Part shown: in pieces, positions 1-64,000 of the stretch | Layout: each line of letters opens with the position of its first letter | Numbering within the stretch: the stretch's first letter is position 1 | Notes under the pieces: generated by a model | The model's database searches: none | The model's input: the letters and a program-made list of their open reading frames with translations, nothing else | Told to the model about the DNA's origin: nothing | NCBI GenBank assembly: GCA_019115455.1 | Contig: DXDN01000001.1 | Coordinates: forward strand, 62,001 to 126,000 | Reading direction: 5' to 3' | From: Candidatus Eubacterium faecigallinarum | GTDB taxonomy: Bacteria > Bacillota > Clostridia > Oscillospirales > Acutalibacteraceae | Length of the DNA: 64,000 nucleotides | Program-made: the position numbers and the translations under genes

Positions 1-1122
1 ATGACCATCATCATTTGATGTTGCAGCTGTGTTTGCAGGAACAACTACATCTGAAGCAGCTGTGCCAGCATCGTAAGCCTGCTCGGAAACTGTAACGCCG
101 GCAGCGTTTACAAACTTAACTGTGTACTGATCTGCAGGAGCAGGTTCGTTAAAGATATTTGTTCCCATAAATGTGAATTTACGAGAACCAGGAGCTTCGG
201 TATCGCCCTCAGTGTTAGTACCAGGAATACGATAGTTATACGCATATGTGGTAATATCACCAGTCATGATACCATCATCACGGTGCGCAACATAAAGAGC
301 ACTTTCGAAGTTCGGATTAAGAGTATTGTCAGGGTCTCTTAATTCAAAATTAATGGGACCTTCGCCTGTGATCTTAAATACCCATGTATGCATGATGAGA
401 GTATTCTCATATGTATAACCTGTGCTCAGATCACCTGTGTTGGGATCAGCAAAATAATCATCATGTGTTGATGAAATATCTGTACCAGCAGTAGATGAAG
501 CAATTACATCTTCAAAATAATCATCTTTAATAGATGAAGGCTCAAGAGCTATGTTTATTTCTGGATAATATTTCATAGCTGACATGCTATCAAGGAAGGT
601 GTCACCACCAGCTGCGAAAGTACCGCCAACAGCTGCTGCTTCTGAAACAGTACCAAGAGCATAAGTCGTTACACGACCGCTTCTGTATGAATAATATCCA
701 GCAGGCTCAATATTGTCAGAAAATTTGATCTGAGTCTGTAAAGCATATACTGTATCAATGTTTTCAACTACTGAAGTTACTGTGAAATAGTCGCCTACAC
801 CGTAAGTAACATCTGACTCAGGTGCTGCATAGCCAAGCACTTCGGCTGCTTTTGCTGCTTTTTCAGCAGAAAGTGTAAGAGTTCCGGCTTCCTTATCATA
901 CTCAAGCGGAACATCATAAAGGCCACACATATCAAAAGTCTTACCAGCAGTTGCTGTATAATCCTGCCAGTCAGTAGCGTCATCTGCATGGAAAGTACCA
1001 AAATACAAATTAATATTTGGCTGATAGTCTCCAGCTGCAGCGAGAGCTGTGAATGGTACAGAAAATACTACCATAAGTACTGCAAGCAGAACTGCAATAG
1101 CCTTTTTAAATGATTTTTTCAT
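1..1122 (-). CDS. Secreted cohesin-like surface protein, C-terminus cut by window edge
   Basis: The reading frame stays open from the ATG at 1122 to the window edge, giving the first 374 residues. An AGGGAGAG ribosome site lies about 8 bases upstream of this ATG. Residues 1-30 form a Sec signal peptide (basic start, hydrophobic core, TALAAA cleavage region). Residues 105-140 (VGDYFTVTSVVENIDTVYAL) resemble the opening strands of a cohesin-type beta-sandwich, as in the next gene upstream. The last visible residues (YTVKFVNAAGVTVSEQAY) look like the start of a Listeria-Bacteroides type or MucBP-like surface repeat. It lies 60 bases after the cohesin-like/dockerin gene with no obvious terminator, so the two are probably co-transcribed. 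The cohesin assignment is an inference from pattern; secretion is well supported. What lies C-terminal, such as an anchor or dockerin, cannot be seen. Confidence 0.75.
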   Translation of the reverse strand, partial: MKKSFKKAIAVLLAVLMVVFSVPFTALAAAGDYQPNINLYFGTFHADDATDWQDYTATAGKTFDMCGLYDVPLEYDKEAGTLTLSAEKAAKAAEVLGYAAPESDVTYGVGDYFTVTSVVENIDTVYALQTQIKFSDNIEPAGYYSYRSGRVTTYALGTVSEAAAVGGTFAAGGDTFLDSMSAMKYYPEINIALEPSSIKDDYFEDVIASSTAGTDISSTHDDYFADPNTGDLSTGYTYENTLIMHTWVFKITGEGPINFELRDPDNTLNPNFESALYVAHRDDGIMTGDITTYAYNYRIPGTNTEGDTEAPGSRKFTFMGTNIFNEPAPADQYTVKFVNAAGVTVSEQAYDAGTAASDVVVPANTAATSNDDGH

Positions 1123-1182
1123 TTAAATTTTTCTCTCCCTGTTTAAGTAATTTTGTTATTCGATAACCTAAAACGTTTTATA

Positions 1183-2280
1183 TCAAAGTGTTAAATCATC
1201 ATATGCTACTGTTTTACCAAATATTCCGGAAAAAACAGCTGCATCAATTGCATTAACACCCTTGTCTGCATTCAAATCACAGTAGACATTATATTCCCCA
1301 CTAAAGGAACCGGAAAATACTGCAACATCAATAGCGTTGAATGCTCCGTCTTTGTTATAATCACAAATAACAATACCTACACTATCTAAAGTAACAACCG
1401 AATCAACGGCCTTGTCGGAGGATACCGTTAGGGTACCAGCTCTGTCAACAGTCGTTGAACCGCTAAAAGTGATAGTGTACTCTCCCACCGGAATATCCGG
1501 CAGGGTATAGAATCCGTTTTCGTCTGTTACGGCTTGGGCAATTATCAATCCATCTTTTTCAACTGTAACAGTTATACCGATAATTCCAGCCGTAGTGTTT
1601 GTTCCTGTGGTATCGGTAGCAATCAGTACCTGACCGTTTACCGTATACTCCGCTGTAATAACAGGAGTTACATCACAGGACATTGGGTAAAGGTTACCTG
1701 AGTAACCAGGGTACGAATCAACAAGTGCGTACTGGTCGCTAGTACTGTCGTTAAGGTCAACCTGTACAAACGTGTGATTCGGATCTTGATCTGCCGTGAT
1801 ATAATCAGCGGCATCACAATCTGACGCAAAGGTCATAGAAATGGTTGTCAGCACTTGACCGTCAGAAGAAATAGCCGTGCAATCATCATTGCCAGAAATA
1901 AATCCTGTGATGATTGTACTGTTTTCGTTCTTATACCCGATAGTGTGGAAAGGAAATGCCTCATCATCAGATATCGAGTATGACGGCGCTGAAGCCACAG
2001 TGACCATGCTGTCGTCATAAGTAGCCGTAATTTGTACGACTGCCAGGTTTTTAACACCTGAAATTACAAAACTAACATCGTATGTTCCCGCAGTCAGCTC
2101 ATTGCCGTCGACTAATTCGCCGTCCTGAGAAAACGTACAGTAAATTTCCGGAGATTCTGTACCAAGGGTTCCGGTTTCAGCATTTGAAACAATCGGAAGA
2201 CCGATGAAAATCGTCATAGCGATAACCAAAGCAAGAAAACCAGCAATGATACCGCTGCCGAATTTATATTTGGCTTTCAT
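1183..2280 (-). CDS. Secreted cohesin-like / Cna-B-like / dockerin protein
   Basis: 365 aa, ATG start with an AGAGGAGG site 8 bases upstream. Residues 1-34 are a signal peptide. Residues about 36-205 look like a cohesin-type beta-sandwich (YDVSFVISGVKNLAVVQITA, then YDDSMVTV). Residues about 214-305 are a carboxypeptidase-regulatory or Cna-B-like domain (DENGFYTLPDIPVGEYTITF). Residues 306-365 are a type I dockerin with two 12-residue calcium loops: D307-x-N309-x-D311...D318 and D335-x-N337-x-D339...D346. After each loop comes VFSGSF or VFSGIF instead of the usual LLKRYLL-like helix. Domain order and C-terminus closely match the 2051-aa neighbour. A protein carrying both a cohesin-like and a dockerin module could act as an adaptor in a surface complex, but cohesin identity is not proven from sequence alone. 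Confidence 0.85.
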   Translation of the reverse strand: MKAKYKFGSGIIAGFLALVIAMTIFIGLPIVSNAETGTLGTESPEIYCTFSQDGELVDGNELTAGTYDVSFVISGVKNLAVVQITATYDDSMVTVASAPSYSISDDEAFPFHTIGYKNENSTIITGFISGNDDCTAISSDGQVLTTISMTFASDCDAADYITADQDPNHTFVQVDLNDSTSDQYALVDSYPGYSGNLYPMSCDVTPVITAEYTVNGQVLIATDTTGTNTTAGIIGITVTVEKDGLIIAQAVTDENGFYTLPDIPVGEYTITFSGSTTVDRAGTLTVSSDKAVDSVVTLDSVGIVICDYNKDGAFNAIDVAVFSGSFSGEYNVYCDLNADKGVNAIDAAVFSGIFGKTVAYDDLTL

Positions 2281-2641
2281 TGGTCAGCCTCCTCTGCGGA
2301 ATAACTCCGCGACTTCTTTCTTTTACGATAAAATATATCGCAAATAAATACTTGCAAGTATTCATTTTACACGGGATTACCGTGGGACACTGTGCGCAAT
2401 TGCACACAAATGTTTCTTTATATTATCAGCTGAAATCAAATTGCTTGCCGCACATAAAACAAAACTTGTACGCATCAGTTTCTTCTTACTGTGTCAGAAT
2501 ACTTGTTATGTATTCGCACGGCTTGAATTTGTAAAAATATGTATCATATTTTATTTTCAGCGAATAACCAAATTTGAGCTACGGTATGACGCCCGAAGGC
2601 GCCATACCGCATTTGATGTGACTAAATTTTAAAATTAAATA
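2281..2641 (-). promoter_or_regulatory. Gene-free spacer with hairpin and palindromes
   Basis: The 361 bases between the two dockerin genes hold no convincing gene; short open frames on the plus strand lack ribosome sites and overlap palindromes. The stretch holds a UUCG-loop hairpin at 2582-2609 (as minus-strand RNA) and a cluster of palindromes at 2347-2408 upstream of the cohesin-like/dockerin gene. It probably contains the terminator or processing site of the giant gene and the promoter or operator of the next one. I could not pick a convincing -35/-10 pair. Confidence 0.5.
2582..2609 (-). other. UUCG-tetraloop RNA hairpin downstream of giant dockerin gene
   Basis: In minus-strand RNA the sequence folds as a 12-bp stem (arms 2598-2609 and 2582-2593) with one G-U pair, closed by a C(UUCG)G tetraloop, one of the most stable RNA loops known. 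Read on the plus strand the same site has an A-C mismatch and a CGAA loop, so the structure is adapted to the minus-strand transcript. No run of U follows it, so it is not a classic intrinsic terminator; mRNA stabilisation, processing or attenuation are possible roles. Confidence 0.6.
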
Positions 2642-5600
2642 TTAGTCGAGAGCTAACGGATCATAGGTAACTGTGTTGCCAAAGAATCCGGAGAATACAG
2701 CTGTATCGATAGCATTAACACTATTATCAGCGTTCAAATCACAGTAAACATTATATTCACCGCCAAATGAACCAGAGAATGTAGCTGCGTCAATTGCGTT
2801 AAAGCTTCCATCCATGTTGTAATCGCAGATTACAATCGGAACAATAGCACCGGTAACATCTGCTGTACCACTGAGAGTAACAGTTCTGTTAACAGTTGTT
2901 GTACCCTTGAAAGTAAGTTCTGTCGTACCAACAGGAACAGTTGCTGTAAATGAACCGTCCTCAGCTGATGTTGCAACAAGCTGATCGCCTGCATAAACAT
3001 CAATACCTACAATACCAGAAGTGTATGTTGTACCTGTCGTGTTAGTAGCAATCATAACTGTACCGCTAACAGTGATCTCGTTAGCAGGCTCCTCAACATC
3101 CTCTTCAAGAGCGATTTCAGCAGCCTGAAGAGCTGTATCAGTGTAATAGCAATCCGAAATCTGAGCGTCATAATCGCCGGCAGTCGGATTATAGTTTGCA
3201 ACATCCTTATGAGCATAAGAACCGTTGCCGAGCTGTGCCACTGCTACTGCATTGGCAAGAGCTTCTACATAAGCATTCCATGTCTCAGCTGAGTAAACGG
3301 TTTCGCCCTCGTTTACGAGAGTTCCGTCCTCAGACCAAGCACCGAACTTAGGCTCAACAGCTGATGCACCCTTAGTTACAACAGCAGGAGTAAGGAGCTC
3401 GCCGCTCTCTTCATCATAAGTTGCCTTGGTTGCTACGAGATTGTTATAAGTGTTGCCTGAAGCACATTCGATTTCAGCTTCAATCTGGTTGCCCTGGTAG
3501 CCGCGCTCTACAACCTTGCTCATATAGATGTTAAACAGACGAATGTACTCGTCGATCTGAACAGATGAGAGATTTGAAGTAACTGCTACGCTTGTAACCT
3601 CAATATTCTCATTTTCCATATAGCCGTTGTAATCGCCGAAGGAGATAGTATCTGTCTTAGTTACTGTCTGAGTTACAGGCTTACCGTCAGGTCCCATAGT
3701 TGTGTTGCCTTCGTCGTCGATAACAGCCTCGTCAACATTGTATGTAATGTCAATGCTGTACTGTGACTCAACTACCTTAGCAAGATCAACCATTGTGTTG
3801 TAAGTGAGAACGTCAAAGTTATTTGTGTTCATACCGTTTCTGACAAGTGAAATCTCGTCAAGAAGTTTAGCTGCAAGAGTTGTATCAATATGATCGTATA
3901 CATACTCAATAGCCCACTGGAGATAATCGTTAGCTCTTGTGTAAGCACCACGATACTCTGTTACGCCATCATTCGGAATAACCTGATATGATGACTGCGG
4001 AATTCTTACTACCCAGTCGTCTACATAACGTACGGAGTTGCCGTTTGCGTTATAGTGGTTAAACTGAATCTGGTTGTAAAGAAGATTGCCGTTTTCGTCA
4101 GTTGCCTGAACATCGGTATCCTTGTACCACGGGCTGTCATAGGTATCGAAATCCCATTCCTTAGTGTATGCAGCTGTGTTGGTGTAATAGTATTTACCAT
4201 CTTCACCAAGTGTTACAGGCACGCCTGCCGCATCCTTACCATCCTTTACATCAGCTGATGTAAGAGCTTCGTTAGAATAGATTGCGGATACAAACTCGCT
4301 GTCATAGTAATAAAGCTGGTCGGCTTCATTGAAGTATGCAGCGTTAAGAATGTCTGAAGGAATTTTATCCTCGTTGCCAGCGCCCAGTGGCTTGTAAGCC
4401 ATATCACCAGTTGCAGAAGCAGCCTGAGATGTTACAAACTGACGCTCTGTTGTATCGTTAAGCTCCATAGAAGACTCAGGAGTAATAGGTGTTGCAGAAA
4501 CTGCAAGAGCATTACTGATAGCCTCTTCTGCTACGGTAATTGTTTCAGGTGAATCGAAGTCAGAGTCCTTATAATTGTTAAGAACGTCTGTCATTTCGTC
4601 AATCTTGTCACTTACCGAATCATTAACGGTTGTATCGGCAACAACGAATTTCAGTGTTGCTGTTGTGCTGGCCTTATTGTGCCAGAAACAAATCTTTGAT
4701 TCGATCGGCTCTGTTGTACCCTGAACAGCAGTTGTTCCGTCATACTGAAGGAAACGCTGATATATTGAAGTGTTGTTACCTATTGAAGGATTGGAGTCTG
4801 TATTCAAATAGAATCCATCTATTGGACCTCTCATAGAGATCTGGAGAAGAACGTTGTGATAACCGTAATCTCCGCCCGGATCCTTCATATAAACATAATC
4901 GTAAAGGCCTCTGTCGTTCTTATGAGCGGCAGCGATAAGTCCCTTGTTGTATGCATCATCAAGAGTAAATGCAACGTGAGTTCTTGATACGAAATCAGCA
5001 GTCTGATCAGGATGCTCCTGATAGAACTGATTCTGTGCACTCTCAAGAGTACTCTGGTCAACGCCATTTGTCCAAGATGAACCACCGTCTGTTGAATAGT
5101 CATAAAGACCAATTCTAAGAAGGTCACCGGTCTGCTTATCAAATACCGGAATAGCATTTGCGCTGTTAACGCTTACATCTGAGCCAGTTCTGTCATCATG
5201 AACTGTTGCTTCATCATAGAAATAGAAACCATAAAGTGTCTTTGCAGCACCAAACAAACCGCCAACTTTTATGTTTCTAACTCTTACTGCATAGCTGTCA
5301 ATAGCAGAAAGGTTACCTGTCTCAAGAGTAATATACTCAGGATAGTTAACAATGAATCTGTTGTTGCTACCGGTATCACCGAACTGCTGTGTTGTAAATA
5401 CGCTGAAACCGTTTACAGTCTTAGTTTCATTAGCTGAATTTGATTCAAGTGATTCTGGGAATCTGTTAAGACCGTTTTCAATTCTGCTCTCAGGATATAC
5501 TGTCTCAGCCCATGAAACATCACTTGTCAGGTACTGGTATGTACGAGACTCAAGATTCTCATGAAGAACTGTGCCGTCCTTATCTGTGATATCGTAATTT

Positions 5601-8600
5601 ACAACGATAGCATAGGTGCAGCTATTTGAGCCGGCATCAGGTGAGAATACAGTAGTTGTATTGAGACTTACAGACTCACCGGGAGCAATAAGTCCGGCTG
5701 AAGGAGCAGCGATGGATGAGCCGCCTGTTGAACCGTCTGGCTTCTCAATAACAGCGCTGTTAATCTTCAGATAGTAACGTGAAAGCTGTACATTAGTGTC
5801 AGCCATGCCATCAATATAAGCAATGTTTACACCCTTACTGTTGTTGGTGAATGTTATTGATGAGTAGTTACTACTGCTGGCTGAGCAGGCAGTAAATGTC
5901 GGATCAGCAACATCAACGCTTGCCATTGAAAGAGAATGGTCTGCGATATCAGGAAGGATTTTAACAAAGCTATTTACTGATGTAAGTGCAAATACAAGAC
6001 CCGGAAGAAGTGTATCAGGATATGTTGCTACACCTGATCCGCCGAAGCCGGAAAATTCAATAAAGTTGTTAACAAGCTTCTGAACTGCACCTACATTGTC
6101 AGGACCTGTTCCGCCGAGAGCTTCCTTATGAAGAAGGTCATCAAACGGATGAGTTGATGCGGCATCCGGTACAGGATACCAAATCTGACCGTCGTAACGA
6201 GGTCCGAAGATACCGTTGAAGAGTTCTTTTACAAGCTCGTATGCGGTGTCAACGATTCTGTTAGTCTGAATGAGGTCAGAAGAAAAGATTGTAAGCAATC
6301 TGTAAATGAAGTTTGATACTCCGCAAAAACCTGAAGCGTGAACATCGGTATTATCTATATCAAGTACGCCGAGAACAACATCGTTCCAAATAAGATCCTC
6401 TGAATCGAAGTTGGCTTCACCCTTGCCCTGGAGTGTTCCAAGAACCGGAAGAAGGTCATTAGCTATATTATTAAAGTTAGTCCAGATGTCATTACCTGAA
6501 TTTACTTTGCTGTTACCGTTCTGGTCACATACGCCGAGAAGAGGAGCAATACCCATTGCATTACCGTCTATCTTCTCGTAGCTGTATTTGTCTGCATAGT
6601 AGCAAACTACAGAATTAAGGAGCTCAAGAAGTGTATTCTCATCATTAACTTCTCTGTCCTTAACACTCCATGCATTACCTGAAGAATCAGTTACCGGAAC
6701 ATAACCTTCCATTACATATGTAACAGCATCACGTGCCATCGGAAGGATGGTTCCCTCAAGTGTAGCATTGATAGAACCGTCAGCTGCTTTAGAAACAAGA
6801 ACATTGTAATCCTTGTTAGGAAGAATGTATGAGAGATACTCTCTCAGACATACAAAAGCAACTGCTTCTGCATCCTTGCAAGCATCCCAGTCAGCAGGAT
6901 GAATTATCTCATCAAGTCTGCCAGAACCAAGGTTTACATTGCCGATGCAAGCAATAAGAAGAGGAATCATTGCCTCTTCAAGGTTTGATTCTGCAAGAGC
7001 TGTGCCTTCGCCATTCTTGAGATAGAAACCGTTGAGGATATTCTGATCTGTTGTGTCAGCTACATACTGAACCATCTTGAGTGTGTTACCAACAAGAGTA
7101 GAAGTAATAGTTCTGACAGCTGAATCATCAATTGTGGCAAAGTCGCCTGTAGTTGTCATTGTCGGACGAGCTGTGTCGCCGGCAGTTTCAACATAAATGT
7201 TGTCGCTTTCAGGGAAAAGATCCTTAACAGCAGCGATGAGGCAATCGTTAAGTCCTGCTATAAGCGAAGAATATCCGCTGTAGTTTGTCTCAAAGAAAGC
7301 GTCAAGATTATCTGTTCCTGTCTGTCTCAGATAGAGGTTGATAGGACCTGTCTGAATGTCGAAATAGTAATCGGCAAGCGGGCTGTATCTGAGCTTATTG
7401 AACAGGGTTGTTGAATCAATATCTGACCAGTTTCCTGCTGCGTCCTCAGCAACAGTACGATCGTGAACAAGATTGTCTTTAACCCAACCAAGGAATTCTT
7501 CTGCAGATGTTGCCTCGTAATCAGCATAAACTGCATTTGCCCATGCCATTACATTTTCAGAAGAATACATTGTAGCAAGATCATCATCATTCCATGCGCC
7601 GACATTTTCGATATACCAGTAATAATAAGTATTATCAAAGTTGGAGCCGTGTCCGCGGTCTACATCATAATTAACGTGGATCAGCTTGATGGTGTCTTTA
7701 AGAACAGTGTTCCAAGCAATACCAAGAGCCTTGTATCCCAGTGAGAAAAGGCTGTCTGCAGAGCTGAGCTGAAGCTTCTGGTCTCCGTAAACGAAGAGGA
7801 GAACATTGCCTTCAAATCCTCTCTCTGTTGTATATACAAGATTAGGATCGTATCCGAGAGCGGATGCAGCTTCTTCATACTCTAAGCCATCTTTCTGCAT
7901 CTTTGCTTCTATAGCTTCAAGTCTTGTTGCAGAAGAAGTACCGTCAGGATATGTAACAAGCACGTTAATCTTATCCATGAGCTCGGTAGCCATTTTTTCC
8001 ATAAGAATGTCATCGAATACAAACGGAGTTGTACCATTCTTATAGTTTGTTATCTCTTCAGGAGTAAACCAGTCTGTGTAGTTGAAGAGTACTGACTGAA
8101 GAATATTATATGCAAAGTCTGCTCTTGCTTCATCAGCAGTAATGCCAAGCATTCCGCCGAGAAGATCATAAATATCAAGCGGGATTACACCGAGGGTGAA
8201 AGTACCGCGAAGGATATTTCCGAATATTACATCATTGTTGTCGTAAAGCAGTCCGAGAACACCTCTTACGATATCGCATGAAGAAGTGTTACTTCTTGAC
8301 ATTCCGTTAAGAGCGGAGAGGTCAAGATCAGGAAGGATACCAAGATCAACGCCGAAGGTTGTGGCAACATCAATAAGGCTGCCCTTAATAAGAGAATCAA
8401 CGCTGTTGATAGTCTCAATGAGTTCGTCAACACTGCCGAGCTTTACAGTAACAGACGTGAGGCTGATACCGATAATTTTAAGGTTAACCTGTCTGCTGTT
8501 AAGATCCCATTCAATTTCAAGAGGATCAAGACTGGCACTGTTTGCCGCAGCTGCGAGAGTAGGCTCAAGTTCCTTAAGTGCCGGAAGCATCTCGTCAGCA

Positions 8601-8797
8601 TAGTCAAGAAGCGCAGTGGCTACCTGTTCGTCTGAAAGAACACTCCAAGCCAGACTGTTGTACTCAACGTCATCATCATATCTGCCCTGAGTTGCACCGT
8701 AAGCGGAAATAACGCCTGTAAAACAAGTGAGCGCCATCACCACTGCGAGAAGCAACGCAAGCAGCTTATGAGAAAACTTTTTAGCTTTCGTTCTCAT
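2642..8797 (-). CDS. Giant secreted dockerin-domain protein (2051 aa)
   Basis: ATG at 8797 with AAGGAGGT upstream (long spacing of about 13). Residues 1-35 are a signal peptide (MRTKAKKFSHK, hydrophobic core, SAYGA). Residues about 40-1100 form a mostly helical, Leu/Asp/Asn-rich region that I cannot assign. Residues about 1150-1850 are of mixed, beta-rich composition and include tryptophan- and tyrosine-rich stretches. Residues about 1895-1990 are a Cna-B-like domain (GTVMIATNTTGTTYTSGIVG). The last 61 residues are a type I dockerin starting at C1991, with loops D-Y-N-M-D...D and D-L-N-A-D...D. The C-terminal ~150 residues are a near copy of the 365-aa neighbour. No glycoside hydrolase motif was recognised. 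It is probably carried on the cell surface by a cohesin partner. The divergent gene at 9609 encodes another giant of similar helical style, so the two may be distant relatives or partners. Confidence 0.85.
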   Translation of the reverse strand: MRTKAKKFSHKLLALLLAVVMALTCFTGVISAYGATQGRYDDDVEYNSLAWSVLSDEQVATALLDYADEMLPALKELEPTLAAAANSASLDPLEIEWDLNSRQVNLKIIGISLTSVTVKLGSVDELIETINSVDSLIKGSLIDVATTFGVDLGILPDLDLSALNGMSRSNTSSCDIVRGVLGLLYDNNDVIFGNILRGTFTLGVIPLDIYDLLGGMLGITADEARADFAYNILQSVLFNYTDWFTPEEITNYKNGTTPFVFDDILMEKMATELMDKINVLVTYPDGTSSATRLEAIEAKMQKDGLEYEEAASALGYDPNLVYTTERGFEGNVLLFVYGDQKLQLSSADSLFSLGYKALGIAWNTVLKDTIKLIHVNYDVDRGHGSNFDNTYYYWYIENVGAWNDDDLATMYSSENVMAWANAVYADYEATSAEEFLGWVKDNLVHDRTVAEDAAGNWSDIDSTTLFNKLRYSPLADYYFDIQTGPINLYLRQTGTDNLDAFFETNYSGYSSLIAGLNDCLIAAVKDLFPESDNIYVETAGDTARPTMTTTGDFATIDDSAVRTITSTLVGNTLKMVQYVADTTDQNILNGFYLKNGEGTALAESNLEEAMIPLLIACIGNVNLGSGRLDEIIHPADWDACKDAEAVAFVCLREYLSYILPNKDYNVLVSKAADGSINATLEGTILPMARDAVTYVMEGYVPVTDSSGNAWSVKDREVNDENTLLELLNSVVCYYADKYSYEKIDGNAMGIAPLLGVCDQNGNSKVNSGNDIWTNFNNIANDLLPVLGTLQGKGEANFDSEDLIWNDVVLGVLDIDNTDVHASGFCGVSNFIYRLLTIFSSDLIQTNRIVDTAYELVKELFNGIFGPRYDGQIWYPVPDAASTHPFDDLLHKEALGGTGPDNVGAVQKLVNNFIEFSGFGGSGVATYPDTLLPGLVFALTSVNSFVKILPDIADHSLSMASVDVADPTFTACSASSSNYSSITFTNNSKGVNIAYIDGMADTNVQLSRYYLKINSAVIEKPDGSTGGSSIAAPSAGLIAPGESVSLNTTTVFSPDAGSNSCTYAIVVNYDITDKDGTVLHENLESRTYQYLTSDVSWAETVYPESRIENGLNRFPESLESNSANETKTVNGFSVFTTQQFGDTGSNNRFIVNYPEYITLETGNLSAIDSYAVRVRNIKVGGLFGAAKTLYGFYFYDEATVHDDRTGSDVSVNSANAIPVFDKQTGDLLRIGLYDYSTDGGSSWTNGVDQSTLESAQNQFYQEHPDQTADFVSRTHVAFTLDDAYNKGLIAAAHKNDRGLYDYVYMKDPGGDYGYHNVLLQISMRGPIDGFYLNTDSNPSIGNNTSIYQRFLQYDGTTAVQGTTEPIESKICFWHNKASTTATLKFVVADTTVNDSVSDKIDEMTDVLNNYKDSDFDSPETITVAEEAISNALAVSATPITPESSMELNDTTERQFVTSQAASATGDMAYKPLGAGNEDKIPSDILNAAYFNEADQLYYYDSEFVSAIYSNEALTSADVKDGKDAAGVPVTLGEDGKYYYTNTAAYTKEWDFDTYDSPWYKDTDVQATDENGNLLYNQIQFNHYNANGNSVRYVDDWVVRIPQSSYQVIPNDGVTEYRGAYTRANDYLQWAIEYVYDHIDTTLAAKLLDEISLVRNGMNTNNFDVLTYNTMVDLAKVVESQYSIDITYNVDEAVIDDEGNTTMGPDGKPVTQTVTKTDTISFGDYNGYMENENIEVTSVAVTSNLSSVQIDEYIRLFNIYMSKVVERGYQGNQIEAEIECASGNTYNNLVATKATYDEESGELLTPAVVTKGASAVEPKFGAWSEDGTLVNEGETVYSAETWNAYVEALANAVAVAQLGNGSYAHKDVANYNPTAGDYDAQISDCYYTDTALQAAEIALEEDVEEPANEITVSGTVMIATNTTGTTYTSGIVGIDVYAGDQLVATSAEDGSFTATVPVGTTELTFKGTTTVNRTVTLSGTADVTGAIVPIVICDYNMDGSFNAIDAATFSGSFGGEYNVYCDLNADNSVNAIDTAVFSGFFGNTVTYDPLALD

Positions 8798-8829
8798 ATT
8801 TTGGTGTTTTACCTCCTTTTTATTCGTCC

Positions 8830-8857
8830 GCCGGATGAGAAAACTTTCTTAACCGGC
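8830..8857 (-). other. Leader hairpin ahead of giant dockerin gene
   Basis: GCCGG and CCGGC arms flank an inner TGAGAAA/TTTCTTA pairing with a 2-base loop. In the minus-strand transcript this stem lies about 10 bases before the AAGGAGGT ribosome site at 8810-8820, where it could tune translation or protect the 5' end. It does not resemble a riboswitch I know. Confidence 0.4.
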
Positions 8858-9096
8858 AAATTTAATAATGTGATAGATAAAGAGTCTAATTAGAGTATTA
8901 CGCCATAGACAATTTCTAAGTGAAAATAAACGCCTTACGTAATAGGCTCATGCACTTTTAAGCTGCTTAATCTCTGACCATCAGGCAATCTGAATTAGAT
9001 CAAGGTCACTCTGCCGATGAATATCAATAGATAAAGTATTCCATAGCAGCGCAACATAGCTAAAAAAAGGTGCACTAACCCTATAAACTCAAAATG

Positions 9097-9125
9097 ATTA
9101 TCCCACATTTTTAATAAAAAGTCAA
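9097..9125 (-). promoter_or_regulatory. Promoter for giant dockerin gene
   Basis: Read on the minus strand: TTGACT, 17 bases, GATAAT. It is the best sigma-A type match upstream of the gene starting at 8797 and implies a leader of about 290 bases. Confidence 0.5.
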
Positions 9126-9426
9126 CAAACAAAGGCAACTCAGCGGATTTTTGGCAAAATGTCTAAATTCGGGTTCACTTTTTAGATATATTTCACAAAA
9201 TATTAATTCTTTGTTTACAAATTCTATTCTGTTTTTTCGCATTTATTTTGCATTTATCGGGTTATTTTTTTGACTTATCGTGTGAAAAGTATCACAACTT
9301 TACAGTTTGTTTTTAATTGTAAATGTATTTAGCTTTACACAGTGAGGAAAATGTTCAAAATTGCTTTGTTTTGACCTTTACTATTCAAAAATCGTTAATA
9401 GAATATTTAAAGTTTTACAAAAAGTA

Positions 9427-9455
9427 TTGACTTATCTTGTATAATTTGTTATAAA
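9427..9455 (+). promoter_or_regulatory. Promoter for giant repeat protein gene
   Basis: TTGACT, 17 bases, TATAAA. Transcription would start near 9462 and leave a leader of about 145 bases before the ATG at 9609. Confidence 0.55.
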
Positions 9456-9608
9456 TAATTTGTATTTGTTCGTGCGTGCGTGGATAAGTGCACCCAAAAA
9501 TCAGTATTTTGTTAATAAATTATTAATCAATCTGCTTTTTAGACGCTTTTTCGCATGCAAATTCAAACGGCAAGTTCGTTAATCATAAAGGTAAAGGAGA
9601 GATTTATT

Positions 9609-12600
9609 ATGAAGACGAGCAAAAAACTACTTAGCTTTTTCTTAGCGGTAGTTATGGTTATCACCACATGCTCTGTTGGCTTCACTGCTTTTGCGCAGGA
9701 CAACAGCAACAGCATATGGGAAACCTCGAGCGACGCTGAAGCAGCTTTCAACTCGCTCAACGGACTGGCAGACGATTATCTGCCCGCCGTACTCATTAAT
9801 GCTTCTCCGGCAATAAGTGCACCAGTGTACAAGAAATATGCCGGCGAGTACAAAAATGCAGACGGCACTCCGAAAACAGCTGACCAGCTGACAGCATCTG
9901 AAAAGGAAGACATTGCCAACAACAAGGCAACTCTTCAGGATGTTCTCGGCGCACTTCAGCCGGTACTGCTTAATGCCCTCGGCACAAGCCAGGAGGACTA
10001 TGTAACAGCAGTTGACGGAGAAGACTCACAGAAAGACGCCAGCTATTACGATTACCTCATCAAGTATAAACTCGATGAGAACGGTGATCCGATGCTGGAC
10101 AGCGAAGGAAACCCGATTGTTGACGATTCTTCAATCAGCTTTTTCTCACTCTACATTCTGTGCCGTGACTACAGATTCAACAGTGAACTGTCAGAGAGCA
10201 CAAGAAACATTCTTAGCGAATGGTATGAAAAGCTCAACCAGATAGCTAACATTGACTCATCAGCAGTTGTTAAAAAGTATGCAGAAATGTATCAGCCTAT
10301 TTCAAACCCAACATATGATTTCGCTGCTTTATATGAGCTTGAATGTACATTTACCGATGAGTTCTGGGAGACACAGGTTTCTGCTGAAGACAAGCTTGTT
10401 CTTGAAGCTTTATTTGACAGCTATAATACCCAGTATGAAGAATACAACATGGGCATTAAGATCGATAGCCTTGCAGATCTCATCTACTACTGCTACGGTG
10501 CCGGTCAGAATGTAAAGTATGCTTATGCTTATTATAACCTCGTTCATTCGACTGGAACTACAGTTACATTCAACAAGACCACGGAGGATGTTACCGGTGC
10601 ATTCGGCGGACCAATTGCATACAACATCAATGAAGATATTACACCTGAAAACGCTACAGAACTTCTTGTTGTAAATTCAGCAGTCGGAAGCGGTCAATTT
10701 ACGGAGATAGTACCTACTTCTCTTGAAGATGTAGTATACCTCTCACTGGGTGTTGAGCCTGGAGAAGACTTATCTGAAGAAAATCAGATGATGTTTAACC
10801 TCTATATGTCAATGTTTGAGCAGATTTCAATCGACGCTTATGTAAATACAGTAATTCCCGAACATTACAGGGAACTTGTTGCCGGTCTTGCAATCAAGTA
10901 CAGCGACCAGGTAAACAACATGGATGATTTCGAAGCTCTTGTCGATTCAAAAATGCCTGCAAATTACGAGACAGAAGACGTATTTACCGCAGAAGAGATC
11001 AAGGAAATCGGTTCTTTCTTTGAGACTGTTTCAAGAGACGGTGCAAATGGTTTCAAAAACACAAGCACCTTCTTTGCTAACGGAACTATCGAGATGAACG
11101 ATAACTCCGGAACAAAGATTACTCCTACTCTTCCGGAGAAATTCAAAGGCACACTTGTCGCTGAATATTTCTCACTTATATTCAAGGATTCCAAGCTTGG
11201 TGATACATATCCAAACAACCTTATCTACGCTTTCTGCGAAGATTTCAAACAGATAGGTAACAATAAATATACGGAAAAAGGCACCGGAAATAAGGTTCCT
11301 AACATTGTTAACTACGATGTTGTAAGATACGAAGGTTCAAACCTTCCAGTTCTTAATTATCCGGACGAAGGCGGCTATGATACAGAAGTTATCAAGCAGT
11401 ACATTATGGATTCTGTTGACTATGCATATGCTAAGACAGCAGCTAACCTGCTTGGTATAACTGAATTTGACGATAGCTCTTCACCAAAGGTTGCCGACAG
11501 CGTTCTTAATTACAAGAACTACATTGATTCGCAGGTTTCCGACAGCGGCAGCAAGGTAATCCTTACCGAAGACCAGAAAAAGATTCTTTATGCTGACTAT
11601 GATCTTACCGGAGAGATGGGTACCGAACTTCTCAACCTTTATCTTAATGAAAACATTGTAAGCATAATCGACCTTGCAACATCATATGTAGGCGCACTCG
11701 ACGGTATGGGTCTTGACACTGCTCTTGCTGACCTTTGGAACAGAGTTTACGAATCACCTGTTGCTACAATATTCGAGATTGTTCCTGTAGTTGCAAAGCT
11801 TGCCGACGAACTTTTAATCCCGATAGTATTGAATAACGGTGAAGATGATTTCTATTCAAGCCTGGGCGATGTTTATACAAACATTCTTGCTCCGCTTCTT
11901 GGCAATCTGCTTGGAATTGAGCTTCTGACAACTGACGGTTCATATATAGGTCTTGACAGCATCTTCTTTGATTTAAACAAGATCCTGCCTAACGTAATGA
12001 ACTGGCTGTTTGAAGGAGCTGAAGCAGAGGGAATCACTTACTACGATGGCAGCACTAAAACTCTTATGACCACCGTAACCGTTCCTTCTCAGGATCCTGA
12101 CGGCGAGCCTGAGACCACCAGAGCTGAAGCAGTATTCTCAGTTGATGCAGGTAATATAAATGATATAGATTTTAAACATTATAATGTAGCTGACAGAAGC
12201 GGTAATTCGCTTACACCAGTATACAACGACAACGGTGAAATCACAGGCTACACATATCTCAACAATACTGCTGATACTCTTGAAGATCTTCTTGCTGATT
12301 ATGCAGATACCGAATTTCTCTGCACTATTACATACAGCAGTGACGTTCCTCGTCTTACTGGTGTATACATTGCCGACAAGGCTCTTCGTGACGCTGACAT
12401 TGCAGATCTTGATACTCTTCTTGCAGGAGCACTTGATTACGAGACTAAGACAGACGAAGACGGTAACGAAGTTAAGGTTCTTAAAACTGATGAAAACGGT
12501 AAACCGATCGAAACTCCAAGTGCAACAGCGGTCGCACTTTCACAGACAATTACCGAAATCGCACAGCTCTTCAGATCAGCTGTAAACGAGTTTGTAAACT

Positions 12601-15600
12601 CCGAACGTGTTAACCAGCATCAGTATGATGCAAACGGAAATGTTCTTAACTCAGGTCTTAACAACATCTTCGTTGCAATTCCTCAGTTGTTTGACATTAT
12701 GGAGGATCTGGCTGCCGATAAGTACGGCGTATCAAAGGACGCTTGGACTTACTGCTATGACGGCAAGATCTTCGTTGACGAAAATAATTCATACAAGAAC
12801 CAGCGTCTTGTAGATTTCATTTCCTATGCAAGCAGCACAGATCCTGACAGATCAGTAGATATCCTTGATACATTTGCAGATATCTTTGTAAATGACTGGA
12901 TCAATGCTATAATAAGCCTTGTAAACGGCGTTATTTCAACAGATAACAGCATTACTAAGAACATCCCGATCATTACCGGACTTCTCAATTCACTGGGTGG
13001 ATTCGGAGAAAAGAGCATAATTACCGACGTGCTCAACGGTGTGTTCCAGATAGACCGTGAAAGCAAATATTCATTTACATTTGAAGAGCAGGAAACAGGA
13101 TTAACCGGTCTTACTAAAGACAATGCTTACTTCCTTATTTCCAACATTCAGACTCTTGTAAATGTTATTACTGACCTTGCAGGCAAGTTTGGCGGCAGCG
13201 ATGAAAGCGACAATAACAACAGCAGTTCATCAACAAGCCCGACTTATAAACCAAAAGCAGCAAAGACGGCAAATGCCGACAAGAGCACATATACAAACAA
13301 AGAATTAAGCAACGCAACAGACCTTATCAATAACCTTGATAAGATGTTGTCATCTCTCCTTGCTGACAGCAGCTTTAACGGATTCAACATAAATTCAGTA
13401 GACAACATTCTTTCAGGTGCAGTTACATTCTTCTCTAACTACCTGGGTAACGATTGTTTCACTGATTTAGGAAAACTTCTCAACTCTTATGTATTCTACA
13501 TTACCGGCTCGGAGACATACACTCCTGACAAAAACGGCAATGTTGACGCTAAGAAGGTTTACTCAAACGAATCACTGACAGGTCTTGTTGTTGAGACATT
13601 CCTGCTGATTGAAAAGATTTCTGAGAATCTGCTTGCAGATTACGGAGACACATATACACTTGACAATGGCACAAATGCTCAGTACAACCTGCTTGTTGAG
13701 GCAATTGAGGGTGTTATCTCCCCTGACGCCGTAAGCATCAGACTTGACGGTTACGACAAAGTTCAGGATCAGCTTTCTAAGTACAACTGCTGGCACAATG
13801 CAGCCGACCAGACCTCAAGAGGCGATTACAAGATCAAACTCGACTGGGGCATCAAAGACGGCGACAAGGATGCGTTCTATGACGCACTGGCAGCTTCACT
13901 CAGACTTGTTACTTCAATCCTCGGCGTCGTAATGATCGACACCAACTGGTATGCAAACGTAGTTTCTCCTGTACTCGGTGCTCTTTGCACAAAGAACGGC
14001 ATCAAGATTGACACAGCCGCTCAGTACGCTGTAACTACAAACGGCTATCACGACGAGGTTCTGCTTGGTCTGCTCAGACCTATATCAGAATGGCTCAACC
14101 TCTTCCTTGATAAACCTGCAACAACACTTATTAAATCGGTTCAGGGTATCGCCGGAATACTTGACGACAAGAACGGCGCAACCATCGCTTCCATAGTAAA
14201 CGGAGCAGTAAGCCCGCTTGTTAAAGAAATTAACGGTCTCGGCGAAATATTTGCAATCGTCAGCGACGAGCTTCTTCCGACATCACTTAAACTTAAGGAA
14301 GTTATAAACGGTCTTGCAGATAAACTTGCAGTTTACGCAGACGCAAATAATATTAAGCTCGGCCAGGGCAACTACAAATATTCACTTTCAGGCGATAATC
14401 TTATCCCGATTATCAACAGCTATATCGCAAGCACCGGAATCACTCTCAAGAAGATTAACTGGAATAAGCTCAGCACTGCAAAGACACCGGCTGCAGCTCT
14501 TGTATACGTTCTTGAATATGTGATCGAGGTTCTACTCGACAACGACAACCTTACAGCACTTGCAAAACTTATCGGAAACGATACAGTAACTCAAATCCTT
14601 GATCTGCTTAAGGCAGGCGATATCACAGCTCAGGATCTTCTCAGCGTACTCAACAAAATCCTGGAAGCTACAGACAGCCCGACACTTGCATACTGGACAT
14701 TCTCACAGTATCTCCAGGAAGCAGCAACAGGCTTCTATTATCCGGCAGGCATCACAAAGCAGATGGCTGACAACGGCGTTGAAGGCCTCGATAATCTGAT
14801 TGCAGGTATCTTCCCGCTTCTCAGCTCCTTCGGTGTTGACCTCGGAGCCGATGACCTTCAGGGAATAATTAATAACAATCTGTTCACAAACGAAATTGTA
14901 ACTAAGCTTGCAACCGCTCTTTACGGCGCGCTTGACGGACTTGATCCTAATATCAAGCAGGTTCTCAAGGTATTCGGTATAGTTACATCCACTAAGGACG
15001 TTGCAAAACTCCTTACAGACAAGAGCTACGGCAAGACATTCACTTCAGCTGCAAACACCATCAAGGCACAGTCAAGCTGGAGCAAAGTAAAGAATGTAAA
15101 CTGGGGCTTTAAGGACGGCTCAGCAAATGCTCAGCAGGGCTTTGTAAACGCACTTGCCGCTGTTCTCCGTCCGCTTAGCAGCATACTTAACGTATTGCTT
15201 AACGAAGGAACACTCGAGCTTAATGATAATCTTTATAATTTAATCAAATCTCTCGACGTTCCTTATACAGTTCAAATAATTACGATTTCTGATGACAAGG
15301 AAGCTCCGATCAAGCTCAAGTTCTCCTATCGTATGAAGGACGGCGTACTCAGAATGAAATTCAGAGAGTACGAAGACAATCGTGAGCGTTCAAAGTCTTC
15401 CGAACTCAGACTTGATTTCTCTTCACTTAATACAATAAAAGATCTTAAGATTGAAGGTACAAACGGCTACAACAGCGCAATAATTCCTCTTCTTGAGGCA
15501 TTAGGTTGCTCAAACATTTCAACCTACAAGCAGTATCAGAGCGATGCAAACAAGGCTAAGGATAATCTCCTTCTTAATATCCTCAATCCGCTTGTTGGTG

Positions 15601-17642
15601 ATTCAAGCAGTTCATTCCTTAACAAGCTTGCAGCTAACCCTGTAGATGAGCTTACAAAGGTATTGCCGAACGTTGCAATGTATCTTGATTCCCACGGTCT
15701 TTCACAGCTTGTAAATAATCTGCTTGCTCCTATTACAGATATTATTTACGAAGCAGACGATAAGTTTGATATAGATGCAATGCTTGAAAGCGTTCTCGGT
15801 GATTCGCTCGGCAATTATCTTGAAGATCTGCTTGGTATGAAGAAGGGAACAATTAAGATTGATTTCTCAGATTTGACAAAACTCAATCTTGAAGATTTAA
15901 TTGTACCTCTTATCAACAAACTGGCGTTCCAGAACAGTGATAACGCCACACTCAGAAAACTGAGACTTGATAACATTAATTGGAACGCTCTTATCAGTCT
16001 GGGCGATCCTACAACCTACACCAGCAAGGCAACCGGTTCCAACGGCAAATACCTGACTGGTAAAACGATTGAAAACGTCGACCAGGGCAAGGTTCTTATC
16101 ACGTTCCTTCGTTATGTAGCAGATTTCCTTGTGGATAATGCTTCACCGTTAAAGAACCTCATCTGCTCAATCGACGCAGTAGCTAAGAATGACACAATCA
16201 AGTCAGTAGTTCAGAGTGTATTCAACACACTTTCAACATCAACAGCTGACCAGATAGTTGCCGCAGTATTCTTCCTGCTGGCAGGAAATCCGGAAAACGC
16301 ATTCTGGGATTACACAAGCTACGAAACAGGCAAATACTCATTCTCTTATCCGGAAAATATGGACGTTGACTTCCTCAAGCAGCTTCCTCCGATGCTCGAC
16401 GGACTTATCGGTAGCCTGGCAGACCTTAACGGACTGATCAGTGAGGCTCTCTTCAAAGATGAGCTTATCAGCAAACTGGCAACAGGTCTTTACGGCGCAA
16501 TCGAAGGCGTGAAGATCAACGACGACATGAACCTTACACAGCTTCTTGCTAAGACTGATATCGACTTCTCAACAAGCAACGTTGCAAAACTTCTTGTTGA
16601 CGAAAGATACGGACAGAAGTTTGAGAGCGCTTCGGCAACTATCGCCGCTGCAGGCTCATGGAGCAATGTCGATGTTAATTCGCTCAAGTGGGGCGTAACC
16701 GACAGAGACAGCTTCTTCCATGCACTTGTTGCTGTACTCCGTCCTCTCTACGGCGTACTTGACGTTCTTCTCAACGACGCTTACCTTGGTCTGTTTGATA
16801 TCGTAAGACTTCCGGGTTCAAACGGTTATACATCATCGATCGTTCCGCTTATGGAAGCGTTCTCAATGTATAACATCAAGACACAGTATCAGTACAGACA
16901 GGATATCAACGAAGAGTATGACGCAATACTCCTTGACATAATCAATCCTCTCTGGGATCTTGTTGAGGACGTTCTTGCAGCTCCGCTTCAGACAGTAGCA
17001 GCAATCATACCGAACCTTGCACTCTTCATCGGCAACGACGGACTGTGCCAGATTATCGACAACCTGCTCACTCCTGTATCTGCAATAGTTGACGCAATCA
17101 GACCTGTAGTTGATCTCAACGATCTCCTTACAACACTGTTTGACGCACTTGACGTAGACATCAACGGCATCCTTGCCAAGATCGGAGTAACAAACTTCTC
17201 ACTCGATATCTATGATCTTAACAAGACTCTCAAGCCGATACTCAGCGGCGACGCTATCATCCCGCTTGTAAATAACATTCTGGGAATGATCGACATCAAC
17301 GGAACAAAGCTTGACCTTAAGCTCAATCCTGTTGACTGGTTACAGCTTGCAAGCCACGGCACAACCGTAGTAAGCGCTTCTCAGGCTGCAACATACGGCT
17401 CAAGAATCTTCGTTCAGGGCGATTCTTCAGAAACACTCATCGCAGTACTTAGATACCTGATTAACACAATTAATACAGGTGACAATCTTGATAAGATCAG
17501 CTCGCTGATAGGCGGACTGCTCGGCGACGGTGTTGATGACAACGTATCCGGAATTATCACTCAGGTACTCGGAATGCTCAAGGGCGATACCGATGAGGTT
17601 ATCTCCTCACTTGTTGAGCTTCTTCAGCAGCTTGGTTCATAA
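9609..17642 (+). CDS. Giant secreted internally repetitive protein (2677 aa), unknown family
   Basis: I chose ATG 9609 because AAAGGAGAG lies just upstream and the next residues form a signal peptide (MKTSKKLLSFFLAVVMVITT, cut near TAFAQD). An in-frame ATG at 9555 has no ribosome site. Residues 30-1190 are helical and Leu/Asp/Asn-rich. A Ser/Asn/Thr linker follows at about 1195-1230. The C-terminal half has three divergent repeats, each opening with a W-G motif (W1413, W1832, W2361) followed by A-L-x-A-x-L-R and an I-x-P-L-x-E/N motif. Later shared motifs are LPN, LIPLIN and a LATxLYGAxxG end. Repeat 2 carries an extra segment of about 65 charged residues; repeat 3 is cut short and the protein ends on LLQQLGS. 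There is no dockerin, LPxTG, SLH or C-terminal membrane segment. Function is unknown; a secreted scaffold or adhesin-like fibre is a guess. Confidence 0.85.
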   Translation: MKTSKKLLSFFLAVVMVITTCSVGFTAFAQDNSNSIWETSSDAEAAFNSLNGLADDYLPAVLINASPAISAPVYKKYAGEYKNADGTPKTADQLTASEKEDIANNKATLQDVLGALQPVLLNALGTSQEDYVTAVDGEDSQKDASYYDYLIKYKLDENGDPMLDSEGNPIVDDSSISFFSLYILCRDYRFNSELSESTRNILSEWYEKLNQIANIDSSAVVKKYAEMYQPISNPTYDFAALYELECTFTDEFWETQVSAEDKLVLEALFDSYNTQYEEYNMGIKIDSLADLIYYCYGAGQNVKYAYAYYNLVHSTGTTVTFNKTTEDVTGAFGGPIAYNINEDITPENATELLVVNSAVGSGQFTEIVPTSLEDVVYLSLGVEPGEDLSEENQMMFNLYMSMFEQISIDAYVNTVIPEHYRELVAGLAIKYSDQVNNMDDFEALVDSKMPANYETEDVFTAEEIKEIGSFFETVSRDGANGFKNTSTFFANGTIEMNDNSGTKITPTLPEKFKGTLVAEYFSLIFKDSKLGDTYPNNLIYAFCEDFKQIGNNKYTEKGTGNKVPNIVNYDVVRYEGSNLPVLNYPDEGGYDTEVIKQYIMDSVDYAYAKTAANLLGITEFDDSSSPKVADSVLNYKNYIDSQVSDSGSKVILTEDQKKILYADYDLTGEMGTELLNLYLNENIVSIIDLATSYVGALDGMGLDTALADLWNRVYESPVATIFEIVPVVAKLADELLIPIVLNNGEDDFYSSLGDVYTNILAPLLGNLLGIELLTTDGSYIGLDSIFFDLNKILPNVMNWLFEGAEAEGITYYDGSTKTLMTTVTVPSQDPDGEPETTRAEAVFSVDAGNINDIDFKHYNVADRSGNSLTPVYNDNGEITGYTYLNNTADTLEDLLADYADTEFLCTITYSSDVPRLTGVYIADKALRDADIADLDTLLAGALDYETKTDEDGNEVKVLKTDENGKPIETPSATAVALSQTITEIAQLFRSAVNEFVNSERVNQHQYDANGNVLNSGLNNIFVAIPQLFDIMEDLAADKYGVSKDAWTYCYDGKIFVDENNSYKNQRLVDFISYASSTDPDRSVDILDTFADIFVNDWINAIISLVNGVISTDNSITKNIPIITGLLNSLGGFGEKSIITDVLNGVFQIDRESKYSFTFEEQETGLTGLTKDNAYFLISNIQTLVNVITDLAGKFGGSDESDNNNSSSSTSPTYKPKAAKTANADKSTYTNKELSNATDLINNLDKMLSSLLADSSFNGFNINSVDNILSGAVTFFSNYLGNDCFTDLGKLLNSYVFYITGSETYTPDKNGNVDAKKVYSNESLTGLVVETFLLIEKISENLLADYGDTYTLDNGTNAQYNLLVEAIEGVISPDAVSIRLDGYDKVQDQLSKYNCWHNAADQTSRGDYKIKLDWGIKDGDKDAFYDALAASLRLVTSILGVVMIDTNWYANVVSPVLGALCTKNGIKIDTAAQYAVTTNGYHDEVLLGLLRPISEWLNLFLDKPATTLIKSVQGIAGILDDKNGATIASIVNGAVSPLVKEINGLGEIFAIVSDELLPTSLKLKEVINGLADKLAVYADANNIKLGQGNYKYSLSGDNLIPIINSYIASTGITLKKINWNKLSTAKTPAAALVYVLEYVIEVLLDNDNLTALAKLIGNDTVTQILDLLKAGDITAQDLLSVLNKILEATDSPTLAYWTFSQYLQEAATGFYYPAGITKQMADNGVEGLDNLIAGIFPLLSSFGVDLGADDLQGIINNNLFTNEIVTKLATALYGALDGLDPNIKQVLKVFGIVTSTKDVAKLLTDKSYGKTFTSAANTIKAQSSWSKVKNVNWGFKDGSANAQQGFVNALAAVLRPLSSILNVLLNEGTLELNDNLYNLIKSLDVPYTVQIITISDDKEAPIKLKFSYRMKDGVLRMKFREYEDNRERSKSSELRLDFSSLNTIKDLKIEGTNGYNSAIIPLLEALGCSNISTYKQYQSDANKAKDNLLLNILNPLVGDSSSSFLNKLAANPVDELTKVLPNVAMYLDSHGLSQLVNNLLAPITDIIYEADDKFDIDAMLESVLGDSLGNYLEDLLGMKKGTIKIDFSDLTKLNLEDLIVPLINKLAFQNSDNATLRKLRLDNINWNALISLGDPTTYTSKATGSNGKYLTGKTIENVDQGKVLITFLRYVADFLVDNASPLKNLICSIDAVAKNDTIKSVVQSVFNTLSTSTADQIVAAVFFLLAGNPENAFWDYTSYETGKYSFSYPENMDVDFLKQLPPMLDGLIGSLADLNGLISEALFKDELISKLATGLYGAIEGVKINDDMNLTQLLAKTDIDFSTSNVAKLLVDERYGQKFESASATIAAAGSWSNVDVNSLKWGVTDRDSFFHALVAVLRPLYGVLDVLLNDAYLGLFDIVRLPGSNGYTSSIVPLMEAFSMYNIKTQYQYRQDINEEYDAILLDIINPLWDLVEDVLAAPLQTVAAIIPNLALFIGNDGLCQIIDNLLTPVSAIVDAIRPVVDLNDLLTTLFDALDVDINGILAKIGVTNFSLDIYDLNKTLKPILSGDAIIPLVNNILGMIDINGTKLDLKLNPVDWLQLASHGTTVVSASQAATYGSRIFVQGDSSETLIAVLRYLINTINTGDNLDKISSLIGGLLGDGVDDNVSGIITQVLGMLKGDTDEVISSLVELLQQLGS
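13740..17642 (+). repeat. Three long divergent protein repeats in the giant gene
   Basis: The W-G landmark codons are at 13845, 15102 and 16689, so the units are about 419 and 529 residues apart. Repeat 2 is longer because of an insert at about 15250-15450 that reads as charged beta-strands (KLKFSYRMKDGVLRMKF). Repeat tails align as LATALYGALDG (repeat 1) and LATGLYGAIEG (repeat 2). The repeats are similar at the protein level but diverged in DNA, so they are old duplications rather than a recent tandem array. Confidence 0.7.
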
Positions 17643-17675
17643 TAACGGATAAACCCGAAACATTATTAAAATAAG

Positions 17676-17709
17676 CATCCGGCGGATTACTCCGCCGGAT
17701 GTCTTTTTT
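17676..17709 (+). terminator. Intrinsic terminator after giant repeat gene
   Basis: Perfect 11-bp stem (CATCCGGCGGA with its complement), 4-base loop TTAC, followed by TCTTTTTT. It lies 34 bases after the stop codon. Confidence 0.9.
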
Positions 17710-17734
17710 ATGGAAAAATTTATTAACATATGCC

Positions 17735-17763
17735 TTGTAAAATCAGCAAAAGTCTTATATAAT
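17735..17763 (+). promoter_or_regulatory. Promoter for PPase-like/Nudix operon
   Basis: TTGTAA, 17 bases, TATAAT, located 31 bases before the chosen start at 17794 and after the upstream terminator. Confidence 0.6.
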
Positions 17764-17793
17764 AGATTATTATATGAATTTGGCGGTGATATT

Positions 17794-18531
17794 ATGCTTG
17801 GACAAAGCGCCAGAGCCAAGGTCGTTATACCCATTGGCTCCACGGGCGAAGCAGAATTTACCTACCCTCTTAACTATGCGTTACTATACGACACTCCGCA
17901 GGAAGAGTATGCTTTTATTCTGGGAATTGATCACGCAGTAAGTAATTTTGACGGTAGGATAATTGCTGTGCTCAATCCAAAAAATCCGGACTGCGGCAAA
18001 CACAGAATATGGATAATGGCTCCAAAGAGCTCACGATATATAAATATCGACATACTACAAAAACTGAACCTTGAAAGGGACTTCCCTAATTACAACCTCA
18101 CCTGCCTGTACGAAAGCAGCTGCGGCGCAGTAGTCTACCGTGAGATACACGGAGGGATAAGATACCTGCTTATAAAAAACAAGCGTTCATCCAACTGGGG
18201 CTTCCCAAAAGGACATCTCGAAAAGGGCGAGACAAAATATGACGCCGCCCGCAGGGAGGTCTTGGAGGAAACCGGACTTCATCTGAAAATTCATCTTGGA
18301 TACGAAGGCATTTCTAAATACAAAATAAAAAACAAGGTCGACAAGACCGTTTCTATTTTCGTGGGCACAACGGACGACACCGTAACCGTAATCCAAAAAG
18401 AGGAGATCGAAGACTATATCTGGCTTCCCTTCCAAAGAGCTATGAAGAAGCTCAGCTTCAAAAACGACAAAGACATCTTGAACGAAGCTCACGAATTCCT
18501 GGTAAAAAATCACTACCTAAAAAACAACTAA
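17794..18531 (+). CDS. Nudix hydrolase with N-terminal pyrophosphatase-like domain
   Basis: 245 aa; ATG 17794 has GGCGGTGAT directly upstream, whereas the in-frame ATG at 17710 overlaps the terminator and lies upstream of the promoter. Residues 138-165 hold a complete Nudix box: G140-x5-E146-x7-R154-E155-V-L-E158-E159-T-G-L. Residues 8-100 (VVIPIGS, FTYPLNYALL, FILGIDHAVSNFDGRIIAVL, WIMAPK) resemble the small inorganic-pyrophosphatase-like domain of Firmicutes (YPINYG..., D-x-YVLGVDEP..., GRVIAIIHR..., VVAPE). The pairing suggests a nucleoside-diphosphate-linked or polyphosphate substrate. Nudix activity is well supported; the N-terminal assignment and substrate are inference. It starts a co-directional group with the nucleotidyltransferase and GH27 genes. 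Confidence 0.8.
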   Translation: MLGQSARAKVVIPIGSTGEAEFTYPLNYALLYDTPQEEYAFILGIDHAVSNFDGRIIAVLNPKNPDCGKHRIWIMAPKSSRYINIDILQKLNLERDFPNYNLTCLYESSCGAVVYREIHGGIRYLLIKNKRSSNWGFPKGHLEKGETKYDAARREVLEETGLHLKIHLGYEGISKYKIKNKVDKTVSIFVGTTDDTVTVIQKEEIEDYIWLPFQRAMKKLSFKNDKDILNEAHEFLVKNHYLKNN

Positions 18532-18566
18532 CATTACGCTACTCTTGACAAAACGGAACGGCTGAT

Positions 18567-19727
18567 ATGACTCAGGAAGAAAAATTCTTAGTAGAGATCT
18601 GTAAGACATATTTAAATAATTCAAAGCTGACGCTTGACAATTCATGCAGCTTAAAGGAGCTTTACAGGCTTGCAAAGCACCACAATCTTATAGGTGTATG
18701 CTACTGTGCCCTTGAGCCGAACAAAGACGGCACACAGGAGTCAGCCAAATTCTTTGACGCGCTGAAAAACAGATTTTTCGACGGTGTTTATATATATGAA
18801 TGTCAAAAAGCATGCATAAACGAGCTCAGAGATGTTCTCACGTCCGCTCAGATACGCCATATTTTCTTTAAAGGCGCTGTGCTTAGAGAATTGTACCCTG
18901 TGGCAGAAAGCCGCTCTATGGGCGATATAGACGTTCTTATCGATACTGAAAACCGAGACCGGGTCAAGTCATTGCTTACCGAGGCTGGATTTGACTGCAC
19001 TGAACAGAACGGTCCCGTATATAATTACCGAAAAAACGGCGTGCTGGTTGAGGTGCACACAAAAATTATAAGTGAATTTTCAGAGGACGCTTTTTCTGAC
19101 GCATTTGAGCATGCGGAGTTTGACGGCTTAACCGGAACGCTGGAGGATAACTACCACACCGCTTATCTCATAGCCCACACGGCGCATCATTTTAAATTTT
19201 ACGGTGCAGGGATCAGGCATGTGCTTGATTTGGCTGTAATACAGTCGGCAAAAGATATAAATCTTGACACGGTGATAGATATTCTCAGACCCCTAAGACT
19301 TGAGACCTTTGCAAAGGTCATACTTTCCGTTTGCTGTGAATGGTTTAGCACAGGCAGAAAATTTACTGATAATATCAATGATACCTGCGAATATCTGTGC
19401 AGATGCGGAGTTTTCGGAAGTATGCAGGAGAATAAAGGCTCCGTGGTATCACGCAGGGAGATAGAATCAGGCGCAAAAAACTCATCATTTATGATTAAGC
19501 TCAAGCTGGCATTTCCGCCGTACAGCAAGCTGAAAAATATTAATTATATCCCATTTATCGACGGCAGACCGTGGCTTACACCGTATGCCTGGTGCTATCG
19601 TTTTTTTTACAACCTGAGGTACAAAAGAAATTTTCTTAAAAATACGCTCAGGCAGATTGAAGACAAGGAAACACGCACGCTGGCTCAAAAGGAGCTGGCT
19701 TATTTTGAGGAGATAGGACTATTATGA
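18567..19727 (+). CDS. Nucleotidyltransferase-family protein (NTP_transf_5-like)
   Basis: 386 aa with GGAACGGCTGAT ahead of the ATG. Residues about 95-140 carry the nucleotidyltransferase core: FFKGAVLRELYP, then S-M-G-D-I-D-V-L-I with the paired metal-binding aspartates. This matches the 'uncharacterised nucleotidyltransferase' family (PF14907), whose members often sit in polysaccharide or surface gene clusters. The middle and C-terminal parts are helical, with many conserved-looking H and Y residues. Its stop overlaps the start of the GH27 gene by 4 bases (ATGA), so the two are translationally coupled, an unusual partnership. The donor and acceptor substrates are unknown. Confidence 0.75.
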   Translation: MTQEEKFLVEICKTYLNNSKLTLDNSCSLKELYRLAKHHNLIGVCYCALEPNKDGTQESAKFFDALKNRFFDGVYIYECQKACINELRDVLTSAQIRHIFFKGAVLRELYPVAESRSMGDIDVLIDTENRDRVKSLLTEAGFDCTEQNGPVYNYRKNGVLVEVHTKIISEFSEDAFSDAFEHAEFDGLTGTLEDNYHTAYLIAHTAHHFKFYGAGIRHVLDLAVIQSAKDINLDTVIDILRPLRLETFAKVILSVCCEWFSTGRKFTDNINDTCEYLCRCGVFGSMQENKGSVVSRREIESGAKNSSFMIKLKLAFPPYSKLKNINYIPFIDGRPWLTPYAWCYRFFYNLRYKRNFLKNTLRQIEDKETRTLAQKELAYFEEIGLL

Positions 19728-21481
19728 TTTTTCTGATTATTGTAATTGCGTTAATTTGTATACTGGCGGTTTTTTCTGTATCGTGGTTTCTCACCATGAA
19801 GGCAAACGGCAAATGCCCGCTCTGCGCCATAAAGAGAATCACCAGACCCAGGGAAATCACAATGGACATCTCACAAACTGAGGATTATGACAACGGCGTA
19901 GCGAAAACTCCGCCCATGGGCTGGTCAAGCTGGAATACATTCAGAAATCATATAGACCAGGATCTTATTATGGAAGTGGCTCACGCCATGGCAGACAGCG
20001 GACTTTTAGAGGCAGGGTACAAATACCTTAACATTGACGACTGCTGGCAGAGTTCAATGAGGGATGCTGACGGTAAGCTTCAGGGGGATCTCGGAACATT
20101 CAGCAGAGGTATCCCCAGCCTTATTCATGATATAAACGAGCTCGGACTTAAAGTAGGACTCTACTCCTCCAACGGCAGCCTGACCTGCGAGGATATGCCA
20201 GGCTCCCTGGGCAGAGAAGATCTTGACGCAAAGACACTTGCATCATGGGGATGCGAGTTCTTCAAATACGATTTCTGCCACAACGAATCAATCAGCGGCG
20301 ACTGCCCGGCTATTGAAAAAATCGAACTTAACAGGATTGATAAATCCGACGATGAAGAAGAAAATGACTCTGATGCTGTGCTGGTATTAACTCCGGAAGA
20401 TGCAGAGTTTACCGGCAGGGCAAAGATAGTAAATATGACGGAGCTTCCCAGCGGAAAGGCTATTGGATTTATAAACCACGGCGCAGGCTCCGCCTCGTTC
20501 CGTGTAATAACTCTTCCTCAGGGCAAATACGCTTTGACAATTGTACATCAAAAAACCTTCAGAAGGCGTGACAGCTACGCCCAGGTTACTGTAAACGGAA
20601 AAGTCCACGAAGTATTCTTCCCTCGCGGAAAGGGCTTCAGCGATTCCGGAAGAACTCAGATAATTGTGGAACTTAAGGACGGGGAAAACATTATTACCAT
20701 TCAAAACCCCGTTGCGACGCTGGCTGATTCGGCATATATCCAGTACAAGAGAATGGGCGACGCGCTGAAAAAAGCCACTGCCGACTGGGCTGAATTTACT
20801 AAAACACCCGAAAAGCCCATAGTTTATTCCATCTGCGAATGGGGTACAACCCGCCCATGGATGTGGGGCGGCAAGGCAGGAAACATGTGGCGCACGACCC
20901 ACGATATCTTCCCGATGTGGAAAAGCATTGTTCTGCTTTATTCATTTACGGTAAAGCATTATGACAAAGTTCGCCCGGGAGCATGGAACGATCCGGATAT
21001 GCTTGAGGTTGGAAACGGCAAGCTCACCGAAGATGAGAACAAAGCGCATTTCTCCCTTTGGTGTATGATGGCGGCGCCCCTTATGCTGGGCAACGACGTA
21101 AGAAAATTTGTTGACGGCAACTCAAACGCTGTTGAGGGCAATCAGGTGCTTAAAATTGTCACCAATAAACAGCTTATAGCTATAGACCAGGATTCCCTTG
21201 GGAAACCGGCAAAAATCATCAAAAAGTCAGGACAGATAGACGTTTTGGCAAGACCGCTTTCAAACGGCGACGTTGCGCTTTGCATATTCAACAAATCTTT
21301 GAGCGGTAAGAATTTCCGCGCCGACCTTACTCAGCTTTTAAGCGACGAGTATCTGGACATGCCTCATTCCGAGCAGTACGAGCTGCACGATCTTTGGAGC
21401 GACGAGCGAAGCAATCAGAGCAGCATATCTGTTTCACTCGCAAAACACAGCGTAAAAGTATACAGAGTAAAATCACTGTAA
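19724..21481 (+). CDS. GH27 alpha-galactosidase-like enzyme, membrane-anchored, with inserted beta-sandwich
   Basis: 585 aa. Residues 1-24 are a membrane segment with no clear signal cleavage site, followed by a C-x2-C pair (C31, C34). The GH27 barrel starts at residue 60 (TPPMGWSSWNTF), with YLNIDDCW at 101-108 and nucleophile D183 in FFKYDFC. Between the nucleophile and the later strands, residues about 215-345 form a galactose-binding or CBM-like beta-sandwich (GKYALTIVHQ, VTVNGKVHEV). The barrel resumes at IVYSICEWG; acid/base is probably D394 in MWRTTHD, then WNDPDMLEVG. The C-terminal beta domain ends at 585. The family includes alpha-galactosidases and alpha-N-acetylgalactosaminidases, so the precise sugar is open. 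Start overlaps the previous stop by 4 bases. Confidence 0.85.
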   Translation: MIFLIIVIALICILAVFSVSWFLTMKANGKCPLCAIKRITRPREITMDISQTEDYDNGVAKTPPMGWSSWNTFRNHIDQDLIMEVAHAMADSGLLEAGYKYLNIDDCWQSSMRDADGKLQGDLGTFSRGIPSLIHDINELGLKVGLYSSNGSLTCEDMPGSLGREDLDAKTLASWGCEFFKYDFCHNESISGDCPAIEKIELNRIDKSDDEEENDSDAVLVLTPEDAEFTGRAKIVNMTELPSGKAIGFINHGAGSASFRVITLPQGKYALTIVHQKTFRRRDSYAQVTVNGKVHEVFFPRGKGFSDSGRTQIIVELKDGENIITIQNPVATLADSAYIQYKRMGDALKKATADWAEFTKTPEKPIVYSICEWGTTRPWMWGGKAGNMWRTTHDIFPMWKSIVLLYSFTVKHYDKVRPGAWNDPDMLEVGNGKLTEDENKAHFSLWCMMAAPLMLGNDVRKFVDGNSNAVEGNQVLKIVTNKQLIAIDQDSLGKPAKIIKKSGQIDVLARPLSNGDVALCIFNKSLSGKNFRADLTQLLSDEYLDMPHSEQYELHDLWSDERSNQSSISVSLAKHSVKVYRVKSL

Positions 21482-21490
21482 CAAATAAAA

Positions 21491-21522
21491 AAACCCGGAA
21501 CTTTTTAGGTTCCGGGTTTTTT
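21491..21522. terminator. Bidirectional terminator between GH27 and GH3 genes
   Basis: 11-bp stem AAACCCGGAAC with its complement, 7-base loop, A-run before and T-run after, so it can serve both convergent genes. Confidence 0.9.
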
Positions 21523-21536
21523 GTTGCGTTTCATAT

Positions 21537-23969
21537 TTATTTATTAAATTTAAGCCTGAGCGCAAGTTTAAGAACGTTCTTAGCCGTTCGTTCCAGCTCG
21601 CCGCGTGTTATGCCGCCCTGCTTTCCGAGAGTTTTAAGCAGCGTGCCGTCGGATTTATATTTCTTTGCAGTTCGCTTTCCGCCCGGCATGAGCACGTCGA
21701 CCTGTGCCCTCACCCTGTAGGCGTTATCCTTAATAATAGGAAACTCAGGGCTGTGAGATTTCTGCATCCACCAGTCCGTCATCACGTTGCCGTCATAGCC
21801 CCATTCGTTACGCAGAACCGTGGTTACAAGGTCATAGTTATAATGACTCCAAACACCGTTTATCTTGTTGTAGCTGGTCATGATATTAAGAGGTTTGCTT
21901 TCCTTTACGCAAATTTCAAATCCCTTAAGATAAATCTCTCTGAGCGCTCTCTGAGACAAGCGTGAATCGCTCTTGGTACGCCTTACCTCCTGATTATTGC
22001 AGGCAAAATGCTTCGGGCACGCAGACACTCCGTTTGACTGGATACCGTTTACATACGCTGCGCCCATTTTGCCCGAAAGCACCGGGTCCTCGGAGAAATA
22101 CTCGAAATTTCTGCCGCAAAGCACATTGCGCTGGATATTCATTCCGGGAGCAAGCAAAATATCTGAACCGTGTTTAACCATCTCGGCACCCATTACCGAG
22201 GTAAGCTCCTTAACCAAATCACAATTCCATGTGGCGGCAAGAGCCGTGCCGCAGGGTATCAGCGATGTATATTTTCTGATTCTTATGCCTGCCGGTCCGT
22301 CGGTGGTGATAAGCGCAGGCACGCCTTTTTTCCTCAGCGGCTCGATAATGCCGCCCATAGCGCCTGCATTACCTGCAACGCCGAATTCGCTGTCCATCAT
22401 GCCTTGACCTCTTGTCAGCGCCTCCAGCTCCCTGCCGTCAAGCTGGGAGATAAAATCATCAAGGGTTATCTTATTCTCGGCAACGTCGCTGAATTTATAG
22501 CCCTTATCCCCTTTAAAACCAATTTCCTCAGGCAGATTTGAGAGTATTCTGTCTTTAAGATACGGCTTTGACGCCTCTACTCTCTCCCTGCCCTCAACAA
22601 GTTTGCCCTCTTTTTCCCTGACAACAATGCGCTCAAAGCTATCCTTTACTGCGCACACCTCGTCAAGCTTTTCAATAACGGTTTCCTCCAGCTCTGTTTT
22701 TCCAGCCGCTAAAAGATTACGCACGCAGTTGCCTGCATAAAATGCGTATTCGCCTTTTTCAATGATATAAGCGAATTTGCCGTCGTATTTTTTAGAATCG
22801 TCAAAGGAGGAAATTTCATAAAGACCGAAGCTGAATTTCACTGACTGTGATTCGCCAGGCTCCAGCTCCTTAGTTTTTTCAAAAGCCACCAGACCTACAG
22901 CCGGCTTTGAAAGCCTGCCCTGGGGAGCGCTGCAATAAAGCTGGACAATTTCTTTGCCGCTGACGCTTCCGACATTCTTGACCTCGGCGCTGATTTCAAA
23001 CCTGCCGTCCTTATATTCAAAATCAGTGGACATTATCTCAAATTCGGTATAGCTTAAGCCATAGCCGAAAGGATAAAGCACCTTTTCAGGGCAGAACGTT
23101 TCAAAATATCTGTAGCCGACAAAAATATCCTCGGTGTAATTATTGTAATTCCTGCCGCCGAAATCCGATGAGCTTGGATAATCCTCATATTTCTCAGCAA
23201 CAGCGCAGGGCATTTTGCCGCAGGGATTCGCCTTTCCGGTAAGTATAGATGCAACTGCGTTTCCGCTCTCCATACCGCACTGCCACACATATACGAGAGT
23301 TGTAATTTTATCTCCGTATTTTTTCGTCCAGGACATATCAATAATGTTTCCGCAGTTCATCAGCACGATAACACGTTCAAAATTCGCCGTCACGCTGTCA
23401 AGCAGACGCATCTCGGTGTCCGTCAGATAGTAACTGCCCTTTTCAAGCGCGTTTTCCCTGTCCTCACCGGCGGCTCTGCCGATAACAACTATGGCGCAGT
23501 CGCTCTCATTAGCGGCAGATTTTACAGCTGAGTCATCAAGCTCCATCTCAGGATAATGCATCGGCCAGTGACCCCATATTCCGTGGACAACGGGATTGTC
23601 CTTGCACCATTTTTCATATGTATCAAGAAGCGGAGAATATAGCTTCACACCGTAATTCTTAAGTCCGTCAACCAGACTGACTAGATAAGGAGAATTAACG
23701 TCTCCGCCGCTGCCGTAACCTACGTAAAAATAATCTATCTGGCATCTTCCGAAAACGGCAACGGTGTCGCTGCTCTTAAGCGGAAGGGTATTGTTGATAT
23801 TTTTGAGCAGAACCGCGCTTTCCTGCGCAACTTTAAGCGCAACGGGGGGTATTGGCTCAAAGTATTTTTTCTCACCCTGGGCTGCGTTTTCCTCCTGCAT
23901 TACTCCGCTGTTGGTAACGGCATCGGATATCTTCTGTACAAGAGAATCCAGCTTCTGCCTGATTTTCAT
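21537..23969 (-). CDS. GH3 beta-glucosidase with permuted domain order
   Basis: 810 aa from ATG 23969, which has GGAGGAGAGAG directly upstream; an upstream in-frame ATG lacks such a site. The usual GH3 C-terminal domain comes first (residues about 55-310: AQESAVLLKN, VIGRAAGEDRE, YPFGYGLSYT), then a fibronectin III-like domain (about 325-400: VKNVGSVSGKEIVQLY), and last the (alpha/beta)8 barrel (about 525-790: LITTDGPAGIR, ACPKHFACNNQE). The nucleophile is D732 in NVMTDWW. This C-N order is known from Ruminococcus albus-type beta-glucosidases. No signal peptide, so it is cytoplasmic and would split imported beta-gluco-oligosaccharides. It is divergent from a beta-mannosidase over a palindrome, which suggests joint use of beta-linked glucomannan fragments. 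Confidence 0.9.
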   Translation of the reverse strand: MKIRQKLDSLVQKISDAVTNSGVMQEENAAQGEKKYFEPIPPVALKVAQESAVLLKNINNTLPLKSSDTVAVFGRCQIDYFYVGYGSGGDVNSPYLVSLVDGLKNYGVKLYSPLLDTYEKWCKDNPVVHGIWGHWPMHYPEMELDDSAVKSAANESDCAIVVIGRAAGEDRENALEKGSYYLTDTEMRLLDSVTANFERVIVLMNCGNIIDMSWTKKYGDKITTLVYVWQCGMESGNAVASILTGKANPCGKMPCAVAEKYEDYPSSSDFGGRNYNNYTEDIFVGYRYFETFCPEKVLYPFGYGLSYTEFEIMSTDFEYKDGRFEISAEVKNVGSVSGKEIVQLYCSAPQGRLSKPAVGLVAFEKTKELEPGESQSVKFSFGLYEISSFDDSKKYDGKFAYIIEKGEYAFYAGNCVRNLLAAGKTELEETVIEKLDEVCAVKDSFERIVVREKEGKLVEGRERVEASKPYLKDRILSNLPEEIGFKGDKGYKFSDVAENKITLDDFISQLDGRELEALTRGQGMMDSEFGVAGNAGAMGGIIEPLRKKGVPALITTDGPAGIRIRKYTSLIPCGTALAATWNCDLVKELTSVMGAEMVKHGSDILLAPGMNIQRNVLCGRNFEYFSEDPVLSGKMGAAYVNGIQSNGVSACPKHFACNNQEVRRTKSDSRLSQRALREIYLKGFEICVKESKPLNIMTSYNKINGVWSHYNYDLVTTVLRNEWGYDGNVMTDWWMQKSHSPEFPIIKDNAYRVRAQVDVLMPGGKRTAKKYKSDGTLLKTLGKQGGITRGELERTAKNVLKLALRLKFNK

Positions 23970-24017
23970 TCTCTCTCCTCCGTTTAGTTGAAAATAGATA
24001 AAATACAATGGTAAATA

Positions 24018-24046
24018 TTTATAATACTATAGCATATTAATTGCAA
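24018..24046 (-). promoter_or_regulatory. Promoter for GH3 beta-glucosidase gene
   Basis: On the minus strand: TTGCAA, 17 bases, TATAAA. The TTGCAA is self-complementary, so the plus-strand GH2 gene may use the same -35 in the opposite direction. The promoter lies inside the long inverted repeat 24023-24061. Confidence 0.55.
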
Positions 24047-24061
24047 ATATGCTATAGTATT
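24023..24061. promoter_or_regulatory. 16-bp inverted repeat, likely operator shared by GH3 and GH2 genes
   Basis: AATACTATAGCATATT (24023-24038) is the exact reverse complement of 24046-24061, with a 7-base spacer. It occupies the 114-base divergent promoter region and covers the -35/-10 zone of the GH3 promoter. A regulator dimer bound here would control both genes. Confidence 0.7.
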
Positions 24062-24083
24062 TACAAAATCAGGGGGTATGAAT

Positions 24084-26477
24084 ATGAATAAAATTGATCT
24101 TTCCGGCAACTGGACTATGAAAAACTGCACGGACGGCAAGGAATACAGCGCGGTTATACCCGGTAGTGACGTGGGCAACCTCATAAAAAATAACGCTGTT
24201 AAGAATCCTCTTATTTCAGGGGATGACGATGAGGGCAGGCGTCTGGGCGAAAACGATATTGAGTTTAAAAGGAGTTTCAGCCTCAGCGAGGATGATATGA
24301 AATACACGCATATTCATTTTTATGCCGGCGGACTGGACACCCTTTGCACCTGCTATATAAACGGCAAAAAAGCCTTTGAGAGCAAAAACGCATTTATTCC
24401 GGCAGATATTGAGATAAAAGAGTTTCTCACCACAGGCGAGAACAGCATTTGCCTGCATTTTGACTCGTCGGTCAAATACATAACAAAGCTTCAGAAAGAA
24501 AAGCCGCTGCCGAAAAACTGCAACGGTATCGACGGAATACCCTATATCAGGAAGCCTGCCTGCCATTTCGGCTGGGACTGGGGTCCCTGCGTACCTTACT
24601 GCGCTGTTCTGGACAGCATAGGGCTCAAATGCTTTAACAGACAGATAGAAAATATCGAAATCAAGCAAAACACCAGCAGCGAAAAATCAGTAATCAAGGC
24701 GTCCGCCGACAATGCAGACAAAATAACCCTTATATCCCCTGACGGCGATGTTATCAGCCGGGACGCTGACGGTTTGTTCACTGTTGAAAATCCGTCTCTC
24801 TGGTACACATACGAAATGTCGCAGAAGGAGGTTCAGCCTCTTTATACAGTGGTATTTGAAAACGATGAGGAAACTGTGGAAAAAAAGATAGGACTCAGAA
24901 GCCTTTATCTTGACACCTCTAAAGACGAATACGGCAGCAATTTCTGCTTCGTTTTAAACGGCGAAAAAATCTTTGCCAAGGGCGGCAATCTCATTCCGTT
25001 TTCCGCTATTTACGAGGACAGCGACAGGGGCAGTGTTGACTACTACCTGAACCTTGCTCGCAAGTCAAATTTCAATATTATAAGAATTTGGGGCGGCGGC
25101 AGCTATTCCGATGACTATCTCATCAGCCGCTGTGACGAAATGGGTATACTTATCTGGCAGGATTTCTGCTTCGCCTGCGAAATGTATCCGTTTTATGAAG
25201 AAGATTTCACCAAAAACGTACTTGACGAGGTCAAGGTAAACGTAAAGAGGCTCACAACGCATCCGAGCCTTGCTCTGTGGTGCGGCAATAACGAGCTTGA
25301 GGTAATGTTCTCATACCTGCCGAAAAACACCAAGATAATGAAAGCGTATGAAGAATTTTTCTACCACACGCTGCCGGATTACATAAAGGACCTTACGGAC
25401 GTTTCATATATCCCCACATCCCCCATGGGCAGCGCCTGCTTTAAAGAATATTCCAGCGACAACGTTGGCGACACCCATATGTGGAACGTATGGCACGGAC
25501 TCAAAAAGCTGGACTATTACGCCACAAGGTATTCCAGATTCCTGTCTGAATTCGGGCTGGAGTCCCTGCCGTCAATGAAAGCAATCAGGACCTTTGCACC
25601 GCCTCAGGAATACGACATCACCTCCCCCAGCTTCAACCGTCACCAAAAATGCGTGGGCGGCAACAAGAAAATGCTGTTTTATCTTACTGAAATGTTCGAT
25701 TTCCCAAAACGCTTTGAGGATTTGCCATATCTGACGGGAATCGTTCAGGCAGAATGTATCAAAAACGCCACCGTCCATTTCAGGCAGAACAAGGGAAGGT
25801 GCAACGGCTCAATCTTCTGGCAGTTTAACGACGTATGGAACTGCCCGAGCTGGTCGTCCGTTGACTTTGAGGGCGTACCGAAGGCGCTACAGTACAAGGC
25901 AAAAGAATTTTTTGCCCCTGTTACCGTAAGCTGCCGTAAGGAAAAGGGCAAAGCGGTAATCTTCGCTCATAACGACACACTGAGCAAGGCTTCATTTAAA
26001 CTGACGCTCAAGCTGTTTAATCCCGATATGACAAAGGAATACGATGTTGAAATCGAGCCAAACAGCTTTAAGCGCATAGACGAAGTCCAGGTGAATAAAA
26101 AATCTGTTTTGCAGCTCTCCTTTAACGGCGAAACGCTTTACGAGATATTCACATCACCGGTAAGCCTTAACCTCAAAAAGGCAAATATCGACGCTCATCT
26201 TGACGGCAACAAACTGACGCTAAAGAGCGACAAATTCGCCTACAATGTTTTTATCGACAGCGACGCCATAGCAGATGAAAATTATTTCTGCCTGTCTGCC
26301 GGGGAGGAAAAGACCGTTACCTTTGACAAATCGCCGTCATCTTACAGCGTTACCTGCGCCAACAATATCGACTTTAAGAAATCCTGCCTGTCAGGGATCA
26401 AAAAGAAGCTGTTCAGGCTATTCTATCGACTTCAGCCGCTTAACATAGCTAACTATTTCTATTACACCTATAACTAA
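24084..26477 (+). CDS. GH2 beta-mannosidase
   Basis: 797 aa. AGGGGGT at 24071-24077 fits the ATG at 24084 (6-base spacing) better than the ATG at 24078, which it abuts. Order of parts: jelly-roll sugar-binding domain (residues 1-165, with PACHFGWDWGPC typical of beta-mannosidases), immunoglobulin-like domain (about 180-285), TIM barrel (about 290-590), then C-terminal beta domains. Catalytic acid/base is E404 in WCGNNELE and nucleophile E489 in LSEFGLES. No signal peptide: a cytoplasmic exo-enzyme releasing mannose from the non-reducing end of manno- or glucomanno-oligosaccharides. It pairs with the divergent GH3 beta-glucosidase. Confidence 0.9.
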   Translation: MNKIDLSGNWTMKNCTDGKEYSAVIPGSDVGNLIKNNAVKNPLISGDDDEGRRLGENDIEFKRSFSLSEDDMKYTHIHFYAGGLDTLCTCYINGKKAFESKNAFIPADIEIKEFLTTGENSICLHFDSSVKYITKLQKEKPLPKNCNGIDGIPYIRKPACHFGWDWGPCVPYCAVLDSIGLKCFNRQIENIEIKQNTSSEKSVIKASADNADKITLISPDGDVISRDADGLFTVENPSLWYTYEMSQKEVQPLYTVVFENDEETVEKKIGLRSLYLDTSKDEYGSNFCFVLNGEKIFAKGGNLIPFSAIYEDSDRGSVDYYLNLARKSNFNIIRIWGGGSYSDDYLISRCDEMGILIWQDFCFACEMYPFYEEDFTKNVLDEVKVNVKRLTTHPSLALWCGNNELEVMFSYLPKNTKIMKAYEEFFYHTLPDYIKDLTDVSYIPTSPMGSACFKEYSSDNVGDTHMWNVWHGLKKLDYYATRYSRFLSEFGLESLPSMKAIRTFAPPQEYDITSPSFNRHQKCVGGNKKMLFYLTEMFDFPKRFEDLPYLTGIVQAECIKNATVHFRQNKGRCNGSIFWQFNDVWNCPSWSSVDFEGVPKALQYKAKEFFAPVTVSCRKEKGKAVIFAHNDTLSKASFKLTLKLFNPDMTKEYDVEIEPNSFKRIDEVQVNKKSVLQLSFNGETLYEIFTSPVSLNLKKANIDAHLDGNKLTLKSDKFAYNVFIDSDAIADENYFCLSAGEEKTVTFDKSPSSYSVTCANNIDFKKSCLSGIKKKLFRLFYRLQPLNIANYFYYTYN

Positions 26478-26614
26478 TAATTCTAATCCTGAAAACCACT
26501 ATATCATTTTCACTTATATCGGATTTTTGAAAGCTTTTATCTCGCAAATGTATAACTCTTGGTAATCATACTTGACTGATTTTTATTGAAGCAAGTAATA
26601 TTGGAGTGTATTTT

Positions 26615-28240
26615 ATGAAAAAATTATTTGGTATACTGGTAATAACTGTACTTGTAATATCTTTATTAATCGGATGTAACAGAGATACAGAAAAGATAAC
26701 GGAAAATACATCTTCAAACAGCCAAAATCTAACAAATATGAATTTGGAATTTAATGAAAATTGTATTGATTCAGGTTCACAATATATAATTCAGTCAAAT
26801 GTTTTATATGGCAGGGGTTATAATCACAATAAAATACTTGAAAAAGATTCTGATAGGTTTTATGAAAGCTACACTAAAATTGCAGAAAACGTAATTCATA
26901 TTGACGCTTGCAACGGTTCGCTTTTGTTTTTAACTAAAGACAACAAAGTGTATGGAATCGGAAACAGCACCGGCGGAACATTGCAAGCGAATCAGAATGC
27001 AACTGAACCTACACTTTTATTTGAGGATTGTAAATTTTTTTCTGTTGGTAAAAACTTTGTGCTTGCTATAAAAGATGATAATTCTTTATGGTTTTGGGGC
27101 GAAAGTAAACACGGACAAGGTACAATTGTTAAAGATATAATTTCTGAACCTATAAAAATTGCTGATAATGTTCAATTTACAAAAGCATTTGGATATACTT
27201 CTGCGTGGATTGATGAATACGGCTCTTTATATTTATGCGGTGACAATTCTTATAATCAAATAGGAAACGGCCGTAAGGGCAGCTCAAATCCTGAAAAATA
27301 CACAGACATTGTTTCAACTCCGTTTTGTGCATTAAAAAACTGCACATCCTTTGAGGTTACGGATAACAGCGTTATCCGAGCCAAAACGGATAGCGGCGAT
27401 GAGTACATTTGGGGGAATTTCCACAGCGCAACACCTAACCTAAAAGAAGCTCAAATGCCGCAAAAAACCCCAAGCACTCAATTGGCAAGCGGAAAAATTC
27501 AGTATCAAAATAATAATGTTTTGGAAGTTGAGGAAAGTTTACAAACATTTTATATTGATAAAGATGAAAATGGGAATGAGAGTATAATATCAAAAAGATA
27601 CAGCCTGGACAGTAATTCTGAAAAGAAAGTTGTTAAATCAAATATTGCCCCTCCTTTTTTGCTAAGTTCTCTTGGCGGCGGAGCTCTGACTGTTTCGAGC
27701 GTTACGGATGATTGTGTTTATTTAATAACATATAATGAGCTCGGCAACGGTATGATAAACGATATTAATACAACTGTACTGTACGACCATTATGCTGTTC
27801 CGATATATATAAAAGACTCCTCTCATCTTGCTCTTGCCGTTCCCGGTGCCCAAAAAGAGTTATTATTAAACACTGAAACAGGTGAATCTGAAAACGGTGA
27901 AATTTTGGATTACTCAAAATTGGATAATAAACCAAATATAAAACCATCCGACGCTGAAAATATTGCTTTAAATGAATTAAAAAAATCAAAATATGCCGAT
28001 TTTAATAACATAGAGCATGATTTTTCTGTTGTTGAATCTGTATCACTTGTATTAGAGCCTGATTTTCAAAATCTGTTGTTCAGCAGCAGGATTACCCCAA
28101 AATTTTTTGATAATATAAATTCTATAAATTGGTGTTATCAAATAAATGTTTCAAATTTAAAAAATGAGAATAATATAATGGAAATTCTTCTTGATGCTAA
28201 TTCCGGAGATATTTACTCTATTACAAATATTTCAGAATAA
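26615..28240 (+). CDS. RCC1-like beta-propeller lipoprotein
   Basis: 541 aa. Start at ATG 26615 with TTGGAG 8 bases upstream. Residues 1-21 are a lipoprotein signal ending in the lipobox LIGC. Residues about 60-290 contain RCC1-type repeats: NKVYGIGNSTGGTL, NSLWFWGESKHGQG and GSLYLCGDNSYNQIGNG, the W/G-rich blades of a seven-bladed propeller, though some blades are degenerate. The C-terminal 90 residues end in LLDANSGDIYSIT, a PepSY-like pattern. It is probably surface-exposed and involved in binding. The gene is clearly AT-richer, with A/T-ending codons, than the flanking hydrolase genes, which suggests recent acquisition. Ligand unknown. Confidence 0.75.
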   Translation: MKKLFGILVITVLVISLLIGCNRDTEKITENTSSNSQNLTNMNLEFNENCIDSGSQYIIQSNVLYGRGYNHNKILEKDSDRFYESYTKIAENVIHIDACNGSLLFLTKDNKVYGIGNSTGGTLQANQNATEPTLLFEDCKFFSVGKNFVLAIKDDNSLWFWGESKHGQGTIVKDIISEPIKIADNVQFTKAFGYTSAWIDEYGSLYLCGDNSYNQIGNGRKGSSNPEKYTDIVSTPFCALKNCTSFEVTDNSVIRAKTDSGDEYIWGNFHSATPNLKEAQMPQKTPSTQLASGKIQYQNNNVLEVEESLQTFYIDKDENGNESIISKRYSLDSNSEKKVVKSNIAPPFLLSSLGGGALTVSSVTDDCVYLITYNELGNGMINDINTTVLYDHYAVPIYIKDSSHLALAVPGAQKELLLNTETGESENGEILDYSKLDNKPNIKPSDAENIALNELKKSKYADFNNIEHDFSVVESVSLVLEPDFQNLLFSSRITPKFFDNINSINWCYQINVSNLKNENNIMEILLDANSGDIYSITNISE

Positions 28241-28290
28241 TAAATAAGAAGATAAATAACATTTTCCTGTATCTGTTTACTACACAAAAA

Positions 28291-28316
28291 AGGCTTGCAA
28301 ATGCAAGCCTTTTTTA
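28291..28316. terminator. Bidirectional terminator
   Basis: AGGCTTGCA and TGCAAGCCT arms around a 2-base AA loop, flanked by an A-run and a T-run, lie between the convergent lipoprotein gene and the 167-aa membrane protein gene. Confidence 0.85.
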
Positions 28317-28345
28317 AATATATATGCCTCTTTACAGTACTAACT

Positions 28346-28849
28346 TTAATATCCAATAGCTGTTAGAATTTCACCAATTTCACCTTTATATTCTTCGTCA
28401 CAAAAAGCATAGAGAGCTGTATTCCCAACCCAAATAGTTATATAATATGTCCCATTTGACAGCATAGAATACATAGCATAATTATTATAAAATTCATGCC
28501 AATCATGGTATCCGAGTTCTCTTTTTTGGTTAATTTGAGTTTGTATATTTTTAAACTCCGATAAGGCAGTATCATCATCGTCAAACTCAAAGAAGTAAAA
28601 ACTTACATTGCCGTTATTTCCCGCAACACTCTCTTTAAGTTTTGAATTTTGTTTTACATAGTAATCAGTAGAATTTTCAGAATAGTACCCTAAATTAACA
28701 AGAGTGGAGTTTACCTGTTCACAAGTAGCAGGAGTCTTTTCCCCTGTATTTACAAACAGAATAATCATAATTGTTAAAAAAGTAAGAATGATAAACCCCA
28801 AAAGAAAATATGGCGCTTTATTATTTTTTATAACCCATTCTTCAAGCAT
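28346..28849 (-). CDS. Small membrane-anchored protein of unknown function
   Basis: 167 aa, AT-rich like the convergent lipoprotein gene. Residues 12-34 form one membrane segment (YFLLGFIILTFLTIMIILFV); the N-terminus is short and the remaining 130 residues should lie outside the cell. The outer part has C43 and one Cys near the end, many Tyr/Asn/Asp residues and a mixed alpha/beta look (YYVKQNSKLKES, YYITIWVGNTALYAF). I do not recognise a family. It may have arrived with the lipoprotein gene as one AT-rich island. Confidence 0.65.
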   Translation of the reverse strand: MLEEWVIKNNKAPYFLLGFIILTFLTIMIILFVNTGEKTPATCEQVNSTLVNLGYYSENSTDYYVKQNSKLKESVAGNNGNVSFYFFEFDDDDTALSEFKNIQTQINQKRELGYHDWHEFYNNYAMYSMLSNGTYYITIWVGNTALYAFCDEEYKGEIGEILTAIGY

Positions 28850-28932
28850 TTAACTAACCTCTTCAAATTTTGTATTAACAAAGTATATCAAACATAAAAA
28901 ATTAAAAATATAGTTAATATCGGGATAATTAC

Positions 28933-29784
28933 TTATTTTAGTCTTATGCTGTCGCCGGTATCCTCCAGCTCCCTGAACACCGGGCGTTCACTGCCGGTAA
29001 TATTCGGCGAATGAAAAGTAAGCATCAGCTTATCAGCAAACTCAAATATCATTCCGTGGCCGCCGTCATCAGTAATCAGAGGGTCAAGGTGAATAAATTT
29101 CCCGTCTATTTCATCATTATCCGACACTGCGACGCACTGAGCGTATTTGCCGCCGATGAAAGTGGACCATATCATAATAAGTCTTCCGCCGACTGTCCTG
29201 TACATAAATGGGCCGTCGGTAATATAATGCTCACCCTCAGGCTTTTTATCCGCCCACTCGGGAGAAGAGCCGCTGAACATATAAACAGGTTCGCTTACAG
29301 CCTTTTTTAAATCTTCACTTAATTTAAGATAGCACACAGTACCGTCAATTATCTGGGTATGCTCGTGGCAGAAAACAAGATACGGCTCGCCCTTTTTGCT
29401 GATATAAAGCGTTCCGTCAAGACATTCCCAGCCGTCGGGCGTAACGGCAGATTGAGAATAAGGCGTAAAGGGTCCTTTAGGGGTTTCAGAGCGCAGAATA
29501 TATACCCCTCTCATTTCGTCCTCCTTGGTAAATGTGGCAAACATATAAAACGCTCCGCCGTACAAGTGCACCTCCGGCGCCCAGTTTACCTCACGGTTAA
29601 GACCGTATTGAGCGGAATCAAAGCAGACTTTCGGTTCGCTCCAATTTTCCAAATCCTCGGACTCATAGACGTCAAAACCTCCCGTGTTTTTGCCGAAACC
29701 TGCTGCACGGGTGCCGTAAAGAAAGTATTTATCCCCCCGCCTTAAAACAAAGGGGTCACGGATATTTATATCGCTGATTTTCAT
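28933..29784 (-). CDS. GH43-like glycosidase
   Basis: 283 aa. Start at ATG 29784 with AAGGTGAT 5-6 bases upstream; the upstream in-frame GTG overlaps this site. Five-bladed propeller signatures: INIRDPFVLRRGDKYFLYGT (residues about 4-24, with the catalytic-base Asp in RDPF), DVYESEDLENWSEP, VNWAPEVHLYGGAFYMFAT, and HGMIFEF near the end. No signal peptide, so it acts in the cytoplasm, probably on arabino- or xylo-oligosaccharides or a related side chain. The gene follows the PI-PLC-like gene at 10 bases and is likely in its operon. The substrate cannot be told from sequence alone. Confidence 0.85.
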   Translation of the reverse strand: MKISDINIRDPFVLRRGDKYFLYGTRAAGFGKNTGGFDVYESEDLENWSEPKVCFDSAQYGLNREVNWAPEVHLYGGAFYMFATFTKEDEMRGVYILRSETPKGPFTPYSQSAVTPDGWECLDGTLYISKKGEPYLVFCHEHTQIIDGTVCYLKLSEDLKKAVSEPVYMFSGSSPEWADKKPEGEHYITDGPFMYRTVGGRLIMIWSTFIGGKYAQCVAVSDNDEIDGKFIHLDPLITDDGGHGMIFEFADKLMLTFHSPNITGSERPVFRELEDTGDSIRLK

Positions 29785-29794
29785 ACTTATCACC

Positions 29795-30676
29795 TTAAAA
29801 ATTTGTACTTATTATTTTTTCAACAAGCGCTGAATCTGGGAAATCCGTATATATCATACCGTAATACTTGTTTTTATCCATTGGATATGACATAAAGGCG
29901 CTGTTTATATATAGCGAATTCCTGTATGGTCCTTTAAACCCTCCTGCCGTTGAGAGATAATTTATAACATAGGTCGAGTCAAAAGGTTTCATAGAATCAA
30001 GAAACGGTTTTATACACTCGCTCCATCTGGGTTCGGGCTTATATTTATACCTGTCCTGAATAACAAAGGTCATGGAATTTTCACCGCCTGTTTTCAGCGT
30101 CAGGGGCTGAGGCACGGCGGTGTCCTGCTCCACCCAGCGTGAAAAATCAATTCCTGTATTATTGCCGTTAAATTCCTTTCTGTCGGCTTTTCGGCAACGT
30201 CTTATCAGGACTATTTTGCCCCTGCATTCAGAAAGAAGCGGCGACCTGTTTTCCAAAAACCATTTTTCCTCATTGCCTTTAATGTATGTGAAAAAGAGAT
30301 TGTCAAAGCATTTTTTCATCTCTTTTCCGCTGTCGTTTTTAAACTGAAAAACGATTGCTTCGCTGGGATTCTCATCAAGAAAGCGATAGCAGTGCCCCAA
30401 AACGTCCGCCATATCCATCTGACGTGACAGACGGCAGGGGGAATTATACGCCTTGGCAATGCCGTGAACCATTCCCAGCCTGTCGCCCTTGGACTGAACT
30501 CTGATATCAAGTCCCCTGACACCTAGGCATAGCTGGGAATATATATCAAGGTTCTGGCACTTTGATATGTGTGAGAACTGAACGTATTTTGTAACGCAGT
30601 CATGAGTGCCCACAAGATTAAGACGCAGCAGCTCTCTGCCGCCGTCAATATCCTTCATCCATGATTTAAGATTCAT
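29795..30676 (-). CDS. PI-PLC X domain-like phosphodiesterase
   Basis: 293 aa. I chose ATG 30676 because GGTG sits 6-7 bases upstream; the ATG at 30682 abuts that site. Residues 15-160 match the PI-PLC X barrel: LVGTHDCVTK (first catalytic His), LCLGVRGLDIRV (metal or substrate acids), LGMVHGIA (second catalytic His), and AIVFQFKND. Bacterial members cleave phosphatidylinositol or related glycerophosphodiesters and are normally secreted. Here no signal peptide is visible, so a cytoplasmic substrate is possible. It is divergent from the small protein/PHP operon and upstream of the GH43 gene. Confidence 0.8.
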   Translation of the reverse strand: MNLKSWMKDIDGGRELLRLNLVGTHDCVTKYVQFSHISKCQNLDIYSQLCLGVRGLDIRVQSKGDRLGMVHGIAKAYNSPCRLSRQMDMADVLGHCYRFLDENPSEAIVFQFKNDSGKEMKKCFDNLFFTYIKGNEEKWFLENRSPLLSECRGKIVLIRRCRKADRKEFNGNNTGIDFSRWVEQDTAVPQPLTLKTGGENSMTFVIQDRYKYKPEPRWSECIKPFLDSMKPFDSTYVINYLSTAGGFKGPYRNSLYINSAFMSYPMDKNKYYGMIYTDFPDSALVEKIISTNF

Positions 30677-30692
30677 TTTCATCACCAAAATC

Positions 30693-30721
30693 AATATATC
30701 ATTTTTGTACAATAATATCAA
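30693..30721 (-). promoter_or_regulatory. Promoter for PI-PLC/GH43 operon
   Basis: On the minus strand: TTGATA (30716-30721), 17 bases, TATATT (30693-30698). Its -35 box abuts the -35 of the opposite promoter. Confidence 0.6.
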
Positions 30722-30738
30722 TTGAAAATATTGATATT
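30714..30738. promoter_or_regulatory. 9-bp inverted repeat over two abutting -35 boxes
   Basis: AATATCAAT (30714-30722) and ATTGATATT (30730-30738) are perfect reverse complements with a 7-base spacer. The repeat covers both -35 boxes of the divergent promoters, so a bound dimer would block or steer both. Confidence 0.6.
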
Positions 30739-30750
30739 CTGCTTTATAAT
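30722..30750 (+). promoter_or_regulatory. Promoter for small protein/PHP operon
   Basis: TTGAAA (30722-30727), 17 bases, TATAAT (30745-30750). The ribosome site GGAGG follows at 30769. Confidence 0.65.
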
Positions 30751-30778
30751 TATATTAAGATTGCTTACGGAGGCGCCT

Positions 30779-31222
30779 ATGCTAATATTCAGCACAGAGG
30801 GAGTAATTACTCCCGCCGATGACAAAACGAATATCCGCCATGTGTTTACCGTGCCGGAAAATATCCGCGCTCTTAAAATAAAATACCGCTACTCCCCCAA
30901 GACTCTTGAGGACAGGGAAAAAGCGGTAAACTGCGTTCACGCTTGTTTCAGAAAATACGGCGAGGAAATGGCAGGGGTTCCTGCTGACTTCCTGCCGATA
31001 AAAAACCTGATTACCCTTTCGCTGGACTGCGGCAGTGAATATATCGGAGCCGCTCACCGCCAAAGCAACGACCAGGAACATATTATTTCGGCTGATTTTT
31101 CGTCGCCGGGATTTGTTAAATGCGATATCCGCCCGGGCGAATGGGACATAGTTTTAAACGTTCACTGCGTGCTGTGCGACGTAAAATACACAATTGAAAT
31201 CGAAGGAGAAAGCGAAGAATGA
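30779..31222 (+). CDS. Small protein paired with PHP phosphoesterase
   Basis: 147 aa. ATG 30779 has ACGGAGG 6 bases upstream and lies after the promoter. The sequence reads as a beta-sandwich (IRALKIKYRYSPK, ITLSLDCGSEY, WDIVLNVHCVLCDVKYTIEI). It has several Cys and His residues that could bind metal. Its stop overlaps the next start by 4 bases, so it is coupled to the PHP gene. In some bacteria a beta-rich domain like this is fused to the front of PHP phosphoesterases, which supports a shared function. No family name is certain. Confidence 0.7.
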   Translation: MLIFSTEGVITPADDKTNIRHVFTVPENIRALKIKYRYSPKTLEDREKAVNCVHACFRKYGEEMAGVPADFLPIKNLITLSLDCGSEYIGAAHRQSNDQEHIISADFSSPGFVKCDIRPGEWDIVLNVHCVLCDVKYTIEIEGESEE

Positions 31223-32169
31223 GCTACCTGCCATGCGAGCTGCACTGCCACACCGTACATTCCGACGGTGATTTTCAGGTGAGGGAGCTACTTGAAAAAG
31301 CAAAACAATCCGATCTCTCCCTGATTGCGCTCACCGACCACAACACCTTTTCCGGTCACAGCGAGCTTGATGATTCCCTGCTGCCTGCAATACGAGGCAT
31401 CGAGTGGACGACCTATTTCGGGCACATGCTGGTGCTGGGAGCCAGAGAATTTGTTGACTGGCGCGACGCTTCAGTATCAAACATAGACGAAAAAATCGCA
31501 AAAGTAAAGGAAGCCGGCGCAGTTGTGGGAATTGCGCATCCGTTTCAGATAGGCTCCCCTGTTTGCACCGGCGGCAGATGGGAATTTAATGTAAAAAACT
31601 GGGACAACGTAGACTATATGGAAATATGGCACGAGGACCTGTCCGACATCACCAGTGAGAACAAACAGGCTCTGAATCTGTGGACATCACTGCTTGACAG
31701 CGGTTACAAAATTGCCGCTGCTTACGGCAGGGACTGGCACAGACCTGAAAACGGCGGGATTTACGGCTGCACTTATCTCAACACTGATTTATGCATAAAT
31801 GAAAAGTCTGCTCTTGACGCAATAAAAAACGGCAGGACGGTGGTTTCTGCCGGGGTGAAATTCTTTTTCCGCATGCACAGGCACGGCGGCACATTCAATA
31901 TCGGCGACACAGTACGCCGGGGCACCTATGTATTCAGCTTTTTTACAGACATTCATACAAGTCTCAGCGCAAATTGGATTAAAGACCTGAGCCTCAGCAC
32001 CATAAAAATCGTAACAAACGGCGGCAAGGTCGTGCTGGAAACAAGATACGACCAGCGCCACGTCCATCTTCCGCTGGAAAAAGGGCACTGGTACAGAGCA
32101 GAGCTATGGTGTGAGCTAAAAGGAAAAAGCAGAGCGATAGCCATAACTTCGCCTATTTACTGCCGCTGA
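31219..32169 (+). CDS. PHP-domain metallophosphoesterase
   Basis: 316 aa. The PHP N-terminus is clear: LPCELHCHTVHSDGDF (residues 4-19, metal ligands H8, H10 and D16) and IALTDHNTFSGH (residues 36-47, D40/H41). Later ligands sit in GIAHPF and AAYGRDWHRPE. Members hydrolyse phosphoesters in a trinuclear metal site; nucleotide, histidinol-phosphate and sugar-phosphate substrates are all known in the family. The C-terminal 100 residues (GDTVRRGTYVFSFFTDI) are a beta-rich extension. It is coupled to the small protein in front and faces the PI-PLC-like gene, suggesting linked phosphodiester breakdown, first diester then monoester. That pathway idea is inference. Confidence 0.85.
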   Translation: MSYLPCELHCHTVHSDGDFQVRELLEKAKQSDLSLIALTDHNTFSGHSELDDSLLPAIRGIEWTTYFGHMLVLGAREFVDWRDASVSNIDEKIAKVKEAGAVVGIAHPFQIGSPVCTGGRWEFNVKNWDNVDYMEIWHEDLSDITSENKQALNLWTSLLDSGYKIAAAYGRDWHRPENGGIYGCTYLNTDLCINEKSALDAIKNGRTVVSAGVKFFFRMHRHGGTFNIGDTVRRGTYVFSFFTDIHTSLSANWIKDLSLSTIKIVTNGGKVVLETRYDQRHVHLPLEKGHWYRAELWCELKGKSRAIAITSPIYCR

Positions 32170-32180
32170 AAAGGTCAAAT

Positions 32181-32219
32181 TTTACAAGGATTTAACCTGA
32201 AATATATTTGATTTTAACC
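32181..32219 (+). promoter_or_regulatory. PHO-box-like direct repeats
   Basis: TTTACA at 32181, TTAACC at 32192, TATATT at 32203 and TTAACC at 32214 are spaced exactly 11 bases apart. PhoP/PhoB sites are hexamers of the type TTAACA repeated every 11 bases. The array overlaps the -35 region of the promoter for the two-component genes. Confidence 0.5.
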
Positions 32220-32237
32220 GCATGCATTTAGTATAAT
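32208..32237 (+). promoter_or_regulatory. Promoter for two-component operon
   Basis: TTGATT, 18 bases, TATAAT, 54 bases before the ATG at 32291. Its spacer overlaps the last PHO-like hexamer. Confidence 0.6.
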
Positions 32238-32290
32238 GTAGGATTTTGTAATAATCTGTTATACATGTTTATATTATGAGAGGTCAATAA

Positions 32291-32971
32291 ATGGAAAATA
32301 ACCAGCTTGTATACATTGTTGAGGACGACACCTCAATACGTGAACTTGAAATGTACGCTCTTAAAAACGCAAATTTCAGCGTAGTAGGGTTCGAGGAAGG
32401 AACTTCTTTTTTAAAAGAGCTTGATAAAAAAATACCTGATATTATTCTGCTTGACATTATGCTGCCCCAGGGCGACGGGCTCCAGCTTCTTTCCCAGATA
32501 AGGAACACGGCGCAGTACAGCAATATCCCTGTAATTATGGTAACAGCAAAGACCAGTGAGATAGACGCTGTAAAGGGACTTGATATGGGCGCAGACGACT
32601 ATATCGCAAAGCCTTTCGGCGTTATGGAGCTTGTGTCAAGAGTAAAAGCGATACTAAGGCGCACAGAAAAGAAAGCAAAGCCCGTGCTGGCTTACAAAAA
32701 CATTGAGCTTGACGAGGGCAGGCACACCGTGCTTGTCAACAAAAACGAGGTTGAGCTGACATACAAGGAATACGAGATACTCAAGCATCTTATCAGAAAC
32801 AGGGGCATCGTTCTCAGCCGTGACAGACTCATGGAAATCGTATGGGGATATAATTTTGAGCAGGGCAACAGAACGGTGGACGTTCACATACAGTCGCTGA
32901 GGAAAAAGCTCGGCGATGCCGGCGAGCATATTAAGACTATCAGAAACGTAGGTTACAAAGTCGGTGATTAA
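32291..32971 (+). CDS. phoP: PhoP/OmpR-family response regulator
   Basis: 226 aa. Receiver domain residues 4-118: acidic pair E11-D12-D13, phosphorylated D55 in ILLDIMLP, T85 and K107 in YIAKPFG. Residues 130-225 are an OmpR-type winged helix (ELTYKEYEILKHLI, NRTVDVHIQSLRKKLGD, TIRNVGYKVG). It is followed with no gap by a sensor kinase gene, and the pair sits behind a PHO-box-like array, so I infer a PhoP role in phosphate starvation with self-regulation. Many OmpR-type pairs look alike, so the symbol is tentative. Ribosome site GAGAGGTC is close to the ATG. Confidence 0.85.
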   Translation: MENNQLVYIVEDDTSIRELEMYALKNANFSVVGFEEGTSFLKELDKKIPDIILLDIMLPQGDGLQLLSQIRNTAQYSNIPVIMVTAKTSEIDAVKGLDMGADDYIAKPFGVMELVSRVKAILRRTEKKAKPVLAYKNIELDEGRHTVLVNKNEVELTYKEYEILKHLIRNRGIVLSRDRLMEIVWGYNFEQGNRTVDVHIQSLRKKLGDAGEHIKTIRNVGYKVGD

Positions 32972-34294
32972 ATGACTAAAAAAACATTAAGTAAAATTTT
33001 ATTGTTTGGCATGTCCACTATTGCCGTTACAGCGTTTCTCATTGTTTCCGTATTCTATTCATATTACCAGAACCAGGCGAAAAACAACATTGTCGATGTT
33101 GCAAACCTGATAGAATACGAAATCGAGCAGAGCGGAAATTATGATTTTATCAACGTCCAGCTTGATTCTATGACGAGAGTCACCCTGCTTTCAGACAACG
33201 CAACAATTATTGCCGACAGCGCAAGGCGCACCGCCTTTGACGAAAGCAATATTACTTTTGACGAAATAAAAAGCATGGCTCAGGAAAACAGCCGCCCTGA
33301 AATCAGAAAATCAGACACAAGCGCCCAGAACACATACTACTATGCCAAGCTGCTGGACGACGGCAACATTCTTGTAGCGTCAACAAAATCCCAGAGCATA
33401 CTGGGCGTTATAGGAAATGTCTGTGTCTATATTCTCATAATAATACTTTTTGTGGTGGTATGCTCTATCTTTATCAGCATGGCAATCACCAGGAGCATCC
33501 TAAGCCCTATTGAAGAGCTTGGGAAAAATCTCGACCGCCCGGAAAAGGTAAAATCCTACAAAGAGCTTGAGCCCTTTGTAAACGCTCTTAAAGAGCAGAA
33601 CAAAAAGCAAAAAGCGCTTGACAAGCAGAAAAAGCAGTTCACAGCCAACGTGTCCCACGAGCTTAAAACTCCGCTGACATCAATAGCAGGCTACGCCGAG
33701 CTTATTGAAACCGGAATTGCCAAAGAACCTGACATAAAGCCTTTTGCCGCCACCATAAGAAAGCAGGCGCTGAGGCTTGTTACGCTGAGCGAGGATATTA
33801 TCCAGCTTTCACAGCTGGAGGAAAATGATGAAAAGGATATCGCTTTTTCCGACACCGATATATACGAAATTGCCCGTCGCTGTGTTGAAGCGTTGTCAAT
33901 AAATGCCCAGACAAAAGGCGTTTCCATGACCCTTGAGGGTGAAAGCACTCTGATAAAAGGGAATCCGTCTCTTATTGAGGAGCTTATATACAATCTTTGC
34001 GACAACGCAATACGCTATAACAAGCCGGACGGAAGCGTTAACGTAAAAATTGAAAGCGATGATAAAAAGGTAAAGCTCTCCGTCACTGACACGGGAATCG
34101 GAATTGATAAAAAATACAGGGAACGTATTTTTGAGCGGTTTTTCCGTGTGGACAAGAGCCGAAGCAAGGCTACAGGCGGCACGGGACTGGGGCTTGCCAT
34201 TGTAAAACACATTGCCCAAATCCACGACGCACAGATAAATGTGAACAGCGTTTTAGGCGAGGGAACGTCAATCTCAGTCTTATTTGATAAATAA
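32972..34294 (+). CDS. phoR: PhoR-like membrane sensor histidine kinase
   Basis: 440 aa. Two membrane segments (residues about 8-30 and 148-172) flank an outer sensor region of about 115 residues that resembles a PhoR-type extracellular PAS-like fold. A short HAMP-like linker follows (RSILSPIEELGKNL), then HisKA with H229 in VSHELKTPLTS and a HATPase_c domain with N-box DNAIRYN, G1 DTGIGI and G2 GGTGLGLAI. It begins one base after the regulator stop codon, so the two are made together. There is no cytoplasmic PAS domain, unlike some PhoR proteins. Partner and signal are inferred from the neighbouring regulator and PHO-like repeats. Confidence 0.85.
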   Translation: MTKKTLSKILLFGMSTIAVTAFLIVSVFYSYYQNQAKNNIVDVANLIEYEIEQSGNYDFINVQLDSMTRVTLLSDNATIIADSARRTAFDESNITFDEIKSMAQENSRPEIRKSDTSAQNTYYYAKLLDDGNILVASTKSQSILGVIGNVCVYILIIILFVVVCSIFISMAITRSILSPIEELGKNLDRPEKVKSYKELEPFVNALKEQNKKQKALDKQKKQFTANVSHELKTPLTSIAGYAELIETGIAKEPDIKPFAATIRKQALRLVTLSEDIIQLSQLEENDEKDIAFSDTDIYEIARRCVEALSINAQTKGVSMTLEGESTLIKGNPSLIEELIYNLCDNAIRYNKPDGSVNVKIESDDKKVKLSVTDTGIGIDKKYRERIFERFFRVDKSRSKATGGTGLGLAIVKHIAQIHDAQINVNSVLGEGTSISVLFDK

Positions 34295-34308
34295 AAATAA
34301 AAAATATA

Positions 34309-34337
34309 TTGAAAAATCTTTTCTTTTAGTATATTAT
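34309..34337 (+). promoter_or_regulatory. Promoter for secreted 305-aa protein gene
   Basis: TTGAAA, 17 bases, TATTAT, 34 bases before the ATG at 34371. Confidence 0.6.
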
Positions 34338-34370
34338 AAGAGAGTAAAACACTGTAAAAGGGGAATGTTT

Positions 34371-35288
34371 ATGAAAAAAAGATCTAAACTCGGCATCTTC
34401 AATAGGATTCTCGCCGTTATTTTCGTTGTTGTTCTTATTGCAAATGTTGTTGTAATTGCCACAAAGGACGTACCTGTTGCAGCTACTGCCGAAGAAGACG
34501 CAGCTGCTGCCGACACGGCTGTAATCGACGAGTTTGCCGCAAACACCTACGGAGGCGTTGAATTTGCTGATGTTGAATCAGTTGTAAATTACTATAACGA
34601 AGCATACAACAAGACAAAGGCTCAGACAAGAGAGTACATAAACGACCAGGGTCAAAAGGAAGTTTGGTACACCATGCTTGGTGAAGAGAAACTTCAGGTA
34701 TCAAACATCATGATCGAGGGCAAGGAAAACTCAATGATTAACAACCTTGTTCCCGGCATTGTAGGAGGCCTTTTCTCAGCCGGAATCACCGGCCTTTCAC
34801 CGTCAGCTAACCGCAATCCGGAAAATGATGTTGACGAGGAGAACAAGAGCCTTACCACAAGCTATCTTACCGCAGAAGACATCCTTGCAGCTAATGTTAA
34901 GGATAACGGCGACGGAACAATCACCCTTCAGCTTCAGCCTAAGCAGGTAAACATGTCTCACAAGGGTATGGACGCACAGGGTCATCTGTTTAACAGTCTG
35001 GGCGCTATCGACTCAGTTGTTGACAGCATCTCCGCTCTTTCATGGGCAAGCGGCACAACAAAAGAGAACTGTATCGTTGACTACAAGGGCGGTTACGCAA
35101 CTGTTACAATTGATACAGCCACAGGTCTTATCACCACAGCTGACTACCACATGGAGGCTCACATCTCCGTAAACCATGCTAATGTTGCAGTACTTAAGGA
35201 TAAGTCAGCTACTCTGCTTGTAACATATGATGTTCATTATCCTGCATCAGAAGAGTACCTTGCAGAAAGAAACGTCAAAGTAGCATAA
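34371..35288 (+). CDS. Secreted or N-anchored protein of unknown function
   Basis: 305 aa from ATG 34371, with AAAAGGGGAA upstream. Residues 1-29 are a signal peptide or membrane anchor (KRSKLGIFNRILAVIFVVVL). An Ala/Asp/Glu-rich stretch follows (ATAEEDAAAADTAVIDE), then a domain of about 240 residues with beta-rich segments (GTITLQLQPKQVNM, GYATVTIDTATGLITTADYH, HANVAVLKDKSATLLVTYDV). I do not recognise the family. Codon use looks like that of a highly expressed gene, with strong ribosome site and its own promoter and terminator. It is monocistronic and follows the phosphate-type two-component genes. Confidence 0.75.
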   Translation: MKKRSKLGIFNRILAVIFVVVLIANVVVIATKDVPVAATAEEDAAAADTAVIDEFAANTYGGVEFADVESVVNYYNEAYNKTKAQTREYINDQGQKEVWYTMLGEEKLQVSNIMIEGKENSMINNLVPGIVGGLFSAGITGLSPSANRNPENDVDEENKSLTTSYLTAEDILAANVKDNGDGTITLQLQPKQVNMSHKGMDAQGHLFNSLGAIDSVVDSISALSWASGTTKENCIVDYKGGYATVTIDTATGLITTADYHMEAHISVNHANVAVLKDKSATLLVTYDVHYPASEEYLAERNVKVA

Positions 35289-35309
35289 CATAAGTATTAT
35301 ATATTTAAA

Positions 35310-35336
35310 AGGGCTGTCGCTGACAGTCCTTTTTTG
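35310..35336 (+). terminator. Intrinsic terminator
   Basis: AGGGCTGTC paired with GACAGTCCT (one G-U), 3-base loop, then TTTTTT, 20 bases after the stop at 35288. Confidence 0.85.
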
Positions 35337-35348
35337 TTGGTGCATATT

Positions 35349-36065
35349 ATGGATGAAAAAAGATTTAACGATTTATATAACCGTTCATTTTCAAAGGGTA
35401 TAAAGCTTTTCAGCGATTTTCTTAACCTGGACGAGCAGAGCATTCTTTCCGCAACATATCTGCCATGCACGGTTTACGGAGGATATGACGGAGCTGAAGG
35501 AGTCGTCGCCGGGTTCGGAGAAGATATTTCAACAGATGATTTCCCTTTCGTCTATATCAGCGTAAAGCCGCTTTCGGCAAAATTCTCAGAAAAGCTGACT
35601 CACCGTGATTATCTGGGAGCGCTTATGAATCTGGGCATAAAGCGTGAAATGCTGGGAGATATACTTATAAGCGAAAACAGCGCCTGCATCATTTGCCTTG
35701 ACAAGATAGCAGACTATGTTGCCGACAATCTGACAAGGATAAGGCATACATCTGTAAAAGCTGTCAGGACTGATTCCCTGCCGGAAAACACGGTCAAGCC
35801 GCCGGAGCCGTCGGAGCTGGTGGTCTCATCCCTTAGGCTTGACGTGCTGGTGTGCGCAGTGTACAAGCTGTCACGCAAGGAGGGCTCAAAACTCTTTAGC
35901 GCAGGGAAAATATTTGTAAACAGCAGGCTGACTGAAAATCCGTCCTACACCGTCAAGGAAGGCGATATAATATCAGTCAGGGGCACGGGCAGATTTGCAT
36001 ATGACAAACCTGTCAGAAGCACCAAAAAAGACCGCATTGTAATAGAAATCAGAAAGTACTGCTAA
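35349..36065 (+). CDS. YlmH-like S4-domain RNA-binding protein
   Basis: 238 aa. ATG 35349 starts MDEKRFNDLYNRSF; the ribosome site (TTGGTG) is weak. Residues 10-150 are the YlmH N-terminal fold (VCGY-like motif region AEGVVAGFGED, THRDYLGALMNLGIKREMLGDI, the family's most conserved stretch). Residues 160-235 are the S4 RNA-binding domain (SLRLDVLVCAVYKLSRKEGS, FVNSRLTENPSYTVKEGDII). YlmH rescues stalled ribosomes by binding tRNA-carrying 50S subunits. In Firmicutes it usually lies in the ylm/divIVA cluster; here it stands alone after a terminator. Confidence 0.85.
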   Translation: MDEKRFNDLYNRSFSKGIKLFSDFLNLDEQSILSATYLPCTVYGGYDGAEGVVAGFGEDISTDDFPFVYISVKPLSAKFSEKLTHRDYLGALMNLGIKREMLGDILISENSACIICLDKIADYVADNLTRIRHTSVKAVRTDSLPENTVKPPEPSELVVSSLRLDVLVCAVYKLSRKEGSKLFSAGKIFVNSRLTENPSYTVKEGDIISVRGTGRFAYDKPVRSTKKDRIVIEIRKYC

Positions 36066-36108
36066 AAAGCTATATAAAAACCGTCTTGCTTTATCCGCAG
36101 GCGGTATC

Positions 36109-36137
36109 AGCGGCGGCGGAAATTGCCGCTATTTTTT
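36109..36137 (+). terminator. Probable terminator after ylmH-like gene
   Basis: AGCGGC and GCCGCT arms (36109-36114, 36125-36130) followed by ATTTTTT. An alternative GCGGC pairing overlaps it. Confidence 0.65.
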
Positions 36138-36159
36138 ATACGCAATTACTGATGTTTTG

Positions 36160-36188
36160 TTGAAAACGCAGTATAAAAATGTTACTAT
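36160..36188 (+). promoter_or_regulatory. Promoter for Fe-alcohol dehydrogenase operon
   Basis: TTGAAA, 17 bases, TACTAT, 30 bases ahead of the ATG at 36218. Confidence 0.55.
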
Positions 36189-36217
36189 ATAAAAAAGTCT
36201 TATTTGCAGGTGATAAA

Positions 36218-37348
36218 ATGGAATGGGAATTTATGCTGCCGGTAAAACTGGTTTTCGGCAACGGCAAAAGAAAAAATATTGAAAGCTACATCAAAGAAAT
36301 CGGCGGCACCGCCGGTGTTCTTGTGGCATCGAGAAGTTTTGCTAAAAACGGACTCGCTGACGAGCTGGTAAAAATGAGCAACGGACTGATAAAGGGCGTT
36401 TTCAGCGACGTAAGACCGAATCCCACCACGGATAATGTTGACGAGTGCGTAAAGCTTATGCGTGAGCTTAACGCAGATTTTGCCGTGGCTCTTGGCGGCG
36501 GCTCCCCTATGGACTGCTGCAAGGCTGCCTGCGCCATTGTCAAAGGCGATGACGTTATCAGCTCCTATCATTCAGGAGGCAAGACTATTGACGCAAAGGA
36601 AGCTATACCGATGATTGCGCTTCCTACCACATCAGGCACCGCCTCTGAAGTCACTAATATATCGGTGCTGACAGACCTTAAGCTGAATCTGAAAAATCCT
36701 ATGAACGACCCGGCAATGTACCCGAAAATAGCGGTCATCGACCCTGAGCTGACGCTTTCCGTGCCGCCTCAGGTTACGGCTTCCACCGGACTTGATGTGC
36801 TCTCTCACGCAGTTGAAAGCTACTGGTCAACTCTGAATCAGCCCATATGCACCGCCTGCTCGATATACAGCGCAAAACTTGTTTTTGAGTGGCTGGAAAA
36901 AGCGTATAATAATCCCGACGACTTAACCGCAAGGGAGAAGATGGCGGAAGCATCCATAGTCGCAGGTGTAGCGTTCAGCCATCCGAGAACTACCGGTTCC
37001 CACGCCTGCTCATTTCCGCTGACTAACATATACGGAGTTCCTCACGGCGAGGCATGCGCCCTCACCCTTGACTATTTTATAAAATTCAACGCCGACCATG
37101 CCGACAGCGACGGCAGAATTACTGCGCTGGCAAACTACTGCGGCTTTAGCTCAGCATATGAAATGGCGGATGAAATCACCGCTATGAAAAAGCGCATGAA
37201 TATGAGAACAAAGCTCAGCGAAATCGGATGCGTTACAGGCGAGCAAATCCGTGAGCTTACCAAAAAAAGCATGTCCATGCTCATGACGAGAAATCCTATT
37301 GAGTTGACAGAAGACGATATATATGAAATGTACAACAAACTGAGGTGA
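36218..37348 (+). CDS. Iron-containing alcohol dehydrogenase
   Basis: 376 aa; ATG 36218 has GCAGGTGAT upstream, while the in-frame ATG at 36179 lies inside the -10 region. N-terminal NAD(P)-binding Rossmann-like domain (residues 1-170) includes AVALGGGSPMDCCKA (family GGGS motif). The helical iron-binding domain has ASTGLDVLSHAVESY with the first metal Asp and His, GSHACSFPLTNIYGVPHGEA with further His ligands, and FIKFNADHA. The class covers 1,3-propanediol, butanol, ethanol and lactaldehyde dehydrogenases; substrate is not clear here. It overlaps by design with the GtrA-like gene, whose start lies 8 bases downstream. Confidence 0.9.
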   Translation: MEWEFMLPVKLVFGNGKRKNIESYIKEIGGTAGVLVASRSFAKNGLADELVKMSNGLIKGVFSDVRPNPTTDNVDECVKLMRELNADFAVALGGGSPMDCCKAACAIVKGDDVISSYHSGGKTIDAKEAIPMIALPTTSGTASEVTNISVLTDLKLNLKNPMNDPAMYPKIAVIDPELTLSVPPQVTASTGLDVLSHAVESYWSTLNQPICTACSIYSAKLVFEWLEKAYNNPDDLTAREKMAEASIVAGVAFSHPRTTGSHACSFPLTNIYGVPHGEACALTLDYFIKFNADHADSDGRITALANYCGFSSAYEMADEITAMKKRMNMRTKLSEIGCVTGEQIRELTKKSMSMLMTRNPIELTEDDIYEMYNKLR

Positions 37349-37356
37349 ACCCGTCT

Positions 37357-37851
37357 ATGAAAAAATTTTGGAATAAATATAAAGAGATAATAACCTACAT
37401 CATTTTCGGCGTGCTGACAACTTTGGTAAGCTGGGGGTCATATGCTCTCTTCGTAAATCTGATGTCCATGAGCGTATTCCTCGGCAATCTGCTTAGCTGG
37501 ATATGCGCCGTAGCGTTCGCCTATGTTACCAACAAGCTGTGGGTGTTCGACTCCAAAAGCTGGAAGCCATCGGTTATCGGTAAGGAGATAGTTACCTTTG
37601 TCGCATCAAGGGGCGTTACCGGCGTTATTGAAATCGTTGCCGTGCCGCTTTTGGCAAAAACAGGATTTGACAATATTTTCTACAACATTCTGCACAAAAT
37701 GAATATTTCATTGAATATTTTATTCACCGACGGTATTTATTCCAAAATCGTGCTTGCCGTTATAGTGGTTATACTCAACTACTTCTTCAGCAAATTCATT
37801 ATATTTAAAAAGAAAAGCAACGATTCAGACGGCGACAAGCCGTCCGCTTAG
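37357..37851 (+). CDS. GtrA-family membrane protein
   Basis: 164 aa. AGGTGA overlaps the stop of the dehydrogenase gene and fits the ATG at 37357; an in-frame GTG at 37345 is less likely. Four membrane helices with the GtrA pattern: IITYIIFGVLTTLVSWGSYA, then LLSWICAVAFAYVTNKLWVF (conserved N-K-x-W-V-F), FVASRGVTGVIEIVAV, and VLAVIVVILNYFFSKFIIFK (conserved N-Y-x-F-S-K). GtrA proteins move or help present lipid-linked sugars such as undecaprenyl-phosphate glucose for surface glycan decoration. It sits between a dehydrogenase and a GH13 glucosidase, with a short gap on each side. Confidence 0.85.
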   Translation: MKKFWNKYKEIITYIIFGVLTTLVSWGSYALFVNLMSMSVFLGNLLSWICAVAFAYVTNKLWVFDSKSWKPSVIGKEIVTFVASRGVTGVIEIVAVPLLAKTGFDNIFYNILHKMNISLNILFTDGIYSKIVLAVIVVILNYFFSKFIIFKKKSNDSDGDKPSA

Positions 37852-37873
37852 CGAATATTAAGGGGGAGAATTT

Positions 37874-39535
37874 ATGAAAGACTGGTACAAGGAATTAGTA
37901 GTTTATCAAATCTGGCCGCGCTCTTTCTGCGATGGCAACGGGGACGGAATCGGCGACCTTCAGGGAGTGCTCAGCAAGATGGACTATCTTCAGGAGCTGG
38001 GCATAAACTGCATCTGGTTTTCCCCTCTTTATCCGTCGCCCAATGCCGATTTCGGATATGATATTGCCGATTACAAAAATATACATCCGGATTACGGAGA
38101 CCTTGAGCTTTTTAAAACAGTTCTTGACGAAGCACACAAAAGAGGTATCAAGGTGATAATGGATTTGGTGGTGAACCACACCTCGGACGAACATCAGTGG
38201 TTCATCAATTCACTGGATAAAAATTCACCCTATCACGATTACTACATATGGCGCAAGGGAAGGCTCGGCGGCAAGCTGCCTCCAAACAACTGGCTCTCCT
38301 GTTTTGAGGGCGGCGCCTGGGAATACAACAAGAATTTAAACGAATATTATCTTCACGTTTTTGCTAAAAAACAGCCCGACCTTAACCACGACAACCCCAA
38401 GGTTCGCCAAGAGGTTAAGGACGTTATGAAATTCTGGCTGGATATGGGTATCGACGGCTTTCGTGAGGACGTTATAACCTTTATCTCCAAGCGAAAAGGT
38501 CTGCCTGACGGTATCCCGCTGCCGGTGGGCACGGGAATCGAGCATTATATGGACGGTCCGAATATTCACAAATACCTGCGTGAATACCGTGAGGTAACCG
38601 ACAAATACGACTGCTTTACCGTTGGCGAGGCTCCTATGATGACTCCGGCAAAGGCGCTCAATTACATTGACGAGAGGAACAAGGAACTCGATTTGATGTT
38701 CCACTTCCAGCACATTGAGGCTGACGCTTTTCTGATAGATTATCTTCAAAAGCCCTTTGATTTAAAGAGCATGAAAAGAGCCTTTACCTCCTGGCAGAAC
38801 AAAATTAACGGCAGAGCCTGGAACACGCTTTACATTGAAAATCATGACCATCCCCGAATTATCTCACGCTACGGCAGCGAAAAATACAGAACTCAGTCGG
38901 GCAAAATGCTTGCCAACATGTATATGCTTCAGCAGGGCACTCCGTTCATCTATCAGGGTCAGGAAATCGGAATGCTCAACACACGTCTTGACACCATTGA
39001 CGAATATGAAGACGTGTTCGTAAAGAACAATTATGAAGTGGCGAAAAACAAGCTGCATATGAAAGAGAGCAAATGCTTTGAACTGGCGGTTAAGTCCACA
39101 CGTGACAACGCCAGAACTCCGGTGCAGTGGGATGACAGCGAGAACGCAGGATTCACCACGGGAAAGCCATGGTTCCCCGTCAATAAAAATTATCACGAAA
39201 TAAACGCAAAAAAAGAATCCGAGAACCCGGACTCCATACTCAATCATTATAAAAAGCTGATAAAATTCAAGAAAGAAAATCCCGTTGCCATTTACGGCGA
39301 CTACAAGGAGCATTACAAGAATTCCTCAAAACTTTATGTTTATGAAAGGAATTACAAAGGCAGCCGCCTGCTTGTAATAAATTCCTTTACCGAAGACAAC
39401 GTCGCCTTTGAAGCCCCCAAGGGCTTTGAGCTTGACAAGGGAAAAGCTATCCTGTGCAACTATCCTAACCCCACCGTGCAGGGAAACGGCTTTAAAACAC
39501 GACCTTACGAAACAAGAGTATATCTGTTTGAATAA
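37874..39535 (+). CDS. GH13_31 oligo-1,6-glucosidase
   Basis: 553 aa with AAGGGGGAG ahead of the ATG. Calcium-binding DGNGDGIGDLQG at residues 20-31, then the usual GH13 regions: DLVVNHTSDEH (97-107), GFREDVI with nucleophile D199, VGEAP with acid/base E252, and ENHDHPR with D325. QPDLN at 167-171 is the GH13_31 fifth region. V200 after the nucleophile is the residue linked to alpha-1,6 rather than alpha-1,4 preference, so isomaltose and isomalto-oligosaccharides or limit dextrins are likely substrates. No signal peptide, so it works in the cytoplasm. Confidence 0.92.
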   Translation: MKDWYKELVVYQIWPRSFCDGNGDGIGDLQGVLSKMDYLQELGINCIWFSPLYPSPNADFGYDIADYKNIHPDYGDLELFKTVLDEAHKRGIKVIMDLVVNHTSDEHQWFINSLDKNSPYHDYYIWRKGRLGGKLPPNNWLSCFEGGAWEYNKNLNEYYLHVFAKKQPDLNHDNPKVRQEVKDVMKFWLDMGIDGFREDVITFISKRKGLPDGIPLPVGTGIEHYMDGPNIHKYLREYREVTDKYDCFTVGEAPMMTPAKALNYIDERNKELDLMFHFQHIEADAFLIDYLQKPFDLKSMKRAFTSWQNKINGRAWNTLYIENHDHPRIISRYGSEKYRTQSGKMLANMYMLQQGTPFIYQGQEIGMLNTRLDTIDEYEDVFVKNNYEVAKNKLHMKESKCFELAVKSTRDNARTPVQWDDSENAGFTTGKPWFPVNKNYHEINAKKESENPDSILNHYKKLIKFKKENPVAIYGDYKEHYKNSSKLYVYERNYKGSRLLVINSFTEDNVAFEAPKGFELDKGKAILCNYPNPTVQGNGFKTRPYETRVYLFE

Positions 39536-39556
39536 AAACTGAACACCGTAAATATA

Positions 39557-39600
39557 AAAGCAGGTATGAGCCAGACACAGCTCACACCTGCTTTATTTTT
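39557..39600. terminator. Terminator between convergent GH13 and DUF6472 genes
   Basis: AAAGCAGGT pairs with ACCTGCTTT and GAGC with GCTC inside it, followed by ATTTTTTTT. The stem sits between the two convergent stop codons. Confidence 0.85.
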
Positions 39601-39601
39601 T

Positions 39602-39781
39602 TTAATTTTGCTTTCTTACTATATCATATTCGCTGCCGTTTGGACGAAAATAGCGGCAGGTCTTGTTTGCATCCTGAATAAACCGCACATACTCGTCCTC
39701 GTCCAGCACCAGCGAGCAAAAGCTCTCGTCCGTTTCCTCGTCATATTCATTATACCAGCATTTTTCACAAAGGCTGTCCAT
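39602..39781 (-). CDS. DUF6472-like small protein
   Basis: 59 aa. ATG 39781 has AAAGGATGAT upstream, overlapping the end of the RlmA-like gene. The sequence fits the Clostridia DUF6472 family: an N-terminal C-x2-C pair (LCEKCWYNEYDEE), a later Cys (FCSLVLDEDEYVRF) with the acidic DEDE core, a fourth Cys in TCRYF, and the closing motif DIVRKQ. Four cysteines suggest a small zinc-binding protein. It is the last gene of the purH-xth-rlmA unit. Function of the family is unknown; family assignment is from memory of the motif pattern. Confidence 0.75.
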   Translation of the reverse strand: MDSLCEKCWYNEYDEETDESFCSLVLDEDEYVRFIQDANKTCRYFRPNGSEYDIVRKQN

Positions 39782-39790
39782 AGCTTAAAA

Positions 39791-40558
39791 TCATCCTTTT
39801 TTATATTCAAATATCACAAACTCCACGGTCAAGTCCAAAAAATCCACCGTGTCAAGCTTTGCCTTGTCACTCTCGCTTGTCCTGTAAAAATACGGCGTCA
39901 TGGAAAACAGAGTTTTCAGATCATGACGTGATATCCTCACCGTGTCGGAAATCTTCGTTTTCGAATTCATTGTCAAAAGCTCGGTTTTCGGCGGTGCTTC
40001 GTCATTTTTATACGGTCTTTCATAAATCAGCTCTTTCATCTGCCACAGATGATTTTCACCGCCCACAACACTGTAAAGGGTTGCGCCGGGCTTTAACACT
40101 CTGAAAAATTCCTTTTCGTTAAACGGAGCAAACAAATGCATTGCCGTGTCGATACTTTCGTCCGCCACAGGTATTGCAGACATATTTGCAACAAAATACC
40201 TGCCGCCGCTTTTACGCTTTGCGGCAAGGCGTATCATCTCCTTGCTGATATCAAAACCGTATAATTCGCCCTGATAATCGTCGTAATATCCTTCGCCGCA
40301 GCAAATATCAAGCACCGTACCTTTAAGCTTTGAGCTAAGATAATTTTTAAGGCAGGAGTAATATCCCTTGTTCAAAAGCTCGTGCCGAGCTCTGGCAGAA
40401 TCCTTACTGTCGCCTTTTTTATCGCCGCTTTTTGAGCCTAAAAGGAGATTGACGTAACCCTCTTTGGCAAAATCAAAGGAATGATTATTCACGCATTTAA
40501 GGCAGTTGTCCTGCCCAAACAGCTTTTCCCGGCACACCGGGCAGATAAGAACTGACAT
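39791..40558 (-). CDS. rlmA: RlmA-like 23S rRNA guanine-N1 methyltransferase
   Basis: 255 aa, GAGGTAGGGT ahead of the ATG. Residues 6-24 are the zinc-binding start CPVCREKL...CLKC followed by NNHSFDFAKEGYVNLL, a hallmark of RlmA. A linker with SARARHELLNKGYY follows, then the SAM-binding domain with LDICCGEGYYDDY (motif I) and DTAMHLFAPFNEKEFFRVLK. RlmA methylates guanine 745/748 in domain II of 23S rRNA; in Gram-positives some homologues affect macrolide susceptibility. The gene starts 12 bases after the exonuclease gene ends. Confidence 0.9.
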   Translation of the reverse strand: MSVLICPVCREKLFGQDNCLKCVNNHSFDFAKEGYVNLLLGSKSGDKKGDSKDSARARHELLNKGYYSCLKNYLSSKLKGTVLDICCGEGYYDDYQGELYGFDISKEMIRLAAKRKSGGRYFVANMSAIPVADESIDTAMHLFAPFNEKEFFRVLKPGATLYSVVGGENHLWQMKELIYERPYKNDEAPPKTELLTMNSKTKISDTVRISRHDLKTLFSMTPYFYRTSESDKAKLDTVDFLDLTVEFVIFEYKKG

Positions 40559-40570
40559 ACCCTACCTCAA

Positions 40571-41326
40571 TTACAAATCAACATCAAGCACAACGGGGCA
40601 ATGGTCGGAGCCCATAACATCCGTAAGGATATCGGCGCCCTTCAGCCTGTTGTTAAGAGAGCTTGACGCTATAAAATAATCAATTCTCCAGCCGGCATTC
40701 TTTTCCCTTGCCTTGAACATATAGGACCACCAGCTGTACACTCCCTCTTTGTCGGGATAAAAATATCTGAAAGTATCGGTAAAACCGCAGTCAATCATTG
40801 CAGAGAGTTTCTCCCTCTCCTGATCTGTAAATCCTGCGTTTTTATGATTCGTTTTAGGATTCTTAAGGTCAATTTCTTTATGAGCGACGTTAAGGTCACC
40901 GCAGAATATAACCGGCTTTGACTCATTTAAAGAGAGTATATAATCCCTGAAATCGTCCTCCCATTTCATACGGTAATCAAGCCTTTTGAGCTCACGCTGG
41001 GAATTTGGCACATAAACCGTGGCGAAATAGAAATCCTCAAACTCCAGAGTAATAAGCCTGCCCTCTTTGTCATGCTCTTCAATACCCATGCCGTAGCTTA
41101 CGTTCAGCGGCTCTTTTTTGGTAAATATGGCTGTACCTGAATATCCCTTTTTCTCGGCATAGTTCCAGTAGCAGTGGTAGTCCTGCGGGGCAAAATCTAT
41201 CTGCCCCTGCTGGAGCTTTGTCTCCTGTATGCAAAAAATATCGGCGTCAGCTTCATTAAAAAAGCTTTCAAAATCCTTGTTCATACAGGCTCTCAGCCCA
41301 TTTACATTCCACGATATCATTTTCAT
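40571..41326 (-). CDS. xth: Exodeoxyribonuclease III (AP endonuclease)
   Basis: 251 aa; ATG 41326 follows AGGGTGATAATT. Complete family signature set: MKMISWNVNGLRAC, DIFCIQETKLQ (metal-binding E), FYFATVYVPNSQ, FCGDLNVAHKEIDL (D and N of the active site), WSYMFKAREKNAGWRIDYF and GSDHCPVVLDVDL (catalytic D-H). It cleaves next to abasic sites and trims 3' ends in base-excision repair. Length is normal for the ExoA/Xth family. It lies between purH-like and rlmA-like genes in one transcription unit. Confidence 0.93.
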   Translation of the reverse strand: MKMISWNVNGLRACMNKDFESFFNEADADIFCIQETKLQQGQIDFAPQDYHCYWNYAEKKGYSGTAIFTKKEPLNVSYGMGIEEHDKEGRLITLEFEDFYFATVYVPNSQRELKRLDYRMKWEDDFRDYILSLNESKPVIFCGDLNVAHKEIDLKNPKTNHKNAGFTDQEREKLSAMIDCGFTDTFRYFYPDKEGVYSWWSYMFKAREKNAGWRIDYFIASSSLNNRLKGADILTDVMGSDHCPVVLDVDL

Positions 41327-41392
41327 AATTATCACCCTATAATACAAATGAAAGAATAACCGTGAGATTATCCTTTCATCTGACATTTGATA

Positions 41393-42568
41393 TTAATGAT
41401 GGAACAGGCGGATTCCTGTCATTGCCATTGCGATTCCAAAACTGTCGCAGCAGTCGATAACAGCCTGATCTCTTACCGAACCGCCCGGCTGAGCAATGTA
41501 CTTAACGCCTGAGCGAACTGCTCTTTCAATATTATCCTCAAAGGGGAAGAATGCGTCTGAGCCCAGGGCAACCTTGTCCATCTTTTCGTGCCAAGCCTGC
41601 TTTTCCTCTTTAGTAAACGGCTGGGGACATTCGGTAAAATATTTCTGCCATACGCCGTCTTTAAGCAGATCCTCATACTCATCGGATATATAAAGGTCAA
41701 TAGCATTGTCCGCCTCACATTTGCGGATACCCTCGATAAACGGAAGATTGATAACCTTTTCGTTATGACGCAGCCAAAGATTGTCCGCCTTGTTTCCTGC
41801 AAGTCTGGTGCAGTGGATACGGCTCTGCTGACCGGCTCCTACGCCGAAGGTCTGTCCGCCCCTTGCATAGCAAACGGAATTTGACTGGGTGTACTTAAGC
41901 GTAATCATAGAGATAAGCAAATCTATTTTTGCGATCTCCGGTATGTCCTTAACCTTAGTAGGCATATCGTCGAAGAGGTCCATAGTAAGCTTTGAGTCGT
42001 TTCTCTTCTGCTCAAATTTGATGCCGAATACCTGCTTAGTCTCCATAAGCTCCGGCTCATAATCGGGGTCCATCTTGATTATAAGATAGTTGCCTCTTCT
42101 CTTTGACTTAAGAATTTCAAGTGCCTCGTCGGTGTATGAAGGAGCGATGATACCGTCGCTGACCTCTCTTACAAGGAATTTTGCAACGGAGGCGTCGCAC
42201 TCGTCACTGAGAGCGGCAAAATCACCGAAGGACGATACTCTGTCGCATCCTCTTGCACGTACATAAGCCTGGGCTATCGGCGAAAGCTCAAGATCATCAG
42301 GCACCATGCACACCTTGCGCTCAACGCTGTCAAGAGGCTGAGCCACAGCTGCACCTGCCGGAGAAACATGTTTGAACGACGCTGCGCTGGGGAGTCCTGT
42401 TGCCTCCTTAAGCTCCTTAACAAGCTGCCATGAGTTAAAAGCGTCAAGAAGATTGATATAGCCTGCCGAGCCGTTTAATATTTCAAAGGGCAGCTCCTTG
42501 CCGTCCATGTGTATCCTTGCCGGATTCTGGTTCGGATTGCATCCGTACTTAAGCTTGTATTCTGTCAT
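41393..42568 (-). CDS. purH: Stand-alone AICAR transformylase (PurH C-terminal type)
   Basis: 391 aa, shorter than bifunctional PurH (about 510-520). It holds only the AICAR formyltransferase part: LKYGCNPNQNPARI at the start, SFKHVSPAGAAVA with the catalytic Lys-His pair, RARGCDRVSSFGDF, AGQQSRIHCTRLAGNKAD and the closing VKYIAQPGGSVRDQAVID. The N-terminal IMP cyclohydrolase domain is missing, so the last step of IMP synthesis must be done by another enzyme. Stand-alone versions are known in Clostridia and related lineages. The product adds a formyl group from 10-formyl-tetrahydrofolate to AICAR. Confidence 0.88.
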   Translation of the reverse strand: MTEYKLKYGCNPNQNPARIHMDGKELPFEILNGSAGYINLLDAFNSWQLVKELKEATGLPSAASFKHVSPAGAAVAQPLDSVERKVCMVPDDLELSPIAQAYVRARGCDRVSSFGDFAALSDECDASVAKFLVREVSDGIIAPSYTDEALEILKSKRRGNYLIIKMDPDYEPELMETKQVFGIKFEQKRNDSKLTMDLFDDMPTKVKDIPEIAKIDLLISMITLKYTQSNSVCYARGGQTFGVGAGQQSRIHCTRLAGNKADNLWLRHNEKVINLPFIEGIRKCEADNAIDLYISDEYEDLLKDGVWQKYFTECPQPFTKEEKQAWHEKMDKVALGSDAFFPFEDNIERAVRSGVKYIAQPGGSVRDQAVIDCCDSFGIAMAMTGIRLFHH

Positions 42569-42628
42569 ACTCTCATCCTTCCGATAAATTATAATACTTA
42601 TTTAACACTGATATTTTATACTATTACA

Positions 42629-42657
42629 TTGAAAAAAGCAAGGCGCAATGATACAAT
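42629..42657 (+). promoter_or_regulatory. Promoter for ATP-grasp operon
   Basis: TTGAAA, 17 bases, TACAAT, 22 bases before the ATG at 42679; a GGAGATGGGG site follows. Confidence 0.6.
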
Positions 42658-42678
42658 ATATCCATTGGAGATGGGGAA

Positions 42679-43494
42679 ATGACAGGAATCTTAGCAGTTA
42701 ATCACTTTTTAAACGGCGAAAAATTCAGGCAGCTTCACTCTCACCTGATATCCGCCGCTGAGAAATCCGGCATAGAACTGGTATTAAAAACTAATCTTGA
42801 ACTGGCAACACAAAAAGCTAAAGGCGATTTCGTTTTGTTCTGGGACAAGGACGTAAACCTGGCACGCAGGCTGGAAAAATCGGGACTGGCGGTGTTTAAC
42901 AGCTCAGAGTCCATTGCACTTTGCGACGACAAGGCAAGAACTTATATTGAGCTTGACGGCATTGTGCCGCAGCCTGAGACCTATATTTCTCCGAAATGTT
43001 ACTGCGAGTCGGACATGAGCGAATTTGTAAGCGAGGCTGCGGTACGCTTGGGATTTCCGTTAGTATTCAAGGAATGTTTCGGCTCCTTCGGTCAGCAGGT
43101 CCACCTGTGCGGCAGTATTCAGGAGGTTATGGGACTGATAAGCGAAAAACCCTTTATTCTTCAAAAATTCATTGCCTCCAGCGCCGGCAGGGACAAGCGC
43201 CTTGAAATAGTCGGCGACAGGTGTGTAAGCGCTGTCAGAAGAATGAACGAGAACGATTTTCGCTCTAACGTGACTAACGGCGGCACAATGGAGCCGTACA
43301 CCCCCACCGCAGAGGAAATTGAATCCGCCACAGCCGCCTGCAACGCTCTGGGGCTTACTTTCGGCGGAGTGGATATTCTCGAAAACGGAATGGTGTGCGA
43401 GGTCAACTCAAACGCCCACATAATAAACATAATGAACTGCACGGGCATCGACATCGCTCCCGTAATATTTGAAGAAATCAGGTCAAGAATATGA
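42679..43494 (+). CDS. RimK-like ATP-grasp ligase 1
   Basis: 271 aa. N-terminal preATP-grasp domain (MTGILAVNHFLNGEKF; FVLFWDKDVNLARRL), then the ATP-grasp with PLVFKECFGSFGQQVHLC (ATP-binding Lys and glycine loop), PFILQKFI hinge, GRDKRLEIVGDR, NVTNGGTMEP and metal ligands in VCEVNSNAHI. RimK-type enzymes join amino acids to peptides, proteins or cofactors through an acyl-phosphate. It overlaps a second, smaller ATP-grasp gene by 4 bases. Substrate unknown. No peptide precursor gene with a ribosome site is visible next to it. Confidence 0.82.
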   Translation: MTGILAVNHFLNGEKFRQLHSHLISAAEKSGIELVLKTNLELATQKAKGDFVLFWDKDVNLARRLEKSGLAVFNSSESIALCDDKARTYIELDGIVPQPETYISPKCYCESDMSEFVSEAAVRLGFPLVFKECFGSFGQQVHLCGSIQEVMGLISEKPFILQKFIASSAGRDKRLEIVGDRCVSAVRRMNENDFRSNVTNGGTMEPYTPTAEEIESATAACNALGLTFGGVDILENGMVCEVNSNAHIINIMNCTGIDIAPVIFEEIRSRI

Positions 43495-44216
43495 GCGGCA
43501 TCCTTGTTTACACCGAAAAGGAAGCGAAAAGAAACAGATTCAGCGTACAAAAATTTACTGAGAACTTAAATGTTTGTTTAGTAGACGAGAACTACCGAGG
43601 CAGCGCTGATTTTGTAATAAACCGCACCAACGATTACAGAATAGCCGAGTTTTATGAAAGCAGGGGCATACGTGTTTTTAACCCCTCTTCTCTGTCCAAA
43701 ATCGCCAACGACAAACAGGCGTGCTACGAATTTATGCAAAGTCACGGCATACCGATAATGCCAATAAACTACGGCAAAGTGCCCGCTGTCAAAAAACCTA
43801 TTGACGGTCACGGCGGCGAAGGGGTCGTTATGATAAACTCCCCAGAGCCGTTTGAGAAAAACTACGTCTATCAAAAGCCCTGCGACACGCCGGGCAAAGA
43901 CGTAAGAGTATGGGTAATCGGGGGCGAGATAATCGCCTCGATACTCCGTGAAAGCAAAACGGATTTTCGCTCCAACTACTGCCTGGGCGGCAGAGCTGAG
44001 GTCTACAGCTTATCGCCTGAGGAAAAATCCCTTGTAAAAAAAGTAATCAGCCTTGTCGATAGTGATTATATCGGCGTTGATTTTCTGTTTAACAACAACC
44101 AGCCGGTGTTCAATGAAATCGAAGACACCGTGGGGGCAAGAATGGTTTACGACAAGACGGATATAGATATCCTGTCGCTTTACTGCGACTACATCAAAAA
44201 GGAAATGAATTTATGA
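43491..44216 (+). CDS. RimK-like ATP-grasp ligase 2
   Basis: 241 aa, start overlapping the previous stop by 4 bases. N-terminal part MSGILVYTEKEAKRNRFSVQ, then DKQACYEFMQSHGIPIMP (typical RimK entry helix), VKKPIDGHGGEGVVMI (ATP-binding Lys and Gly loop), KNYVYQKPC hinge, KDVRVWVIGGEIIASILR and NYCLGGRAEVY. The metal-ligand segment reads FNEIEDTVGARM where RimK enzymes usually have E-x-N, so the Asn is replaced by Glu. This pair may form a heteromer or act in sequence on one substrate. The unit continues with a small membrane protein, again overlapping by 4 bases. Confidence 0.8.
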   Translation: MSGILVYTEKEAKRNRFSVQKFTENLNVCLVDENYRGSADFVINRTNDYRIAEFYESRGIRVFNPSSLSKIANDKQACYEFMQSHGIPIMPINYGKVPAVKKPIDGHGGEGVVMINSPEPFEKNYVYQKPCDTPGKDVRVWVIGGEIIASILRESKTDFRSNYCLGGRAEVYSLSPEEKSLVKKVISLVDSDYIGVDFLFNNNQPVFNEIEDTVGARMVYDKTDIDILSLYCDYIKKEMNL

Positions 44217-44605
44217 AATATATTTTAAACATATCAGACGCCGACGGCTTTTTTGAAAAAGTGAAGCGGGACAAAATGTTTGCCTGGAAAAAAAGCACGT
44301 CGGGGCTTAACCTCAAATACAACGGCGTATTCACCGTGATATCAAACCCGAAAATCACGCTGATAAAAAACAGCGATACAGAAATTGAAATAAACATCCG
44401 CTCAGGACTGCTGGTGCCAATAATTGCGGCGGCGTTCACCCTCTTTTTCTGGGCTATGGGAATCATCGCCGCCGTTACCCAAAAGCTGAGTGTACCCGTC
44501 ATCGTGATTGTGTTTTTACTGCCGATGATATTATGGATGTTGCATTTCTTGTTTAACAAAGTAATCGGCAAACAAATAATAGAACATCTAAAATATATCA
44601 GTTAA
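44213..44605 (+). CDS. Small two-helix membrane protein in ATP-grasp operon
   Basis: 130 aa; start overlaps the ATP-grasp 2 stop by 4 bases. Residues 1-65 are soluble and beta-like (FAWKKSTSGLNLKYNGVFTV). Two membrane helices follow (GLLVPIIAAAFTLFFWAMGI; LSVPVIVIVFLLPMILWMLH), then a short basic tail. No family recognised. The tight coupling suggests it works with the two ligases, perhaps placing them or their product at the membrane. Confidence 0.7.
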   Translation: MKYILNISDADGFFEKVKRDKMFAWKKSTSGLNLKYNGVFTVISNPKITLIKNSDTEIEINIRSGLLVPIIAAAFTLFFWAMGIIAAVTQKLSVPVIVIVFLLPMILWMLHFLFNKVIGKQIIEHLKYIS

Positions 44606-44648
44606 AAAGACGCTCTGTCGGACTGTTTCCACCGGCAGAGCGTCTTTT
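44605..44648. terminator. Bidirectional terminator
   Basis: AAAAGACGCTCTG paired with CAGAGCGTCTTTT, extended inward by TCGG/CCGG, between the convergent ATP-grasp operon and the Xre gene. Confidence 0.9.
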
Positions 44649-44657
44649 AATTTTACT

Positions 44658-44957
44658 TCAATTTTTATGTTTAAAACAGTCTATTGCATCAAGTAAAACC
44701 TTCACTTGTTTTTCCGAAAGCCCCTCTACTGAAATCACAGCACTTTTTTCAACGCCAAGCAAATAATCTGTAGAAACGCCGAAAAACTTTGCAAGCTCAA
44801 CAACATATTGCGTTGACGGAACCGTAAGCCCCATTTCCCAAGCATTTACTCCGGAACGTGATATTCCCAAAATTCGTGCAAGATCAGCCTGTTTGAGCCC
44901 GCTTTTTTCACGCAGCATTTTTATTCTGTCCGCAATATAAAACAATTCATTTGCCAA
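44658..44957 (-). CDS. Xre-family HTH regulator
   Basis: 99 aa with a TTG start at 44957 preceded by GAGGTGAT (3-4 bases of spacing to the TTG codon plus ACT); no in-frame ATG is near. Residues 10-62 are the helix-turn-helix: RIKMLREKSGLKQADLARIL, GISRSGVNAWEMGLTVPSTQ and VVELAKFFGVSTDYLLG. A short C-terminal tail may dimerise. It is divergent from the BspA-like surface gene, with two copies of a dyad-type site in between, so it likely represses that gene and itself. Confidence 0.88.
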   Translation of the reverse strand: MANELFYIADRIKMLREKSGLKQADLARILGISRSGVNAWEMGLTVPSTQYVVELAKFFGVSTDYLLGVEKSAVISVEGLSEKQVKVLLDAIDCFKHKN

Positions 44958-44985
44958 AGTATCACCTCACAATAAAGATACACTA

Positions 44986-45019
44986 ATCATTGTGATATTT
45001 AATTATCATTATGATATTT
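44986..45019. promoter_or_regulatory. Two direct copies of a dyad, likely Xre operators
   Basis: ATCATTGTGATATTT (44986-45000) and ATCATTATGATATTT (45005-45019) match at 14 of 15 bases and are 19 bases apart. The second lies in a perfect TATCAT-T-ATGATA dyad. They sit just upstream of the -35 of the BspA-like gene and over the promoter zone of the Xre gene. Confidence 0.6.
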
Positions 45020-45023
45020 ATAC

Positions 45024-45052
45024 TTGACATATTTTTTTATGCATTATATAAT
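45024..45052 (+). promoter_or_regulatory. Consensus promoter for BspA-like gene
   Basis: TTGACA, 17 bases, TATAAT, a full consensus sigma-A promoter, 58 bases before the ATG at 45111. Confidence 0.8.
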
Positions 45053-45110
45053 GTATCCACAGACAAATATAGAAATTATTGTCATAATTGGCAGAAAGGA
45101 AGAAATAATT

Positions 45111-46406
45111 ATGAAACTGAAAAAAATAATTTCACTGCTGCTGGCGACTGTCATCGTAATGTCGGTATTTGCCGTTTCTACAATTGCTCTTGCTGATGAA
45201 AGCAATGATTTTGAATATACCGTACTGGATGACGGTACGGCAGAAATCACCAAATACAATGGTAGTACATCAAAGTTAGTAATACCCACAAAAATTGATG
45301 GATACACTGTAAAAAAAATAGGATACTCAGCTTTTTGGAACTGTAAAGAATTAACAAGCGTAACTATTCCGAGCAGTGTGGAAGAAATAGAAGAAAGCGC
45401 CTACGGTCATTATTATTATCCATTTTATAATTGTTATCGCCTTGAGAATATAATCGTTGATAAACAAAATCTTAATTATTCCTCATTAGATGGAGTTTTG
45501 TTTAATAAGGATTTGACAAAAATACTTCATTATCCTGAAGGAAAAAAGGACAATACATATGTAATACCTCAAACTGTTACTGAAGTATCATCTAATACAA
45601 ATAAACTATACTATCCATTTATAAATAACAACCATTTAACTCACATTATTTTTCCGGAAACCGTTACATATATAGGAAGAACTGTCGCAACAACGGACTT
45701 AGAAAACGCAACTATCACGGTGTTAAATCCCAATTGCATTTTTGAAGATCAAGTAAATGTTCAAGGCGAACAGTGTTTTTATGGCTTTAGCGATATATAT
45801 GGTTTCCCCGATTCTACATCACAATATGTGTCATATATGAACTTTAATGCGCTAACAAATCCGATTGGAAATGGTATTTCTCCACATAATTCTGATATCA
45901 AATATACTATTGGCGACAATAGTATAGAAATTTATTGCTCATATAATTTAGCTGATTTCATAAGCGTAACTTTGGATTATGAAACTGTTGACCCGTCAAA
46001 TTATACACTATCCGAGGGTTCAACAATTTTAACCTTTAAATCAAAATATCTTGATACACTTTCCGTTGGAAAACATATAATAACCCTAAATTATAATAAC
46101 GCCAGCGTTTCATCAGTTCTTACCGTAATTGCTAAACCGACCGAAGATAATGAAACCGAAAATACAGATATCACCACTACGCAGAGCACTGACGTGCCAG
46201 AAGAAACGGTAACAGACAAATCAGAAGCCACCAATAATACAGAATCTGACACTTACGAAAAAGAAACAACATCAGACAAAACAGGCACATCAGCAAAATC
46301 ACCGTCAACCGGAAGTGACTGTACCTTCTTTGCTATTCTTGCGGCATTAATCTGCTCCGCAACTGCCGTTCTTTTAACCGTTAAAACAAAACGTATACAA
46401 AATTAA
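45111..46406 (+). CDS. BspA-like leucine-rich-repeat surface protein
   Basis: 431 aa from ATG 45111 (GAAAGGAAG upstream; the upstream in-frame ATGs overlap the promoter). Residues 1-30 are a signal peptide (MKLKKIISLLLATVIVMSVF). Residues 35-230 are LRR_5/BspA-type repeats (LVIPTKIDGYTVKKIGYSAF, LTSVTIPSSVEEIEESAYG, LTHIIFPETVTYIG). A beta-domain follows to about 345. A Thr/Glu-rich stalk spans about 345-395, then SPSTGSD, a hydrophobic segment and a basic KTKR tail: a PxTG-like sorting signal. It should be wall- or membrane-anchored and involved in binding. AT-rich compared with nearby operons. Control by the divergent Xre gene is likely. Confidence 0.85.
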   Translation: MKLKKIISLLLATVIVMSVFAVSTIALADESNDFEYTVLDDGTAEITKYNGSTSKLVIPTKIDGYTVKKIGYSAFWNCKELTSVTIPSSVEEIEESAYGHYYYPFYNCYRLENIIVDKQNLNYSSLDGVLFNKDLTKILHYPEGKKDNTYVIPQTVTEVSSNTNKLYYPFINNNHLTHIIFPETVTYIGRTVATTDLENATITVLNPNCIFEDQVNVQGEQCFYGFSDIYGFPDSTSQYVSYMNFNALTNPIGNGISPHNSDIKYTIGDNSIEIYCSYNLADFISVTLDYETVDPSNYTLSEGSTILTFKSKYLDTLSVGKHIITLNYNNASVSSVLTVIAKPTEDNETENTDITTTQSTDVPEETVTDKSEATNNTESDTYEKETTSDKTGTSAKSPSTGSDCTFFAILAALICSATAVLLTVKTKRIQN

Positions 46407-46420
46407 ATACAAAAAACAGC

Positions 46421-46453
46421 AAAGCGCTTAGCCAAAAAGGCTAAGCGCTTTTT
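46421..46453. terminator. Bidirectional terminator
   Basis: AAAGCGCTTAGCC pairs with its complement over a 5-base AAAAA loop and is followed by a T-run, between the convergent BspA-like and acyltransferase genes. Confidence 0.9.
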
Positions 46454-46486
46454 ACACAACAATACTACTTTAATTCGGTTGAATTA

Positions 46487-47401
46487 TTATACCCATTCCC
46501 TGATGATATCCGGGTTTTCAAATATCTCGTTTAACTTATTGACAAATGGAGTTATGTCACCCATATCAAGAGCCCTGTGGTCAAAAGCGATGGTAAAGGG
46601 CAGGCGGTATCCGGTACGGATTGTGCCGTCCTGTTCTGCAATGGGAACAAGCTGAGTTGCTCCGATAGCTATGGCGCAAACCTGGGGCGGTATGATTTCA
46701 AGCAGGGTGCATATTCCGTTCCAGTTGCGGCATACGGAGCCGAGATTTGACACGGTGATGGTCCCCTGTTCGATATCGTGCTTTGTGAGTCTGTCCGTTA
46801 CAGGGATTGAATAATATTCTTTCTTTGCCTTACCTGTCAGGGTCTTAACCTTATGCTTACCGGTCTTTGAACCTACGAGCCTGTTGATAGTCTGAGCGAT
46901 TTTTCCCCTCTTAAGTCCCTGTAGGGTATTGTCAAGAGACACCTCGAACATTACCTCGTTCATATCAGAATTATTGGCACGCCTTACGCTGTCGGCAATA
47001 GTGTCGCGCATTTGGCTCATGGTCTTATCATGCATGTCGTGCATATTGATAGTCATCATCTCGCCGGTTTTCAGCACCATGGGCATGGAGATATCAATTT
47101 CCTTAAAGGTCTTTACATTGCCCCTGACAAGTTTTCTGTTAAACTCGATATGGGAATTCATAATCGGGCAGGCTTTGAGTCCCTCCACAATTACTCTTAA
47201 CATTATAGTATTGATGGTGAGCTTCGTTTCGGGAGTGGCATCCTTATTTATATCCTTCATCACCTTTAAAAATTCAGTGACCTCCGGCTCATATGAAATA
47301 ACCGCATGGGGGATTGTCTCCCAGCTCTCCGCCGTCATGTTTGATACTATTTTTCTGGCAATGCCAAAGTGCTGATCTCTGATAACTGTTTTTTTGCTCA
47401 T
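46487..47401 (-). CDS. Stand-alone 2-oxoacid dehydrogenase-type acyltransferase domain
   Basis: 304 aa; CGGAGGAC precedes the ATG. The whole protein matches the E2 catalytic (CAT-like) fold: IARKIVSNMTAES at the front, KLTINTIMLRVIVEGLKACP, GTITVSNLGSVCRNW and the active-site FDHRALDMGD with H275 and D279. There is no lipoyl or E1/E3-binding domain, and no dehydrogenase genes nearby, so it is not a normal pyruvate dehydrogenase component. Comparable stand-alone proteins are sometimes linked to acyl transfer to other acceptors. The acceptor and acyl group are unknown. It follows a 42-codon gene by 27 bases. Confidence 0.85.
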   Translation of the reverse strand: MSKKTVIRDQHFGIARKIVSNMTAESWETIPHAVISYEPEVTEFLKVMKDINKDATPETKLTINTIMLRVIVEGLKACPIMNSHIEFNRKLVRGNVKTFKEIDISMPMVLKTGEMMTINMHDMHDKTMSQMRDTIADSVRRANNSDMNEVMFEVSLDNTLQGLKRGKIAQTINRLVGSKTGKHKVKTLTGKAKKEYYSIPVTDRLTKHDIEQGTITVSNLGSVCRNWNGICTLLEIIPPQVCAIAIGATQLVPIAEQDGTIRTGYRLPFTIAFDHRALDMGDITPFVNKLNEIFENPDIIREWV

Positions 47402-47428
47402 TATAATATGTCCTCCGAATTTGTAATA

Positions 47429-47557
47429 TTAAGCAGCGTCTTTGAAATCGAATTTTTTAATATCTGCTTTTGTAATTATTGTGCTGGTGTTTCTTCTGTT
47501 TCTAAGTGCAAAATAAGGGAAGAAAATCAAAACTGTGAGTGCTCTAAAAATTTTCAT
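47429..47557 (-). CDS. 42-aa small basic protein upstream of acyltransferase gene
   Basis: ATG 47557 is preceded by AAAGGAGAGATTACC, one of the best ribosome sites in the window, and the frame runs 42 codons to TAA. The product starts MKIFRALTVLIFFPYFAL, a hydrophobic stretch long enough to dip into a membrane, then a basic RNRRN turn and a charged tail (KADIKKFDFKDAA). It ends 27 bases before the acyltransferase ATG, so the two should be co-translated. No homologue comes to mind. A leader peptide or a small partner of the acyltransferase is possible. Confidence 0.6.
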   Translation of the reverse strand: MKIFRALTVLIFFPYFALRNRRNTSTIITKADIKKFDFKDAA

Positions 47558-47684
47558 GGTAATCTCTCCTTTAAAATAATTTCAAAATGAATTTGTGTTT
47601 TTCGGCTGAGCCTTTGCTCAACTACAATTCACATTTTACAGTTGCCGCGACCGTTTTTCTACAAACTTGGGTTTGCATTTTTAT

Positions 47685-47703
47685 TTGCAACCAGCAGTTG
47701 CAA
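47685..47703. promoter_or_regulatory. 19-bp palindrome upstream of small gene/acyltransferase
   Basis: TTGCAAC and GTTGCAA arms with a 5-base centre. It lies 128 bases upstream of the 42-aa gene, in a spacer with no other gene, and resembles a regulator dimer site. Confidence 0.5.
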
Positions 47704-47771
47704 TGCCTTAACCACGGGCTTTTTCGGCATTTTGGCAAAAAAATTCACAAATTTAATTTAAAAATACAAAT

Positions 47772-47813
47772 AAAAAAGACCACACGTTTTAAATAAACGT
47801 AATGGTCTTTTTT
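47772..47813. terminator. Terminator of hyp operon
   Basis: AAAAAAGACCA pairs with TGGTCTTTTTT, with an inner ACGTTT/AAACGT stem, directly next to the hypA stop codon. The A- and T-runs let it work on both strands. Confidence 0.85.
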
Positions 47814-48152
47814 CTACCGTGCCTCAATAGACAGCACGTTGAATTCTCTGCCTCGGATTACCTCGTAATCCGTCTTTTTGCACCTGGGACAGGTTCTGCT
47901 GTTTTTTGTCATTTCGTATTCCTCGCCGCAGGCACAGCGTGCCGCCGCCGGAATAAATATAAGGTTCAGCTCCGTCTTGTCAAAGGTTCCGCCCAGGCGT
48001 GCAACATTCCAGCACTCCTTAAAATAATCCGGCAGGATTCCGGAGAGCTCCCCCACCTCAACAGTGACGGAGGACACCTCCTTAAGCTCCTGCTCTTTCA
48101 TTATCTCTTCGATGAGCTCAAAGATTTCAAGAACAACTCCCAGCTCGTGCAT
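47814..48152 (-). CDS. hypA: HypA nickel metallochaperone
   Basis: 112 aa starting MHELG, where the His at position 2 and the free N-terminus bind nickel in this family. The middle has VTVEVGELSGILPDYFKECW. The zinc site is RCACGEEYEM and TCPRCKK (two Cys pairs). HypA passes nickel, with HypB, to [NiFe]-hydrogenase and sometimes to urease. The ATG shares an A with the hypB stop (TAATG). Last gene of the redox operon, followed at once by a terminator. Confidence 0.92.
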   Translation of the reverse strand: MHELGVVLEIFELIEEIMKEQELKEVSSVTVEVGELSGILPDYFKECWNVARLGGTFDKTELNLIFIPAAARCACGEEYEMTKNSRTCPRCKKTDYEVIRGREFNVLSIEAR

Positions 48153-48820
48153 TACTTATTCCATTCCCCGACTTCTCTTCTGAGCCAGTCGCACCAAGCG
48201 TCAATACCCTCTCCCGTCTTAGCCGACACGAAGAAAATCTCCGCCTTGGGGTTGAGCTTATGTATCCTCTCTTTAACCGCCTCATCATCAAAATCAAATA
48301 TCGCCTTGGCGTCAATTTTGTTGATCAGCACCACGTCGGACACGGTAAACATAAGCGGATATTTAAGGGGCTTGTCGTCCCCCTCCGGAACGGATAATAT
48401 CATTGCGTTTTTGCTGGCGCCCGTATCAAACTCAGCAGGGCAGACAAGATTGCCTACATTCTCCAGAATAACAAGGTCAAGGTCATCTGTGCCGAATTCG
48501 CTGATGCCCTGCTCAGTCATTCCGGCATCCAGGTGGCACATTCCGCCGGTGTGAAGCTGTATTGATTTTACGCCCTCCTGAGCCATTGCCCTGGCGTCAA
48601 CGTCGCTGTCGATATCAGCTTCCATAACGCCTATCTTCATTTCATCCTTAAGTCTGGAAACGGTGGCTTTTAACAGAGTGGTCTTGCCGCTTCCGGGGGA
48701 TGACATAAGGTTGAGAAGAAAAGTTTTTTCGCTCTTAAGCTTCTGCCTGAGCCTGTCGGCTTCACGGTCGTTATTTTCAAAAACGCTTCTTTTAATTTCT
48801 ATTACTTTGAATTCGTCCAT
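48152..48820 (-). CDS. hypB: HypB nickel-insertion GTPase
   Basis: 222 aa; TTAGGAGT lies ahead of the ATG. G1 P-loop MSSPGSGKTTLL, the switch-region IGVMEADIDSDVDARA, the metal-binding TGGMCHLDAGM (conserved Cys-His at the dimer interface), VGNLVCPAEFDTG (second Cys) and NKIDA (base recognition). The His-rich or CxxCGC N-terminal nickel store of some HypB proteins is absent. It fuels nickel delivery by GTP hydrolysis. Located 12 bases after the FAD/FeS oxidoreductase gene and coupled to hypA. Confidence 0.93.
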   Translation of the reverse strand: MDEFKVIEIKRSVFENNDREADRLRQKLKSEKTFLLNLMSSPGSGKTTLLKATVSRLKDEMKIGVMEADIDSDVDARAMAQEGVKSIQLHTGGMCHLDAGMTEQGISEFGTDDLDLVILENVGNLVCPAEFDTGASKNAMILSVPEGDDKPLKYPLMFTVSDVVLINKIDAKAIFDFDDEAVKERIHKLNPKAEIFFVSAKTGEGIDAWCDWLRREVGEWNK

Positions 48821-48831
48821 TTCAAAGACTC

Positions 48832-51042
48832 CTAATCCGCAAATTTTTCAAAAAATTCCTGTCGGCTCAGACCGCAGTTTCTTGCGTTGTCGTTGTTCGG
48901 AACGGCTCTGATGACCTCTCCGTTATAGCGTGAAACCAGCGCCTCGCATTCCTTGCCGTTTATATCACGCTTCTCCACGGAATATTCCTCCCTGAGAGGA
49001 ACCTGCTTTTTAAGCGCTGATTTTTCTGTAAGGGCACCGGTGGGGCAGAGCTTTACACAAAGTCCGCAGTTGGTGCATTTTGTCTGGTCGAGGGGAAGTG
49101 CAAACGCAGGCGTCACACTTGATTTAAATCCTCTTCCCAGCAGACCGATAGCGCTGATATTTACAACCTCTTTACAGGAGCGAACACACAGACCGCAAAG
49201 AATACACTTGGCGGTGTTGCGCTCGATAAAAGCATTGTCGTCACGTGTGTATTTCTGAGGCATTTCACCGGCAAAACGCTCAGGGTGGATATCATATCTC
49301 TGAGCCACGGAAAGCAGCTTGCATTTGAAATATTCACGGCAGCCGCACTCAAGACAGCGCTGTGCCTCTTTCTGCGCCTCCTCCTGAGTAAGTCCGAGAG
49401 ATACCTCGTTAAAATTATTTTTTCTGTCCTGAGCGTCAAGCACCTGAGCGACAGTTCTGGGCTGAGGAGTTTTGCCGGACAGGTCGATTCTGTCCTCGTC
49501 ACGCTTACTGATATACTTCTCAGCGGTGTCATATTCCTCTCCCTTAAGATAAGCGTCCACAACTTTAACGCATTTGTCCGCTTCGCCTATGGCGGCAATG
49601 GCAATTGATGCGCCCTTGTTGGTAGCGTCGCCAATGGCAAACACGCCGTCGATATTCGTCTTAAACGTATCCTCGTCGGCAAGTATCGTTCCTCTGTCCG
49701 TAAGCTCAATTGAGGAAAAGTCGGTGGAGTCAAATTTCTGACCGATAGCCATAATAACGCTGTCCACAGGGAGATACTCGGTTTTGCCCTCAATGGCAAC
49801 GGGACGTCTTCTGCCCGAGGCGTCCGGCTCGCCCAGCTCCATAAGCTGAAGCGTCATTGCTGATACTCTGCCGTTTTCGCCGTGGATTTCCACAGGATTT
49901 GTGAGGAATTTATAAATAACTCCCTCTTCCATGGATTCCTTGATTTCGATTTCCTCGGCAGGCATCTCCTGCTGAGTTCTGCGGTAGATAACATATACCT
50001 CTTTAGCTCCGAGCCTTACCGCTGTACGGCAGGCGTCCATAGCCGTATTACCGCCGCCGCATACCGCAACTCTTTCGCCGATATCAACTTTCTCGCCTTT
50101 AATCACACTTCTGAGAAAATCGATTCCGCCGTACACGCCCTTTATGTCCTCGCCCTTAACACGCATCGGTGTTGATTTCCATGCACCGGGAGCAAGAATA
50201 ACTGCGTCGTTTACTGATTTGAGCATATCAAGGGTAATATCCTTGCCGAATTTTACGTTATTGACAAGCTTTACGCCTGTTTTTTCTATTACAGATATCT
50301 CGCTGTCGAGAACCTCCTTGGGCAGACGGTACTGAGGGATACCGTATCTGAGCATGCCGCCCATCTTTTCCATCATATCAAAGACGGTTACCTGATGTCC
50401 CATTCTCCTAAGGTAAAACGCTGCTGTAAGTCCGGCAGGACCACCGCCGACAATCGCAACCTTCTTGTCTGTTTCTTCAGCAATCTCAGGAAGATATGCG
50501 TCACCTTTCAAATCCAGGTCCGCCGCAAATGCCTTTAACTGAGCGATATTAATCGGCTCCTCAACCTTGCCGCGTCTGCACGCCTTTTCACAGGGATGAG
50601 GACAAACTCTGCCGATTGACGCCGGCAGGGCAATTTTTTCTTTTATAAGTTTAAGAGCGTCGTCAAATTTTCCGTTTGCAATAAGTCCCACATAACCCTG
50701 GCAATCGGTGTTTGCGGGACAGGCAAGCTGGCACGGAGCCACGCAGTCGCCGTCGTGAGCTGACATAAGCAGCTCCATGGCGATTTTTCTTGACTTAACG
50801 ACTCTTTCGCTTTCGGTATTGATTACCATACCCTCGGAAACCTTTGACGAGCAGGAGCGCAGAAGCTTCGGCACTCCCTGAGCCTCAACCACGCAAAGGC
50901 CGCAGGCGCCGTAAATCTCCACCGCCTCGTCATAGCACAGGGTGGGGATATATATGCCGTTGCTCCTTGCCGCTTCCAGTATTGTACTGCCAGCAGGAGC
51001 AGTAATTTCTTTTCCGTTTATTGTAAGATTTACCATTTCCAT
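48832..51042 (-). CDS. 2Fe-2S / GltD-like FAD / 4Fe-4S oxidoreductase (StnC/NfnB-like)
   Basis: 736 aa from ATG 51042 with AAGGAGG upstream. Order: 2Fe-2S domain (residues 1-80, IYGACGLCVVEAQG), GltD-type FeS start (CVAPCQLACPANTDC, VCPHPCEKACRRG), FAD-binding VAIVGGGPAGLTAAFYLRRM, NAD(P)-binding VAVCGGGNTAMDACRTA with VIYRRTQ, FAD closing VFAIGDATNKGAS, a Cys-rich segment (CLECGCREYFKC), then two 4Fe-4S motifs (CILCGLCVRSCKEV and CTNCGLCVKLCPTG). There is no hydrogenase H-cluster. With its NuoF-like and NuoE-like neighbours it matches the three-subunit Sporomusa-type transhydrogenase (Stn), which links NADH, NADPH and ferredoxin by electron bifurcation. That match is inference from domain order. 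Confidence 0.85.
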   Translation of the reverse strand: MEMVNLTINGKEITAPAGSTILEAARSNGIYIPTLCYDEAVEIYGACGLCVVEAQGVPKLLRSCSSKVSEGMVINTESERVVKSRKIAMELLMSAHDGDCVAPCQLACPANTDCQGYVGLIANGKFDDALKLIKEKIALPASIGRVCPHPCEKACRRGKVEEPINIAQLKAFAADLDLKGDAYLPEIAEETDKKVAIVGGGPAGLTAAFYLRRMGHQVTVFDMMEKMGGMLRYGIPQYRLPKEVLDSEISVIEKTGVKLVNNVKFGKDITLDMLKSVNDAVILAPGAWKSTPMRVKGEDIKGVYGGIDFLRSVIKGEKVDIGERVAVCGGGNTAMDACRTAVRLGAKEVYVIYRRTQQEMPAEEIEIKESMEEGVIYKFLTNPVEIHGENGRVSAMTLQLMELGEPDASGRRRPVAIEGKTEYLPVDSVIMAIGQKFDSTDFSSIELTDRGTILADEDTFKTNIDGVFAIGDATNKGASIAIAAIGEADKCVKVVDAYLKGEEYDTAEKYISKRDEDRIDLSGKTPQPRTVAQVLDAQDRKNNFNEVSLGLTQEEAQKEAQRCLECGCREYFKCKLLSVAQRYDIHPERFAGEMPQKYTRDDNAFIERNTAKCILCGLCVRSCKEVVNISAIGLLGRGFKSSVTPAFALPLDQTKCTNCGLCVKLCPTGALTEKSALKKQVPLREEYSVEKRDINGKECEALVSRYNGEVIRAVPNNDNARNCGLSRQEFFEKFAD

Positions 51043-51056
51043 TTTTCTGCTCCTCC

Positions 51057-52811
51057 TTACTTTCTTATTACTGCGCCGAATTTGCAAGACTCAAGGCACT
51101 TGCCGCACTTGATACATTTTTCAGCGTCTATCACATGTGGTTTCTTGACCTCGCCGCTGATTGCGTTTACAGGGCAGTTCCTTGCGCAGAGGGTGCATCC
51201 ACGGCAGGCGTCTGCGTCAATGGAATAGCTGATAAGCGCCGAACATTCGCCGGCAGGGCAGGTCTTATTCTCAATATGAGCTATGTACTCATCCTTAAAA
51301 TACTTTAATGTGGTCAAAACGGGGTTAGGCGCAGTCTGCCCCAGTCCGCACAAAGCTCCGTCCTTGATACCGTAGCAAAGCTCCTCAAGAAGCTCAACAT
51401 CGCCGGGCTTTCCGTTGCCGTTGGTTATTCTTGTAAGAATCTCCAGCATTCTGGTGGTGCCGATACGGCAGTGAATACATTTGCCGCAGCTCTCCTTTGC
51501 CGTAAAGTCAAGGAAGAATTTTGCCATGCCCACCATGCAGGTGCCCTCGTCCATAACTACCATTCCGCCTGAGCCCATGATAGCTCCGGTAGCGCCCAGC
51601 GCCTTATAGTCAATAACCGTATCAATAAGACTTGCAGGTATACAGCCGCCTGAGGGTCCGCCCATCTGAACGGCTTTGAATTTTCTGTCGCCTTTCATTC
51701 CGCCGCCGATATCGAAAATAACATCACGGAGAGTTTTGCCCATAGGTATCTCAACAAGTCCGCTGCGCTTTACCTTTCCGGTAACGGCAAACACCTTAGT
51801 GCCCTTTGAACCCTCGGTGCCCATTGCGGCAAACGCCTCGCCGCCGTTATTTATAATCCAGCTGACGTTGGCAAAGGTCTCAACGTTATTTATATTTGAC
51901 GGCTTGCGCCAGTAACCGCTCTGTGCAGGGAACGGAGGCTTAAGCCTCGGCATACCCCTGTGTCCCTCTAAGGACTCAATCAGCGCAGTTTCCTCACCGC
52001 ATACAAATGCTCCGGCGCCTGCCTTAATGGTTATACGGCATGAAAAATCCGTGCCGAAAATGTTATCACCCAAAAATCCTGCCGCAGTTGCCTGTTCAAT
52101 CGCCTTTTCAAGTCTCTTGATTGCCAGGGGATATTCCGCTCTTACGTAAACAACAGCGTTCTTTGCGCCGATTGCATATGCGCCGATAAGCATGCCCTCA
52201 ATCAGATTATGGGGGTCGGATTCAATTACCGCACGGTCCATAAATGCGCCGGGGTCGCCCTCGTCGGCATTGCATATCAGGTATTTTTCGTCGCCCTGTG
52301 CCTCTCTCGCCGCATTCCACTTAAACCATGTGGGGAATCCCGCACCGCCTCTGCCGGCAAGTCCTGAGGTCTTGATAACTTCAATAACTTCCTGGGGAGT
52401 CATTTCGCACACAACTTTTTTAAGCGCTGTGTAGCCGTCAGCGGCAACAAAATCATCAATGTCCTCCGGGTTGATAATTCCGCATCTTCTCAGAGCGATA
52501 CGGGTCTGCTTTTCAAGGAATTCCTTATCCTCGTCGGACACAAGCAGTTCTTTTATCGCGCTTTCGTCTCCTGTAACAGCGTATTGCGCTATTTGGGCGG
52601 CGTCGTTTTCAGTAACACGCACAAGTCTTTTCAGCGTGCCGTCCTCTTCATAAATATCAACAATGGGCTCAAGATAGCACATGCCGACACAGCCGGCAAT
52701 AGTTACGTGTGCGCCGCCCAGCTCCTGCTTAAGCAGAGCCTGTCTGACTTTTTCCGCACCTGCCGCTATTCCGCAGGAGCCCTCACCTACAACAATCTTC
52801 ATATTGCTCAT
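51057..52811 (-). CDS. NuoF/HydB-like NADH-binding flavoprotein
   Basis: 584 aa; ATG 52811 overlaps the stop of the NuoE-like gene (TGATG) with GGAGG 7 bases upstream. Thioredoxin-like 2Fe-2S front domain (residues 1-85, GEGSCGIAAG and CVGMCYLEP), then NuoF: GRGGAGFPTWFKW and ICNADEGDPGAFMDR for FMN and NADH, GAGAFVCGEETALIESLEG, SCGKCIHCRIGTTRM for the 4Fe-4S cluster. The C-terminus adds a two-cluster ferredoxin (CRGCTLCARNCPVNAIS, CIKCGKCLESC). This is the shape of HydB and StnB subunits in electron-bifurcating complexes. Confidence 0.9.
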   Translation of the reverse strand: MSNMKIVVGEGSCGIAAGAEKVRQALLKQELGGAHVTIAGCVGMCYLEPIVDIYEEDGTLKRLVRVTENDAAQIAQYAVTGDESAIKELLVSDEDKEFLEKQTRIALRRCGIINPEDIDDFVAADGYTALKKVVCEMTPQEVIEVIKTSGLAGRGGAGFPTWFKWNAAREAQGDEKYLICNADEGDPGAFMDRAVIESDPHNLIEGMLIGAYAIGAKNAVVYVRAEYPLAIKRLEKAIEQATAAGFLGDNIFGTDFSCRITIKAGAGAFVCGEETALIESLEGHRGMPRLKPPFPAQSGYWRKPSNINNVETFANVSWIINNGGEAFAAMGTEGSKGTKVFAVTGKVKRSGLVEIPMGKTLRDVIFDIGGGMKGDRKFKAVQMGGPSGGCIPASLIDTVIDYKALGATGAIMGSGGMVVMDEGTCMVGMAKFFLDFTAKESCGKCIHCRIGTTRMLEILTRITNGNGKPGDVELLEELCYGIKDGALCGLGQTAPNPVLTTLKYFKDEYIAHIENKTCPAGECSALISYSIDADACRGCTLCARNCPVNAISGEVKKPHVIDAEKCIKCGKCLESCKFGAVIRK

Positions 52812-53284
52812 CACTCCGCCTCCCTAAGCTCTTTGAGTATTTTTTTAGTTTTTTCAGGGGTCAGCGAGCCGTATGTATTCTCGTTAATCATCATAACGGG
52901 TGACAGCGAACAACATCCCAGACACGCAACGCACTTAAGGGAAAAAAGTCCGTCAGGAGTGGTCTCCCCGTCGTCAATGCCCAGCTCATCCTTGATAGTC
53001 TGGAGAATGAGCTCACTGGAATTTACATGGCAGGCTGTTCCCTGGCAAAGCATGATGAGATATTTGCCCACGGGAGCAAGCCTAAACTGGGTGTAAAAGG
53101 TGGCAACTCCCATTATTTCGCTTTCGGCGATACCCGTTTCCTCGCTGATACGGATTATCGCGTCCTTTGGCAGATAGCCGTATATATCCTGAGTTTTTTG
53201 CAAAATCGTAATGAGCGAACCCTTTGTTTTGGCAAGCTCATCGAGCACAGGCTGCAACTGTGACAAGTCTGTTTTTTCTGTCAT
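52811..53284 (-). CDS. NuoE/HydC-like 2Fe-2S subunit
   Basis: 157 aa, AGAGGATAAT ahead of the ATG. Helical front (LITILQKTQDIYGYLPKDAI), then IMGVATFYTQFRLAPVGKYL, and a thioredoxin-like 2Fe-2S site with two cysteines in CQGTACHV and two in CVACLGCC. Partner of the NuoF-like subunit in NADH-linked complexes. It is the first gene of a five-gene operon with overlapping or near-abutting genes through hypA. Confidence 0.92.
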   Translation of the reverse strand: MTEKTDLSQLQPVLDELAKTKGSLITILQKTQDIYGYLPKDAIIRISEETGIAESEIMGVATFYTQFRLAPVGKYLIMLCQGTACHVNSSELILQTIKDELGIDDGETTPDGLFSLKCVACLGCCSLSPVMMINENTYGSLTPEKTKKILKELREAE

Positions 53285-53309
53285 ATTATCCTCTCCGTAC
53301 TGTAATTTT

Positions 53310-53329
53310 CGCAGTTTTATTTTACTGCG
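53310..53329 (-). other. Leader hairpin of redox operon
   Basis: CGCAGT and ACTGCG arms with an 8-base A/T loop lie in the leader between promoter and first gene. No T-run follows on the minus strand, so it is not a terminator. Confidence 0.35.
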
Positions 53330-53377
53330 GATACTAAAATAATTACTTAGTAAATAATTATATATAAATTACTTTAT

Positions 53378-53406
53378 ATAATACTAAATTGTCATTTATC
53401 TTGCAA
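53378..53406 (-). promoter_or_regulatory. Promoter for redox/hyp operon
   Basis: On the minus strand: TTGCAA, 17 bases, TATTAT. The leader before the first ATG at 53284 is about 85 bases and contains a TTACTTAGTAA dyad at about 53343. Confidence 0.55.
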
Positions 53407-53424
53407 TACTATAAATTATAGAAA

Positions 53425-54249
53425 TTACACATTCCCCTGCAAAACATATTCCTCAACCGCAGTCGCAAGCCCGTCCTGAGCATTTGACAGAGCGGTATAT
53501 TTAGCCGCGCGGCGGCACTCCTCGGTGCCGTTACCCATAGCAAAGGAATATCCGGCAAACCTAAGCATGGGGATATCGTTTCCTGCGTCGCCGAAGCTCA
53601 TACACTCCCCTGAGGTTATCCCCAGCGTTTTGCATATACCGCTGAGCGCCTCGCCCTTGTCGGCTTCAAGTGCAGTTGCCTCCACATTACCGGGGAAGCT
53701 TGACGCAACTGCAAGACCGCTTGACTCAAGCTCAGTTCTGAACATGTCCTGGTCATTGGGTTTAACTGAATAGAGCGTTATTTTCTCTACGCCTCTTCCG
53801 TTTAGAAATTCCTCAAGGCTTACACATCCCGTCATGGTCTTTATCACCTCGCTGATAAATTCCTTGGGGAATTCCGTATCTCCAAACAGATCCTCCGTGC
53901 CAAGCTGGTAATATGATCTGCCGTTTACATATATCTCAAAAAACACTTTGCTTTGAAGCAGAAAATTTATAATCCTTACTGACGTTTTATTATCAATAAG
54001 CTTTGAATATATAATTTCGTTGCTGTTTCGGTCATAGACGCATGCCCCGTTGGAATAAATTATATAGTCGACAAAGGGCACCTGGTTTATAACATTATCC
54101 ACCAGCGCCATGGGTCTGCCTGTAGCGATGGCTATGCGAACACCTTTGTCGTGAGCTGCTTTCAGAGCGCTGACCGTTCTGGGAGTTACCGTCAGATGAT
54201 CGGGCGACATCAGAGTACCGTCAAGATCGGTAGCGATTAGCTTAATCAA
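53425..54249 (-). CDS. Cof-type HAD phosphatase
   Basis: 274 aa. I chose TTG 54249 because AAAGGAAGTG lies 6-8 bases upstream and the product then begins MIKLIATDLDGTLM, the normal start for this family. An in-frame ATG at 54267 has no ribosome site. HAD motif I DLDGTLMS (residues 7-14), motif II IAIATGRPM, motif III Lys in DKGEALSG, motif IV SFGDAGNDIPML. The large C2B cap between motifs II and III marks the Cof/YkrA group, which removes phosphate from sugar phosphates, FMN or pyridoxal phosphate. Confidence 0.88.
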   Translation of the reverse strand: MIKLIATDLDGTLMSPDHLTVTPRTVSALKAAHDKGVRIAIATGRPMALVDNVINQVPFVDYIIYSNGACVYDRNSNEIIYSKLIDNKTSVRIINFLLQSKVFFEIYVNGRSYYQLGTEDLFGDTEFPKEFISEVIKTMTGCVSLEEFLNGRGVEKITLYSVKPNDQDMFRTELESSGLAVASSFPGNVEATALEADKGEALSGICKTLGITSGECMSFGDAGNDIPMLRFAGYSFAMGNGTEECRRAAKYTALSNAQDGLATAVEEYVLQGNV

Positions 54250-54364
54250 AATCGCACTTCCTTTCATATTTTTACAAAATATAAATTCAATATATTGTAT
54301 CATATCACATACAAATTATCTATAAATAAACAACACAAATAATTTATAATTTATATTATGTTTT

Positions 54365-54393
54365 TTGTTATTGGCGCAAAAAAATGATATACT
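54365..54393 (+). promoter_or_regulatory. Promoter for transglutaminase-like gene
   Basis: TTGTTA, 17 bases, TATACT, 38 bases ahead of the TTG start at 54431. Confidence 0.5.
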
Positions 54394-54430
54394 ATATTTA
54401 TCATTTGTCGTATATGACCGAGGTGAAGAT

Positions 54431-55648
54431 TTGAAAAAATTTCTAAAATTCGTTATTGCTCTTGCCGCTGTTTTGGCGGTAGTTATTACATCCGTAACCC
54501 AGCTTACAGGAGGCGGCATGCTGGTTGAGCGAATAAAAAACTTTGCCTCCTATCAGGAGGAATCCACAAGCACAGTTTACAAAAGTGCTCAGCGTAACAC
54601 CTCTGAAACCGCAAGCCTGACCGAAAAAATAAACTCAACTCTGACAGAAGACGAGAAAAAAGCGCTTGATATAATATACGACGGACTGAAAAACTGCAAA
54701 TCATCGGTAAATATTTATCAGGACATAGAGCCACAAAGGATATTTGAACTTGTGGGGCTGGTTCTCAGCGAGCATCCGGAAATCTTTTGGTCAAAGGGCG
54801 ACTGCACATTTTCCCAAAGCGGGCGGCTGACCTTCGAATATTCTTATTCAAAAAGTCGCATCAGCGAGATACAGACGCAGATTGAATCACGGGTCAGCAC
54901 AATTATGTCAAAGATTGATTCTTCCGCAAGCGAATATGAAAAAGCGCTGAAAATATTTGATTATATTACGCTTAACACAAGTTACGCCAGAGATGAGCTT
55001 GAAAATATTGAAGACAATGTAAAAATCTCCACCATAGAGGGCGTTTTTATCGACAACAGCGCAGTGTGCCTGGGATATGCAAAGGCTTACCAGTACCTGC
55101 TAAATGCCGCCGGAATAGACGCTATTACCGTATGCGGAAATGCCAAGACGCCCGACGGTGATTCCGGTCACGCATGGAACGCAATAGTTATTGACGGAGA
55201 GATTTACCTTTCCGACGCCACCTGGGGCGACGGATATGACAACACCGACCGGGACAAATACGTAAGCTACACATACTTTCTGATGAACAGCGCTGAAATA
55301 GAGCTGACGCATACCCCTGACCCGCTCTATGAATGCATAAAAAGCACGGCAAAAGACAACTACTTTGTAAGGGAGGGGCTTTGCTTTGAAGAATATGACC
55401 CGCTGGATTTAAGGTCGAAAATCTCCGAATCCATCGAGGACAAAACTTTTGCAGTCCAGTTTAAATTCTCCGATGCTGACGTGTATGAAAATGCCCTTAG
55501 CCAGCTTTTTGACAAGGGCGGCATTTATATAATTATGAAATCCTGCGACCCGTTTTATTCGGAGATTGACACCGACAAGGCAGGCTACAGCTGCGACGAC
55601 ACTCACAACTGTATAACGATATTCTTTGAGCCCGTAAATACAAATTAA
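54431..55648 (+). CDS. Membrane-anchored transglutaminase-like protein
   Basis: 405 aa. The start is probably TTG 54431: GAGGTG lies 6-7 bases upstream and the product then begins with a membrane anchor (MKKFLKFVIALAAVLAVVIT). The nearby ATG at 54415 is in another frame. Residues about 90-170 are a helical spacer. The transglutaminase core at about 200-310 has Cys in NSAVCLGYAKAYQYLL, His in DSGHAWNAIVIDGE and Asp in YLSDATWGDGYDN, a complete Cys-His-Asp triad. The rest is a beta-rich C-terminal domain. It should act outside the membrane on wall or surface proteins, as protease or cross-linking enzyme; which is not clear. Confidence 0.8.
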   Translation: MKKFLKFVIALAAVLAVVITSVTQLTGGGMLVERIKNFASYQEESTSTVYKSAQRNTSETASLTEKINSTLTEDEKKALDIIYDGLKNCKSSVNIYQDIEPQRIFELVGLVLSEHPEIFWSKGDCTFSQSGRLTFEYSYSKSRISEIQTQIESRVSTIMSKIDSSASEYEKALKIFDYITLNTSYARDELENIEDNVKISTIEGVFIDNSAVCLGYAKAYQYLLNAAGIDAITVCGNAKTPDGDSGHAWNAIVIDGEIYLSDATWGDGYDNTDRDKYVSYTYFLMNSAEIELTHTPDPLYECIKSTAKDNYFVREGLCFEEYDPLDLRSKISESIEDKTFAVQFKFSDADVYENALSQLFDKGGIYIIMKSCDPFYSEIDTDKAGYSCDDTHNCITIFFEPVNTN

Positions 55649-55654
55649 AAAATG

Positions 55655-55694
55655 AAAACCGCAGATACGAACAGCGATTCGTCTGCGGTTTTTT
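55655..55694. terminator. Bidirectional terminator
   Basis: AAAACCGCAGA pairs with TCTGCGGTTTT around an inner CGAA/TTCG pairing, between the convergent transglutaminase-like and mgtE genes. Confidence 0.88.
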
Positions 55695-55743
55695 GCATTT
55701 GGCGGCAAAAGCACGCCAGAATATTCAACATATTATAATGTTT

Positions 55744-57129
55744 TTATATATGAAGTATTGCGGTGGCAAGCCAAAAATAAACAAGCAGTGAAAGCGCGTC
55801 CATAACTGTGGTGATAAATGGTGACGAGATTACCGCCGGGTCAAACTTAAGCTTTTTGGCGATAATCGGGAAAGCACAGCCTACCATTTTGGCAAAAATT
55901 ATTTCTATAACAAGGGTAAGGCTTATTACAAGGTCAACCTTTATCGTGATACCGTCCATGCCAAAAAGCGACCTGTCAATGAGCCATATCTTGACGAAAT
56001 TGACCGCCGCCAGCGTAAGACCGCACACAAGTCCCACACGAAATTCCTTCCACATTACCTTGAAGATATCCTTATAATTTATCTCCTTAAGGGATATGGC
56101 ACGGATTATTACGGCGCTTGCCTGACCGCCGGCATTACCGCTGGTACCTGTAAGCATGGGGATAAAAGACGTGAGAACAATCATTGCGGAAAGTTTGTTT
56201 TCAAAAGCGTTTAAAATCAGGCTGGTAAAGGTGGCGCTTACCATAAGGAACATCAGCCACATTATCCTTGATTTCCAGGTTTCAAAAACGCTCATTTTAA
56301 GATACGGCTTCTCGTTGGGAACGATAGCGTTCATCTTCTGGATATCCTCGGTGTTCTCGTCCTGCAAAACGTCCATGGCGTCGTCAACGGTGATGATACC
56401 CACAAGCCTGTTTTCCATATCAACAACGGGCAGCGCCAGAAAATCGTATTTGATAAGCAGGTCCGCCGCCTTTTCCTGGTCGTCATGGGTGTTTATATAG
56501 ATGACCTTTTCTTCCATAAGGTCCTCTATCCTGTCATCATTGTCGTGCAAAAGCAGTTCCTTGACGGTGATAACACCTATCAAATGCCTGGACTCATCTG
56601 TAACGTAACAAGTATAAATAGTTTCCTTGTCCACACCGGTACGGCGTATGCGCTTTATCGCATCCTCCACCGTATTATTACGCTTGAGGTCAACAAACTC
56701 CGGCGTCATGATTGAACCGGCGCTGTCCTCTGGATATTTCAGAAGCGTATTTATCATATCCCTGGTATGGGCGTCGGTATTCTTTAAGATTCTCTTTACG
56801 ATTGTGGCGGGCATCTCCTCGATAATATCAACCGTATCGTCAAGGTAAAGCTCGTCAAGAACCTCTCGCAGCTCCGTATCGGAAAACGCTCTGATTATAG
56901 CTTCCTGGGTATCGTTATCAAGCTCAACAAACGTTTCCGCCGCCTCTTCCTTGGGGAGAAGTCTGAAAAACAGCACCTGTCTTTCAGGAGCAAACTCCTC
57001 GAAAAGCCCGGCTACGTCGGTAGGATTCATTTCTGAAAATATTTCTTTTATCTGTGAATATTTTTTCTCGTGATAAAGAGAGATTATTTCTTGAGCAATC
57101 TCCTCTATCTGCATTTCTTCAAGCTTCAT
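55744..57129 (-). CDS. mgtE: MgtE magnesium transporter
   Basis: 461 aa with AAAGGGGAGTGAAC ahead of the ATG. The N-domain (residues 1-130; DVAGLFEEFAPERQVLFFRL) is a superhelix with many acidic residues. Two CBS domains follow (SAGSIMTPEFVDLKRNNTVE; YDFLALPVVDMENRLVGIIT), then five membrane helices with the pore motif PMLTGTSGNAGGQAS. Cytoplasmic magnesium closes the channel through the N and CBS domains. Only 68 bases separate it from the upstream gene, so no room for a magnesium riboswitch directly in front. Confidence 0.93.
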   Translation of the reverse strand: MKLEEMQIEEIAQEIISLYHEKKYSQIKEIFSEMNPTDVAGLFEEFAPERQVLFFRLLPKEEAAETFVELDNDTQEAIIRAFSDTELREVLDELYLDDTVDIIEEMPATIVKRILKNTDAHTRDMINTLLKYPEDSAGSIMTPEFVDLKRNNTVEDAIKRIRRTGVDKETIYTCYVTDESRHLIGVITVKELLLHDNDDRIEDLMEEKVIYINTHDDQEKAADLLIKYDFLALPVVDMENRLVGIITVDDAMDVLQDENTEDIQKMNAIVPNEKPYLKMSVFETWKSRIMWLMFLMVSATFTSLILNAFENKLSAMIVLTSFIPMLTGTSGNAGGQASAVIIRAISLKEINYKDIFKVMWKEFRVGLVCGLTLAAVNFVKIWLIDRSLFGMDGITIKVDLVISLTLVIEIIFAKMVGCAFPIIAKKLKFDPAVISSPFITTVMDALSLLVYFWLATAILHI

Positions 57130-57197
57130 AGTTCACTCCCCTTTGTATCATTTTGCTTACCGTAATTCAGGGGTCGATATGAATCAGCCCAAACAGT

Positions 57198-58031
57198 TTA
57201 ATCTTCTTCGCTAAAGAACGGCTGCTCCTCCATATCATAAGGATTGACCGCAATGCGCCTTGTTATTACAAACAAAGCCGTAATCAGTATAATACCTGCC
57301 GCAGCGGCGCATACTGCAATTACAAATTCCGGCTTCTGGTAAAATCTTGTGCCGTCCACAAATGAGGTGTAGCCCGGCTGAGCCATTTCTGCCTTAACCT
57401 GGCTGGTGGTTTTGTCAACTCGTTTTATACTCAAATGATACTCCCTCTCGCTGCCGTCGGAAGCGGTGCAGGTAAGAGTTATTTTAGGCGCCTGCTTGTT
57501 ATTGAGAGTCAGCTCCACCGGAGCGCAGAATGCCTGGATATCACTTGTTACCGGAGTAATCGTCAGTTCAGTAATATCAGAGGGGATATAAAGCTTATAC
57601 TCCGTTTCCTCGTCGTTAAGAGCAGGTGAAAGTTCGCCGTAGGTGCAGTAAATGGCAGTCAGTAGGTTGTTGCTGTTTTTGCTGTATTTCTGGACATTCT
57701 TGTAGGAGAAATTATATATGGTGCTTCCCCAGTCATATTGCAGAGTAACAGTCAGTCCTGTCTGATGATTTGTTTCATCATATGTATAAGTAATAAAAAT
57801 ATCTGCCTTGCCGTTAATACTGTAGCTTTCCAGCGTGGGGGACGACTCGTTGTCATCAAGAATAAGCCCGTATTCAAGAACATCCGGGTCAAATTTCCCG
57901 TCAATCTCGGCATTTTTGAAGCTTATGGATACAAGCTCGGGAGCTTCGTCCTGTGCAAACGCACTTACCGGCGCCAAAAGCACCACTGCGCATATCACCG
58001 AAATTAAAACGGCGCTGATTCTTTTCATCAT
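57198..58031 (-). CDS. Secreted cadherin-like beta-sandwich membrane protein
   Basis: 277 aa, AAAGGGTGAT ahead of tandem ATG codons. Residues 1-27 are a signal peptide (MMKRISAVLISVICAVVLLA, then VSAFAQ). Two Cadherin-like beta-sandwich units are likely (ELVSISFKNAEIDGKFDPDV; TEYKLYIPSDITELTITPV with DGSEREYHLSIKR). A membrane helix at about 236-258 (FVIAVCAAAAGIILITALFV) is followed by a short cytoplasmic tail. It is a single-pass surface protein, possibly a binding domain. It follows the TIM-barrel-like protein gene by 30 bases and probably shares its transcript. Confidence 0.8.
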   Translation of the reverse strand: MMKRISAVLISVICAVVLLAPVSAFAQDEAPELVSISFKNAEIDGKFDPDVLEYGLILDDNESSPTLESYSINGKADIFITYTYDETNHQTGLTVTLQYDWGSTIYNFSYKNVQKYSKNSNNLLTAIYCTYGELSPALNDEETEYKLYIPSDITELTITPVTSDIQAFCAPVELTLNNKQAPKITLTCTASDGSEREYHLSIKRVDKTTSQVKAEMAQPGYTSFVDGTRFYQKPEFVIAVCAAAAGIILITALFVITRRIAVNPYDMEEQPFFSEED

Positions 58032-58061
58032 AAAATCACCCTTTACATAACACTTTTGTGT

Positions 58062-59108
58062 TTATTCGGATAAAATATAATTTATATTTTCCTGCCGGTC
58101 CAAAAATGCCTTTACCGCTTTTGTGTCCTTTGCGCTGACGTTGAATATAACGTCCTTGCCGCTGATATCAGCAGTCTTTTCCTGCCATTCGGACTGAATA
58201 GCCTCATCATCCTCGCCGTCAACGGAAACATTGACGCTTTTTAGTAGCTTAATTTCACTGCCGAAATCGTTATAAAGCTTATTGGCAAGAGCGTCAAAGC
58301 CGTCGTTATAACCCTCAGCTATATCCTCAGGGAGCTCGCAGTTATCAAGCACAAACACAGTTATGCCAAATCCGGCGGCTTCCTCGATTATACCCTTGAT
58401 GTAGTTATAGACCGTGGCGCTGTCAGGATTCAGGTATGAATTGCCGTCGCTGTCGGTATAAAGCTCGCCGTCCATTTTTATTCCGGCAGTCAGGTCGCCT
58501 GCTGCCGCAATATTGTCCTTATAACAGGATATTCTGCCAACGGGCAAAATATCATTTGCCAAAAGCGTACTGACCGAACCGCTCATATCGGCGGCGGCGG
58601 AAGATTCAGCTCCGTACACGTCTACAGTGGCAAGTCCGCTGTCATAGCCTATAGTACCGTCATCCCTTTTTAAATCAAAGGTCACTGACGTATATCCGCT
58701 GTCAGTCACGTCGTCAATAACTGCGTCCAGCATAACGCCCGAGTCCATAACAAGAGATTCTGCTCGCATACTTTTAAGATGAAGACTTACGTCGCTGATA
58801 TCTGCCGTTGAGTCGCCCGTATCCTGGGTAAGGGGCATTGAATTTCGCTCCATATACAGGTCCATAACCGTATAGCCTATGCTCATAATCAAAAAGCATC
58901 CCACCGCAGTTATCAGAATTTTTGCGGCGGTACGGCGTTTTTCCGGACCGAAAAACAGCTTTCTCTCTTTTTTGCGCTTTTTATCATATTTATCTGAACC
59001 GCTGCCGGCGTTTATATATTTGTCGGCAAAGTCAATTTTTCTGCCCCTTTGAGGCTCGGTCCACTTTTCGTTTCGCTTTTTGTTATTGTAAAAGCGTTTC
59101 TTTTTCAT
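58062..59108 (-). CDS. Membrane-anchored DUF4015-like putative glycosyl hydrolase
   Basis: 348 aa. A long basic cytoplasmic start (residues 1-60, rich in Lys/Arg) leads into one membrane helix (KILITAVGCFLIMSIGYTVM, about 62-82). The outer part reads as a TIM-barrel-like fold: GYTSVTFDLKRDDGTIGY, ILPVGRISCYKDNIAA and YLNPDSATVYNYIKGIIEEA followed by FGITVFVLDNC, which resembles the DUF4015/GHL13 family (YLNPYN..., E-A...GFDEIQFD). The family's glycosidase role is only predicted. Catalytic acids cannot be named with confidence. The gene lies 4 bases after the epimerase gene. Confidence 0.7.
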   Translation of the reverse strand: MKKKRFYNNKKRNEKWTEPQRGRKIDFADKYINAGSGSDKYDKKRKKERKLFFGPEKRRTAAKILITAVGCFLIMSIGYTVMDLYMERNSMPLTQDTGDSTADISDVSLHLKSMRAESLVMDSGVMLDAVIDDVTDSGYTSVTFDLKRDDGTIGYDSGLATVDVYGAESSAAADMSGSVSTLLANDILPVGRISCYKDNIAAAGDLTAGIKMDGELYTDSDGNSYLNPDSATVYNYIKGIIEEAAGFGITVFVLDNCELPEDIAEGYNDGFDALANKLYNDFGSEIKLLKSVNVSVDGEDDEAIQSEWQEKTADISGKDVIFNVSAKDTKAVKAFLDRQENINYILSE

Positions 59109-59112
59109 AAAA

Positions 59113-59760
59113 TCACCGGCGTGCGTTAGTTTTTAGCGTTTTGATCATCATAGCAGGGTCTTCGCTTTTGAAAACGGCTGAGCCTGCGACAAAAACATTG
59201 GCGCCTGCCTCTCCGGCAACGCTTACCGTATCAGTATTTATACCGCCGTCCACCTGTATGTCAATGTCAGGGCATTTTTCGCGAAGCTGTCTGATTTTCG
59301 GCATGGTGCTGTGCATAAAGCTCTGACCGCCGAAGCCCGGCTCCACTGTCATAACGAGCACCATTGAGAGCCTGTCAAGATAAGGATATACTTCCTCCAC
59401 AGGCGTTGCGGGCTTTACTGCCAGCGCAGCCTTGCACCCGGCGCTGAGTATTTTATCTATAGTCTTGTCCGTATCGGAATCGGACTCGATATGAAAAGAG
59501 ATTATATCGGCGCCCGCCTTAACAAAATCGTCAATATATGAATACGGGTCGGATATCATAAGATGAACGTCGAAAGGCACCGTGCACACCTTTTTCATAG
59601 CGGCAATCACAGGCGCACCGATAGAAATATTCGGAACAAAGTGACCGTCCATAACGTCAAGATGAATAAGATCCGCTCCGCCTTTTTCGCATTTTTCAAG
59701 CTCCGTCTGAAGATTGGCGTAGTCAGACGCCAGCATTGACGGTGAAATTTTTATTTCCAC
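59113..59760 (-). CDS. rpe: Ribulose-phosphate 3-epimerase
   Basis: 215 aa. The likely start is GTG 59760 (MEIKISPSMLASDY), with ACGGAGG 8 bases upstream; the in-frame GTG at 59769 overlaps that site. TIM barrel signatures: ISPSMLASDYANLQ, LIHLDVMDGHFVPNIS with the metal ligands and catalytic Asp, FDVHLMISDPYSYI, VLVMTVEPGFGGQSF, IQVDGGINTDT with second Asp, VAGSAVF. It links ribulose-5-phosphate and xylulose-5-phosphate in the pentose phosphate path. It leads a unit with two surface proteins. Confidence 0.93.
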   Translation of the reverse strand: MEIKISPSMLASDYANLQTELEKCEKGGADLIHLDVMDGHFVPNISIGAPVIAAMKKVCTVPFDVHLMISDPYSYIDDFVKAGADIISFHIESDSDTDKTIDKILSAGCKAALAVKPATPVEEVYPYLDRLSMVLVMTVEPGFGGQSFMHSTMPKIRQLREKCPDIDIQVDGGINTDTVSVAGEAGANVFVAGSAVFKSEDPAMMIKTLKTNARR

Positions 59761-59845
59761 AGGCTGCACCTCCGTAGGTTTAAAATAACGTTTTACTGCC
59801 GCAACAGTTATAACATTATAATATATTTTTTAAATAAAATCAACT

Positions 59846-59874
59846 TTGACTTGTTTTTACATATTTAATGTAGT
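59846..59874 (+). promoter_or_regulatory. Promoter for ABC-F gene
   Basis: TTGACT, 17 bases, TGTAGT; the -10 is weak but the spacing is right. The ATG at 59926 follows AAGGAGGC. Confidence 0.4.
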
Positions 59875-59925
59875 ATCATATACCCGTTATTTTAGAAGTC
59901 TTAATGTGACTAAGGAGGCTGAATC

Positions 59926-61533
59926 ATGATTCAGGCAAACAACGTTACCGTTCAGTTCGGGGGCAGAACCCTTTTTGAAAGGGTAAACGTAACATTTTCC
60001 GCCGGTAACTGCTACGGTATAATCGGCGCAAACGGCGCCGGAAAATCCACCTTTCTCAAAGTGCTCTCCGGTGATCTCGATCCCCAGAAGGGTGAAGTGT
60101 TTATCACTCCCGGCGAGAGGCTTTCCGTTTTGAAGCAGGACCACTTTGCTTACGATGAATACGAGGTTATCCGCACCGTGCTGATGGGCAATCCAAGGCT
60201 CATTGAGGTCATGGAGGAAAAGGACGCTCTTTATATGAAAGAGGACTTTACCGAGGAGGACGGAATCAAGGCAGGCGAGCTTGAGGCGGAATTTGCCGAT
60301 ATGGACGGCTGGAACGCTGAATCAGACGCCGCTTTCATGCTTAACAAGCTGGGCGTTTCCGACGAGTATCATTATATGAAAATGGCGGAGCTTCCCTCCG
60401 ACCTGAAAGTCAAGGTACTGCTTGCCCAGGCGCTTTTCGGCAATCCGGACATCCTGCTGCTGGACGAGCCTACCAACCACCTGGACCTGTCGGCTATCCG
60501 CTGGCTGGAGAATTTCCTGCTGGATTTTGAAAACACCGTTATCGTGGTATCCCACGACAGGCATTTTCTCAACAAGGTATGCACCCACATATGCGACGTG
60601 GATTTCGGCAAGATTCAGCTTTACACCGGAAACTACGATTTCTGGTACGAATACACCCAGATGCGCCAGAGACAGGCAAGGGACCAGAACAAAAAGAATG
60701 AGCAGAAGATCAAAGAGCTTCAGGAATTTATCCAGCGATTCTCCGCCAATGCCGCCAAGTCCAAGCAGGCAACCAGCCGTAAAAAGCAGCTTGACGCTCT
60801 GGAGATGATAGAGATGCCTGTATCAAGCAGGAGATTTCCGTATGTTGATTTCAAGCCTGACAGGGAATGCGGCAACGATTTGCTGAGAGTTGACCACCTG
60901 ACTAAAACCATCGGTGACAGAAAGGTGCTTGACGATATCTCATTTGTTATCCATCCAAGAGAAAAGGTAGCTTTTGTAGGCTCCGACGTAGTAGCAAAAA
61001 CCACGCTGTTTAAAATAATAATGGGCGAGCTTGAGCCTGACGAGGGCTCTTTCAAATGGGGTGTTACCACCAGCCAGAGCTATTTCCCCAGCGACAACAG
61101 CAAGTATTTTGACGGCGTTGACCTGACGCTTGTGGACTGGCTCAGGCAGTACACCACCTACACCCTTGAGGCGGATATCCGCGGCTGGCTCGGCAGAATG
61201 CTCTTCTCCGGCGACGAGGCGCTGAAAAAGGCAAACGTGCTGTCCGGCGGCGAGCGTGTGCGCTGTATGCTGTGCAAGATGATGCTTTCCGGCGCTAACG
61301 TCCTTATTCTCGACGAGCCCACCAACCATCTCGATTTGGAATCCATCACCGCTCTTAACAACGGTCTTATCCGTTATCCGGAAACTATCCTCTTTACCTC
61401 CCACGACCACCAGTTTGTACAAACAGTGGCAAACAGGATAATCGAGATTTCCGGCAATACAATTCTTGACCGCAAGGGCACCTACGACGAATTCCTTGAG
61501 GACTTCGACGAGGACCAGCTTAAAAAATACTGA
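59926..61533 (+). CDS. ABC-F family ATPase (YkpA/YbiT-like)
   Basis: 535 aa, two ABC domains with no membrane part. First domain: GIIGANGAGKSTFLKVL (Walker A), LLLDEPTNHLDLSAIRW (Walker B). A linker with KNEQKIKELQEFIQRFSANA and KQATSRKKQL (the P-site tRNA interaction motif region) follows. Second domain: Walker A reads FVGSDVVAKTTLFKI, missing the usual last Gly before Lys; signature LSGGERVRCML; Walker B LILDEPTNHLDLESI. ABC-F proteins work on the ribosome; some give antibiotic resistance by target protection, but this subgroup is mostly a translation factor. No resistance role can be claimed. Confidence 0.88.
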   Translation: MIQANNVTVQFGGRTLFERVNVTFSAGNCYGIIGANGAGKSTFLKVLSGDLDPQKGEVFITPGERLSVLKQDHFAYDEYEVIRTVLMGNPRLIEVMEEKDALYMKEDFTEEDGIKAGELEAEFADMDGWNAESDAAFMLNKLGVSDEYHYMKMAELPSDLKVKVLLAQALFGNPDILLLDEPTNHLDLSAIRWLENFLLDFENTVIVVSHDRHFLNKVCTHICDVDFGKIQLYTGNYDFWYEYTQMRQRQARDQNKKNEQKIKELQEFIQRFSANAAKSKQATSRKKQLDALEMIEMPVSSRRFPYVDFKPDRECGNDLLRVDHLTKTIGDRKVLDDISFVIHPREKVAFVGSDVVAKTTLFKIIMGELEPDEGSFKWGVTTSQSYFPSDNSKYFDGVDLTLVDWLRQYTTYTLEADIRGWLGRMLFSGDEALKKANVLSGGERVRCMLCKMMLSGANVLILDEPTNHLDLESITALNNGLIRYPETILFTSHDHQFVQTVANRIIEISGNTILDRKGTYDEFLEDFDEDQLKKY

Positions 61534-61566
61534 TATTCCCGCCATAAATCACAACAACTGATAAAT

Positions 61567-61614
61567 ACCCTTAGGCAACCTGCTCTAAAATCAAGCATTG
61601 CCTGAGGGTTTTTG
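61567..61614 (+). terminator. Intrinsic terminator after ABC-F gene
   Basis: ACCCTTAGGCAA pairs with TTGCCTGAGGGT (one G-U), with a 19-base loop and T-run TTTTTGCTTTT. Confidence 0.75.
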
Positions 61615-61709
61615 CTTTTCATTTTTTTGCTGTTTTTTTACATCTTTTTTGTTCATGAATTTTACACTTAATTTTTGAAAATAATTTACAATAGGAGCAT
61701 TTATTCACA

Positions 61710-61738
61710 TTGACAACTTAATATTTTGTTGTTATACT
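61710..61738 (+). promoter_or_regulatory. Promoter for zapA and U32 peptidase
   Basis: TTGACA, 17 bases, TATACT, 59 bases ahead of the ATG at 61797. Confidence 0.65.
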
Positions 61739-61796
61739 AAATAAGTAAAAATATGTCGATTTTATGATTATATACTACGTAAAGGTGTAATAAGCT

Positions 61797-62144
61797 ATGA
61801 ATAAAAACAAAGTTCATGTAAAAATAGGCGGTGCGTCATACACCATCGTTACAGAGGACGATCCCCAGTACGTTGAAGCGCTGGCGGAAGAAATAAGCAA
61901 CGAGATCCGTTCTATCTGCAACTCTAATCCGTCGCTCTCAATAACTCAGGCGGCTGTTTTGGTTGCGCTGGACGAAGCCGACGCCTGCAAAAAAGCTTCA
62001 GCCTCCGCAGATAATCTCAGAGTACAGATAAAGGATTATCTTGAGGAAAGCGCAAGGGCAAAAATGGAAGTTGAGGTTGCAAGGCGTGAGGTTGAAAGGC
62101 TCAACCGTGAGATATCCGATTTAAGGGAAAGGCTTAACAAATAA
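61797..62144 (+). CDS. zapA: Cell division protein ZapA
   Basis: 115 aa. The ZapA front domain covers residues 4-75 (NKVHVKIGGASYTIVTEDDP, QYVEALAEEISNEIRSI and ITQAAVLVALDEADACKKA, all typical). The C-terminal coiled coil (about 76-115; REVERLNREISDLRERL) makes dimers and tetramers. ZapA bundles FtsZ filaments in the division ring. It shares a transcript with the U32 peptidase gene, a pairing that is common in Firmicutes. Confidence 0.92.
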   Translation: MNKNKVHVKIGGASYTIVTEDDPQYVEALAEEISNEIRSICNSNPSLSITQAAVLVALDEADACKKASASADNLRVQIKDYLEESARAKMEVEVARREVERLNREISDLRERLNK

Positions 62145-62149
62145 GTAAT

Positions 62150-64000
62150 ATGAAATTTGAGATTTTGGCTCCTGCCGGAAGCATGGAGTCACTGATTGCC
62201 GGTGTGCGAAGCGGTGCTAACGCGGTTTACCTGGGCGGTAAGCTGTTTAACGCCCGACGCAATGCCGGCAATTTTGATAATGAAGAACTGAAAAAGGCGG
62301 TGGAATACTGCCACAACAGGATGGTGAAGGTCTACCTCGCCATAAATATTCTTATTTCCGACAGGGAGATGCAGGACGCTTACAACGCTGTCAGGGACGC
62401 ACTTCTTGCCGGAGTAGACGCTTTTATAATTCAGGATACAGGGCTTGCCAAAATGATACGCGAGCATTTCCCCGAAGCAAGGCTTCATGCCTCCACCCAG
62501 ATGAGCATAATGACTCCTGCCGGAGCAAGATTTGCCAAAAGCCTCGGCTTTGACAGAATCGTCCTGCCCAGGGAAATGACTCTTGACGAAATAATCGAAA
62601 TGAAAAACAGCACGGATATGGAGCTGGAGCTTTTTGTTCACGGCGCTTTGTGCATGTCGGTATCGGGGCAGTGCTATCTGTCCAGCATCCTCGGCTCACG
62701 CAGCGGCAACAGAGGTCTGTGCGCTCAGCCCTGCCGCCTGCCGTTTACTGCCAAGGGTGACAGAAACGAATGTGCGCTGTCCCTTAAGGATCTGAGCCTT
62801 ATCCGCCATCTTAACAAGCTTGACGGTGTAACTTCACTTAAAATTGAGGGCAGGATGAAAAGACCCGAATACGTCAGCGCCGCCGTTGCCGCTGTGAAAA
62901 AAGCGATTGAATCCGCCTACAGCGATGATGACGAATACCTGCTTCGCTCGGTATTTTCGCGAAGCGGATTTACCGACGGATACCTGACGGGGAAAAGAGG
63001 CAGGGAGATGTTCGGCACACGTCAAAAAGAAGACGTGATATCTGCCGAAAATGTACTGAAAAAAATCGCCAAGAATTACGAGCGTGAGGTTCCTGTAATT
63101 GCGGCGGATATGAAATTCCGCTGCAAAAAAGGAGAGCAGTGTTCTCTCACCGTTTCGGCGGCAGGAAAAACGGCAGAGGTTGCAACGGATATTCCCGAAA
63201 CCGCCGTCAACAAGCCTATGACCGCAGAAAGCGTAAGAGCTCGGCTGTCAAAGCTGGGCGGAACGCCGTTTTATGCAGGGGAAATAGACATAGAACTCGA
63301 CGACGGACTGATTCTTCCGGCTTCAAAAATAAACGATTTGAGGCGAAAAGCTGTTGAGGAACTTCAGAAAACGTCACCTATAACCATAAACGCTAAACCC
63401 TTTGAGGCAAAATCATATAAAGAAAAAAACTGCAAACCGTATTACACAGCGTCTTTCAGGGATGCAAATCAGATACCCGACAAGCATCCGTTTGCCCACG
63501 TCTTTATCCCCATTGACAGCACCCTTGAAGATTTCATTGACAACAGAGCGGGAGTGGTACTGCCGAGAGGCTTGTTTGGCACGGAAAATGATATAAGAAA
63601 AAGGCTTGACAAACTAAAAAAAGCAGGAATATCGAAAGCACTTTGCGGCAACTACGGCTCATACCTGCTGGCAAAGGAGCTGGGATTTGAGGTATTCGGT
63701 GATTTCGGGCTCAATATTTTCAACAGCGAAAGCGCAGGACTTATCGACAATCCCATACTGTCCTTTGAGCTTACGCTTAATCAGTCAAACCGAATCAATG
63801 CCGATAACACGGGCGTTATCGTTTACGGCAGGCTGCCGCTGATGCTGACAAGAAACTGCCCTGTAAAGGAGAGCGTGGGTCACTGCAAAAACAAAAGAAA
63901 CTGCGTGCTTACGGACAGAAAGGGCTTGGAATTTCCTGTTATCTGCTCGGACTTTCCCTGCGTTGAAATTCTCAACAGCGTGCCCCTTTGTCTGTCAGAC
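62150..64000 (+). CDS. U32-family peptidase, C-terminus cut by window edge
   Basis: The frame starts at ATG 62150, 5 bases after the zapA stop, with only a weak ribosome site, so it probably depends on zapA translation. The first 617 residues are visible. Residues 1-240 match the U32 peptidase core: FEILAPAGSMESLIAGVRSG, LHASTQMSIMTP and the signature ELFVHGALCMSVSGQCYLSS, followed by NRGLCAQPCRLPF with paired cysteines. These cysteines with CPV...GHC near the end fit the iron-sulfur type seen in U32 proteins linked to tRNA or ubiquinone hydroxylation and in collagenase-type peptidases. The large version (over 600 aa) is the Firmicutes DUF3656-containing form. Confidence 0.88.
   Translation, partial: MKFEILAPAGSMESLIAGVRSGANAVYLGGKLFNARRNAGNFDNEELKKAVEYCHNRMVKVYLAINILISDREMQDAYNAVRDALLAGVDAFIIQDTGLAKMIREHFPEARLHASTQMSIMTPAGARFAKSLGFDRIVLPREMTLDEIIEMKNSTDMELELFVHGALCMSVSGQCYLSSILGSRSGNRGLCAQPCRLPFTAKGDRNECALSLKDLSLIRHLNKLDGVTSLKIEGRMKRPEYVSAAVAAVKKAIESAYSDDDEYLLRSVFSRSGFTDGYLTGKRGREMFGTRQKEDVISAENVLKKIAKNYEREVPVIAADMKFRCKKGEQCSLTVSAAGKTAEVATDIPETAVNKPMTAESVRARLSKLGGTPFYAGEIDIELDDGLILPASKINDLRRKAVEELQKTSPITINAKPFEAKSYKEKNCKPYYTASFRDANQIPDKHPFAHVFIPIDSTLEDFIDNRAGVVLPRGLFGTENDIRKRLDKLKKAGISKALCGNYGSYLLAKELGFEVFGDFGLNIFNSESAGLIDNPILSFELTLNQSNRINADNTGVIVYGRLPLMLTRNCPVKESVGHCKNKRNCVLTDRKGLEFPVICSDFPCVEILNSVPLCLSD

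Follow-up and report, generated by a model that had tools for sequence, protein, structure and literature searches.

A giant secreted repeat protein encoded beside cohesin and dockerin genes, a candidate anchor-less member of an undescribed surface family

Introduction

Gene A makes up about 0.5% of its genome (1.71 Mb, 98% complete). What kind of protein does it encode, and is this protein fixed to the cell? An initial annotation had read it as a secreted protein with three long repeats and no known family, perhaps a new class of secreted scaffold or fiber. Most species of its genus retain A, which is related to some very large bacterial proteins, yet A is unnamed in the databases searched. 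We analyzed A and its neighbors in the window, i.e., the whole stretch of 64,000 nucleotides, and compared them with their counterparts in other genomes. The features are collected in Table 1.

Results

Gene A and its product

The proposed reading frame and its signal peptide were both confirmed: the gene starts at 9609, stops at 17642, and encodes 2677 aa. We placed the start at 9609 and not at 9555 because the ribosome-binding site AAAGGAGAGA is conserved and the orthologs begin at the same MRTSKK. The signal peptide (residues 1-29) is nearly invariant among them. The protein is acidic (369 D+E vs 187 K+R) and has few Cys. It ends with VELLQQLGS and has no C-terminal LPXTG with a hydrophobic stretch and a positive tail. 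Neither an LPXTG motif nor a C-terminal TM helix was found in A, and neither a cohesin (PF00963) nor a dockerin (PF00404) module, in line with the earlier statement that anchor and dockerin are absent. Searches with Pfam and NCBIfam gave no SLH or other named S-layer domain in A and no toxin, protease or translocation domain. By sequence, A is neither a scaffoldin or dockerin protein nor, by any domain test, an S-layer protein. The idea that A is a truncated version of an anchored gene was rejected, as all orthologs end at the same place.

Upstream of the gene, window positions 9428-9608 hold a strong conserved sigma-70-like promoter and a 5' leader whose start is highly conserved (TTGTATTTGTTCGTGCGTGCG). 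An Rfam search of the window and of the 0.8-kb A-B intergenic region matched no RNA element.

Table 1 Features of the A locus (coordinates in the window)
Feature	Position	Strand	Evidence
Gene A, giant secreted repeat protein, 2677 aa	9609..17642	+	ORF; full-length orthologs; repeat in 65/80 genus genomes
Promoter-like site TTGACT-N16-TATAAA, 5' of A	9428..9455	+	invariant in five-species A-B intergenic alignment
Signal peptide, residues 1-29 (AFA|QD)	9609..9695	+	sequence; nearly invariant among orthologs
Fast-diverging N-terminal region, residues ~100-900, proposed exposed tip	9906..12308	+	low identity; raised dN, dS
Possible degenerate repeat half, residues ~683-731	11655..11801	+	weak; recurs at one position in several orthologs
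Conserved non-repeat domain, residues 1000-1384	12606..13760	+	57-70% identity
Repeat unit 1 (degenerate), residues ~1382-1660	13752..14588	+	hmmsearch iE 1.1e-5 and 1.8e-13
Repeat unit 2, residues 1669-2187	14613..16169	+	hhalign/hmmsearch
72-residue insert in unit 2, residues 1874-1945, missing from unit 3	15228..15443	+	alignment
Repeat unit 3, residues 2188-2636, most conserved	16170..17516	+	hhalign/hmmsearch; ortholog identity
C-terminal tail, residues 2637-2677	17517..17639	+	anchored paralogs extend beyond here into TM anchor
Gene B, 2051-aa giant, X-dockerin at end (dockerin 2696-2824)	2642..8797	-	Dockerin_1; XDoc 4u3s/4wi0
Gene C, 365 aa: cohesin (about 1807-2079) + prealbumin-like domain + dockerin (1234-1362)	1183..2280	-	cohesin match, XDoc
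Gene D, first part of 905-aa secreted protein, leaves window	1..1122	-	Listeria-Bacteroides-type repeats

Repeat units and internal layout

Motifs: The three W-G motifs, at residues 1413, 1832 and 2361, reproduce exactly the figures of 419 and 529 of the initial annotation. These had been given as repeat lengths but hold as spacings; the unit itself has about 450 residues, and the longer spacing is mainly due to the 72-residue insert in unit 2. Of the motifs listed before, W-G and ALxAxLR (1426, 1848, 2372) occur in all three units, LATxLYGAxxG only in units 2 and 3 (1767, 2290); LPN is found in unit 2 (2019) and is replaced by IPN in unit 3 (2467), with a further LPN at 793. The family is defined by WGx-D...ALxAxLRP, NGYxSxIxPLLEA and LPNxAxF in the unit of about 450 aa.

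Profile comparison: With profiles from five orthologs, hhalign aligned units 2 and 3 with E down to 4.6e-34, and unit 1 with units 2 and 3 with E of about 1e-8. As judged from these alignments, the repeats are not chance, and the profiles back them independently of the motifs.

Residues 650-830: A fourth unit in this region is suggestive only.

Residues 1000-1384: This non-repeat domain is confined to A-type proteins and was not found in the paralogs.

Unit number: Orthologs of A have 3, 4 or 5 units. When 51 full units were placed in a tree, the last ones came out as a single clade (99/96), and the first units clustered with three of the extra units. Hence, the duplications seem to predate the species sampled, and the extra units appear to be position-specific.

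Homologs and distribution

The claim that A has no known family held: Pfam-A, NCBIfam and PDB chain sequences gave no match, and a literature search for the repeat found no description. Searching with a profile of units 2 and 3 found the repeat widespread in the genus (65 of its 80 genomes) and no match outside the genus in a sample of 391 genomes of the class. Among 394 genomes of the order, only one convincing relative came from outside the genus (G065, E 1.9e-10 against a profile from which it was absent); it lies on a 3.4-kb contig of a 75%-complete genome. A broader profile gave no further relative outside the genus in the genomes of the order. Full-length orthologs from independent assemblies (L004-L007) are 52-57% identical to A, and about 10 good-quality genomes of the genus are without the A type. 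That A is a mobile-element or viral gene was rejected by a search of phage, plasmid and IMG/VR collections, which gave no match.

Divergence along the protein

Compared with four orthologs, residues ~100-900 of A share 17-47% identity. Against 22 members, residues 151-900 are 22-34% identical, and the remainder of the protein from residue 901 onward is 51-74% identical. In a near pair of orthologs (L054/L057), dN is 0.45-0.74 over the first 900 residues but 0.01-0.02 over the last 500, and dS likewise drops along the protein, from above 1.3 to 0.2-0.4. As dS shifts too, the pattern suggests that divergent alleles were exchanged in this N-terminal stretch, rather than relaxed selection only. 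A variable N-terminus with conserved repeats is what one would predict if an exposed tip were mounted on a conserved base.

Structure prediction

AlphaFold2 was run twice with ten alignment rows each, on unit 3 and on half of unit 2 together with unit 3. Mean pLDDT was 45.8 and 44.3; the models are mainly helix, and only about 100 residues around 2280-2380 are locally confident. When the low-confidence model was compared with the PDB by Foldseek, the best match had E 1.2, which says nothing either way for a model of this quality. A had been called helical before, which the secondary structure of both models favors and their low confidence weakens (no confident fold, pLDDT 44-46). We regard A as probably helical.

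Anchored giant paralogs

The repeat-family profile matches both A and anchored paralogs, whose lengths range from 1035 to 8729 aa. The largest relatives, found in some genomes, have 8005, 8729 and at least 6314 residues and consist of units over most of their length. At the C-termini of the giant paralogs, a hydrophobic helix is followed by a charged tail, i.e., a TM anchor. Two shorter paralogs (L105 and L106) carry LPNTG or IPNTG, then a hydrophobic helix and basic residues; both have the sortase-anchor pattern by sequence, with Pfam Gram_pos_anchor below its cut-off in L105. A stops (…EVISSLVELLQQLGS) just before the place where the TM-anchored paralogs run into their anchor. Because of these anchored paralogs, we take the repeat family to be a cell-surface family and A to be a member without an anchor of its own.

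After each TM-anchored giant, on the same strand, lies a gene for a small protein (L097+L098, L099+L100, L101+L102, L103, L104). These proteins are 317-379 aa long, membrane-anchored, and belong to one conserved unnamed family.

Neighboring genes

Gene B: The X-dockerins of B and C are matched best in the PDB by XDoc structures from cellulosomal scaffoldins, namely 4wi0 and 4u3s (E 5e-7 to 2e-4). B was tried as a relative of A by sequence and rejected, since no repeat matches in B.

Gene C: The N-terminal domain is the sole cohesin match in the genome, with E 0.0019, below the curated cut-off. Among 18 orthologs, the same domain gives a cohesin match in 5, with E as low as 3.4e-7, and it is above the Pfam cut-off in those of G316 and G319. 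C combines cohesin and dockerin in one protein, as a cellulosomal adaptor does, the cohesin being sub-threshold in the window copy. With this combination, C could polymerize on itself.

Gene D: D adjoins C and continues in L068 (14405-17122). Its N-terminus is possibly cohesin-like, unconfirmed by Pfam.

Dockerins of B and C: Their mean likeness is 58% within a genome vs 33% between genomes. The bodies of B and C follow orthology, unlike their dockerins. Homogenization of the two dockerins within each genome is a clear sign, read from sequence comparison, of concerted evolution; it is as if both must fit one cohesin.

Gene order: The order C-B-A, with B divergent from A, is retained in nearly all loci with enough flank. 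Among 80 genomes, 51 have both A and B, 8 only A, 1 only B, and 20 neither (Fisher p = 1.6e-11, which is overstated, as the genomes of one genus share ancestry). Most A-only genomes have the gene on short or truncated contigs; G284 (3 contigs) is really without B and has neither B nor C beside A.

Cellulosome genes: With only three dockerin genes and one weak cohesin in total, no enzyme-bearing cellulosome is evident in this genome.

Discussion

In our best explanation, which we hold with moderate confidence, A represents the secreted type, lacking an anchor, within an undescribed family of surface repeat proteins that are giant, acidic and probably alpha-helical, and it is probably part of the same assembly as B and C. 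By its sequence, A is exported via its signal peptide; its conserved C-terminal units of ~450 residues may form an extended stalk or base, and residues about 100-900 would serve as an exposed tip in contact with phage, host or substrate. Other family members are, by sequence, fixed to the cell by a C-terminal TM helix or a sortase signal. As A ends just before the start of their anchor, it must be held non-covalently or released. The divergent pairing with B and C in nearly every genome suggests that A is probably in the same surface assembly, in which, judging from the locus, B would dock on C, C may chain on itself, and A would add the bulk stalk.

A scaffold or fiber, as the initial annotation had proposed, is plausible given the anchored many-unit paralogs, the variable tip on conserved repeats, and the constant cohesin and dockerin neighbors. 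What counts against a stalk in such an assembly is the lack in A of any anchor, cohesin or dockerin of its own. As neither model gave a confident fold, "stalk" and "helical" draw on the repeats and the secondary structure. The shared synteny may also reflect co-regulation instead of contact, which counts against a joint assembly of A, B and C, as does G284, where A has neither B nor C beside it.

The wording "new class" was too strong, since such giants are already known. Giant1-5 of Apilactobacillus kunkeei are described as extracellular proteins of 3,000-8,000 aa, with N-terminal beta-solenoids predicted for Giant1-4 (PMC12863079). By this account, Giant1-5 resemble A: these secreted surface proteins are very large, are encoded in small genomes, and have a conserved gene neighborhood and recombination-driven diversification. 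Unlike Giant1-4, A has Leu/Asp/Asn-rich units of about 450 aa that are predicted to be helical; this comparison is by description, not alignment (PMC12863079). The giant adhesin of Mobiluncus mulieris has 7,651 aa with 51 Ig-like cross-linked domains (PMC10619420). As described there, it is, like the A family, a huge cell-surface repeat protein, whereas Pfam finds no Ig-like domain in A. By analogy, the family appears to resemble the Apilactobacillus and Mobiluncus giants in its way of working, as far as this can be judged; no domain was found in common. Cellulosomal scaffoldins and adaptor scaffoldins (PMC12484212; XDoc 4u3s, 4wi0) resemble B and C in their X-dockerin and cohesin modules, whereas A has neither cohesin nor dockerin, unlike cellulosomal scaffoldins (PMC12484212). 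New here are the repeat family and the unusual locus; giant anchored surface repeat proteins are already a known kind.

If A is instead released as a soluble secreted protein, e.g., a decoy, a glycan-binding or a matrix protein, it would work off the cell, and the anchored paralogs would use the module separately. The absence from A and all its orthologs of the anchor seen in the paralogs fits this. We nevertheless consider it rather unlikely, because A is constantly paired with cohesin and dockerin proteins of surface assemblies, and because its large size and variable tip are features that displayed proteins typically have. Less probable still is a sheath or S-layer-like subunit whose self-assembly would coat the cell with a lattice. 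The high acidity and few Cys of A would suit such a subunit, as would its near-universal presence in the genus and its conserved promoter; however, A has no SLH or known S-layer domain, its type is missing from about 10 good-quality genomes of the genus, it is very large for an S-layer protein, and its unit number varies. In polymorphic toxins, the variable part is the C-terminus. A giant effector or toxin-delivery protein with its active part in the variable N-terminus is highly improbable: the terminal region does diverge fast, but Pfam and NCBIfam find no toxin, protease or translocation domain in A, the variation is at the opposite end from that of polymorphic toxins, and no immunity-like gene was noticed beside A.

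Should A truly be a stalk on the surface whose tip recombines, it would be a candidate for the part of this uncultured group that phages, hosts or neighbors encounter. A more speculative extension of the surface-assembly reading, which we put forward with low confidence, is that A, B and C make an enzyme-free extracellular matrix, in which a polymer of C would carry the giant B, with A as a helical-repeat stalk with a recombining tip. In that case, cellulosome-like assembly machinery would have been reused for building a cell coat. The B/C pair allows testing of cohesin–dockerin use for coats rather than enzyme complexes.

In several genus members, B could also bind other, multi-cohesin proteins, a further point against the joint assembly. 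Clear multi-cohesin proteins are present elsewhere in G308, G257, G145, G276, G316 and G319; as they occur in several species, cellulosome-like systems appear patchy across the genus. The third dockerin gene of the genome (L001 4-1698) encodes a 564-aa secreted protein in which leucine-rich-repeat-like sequence is followed by a dockerin.
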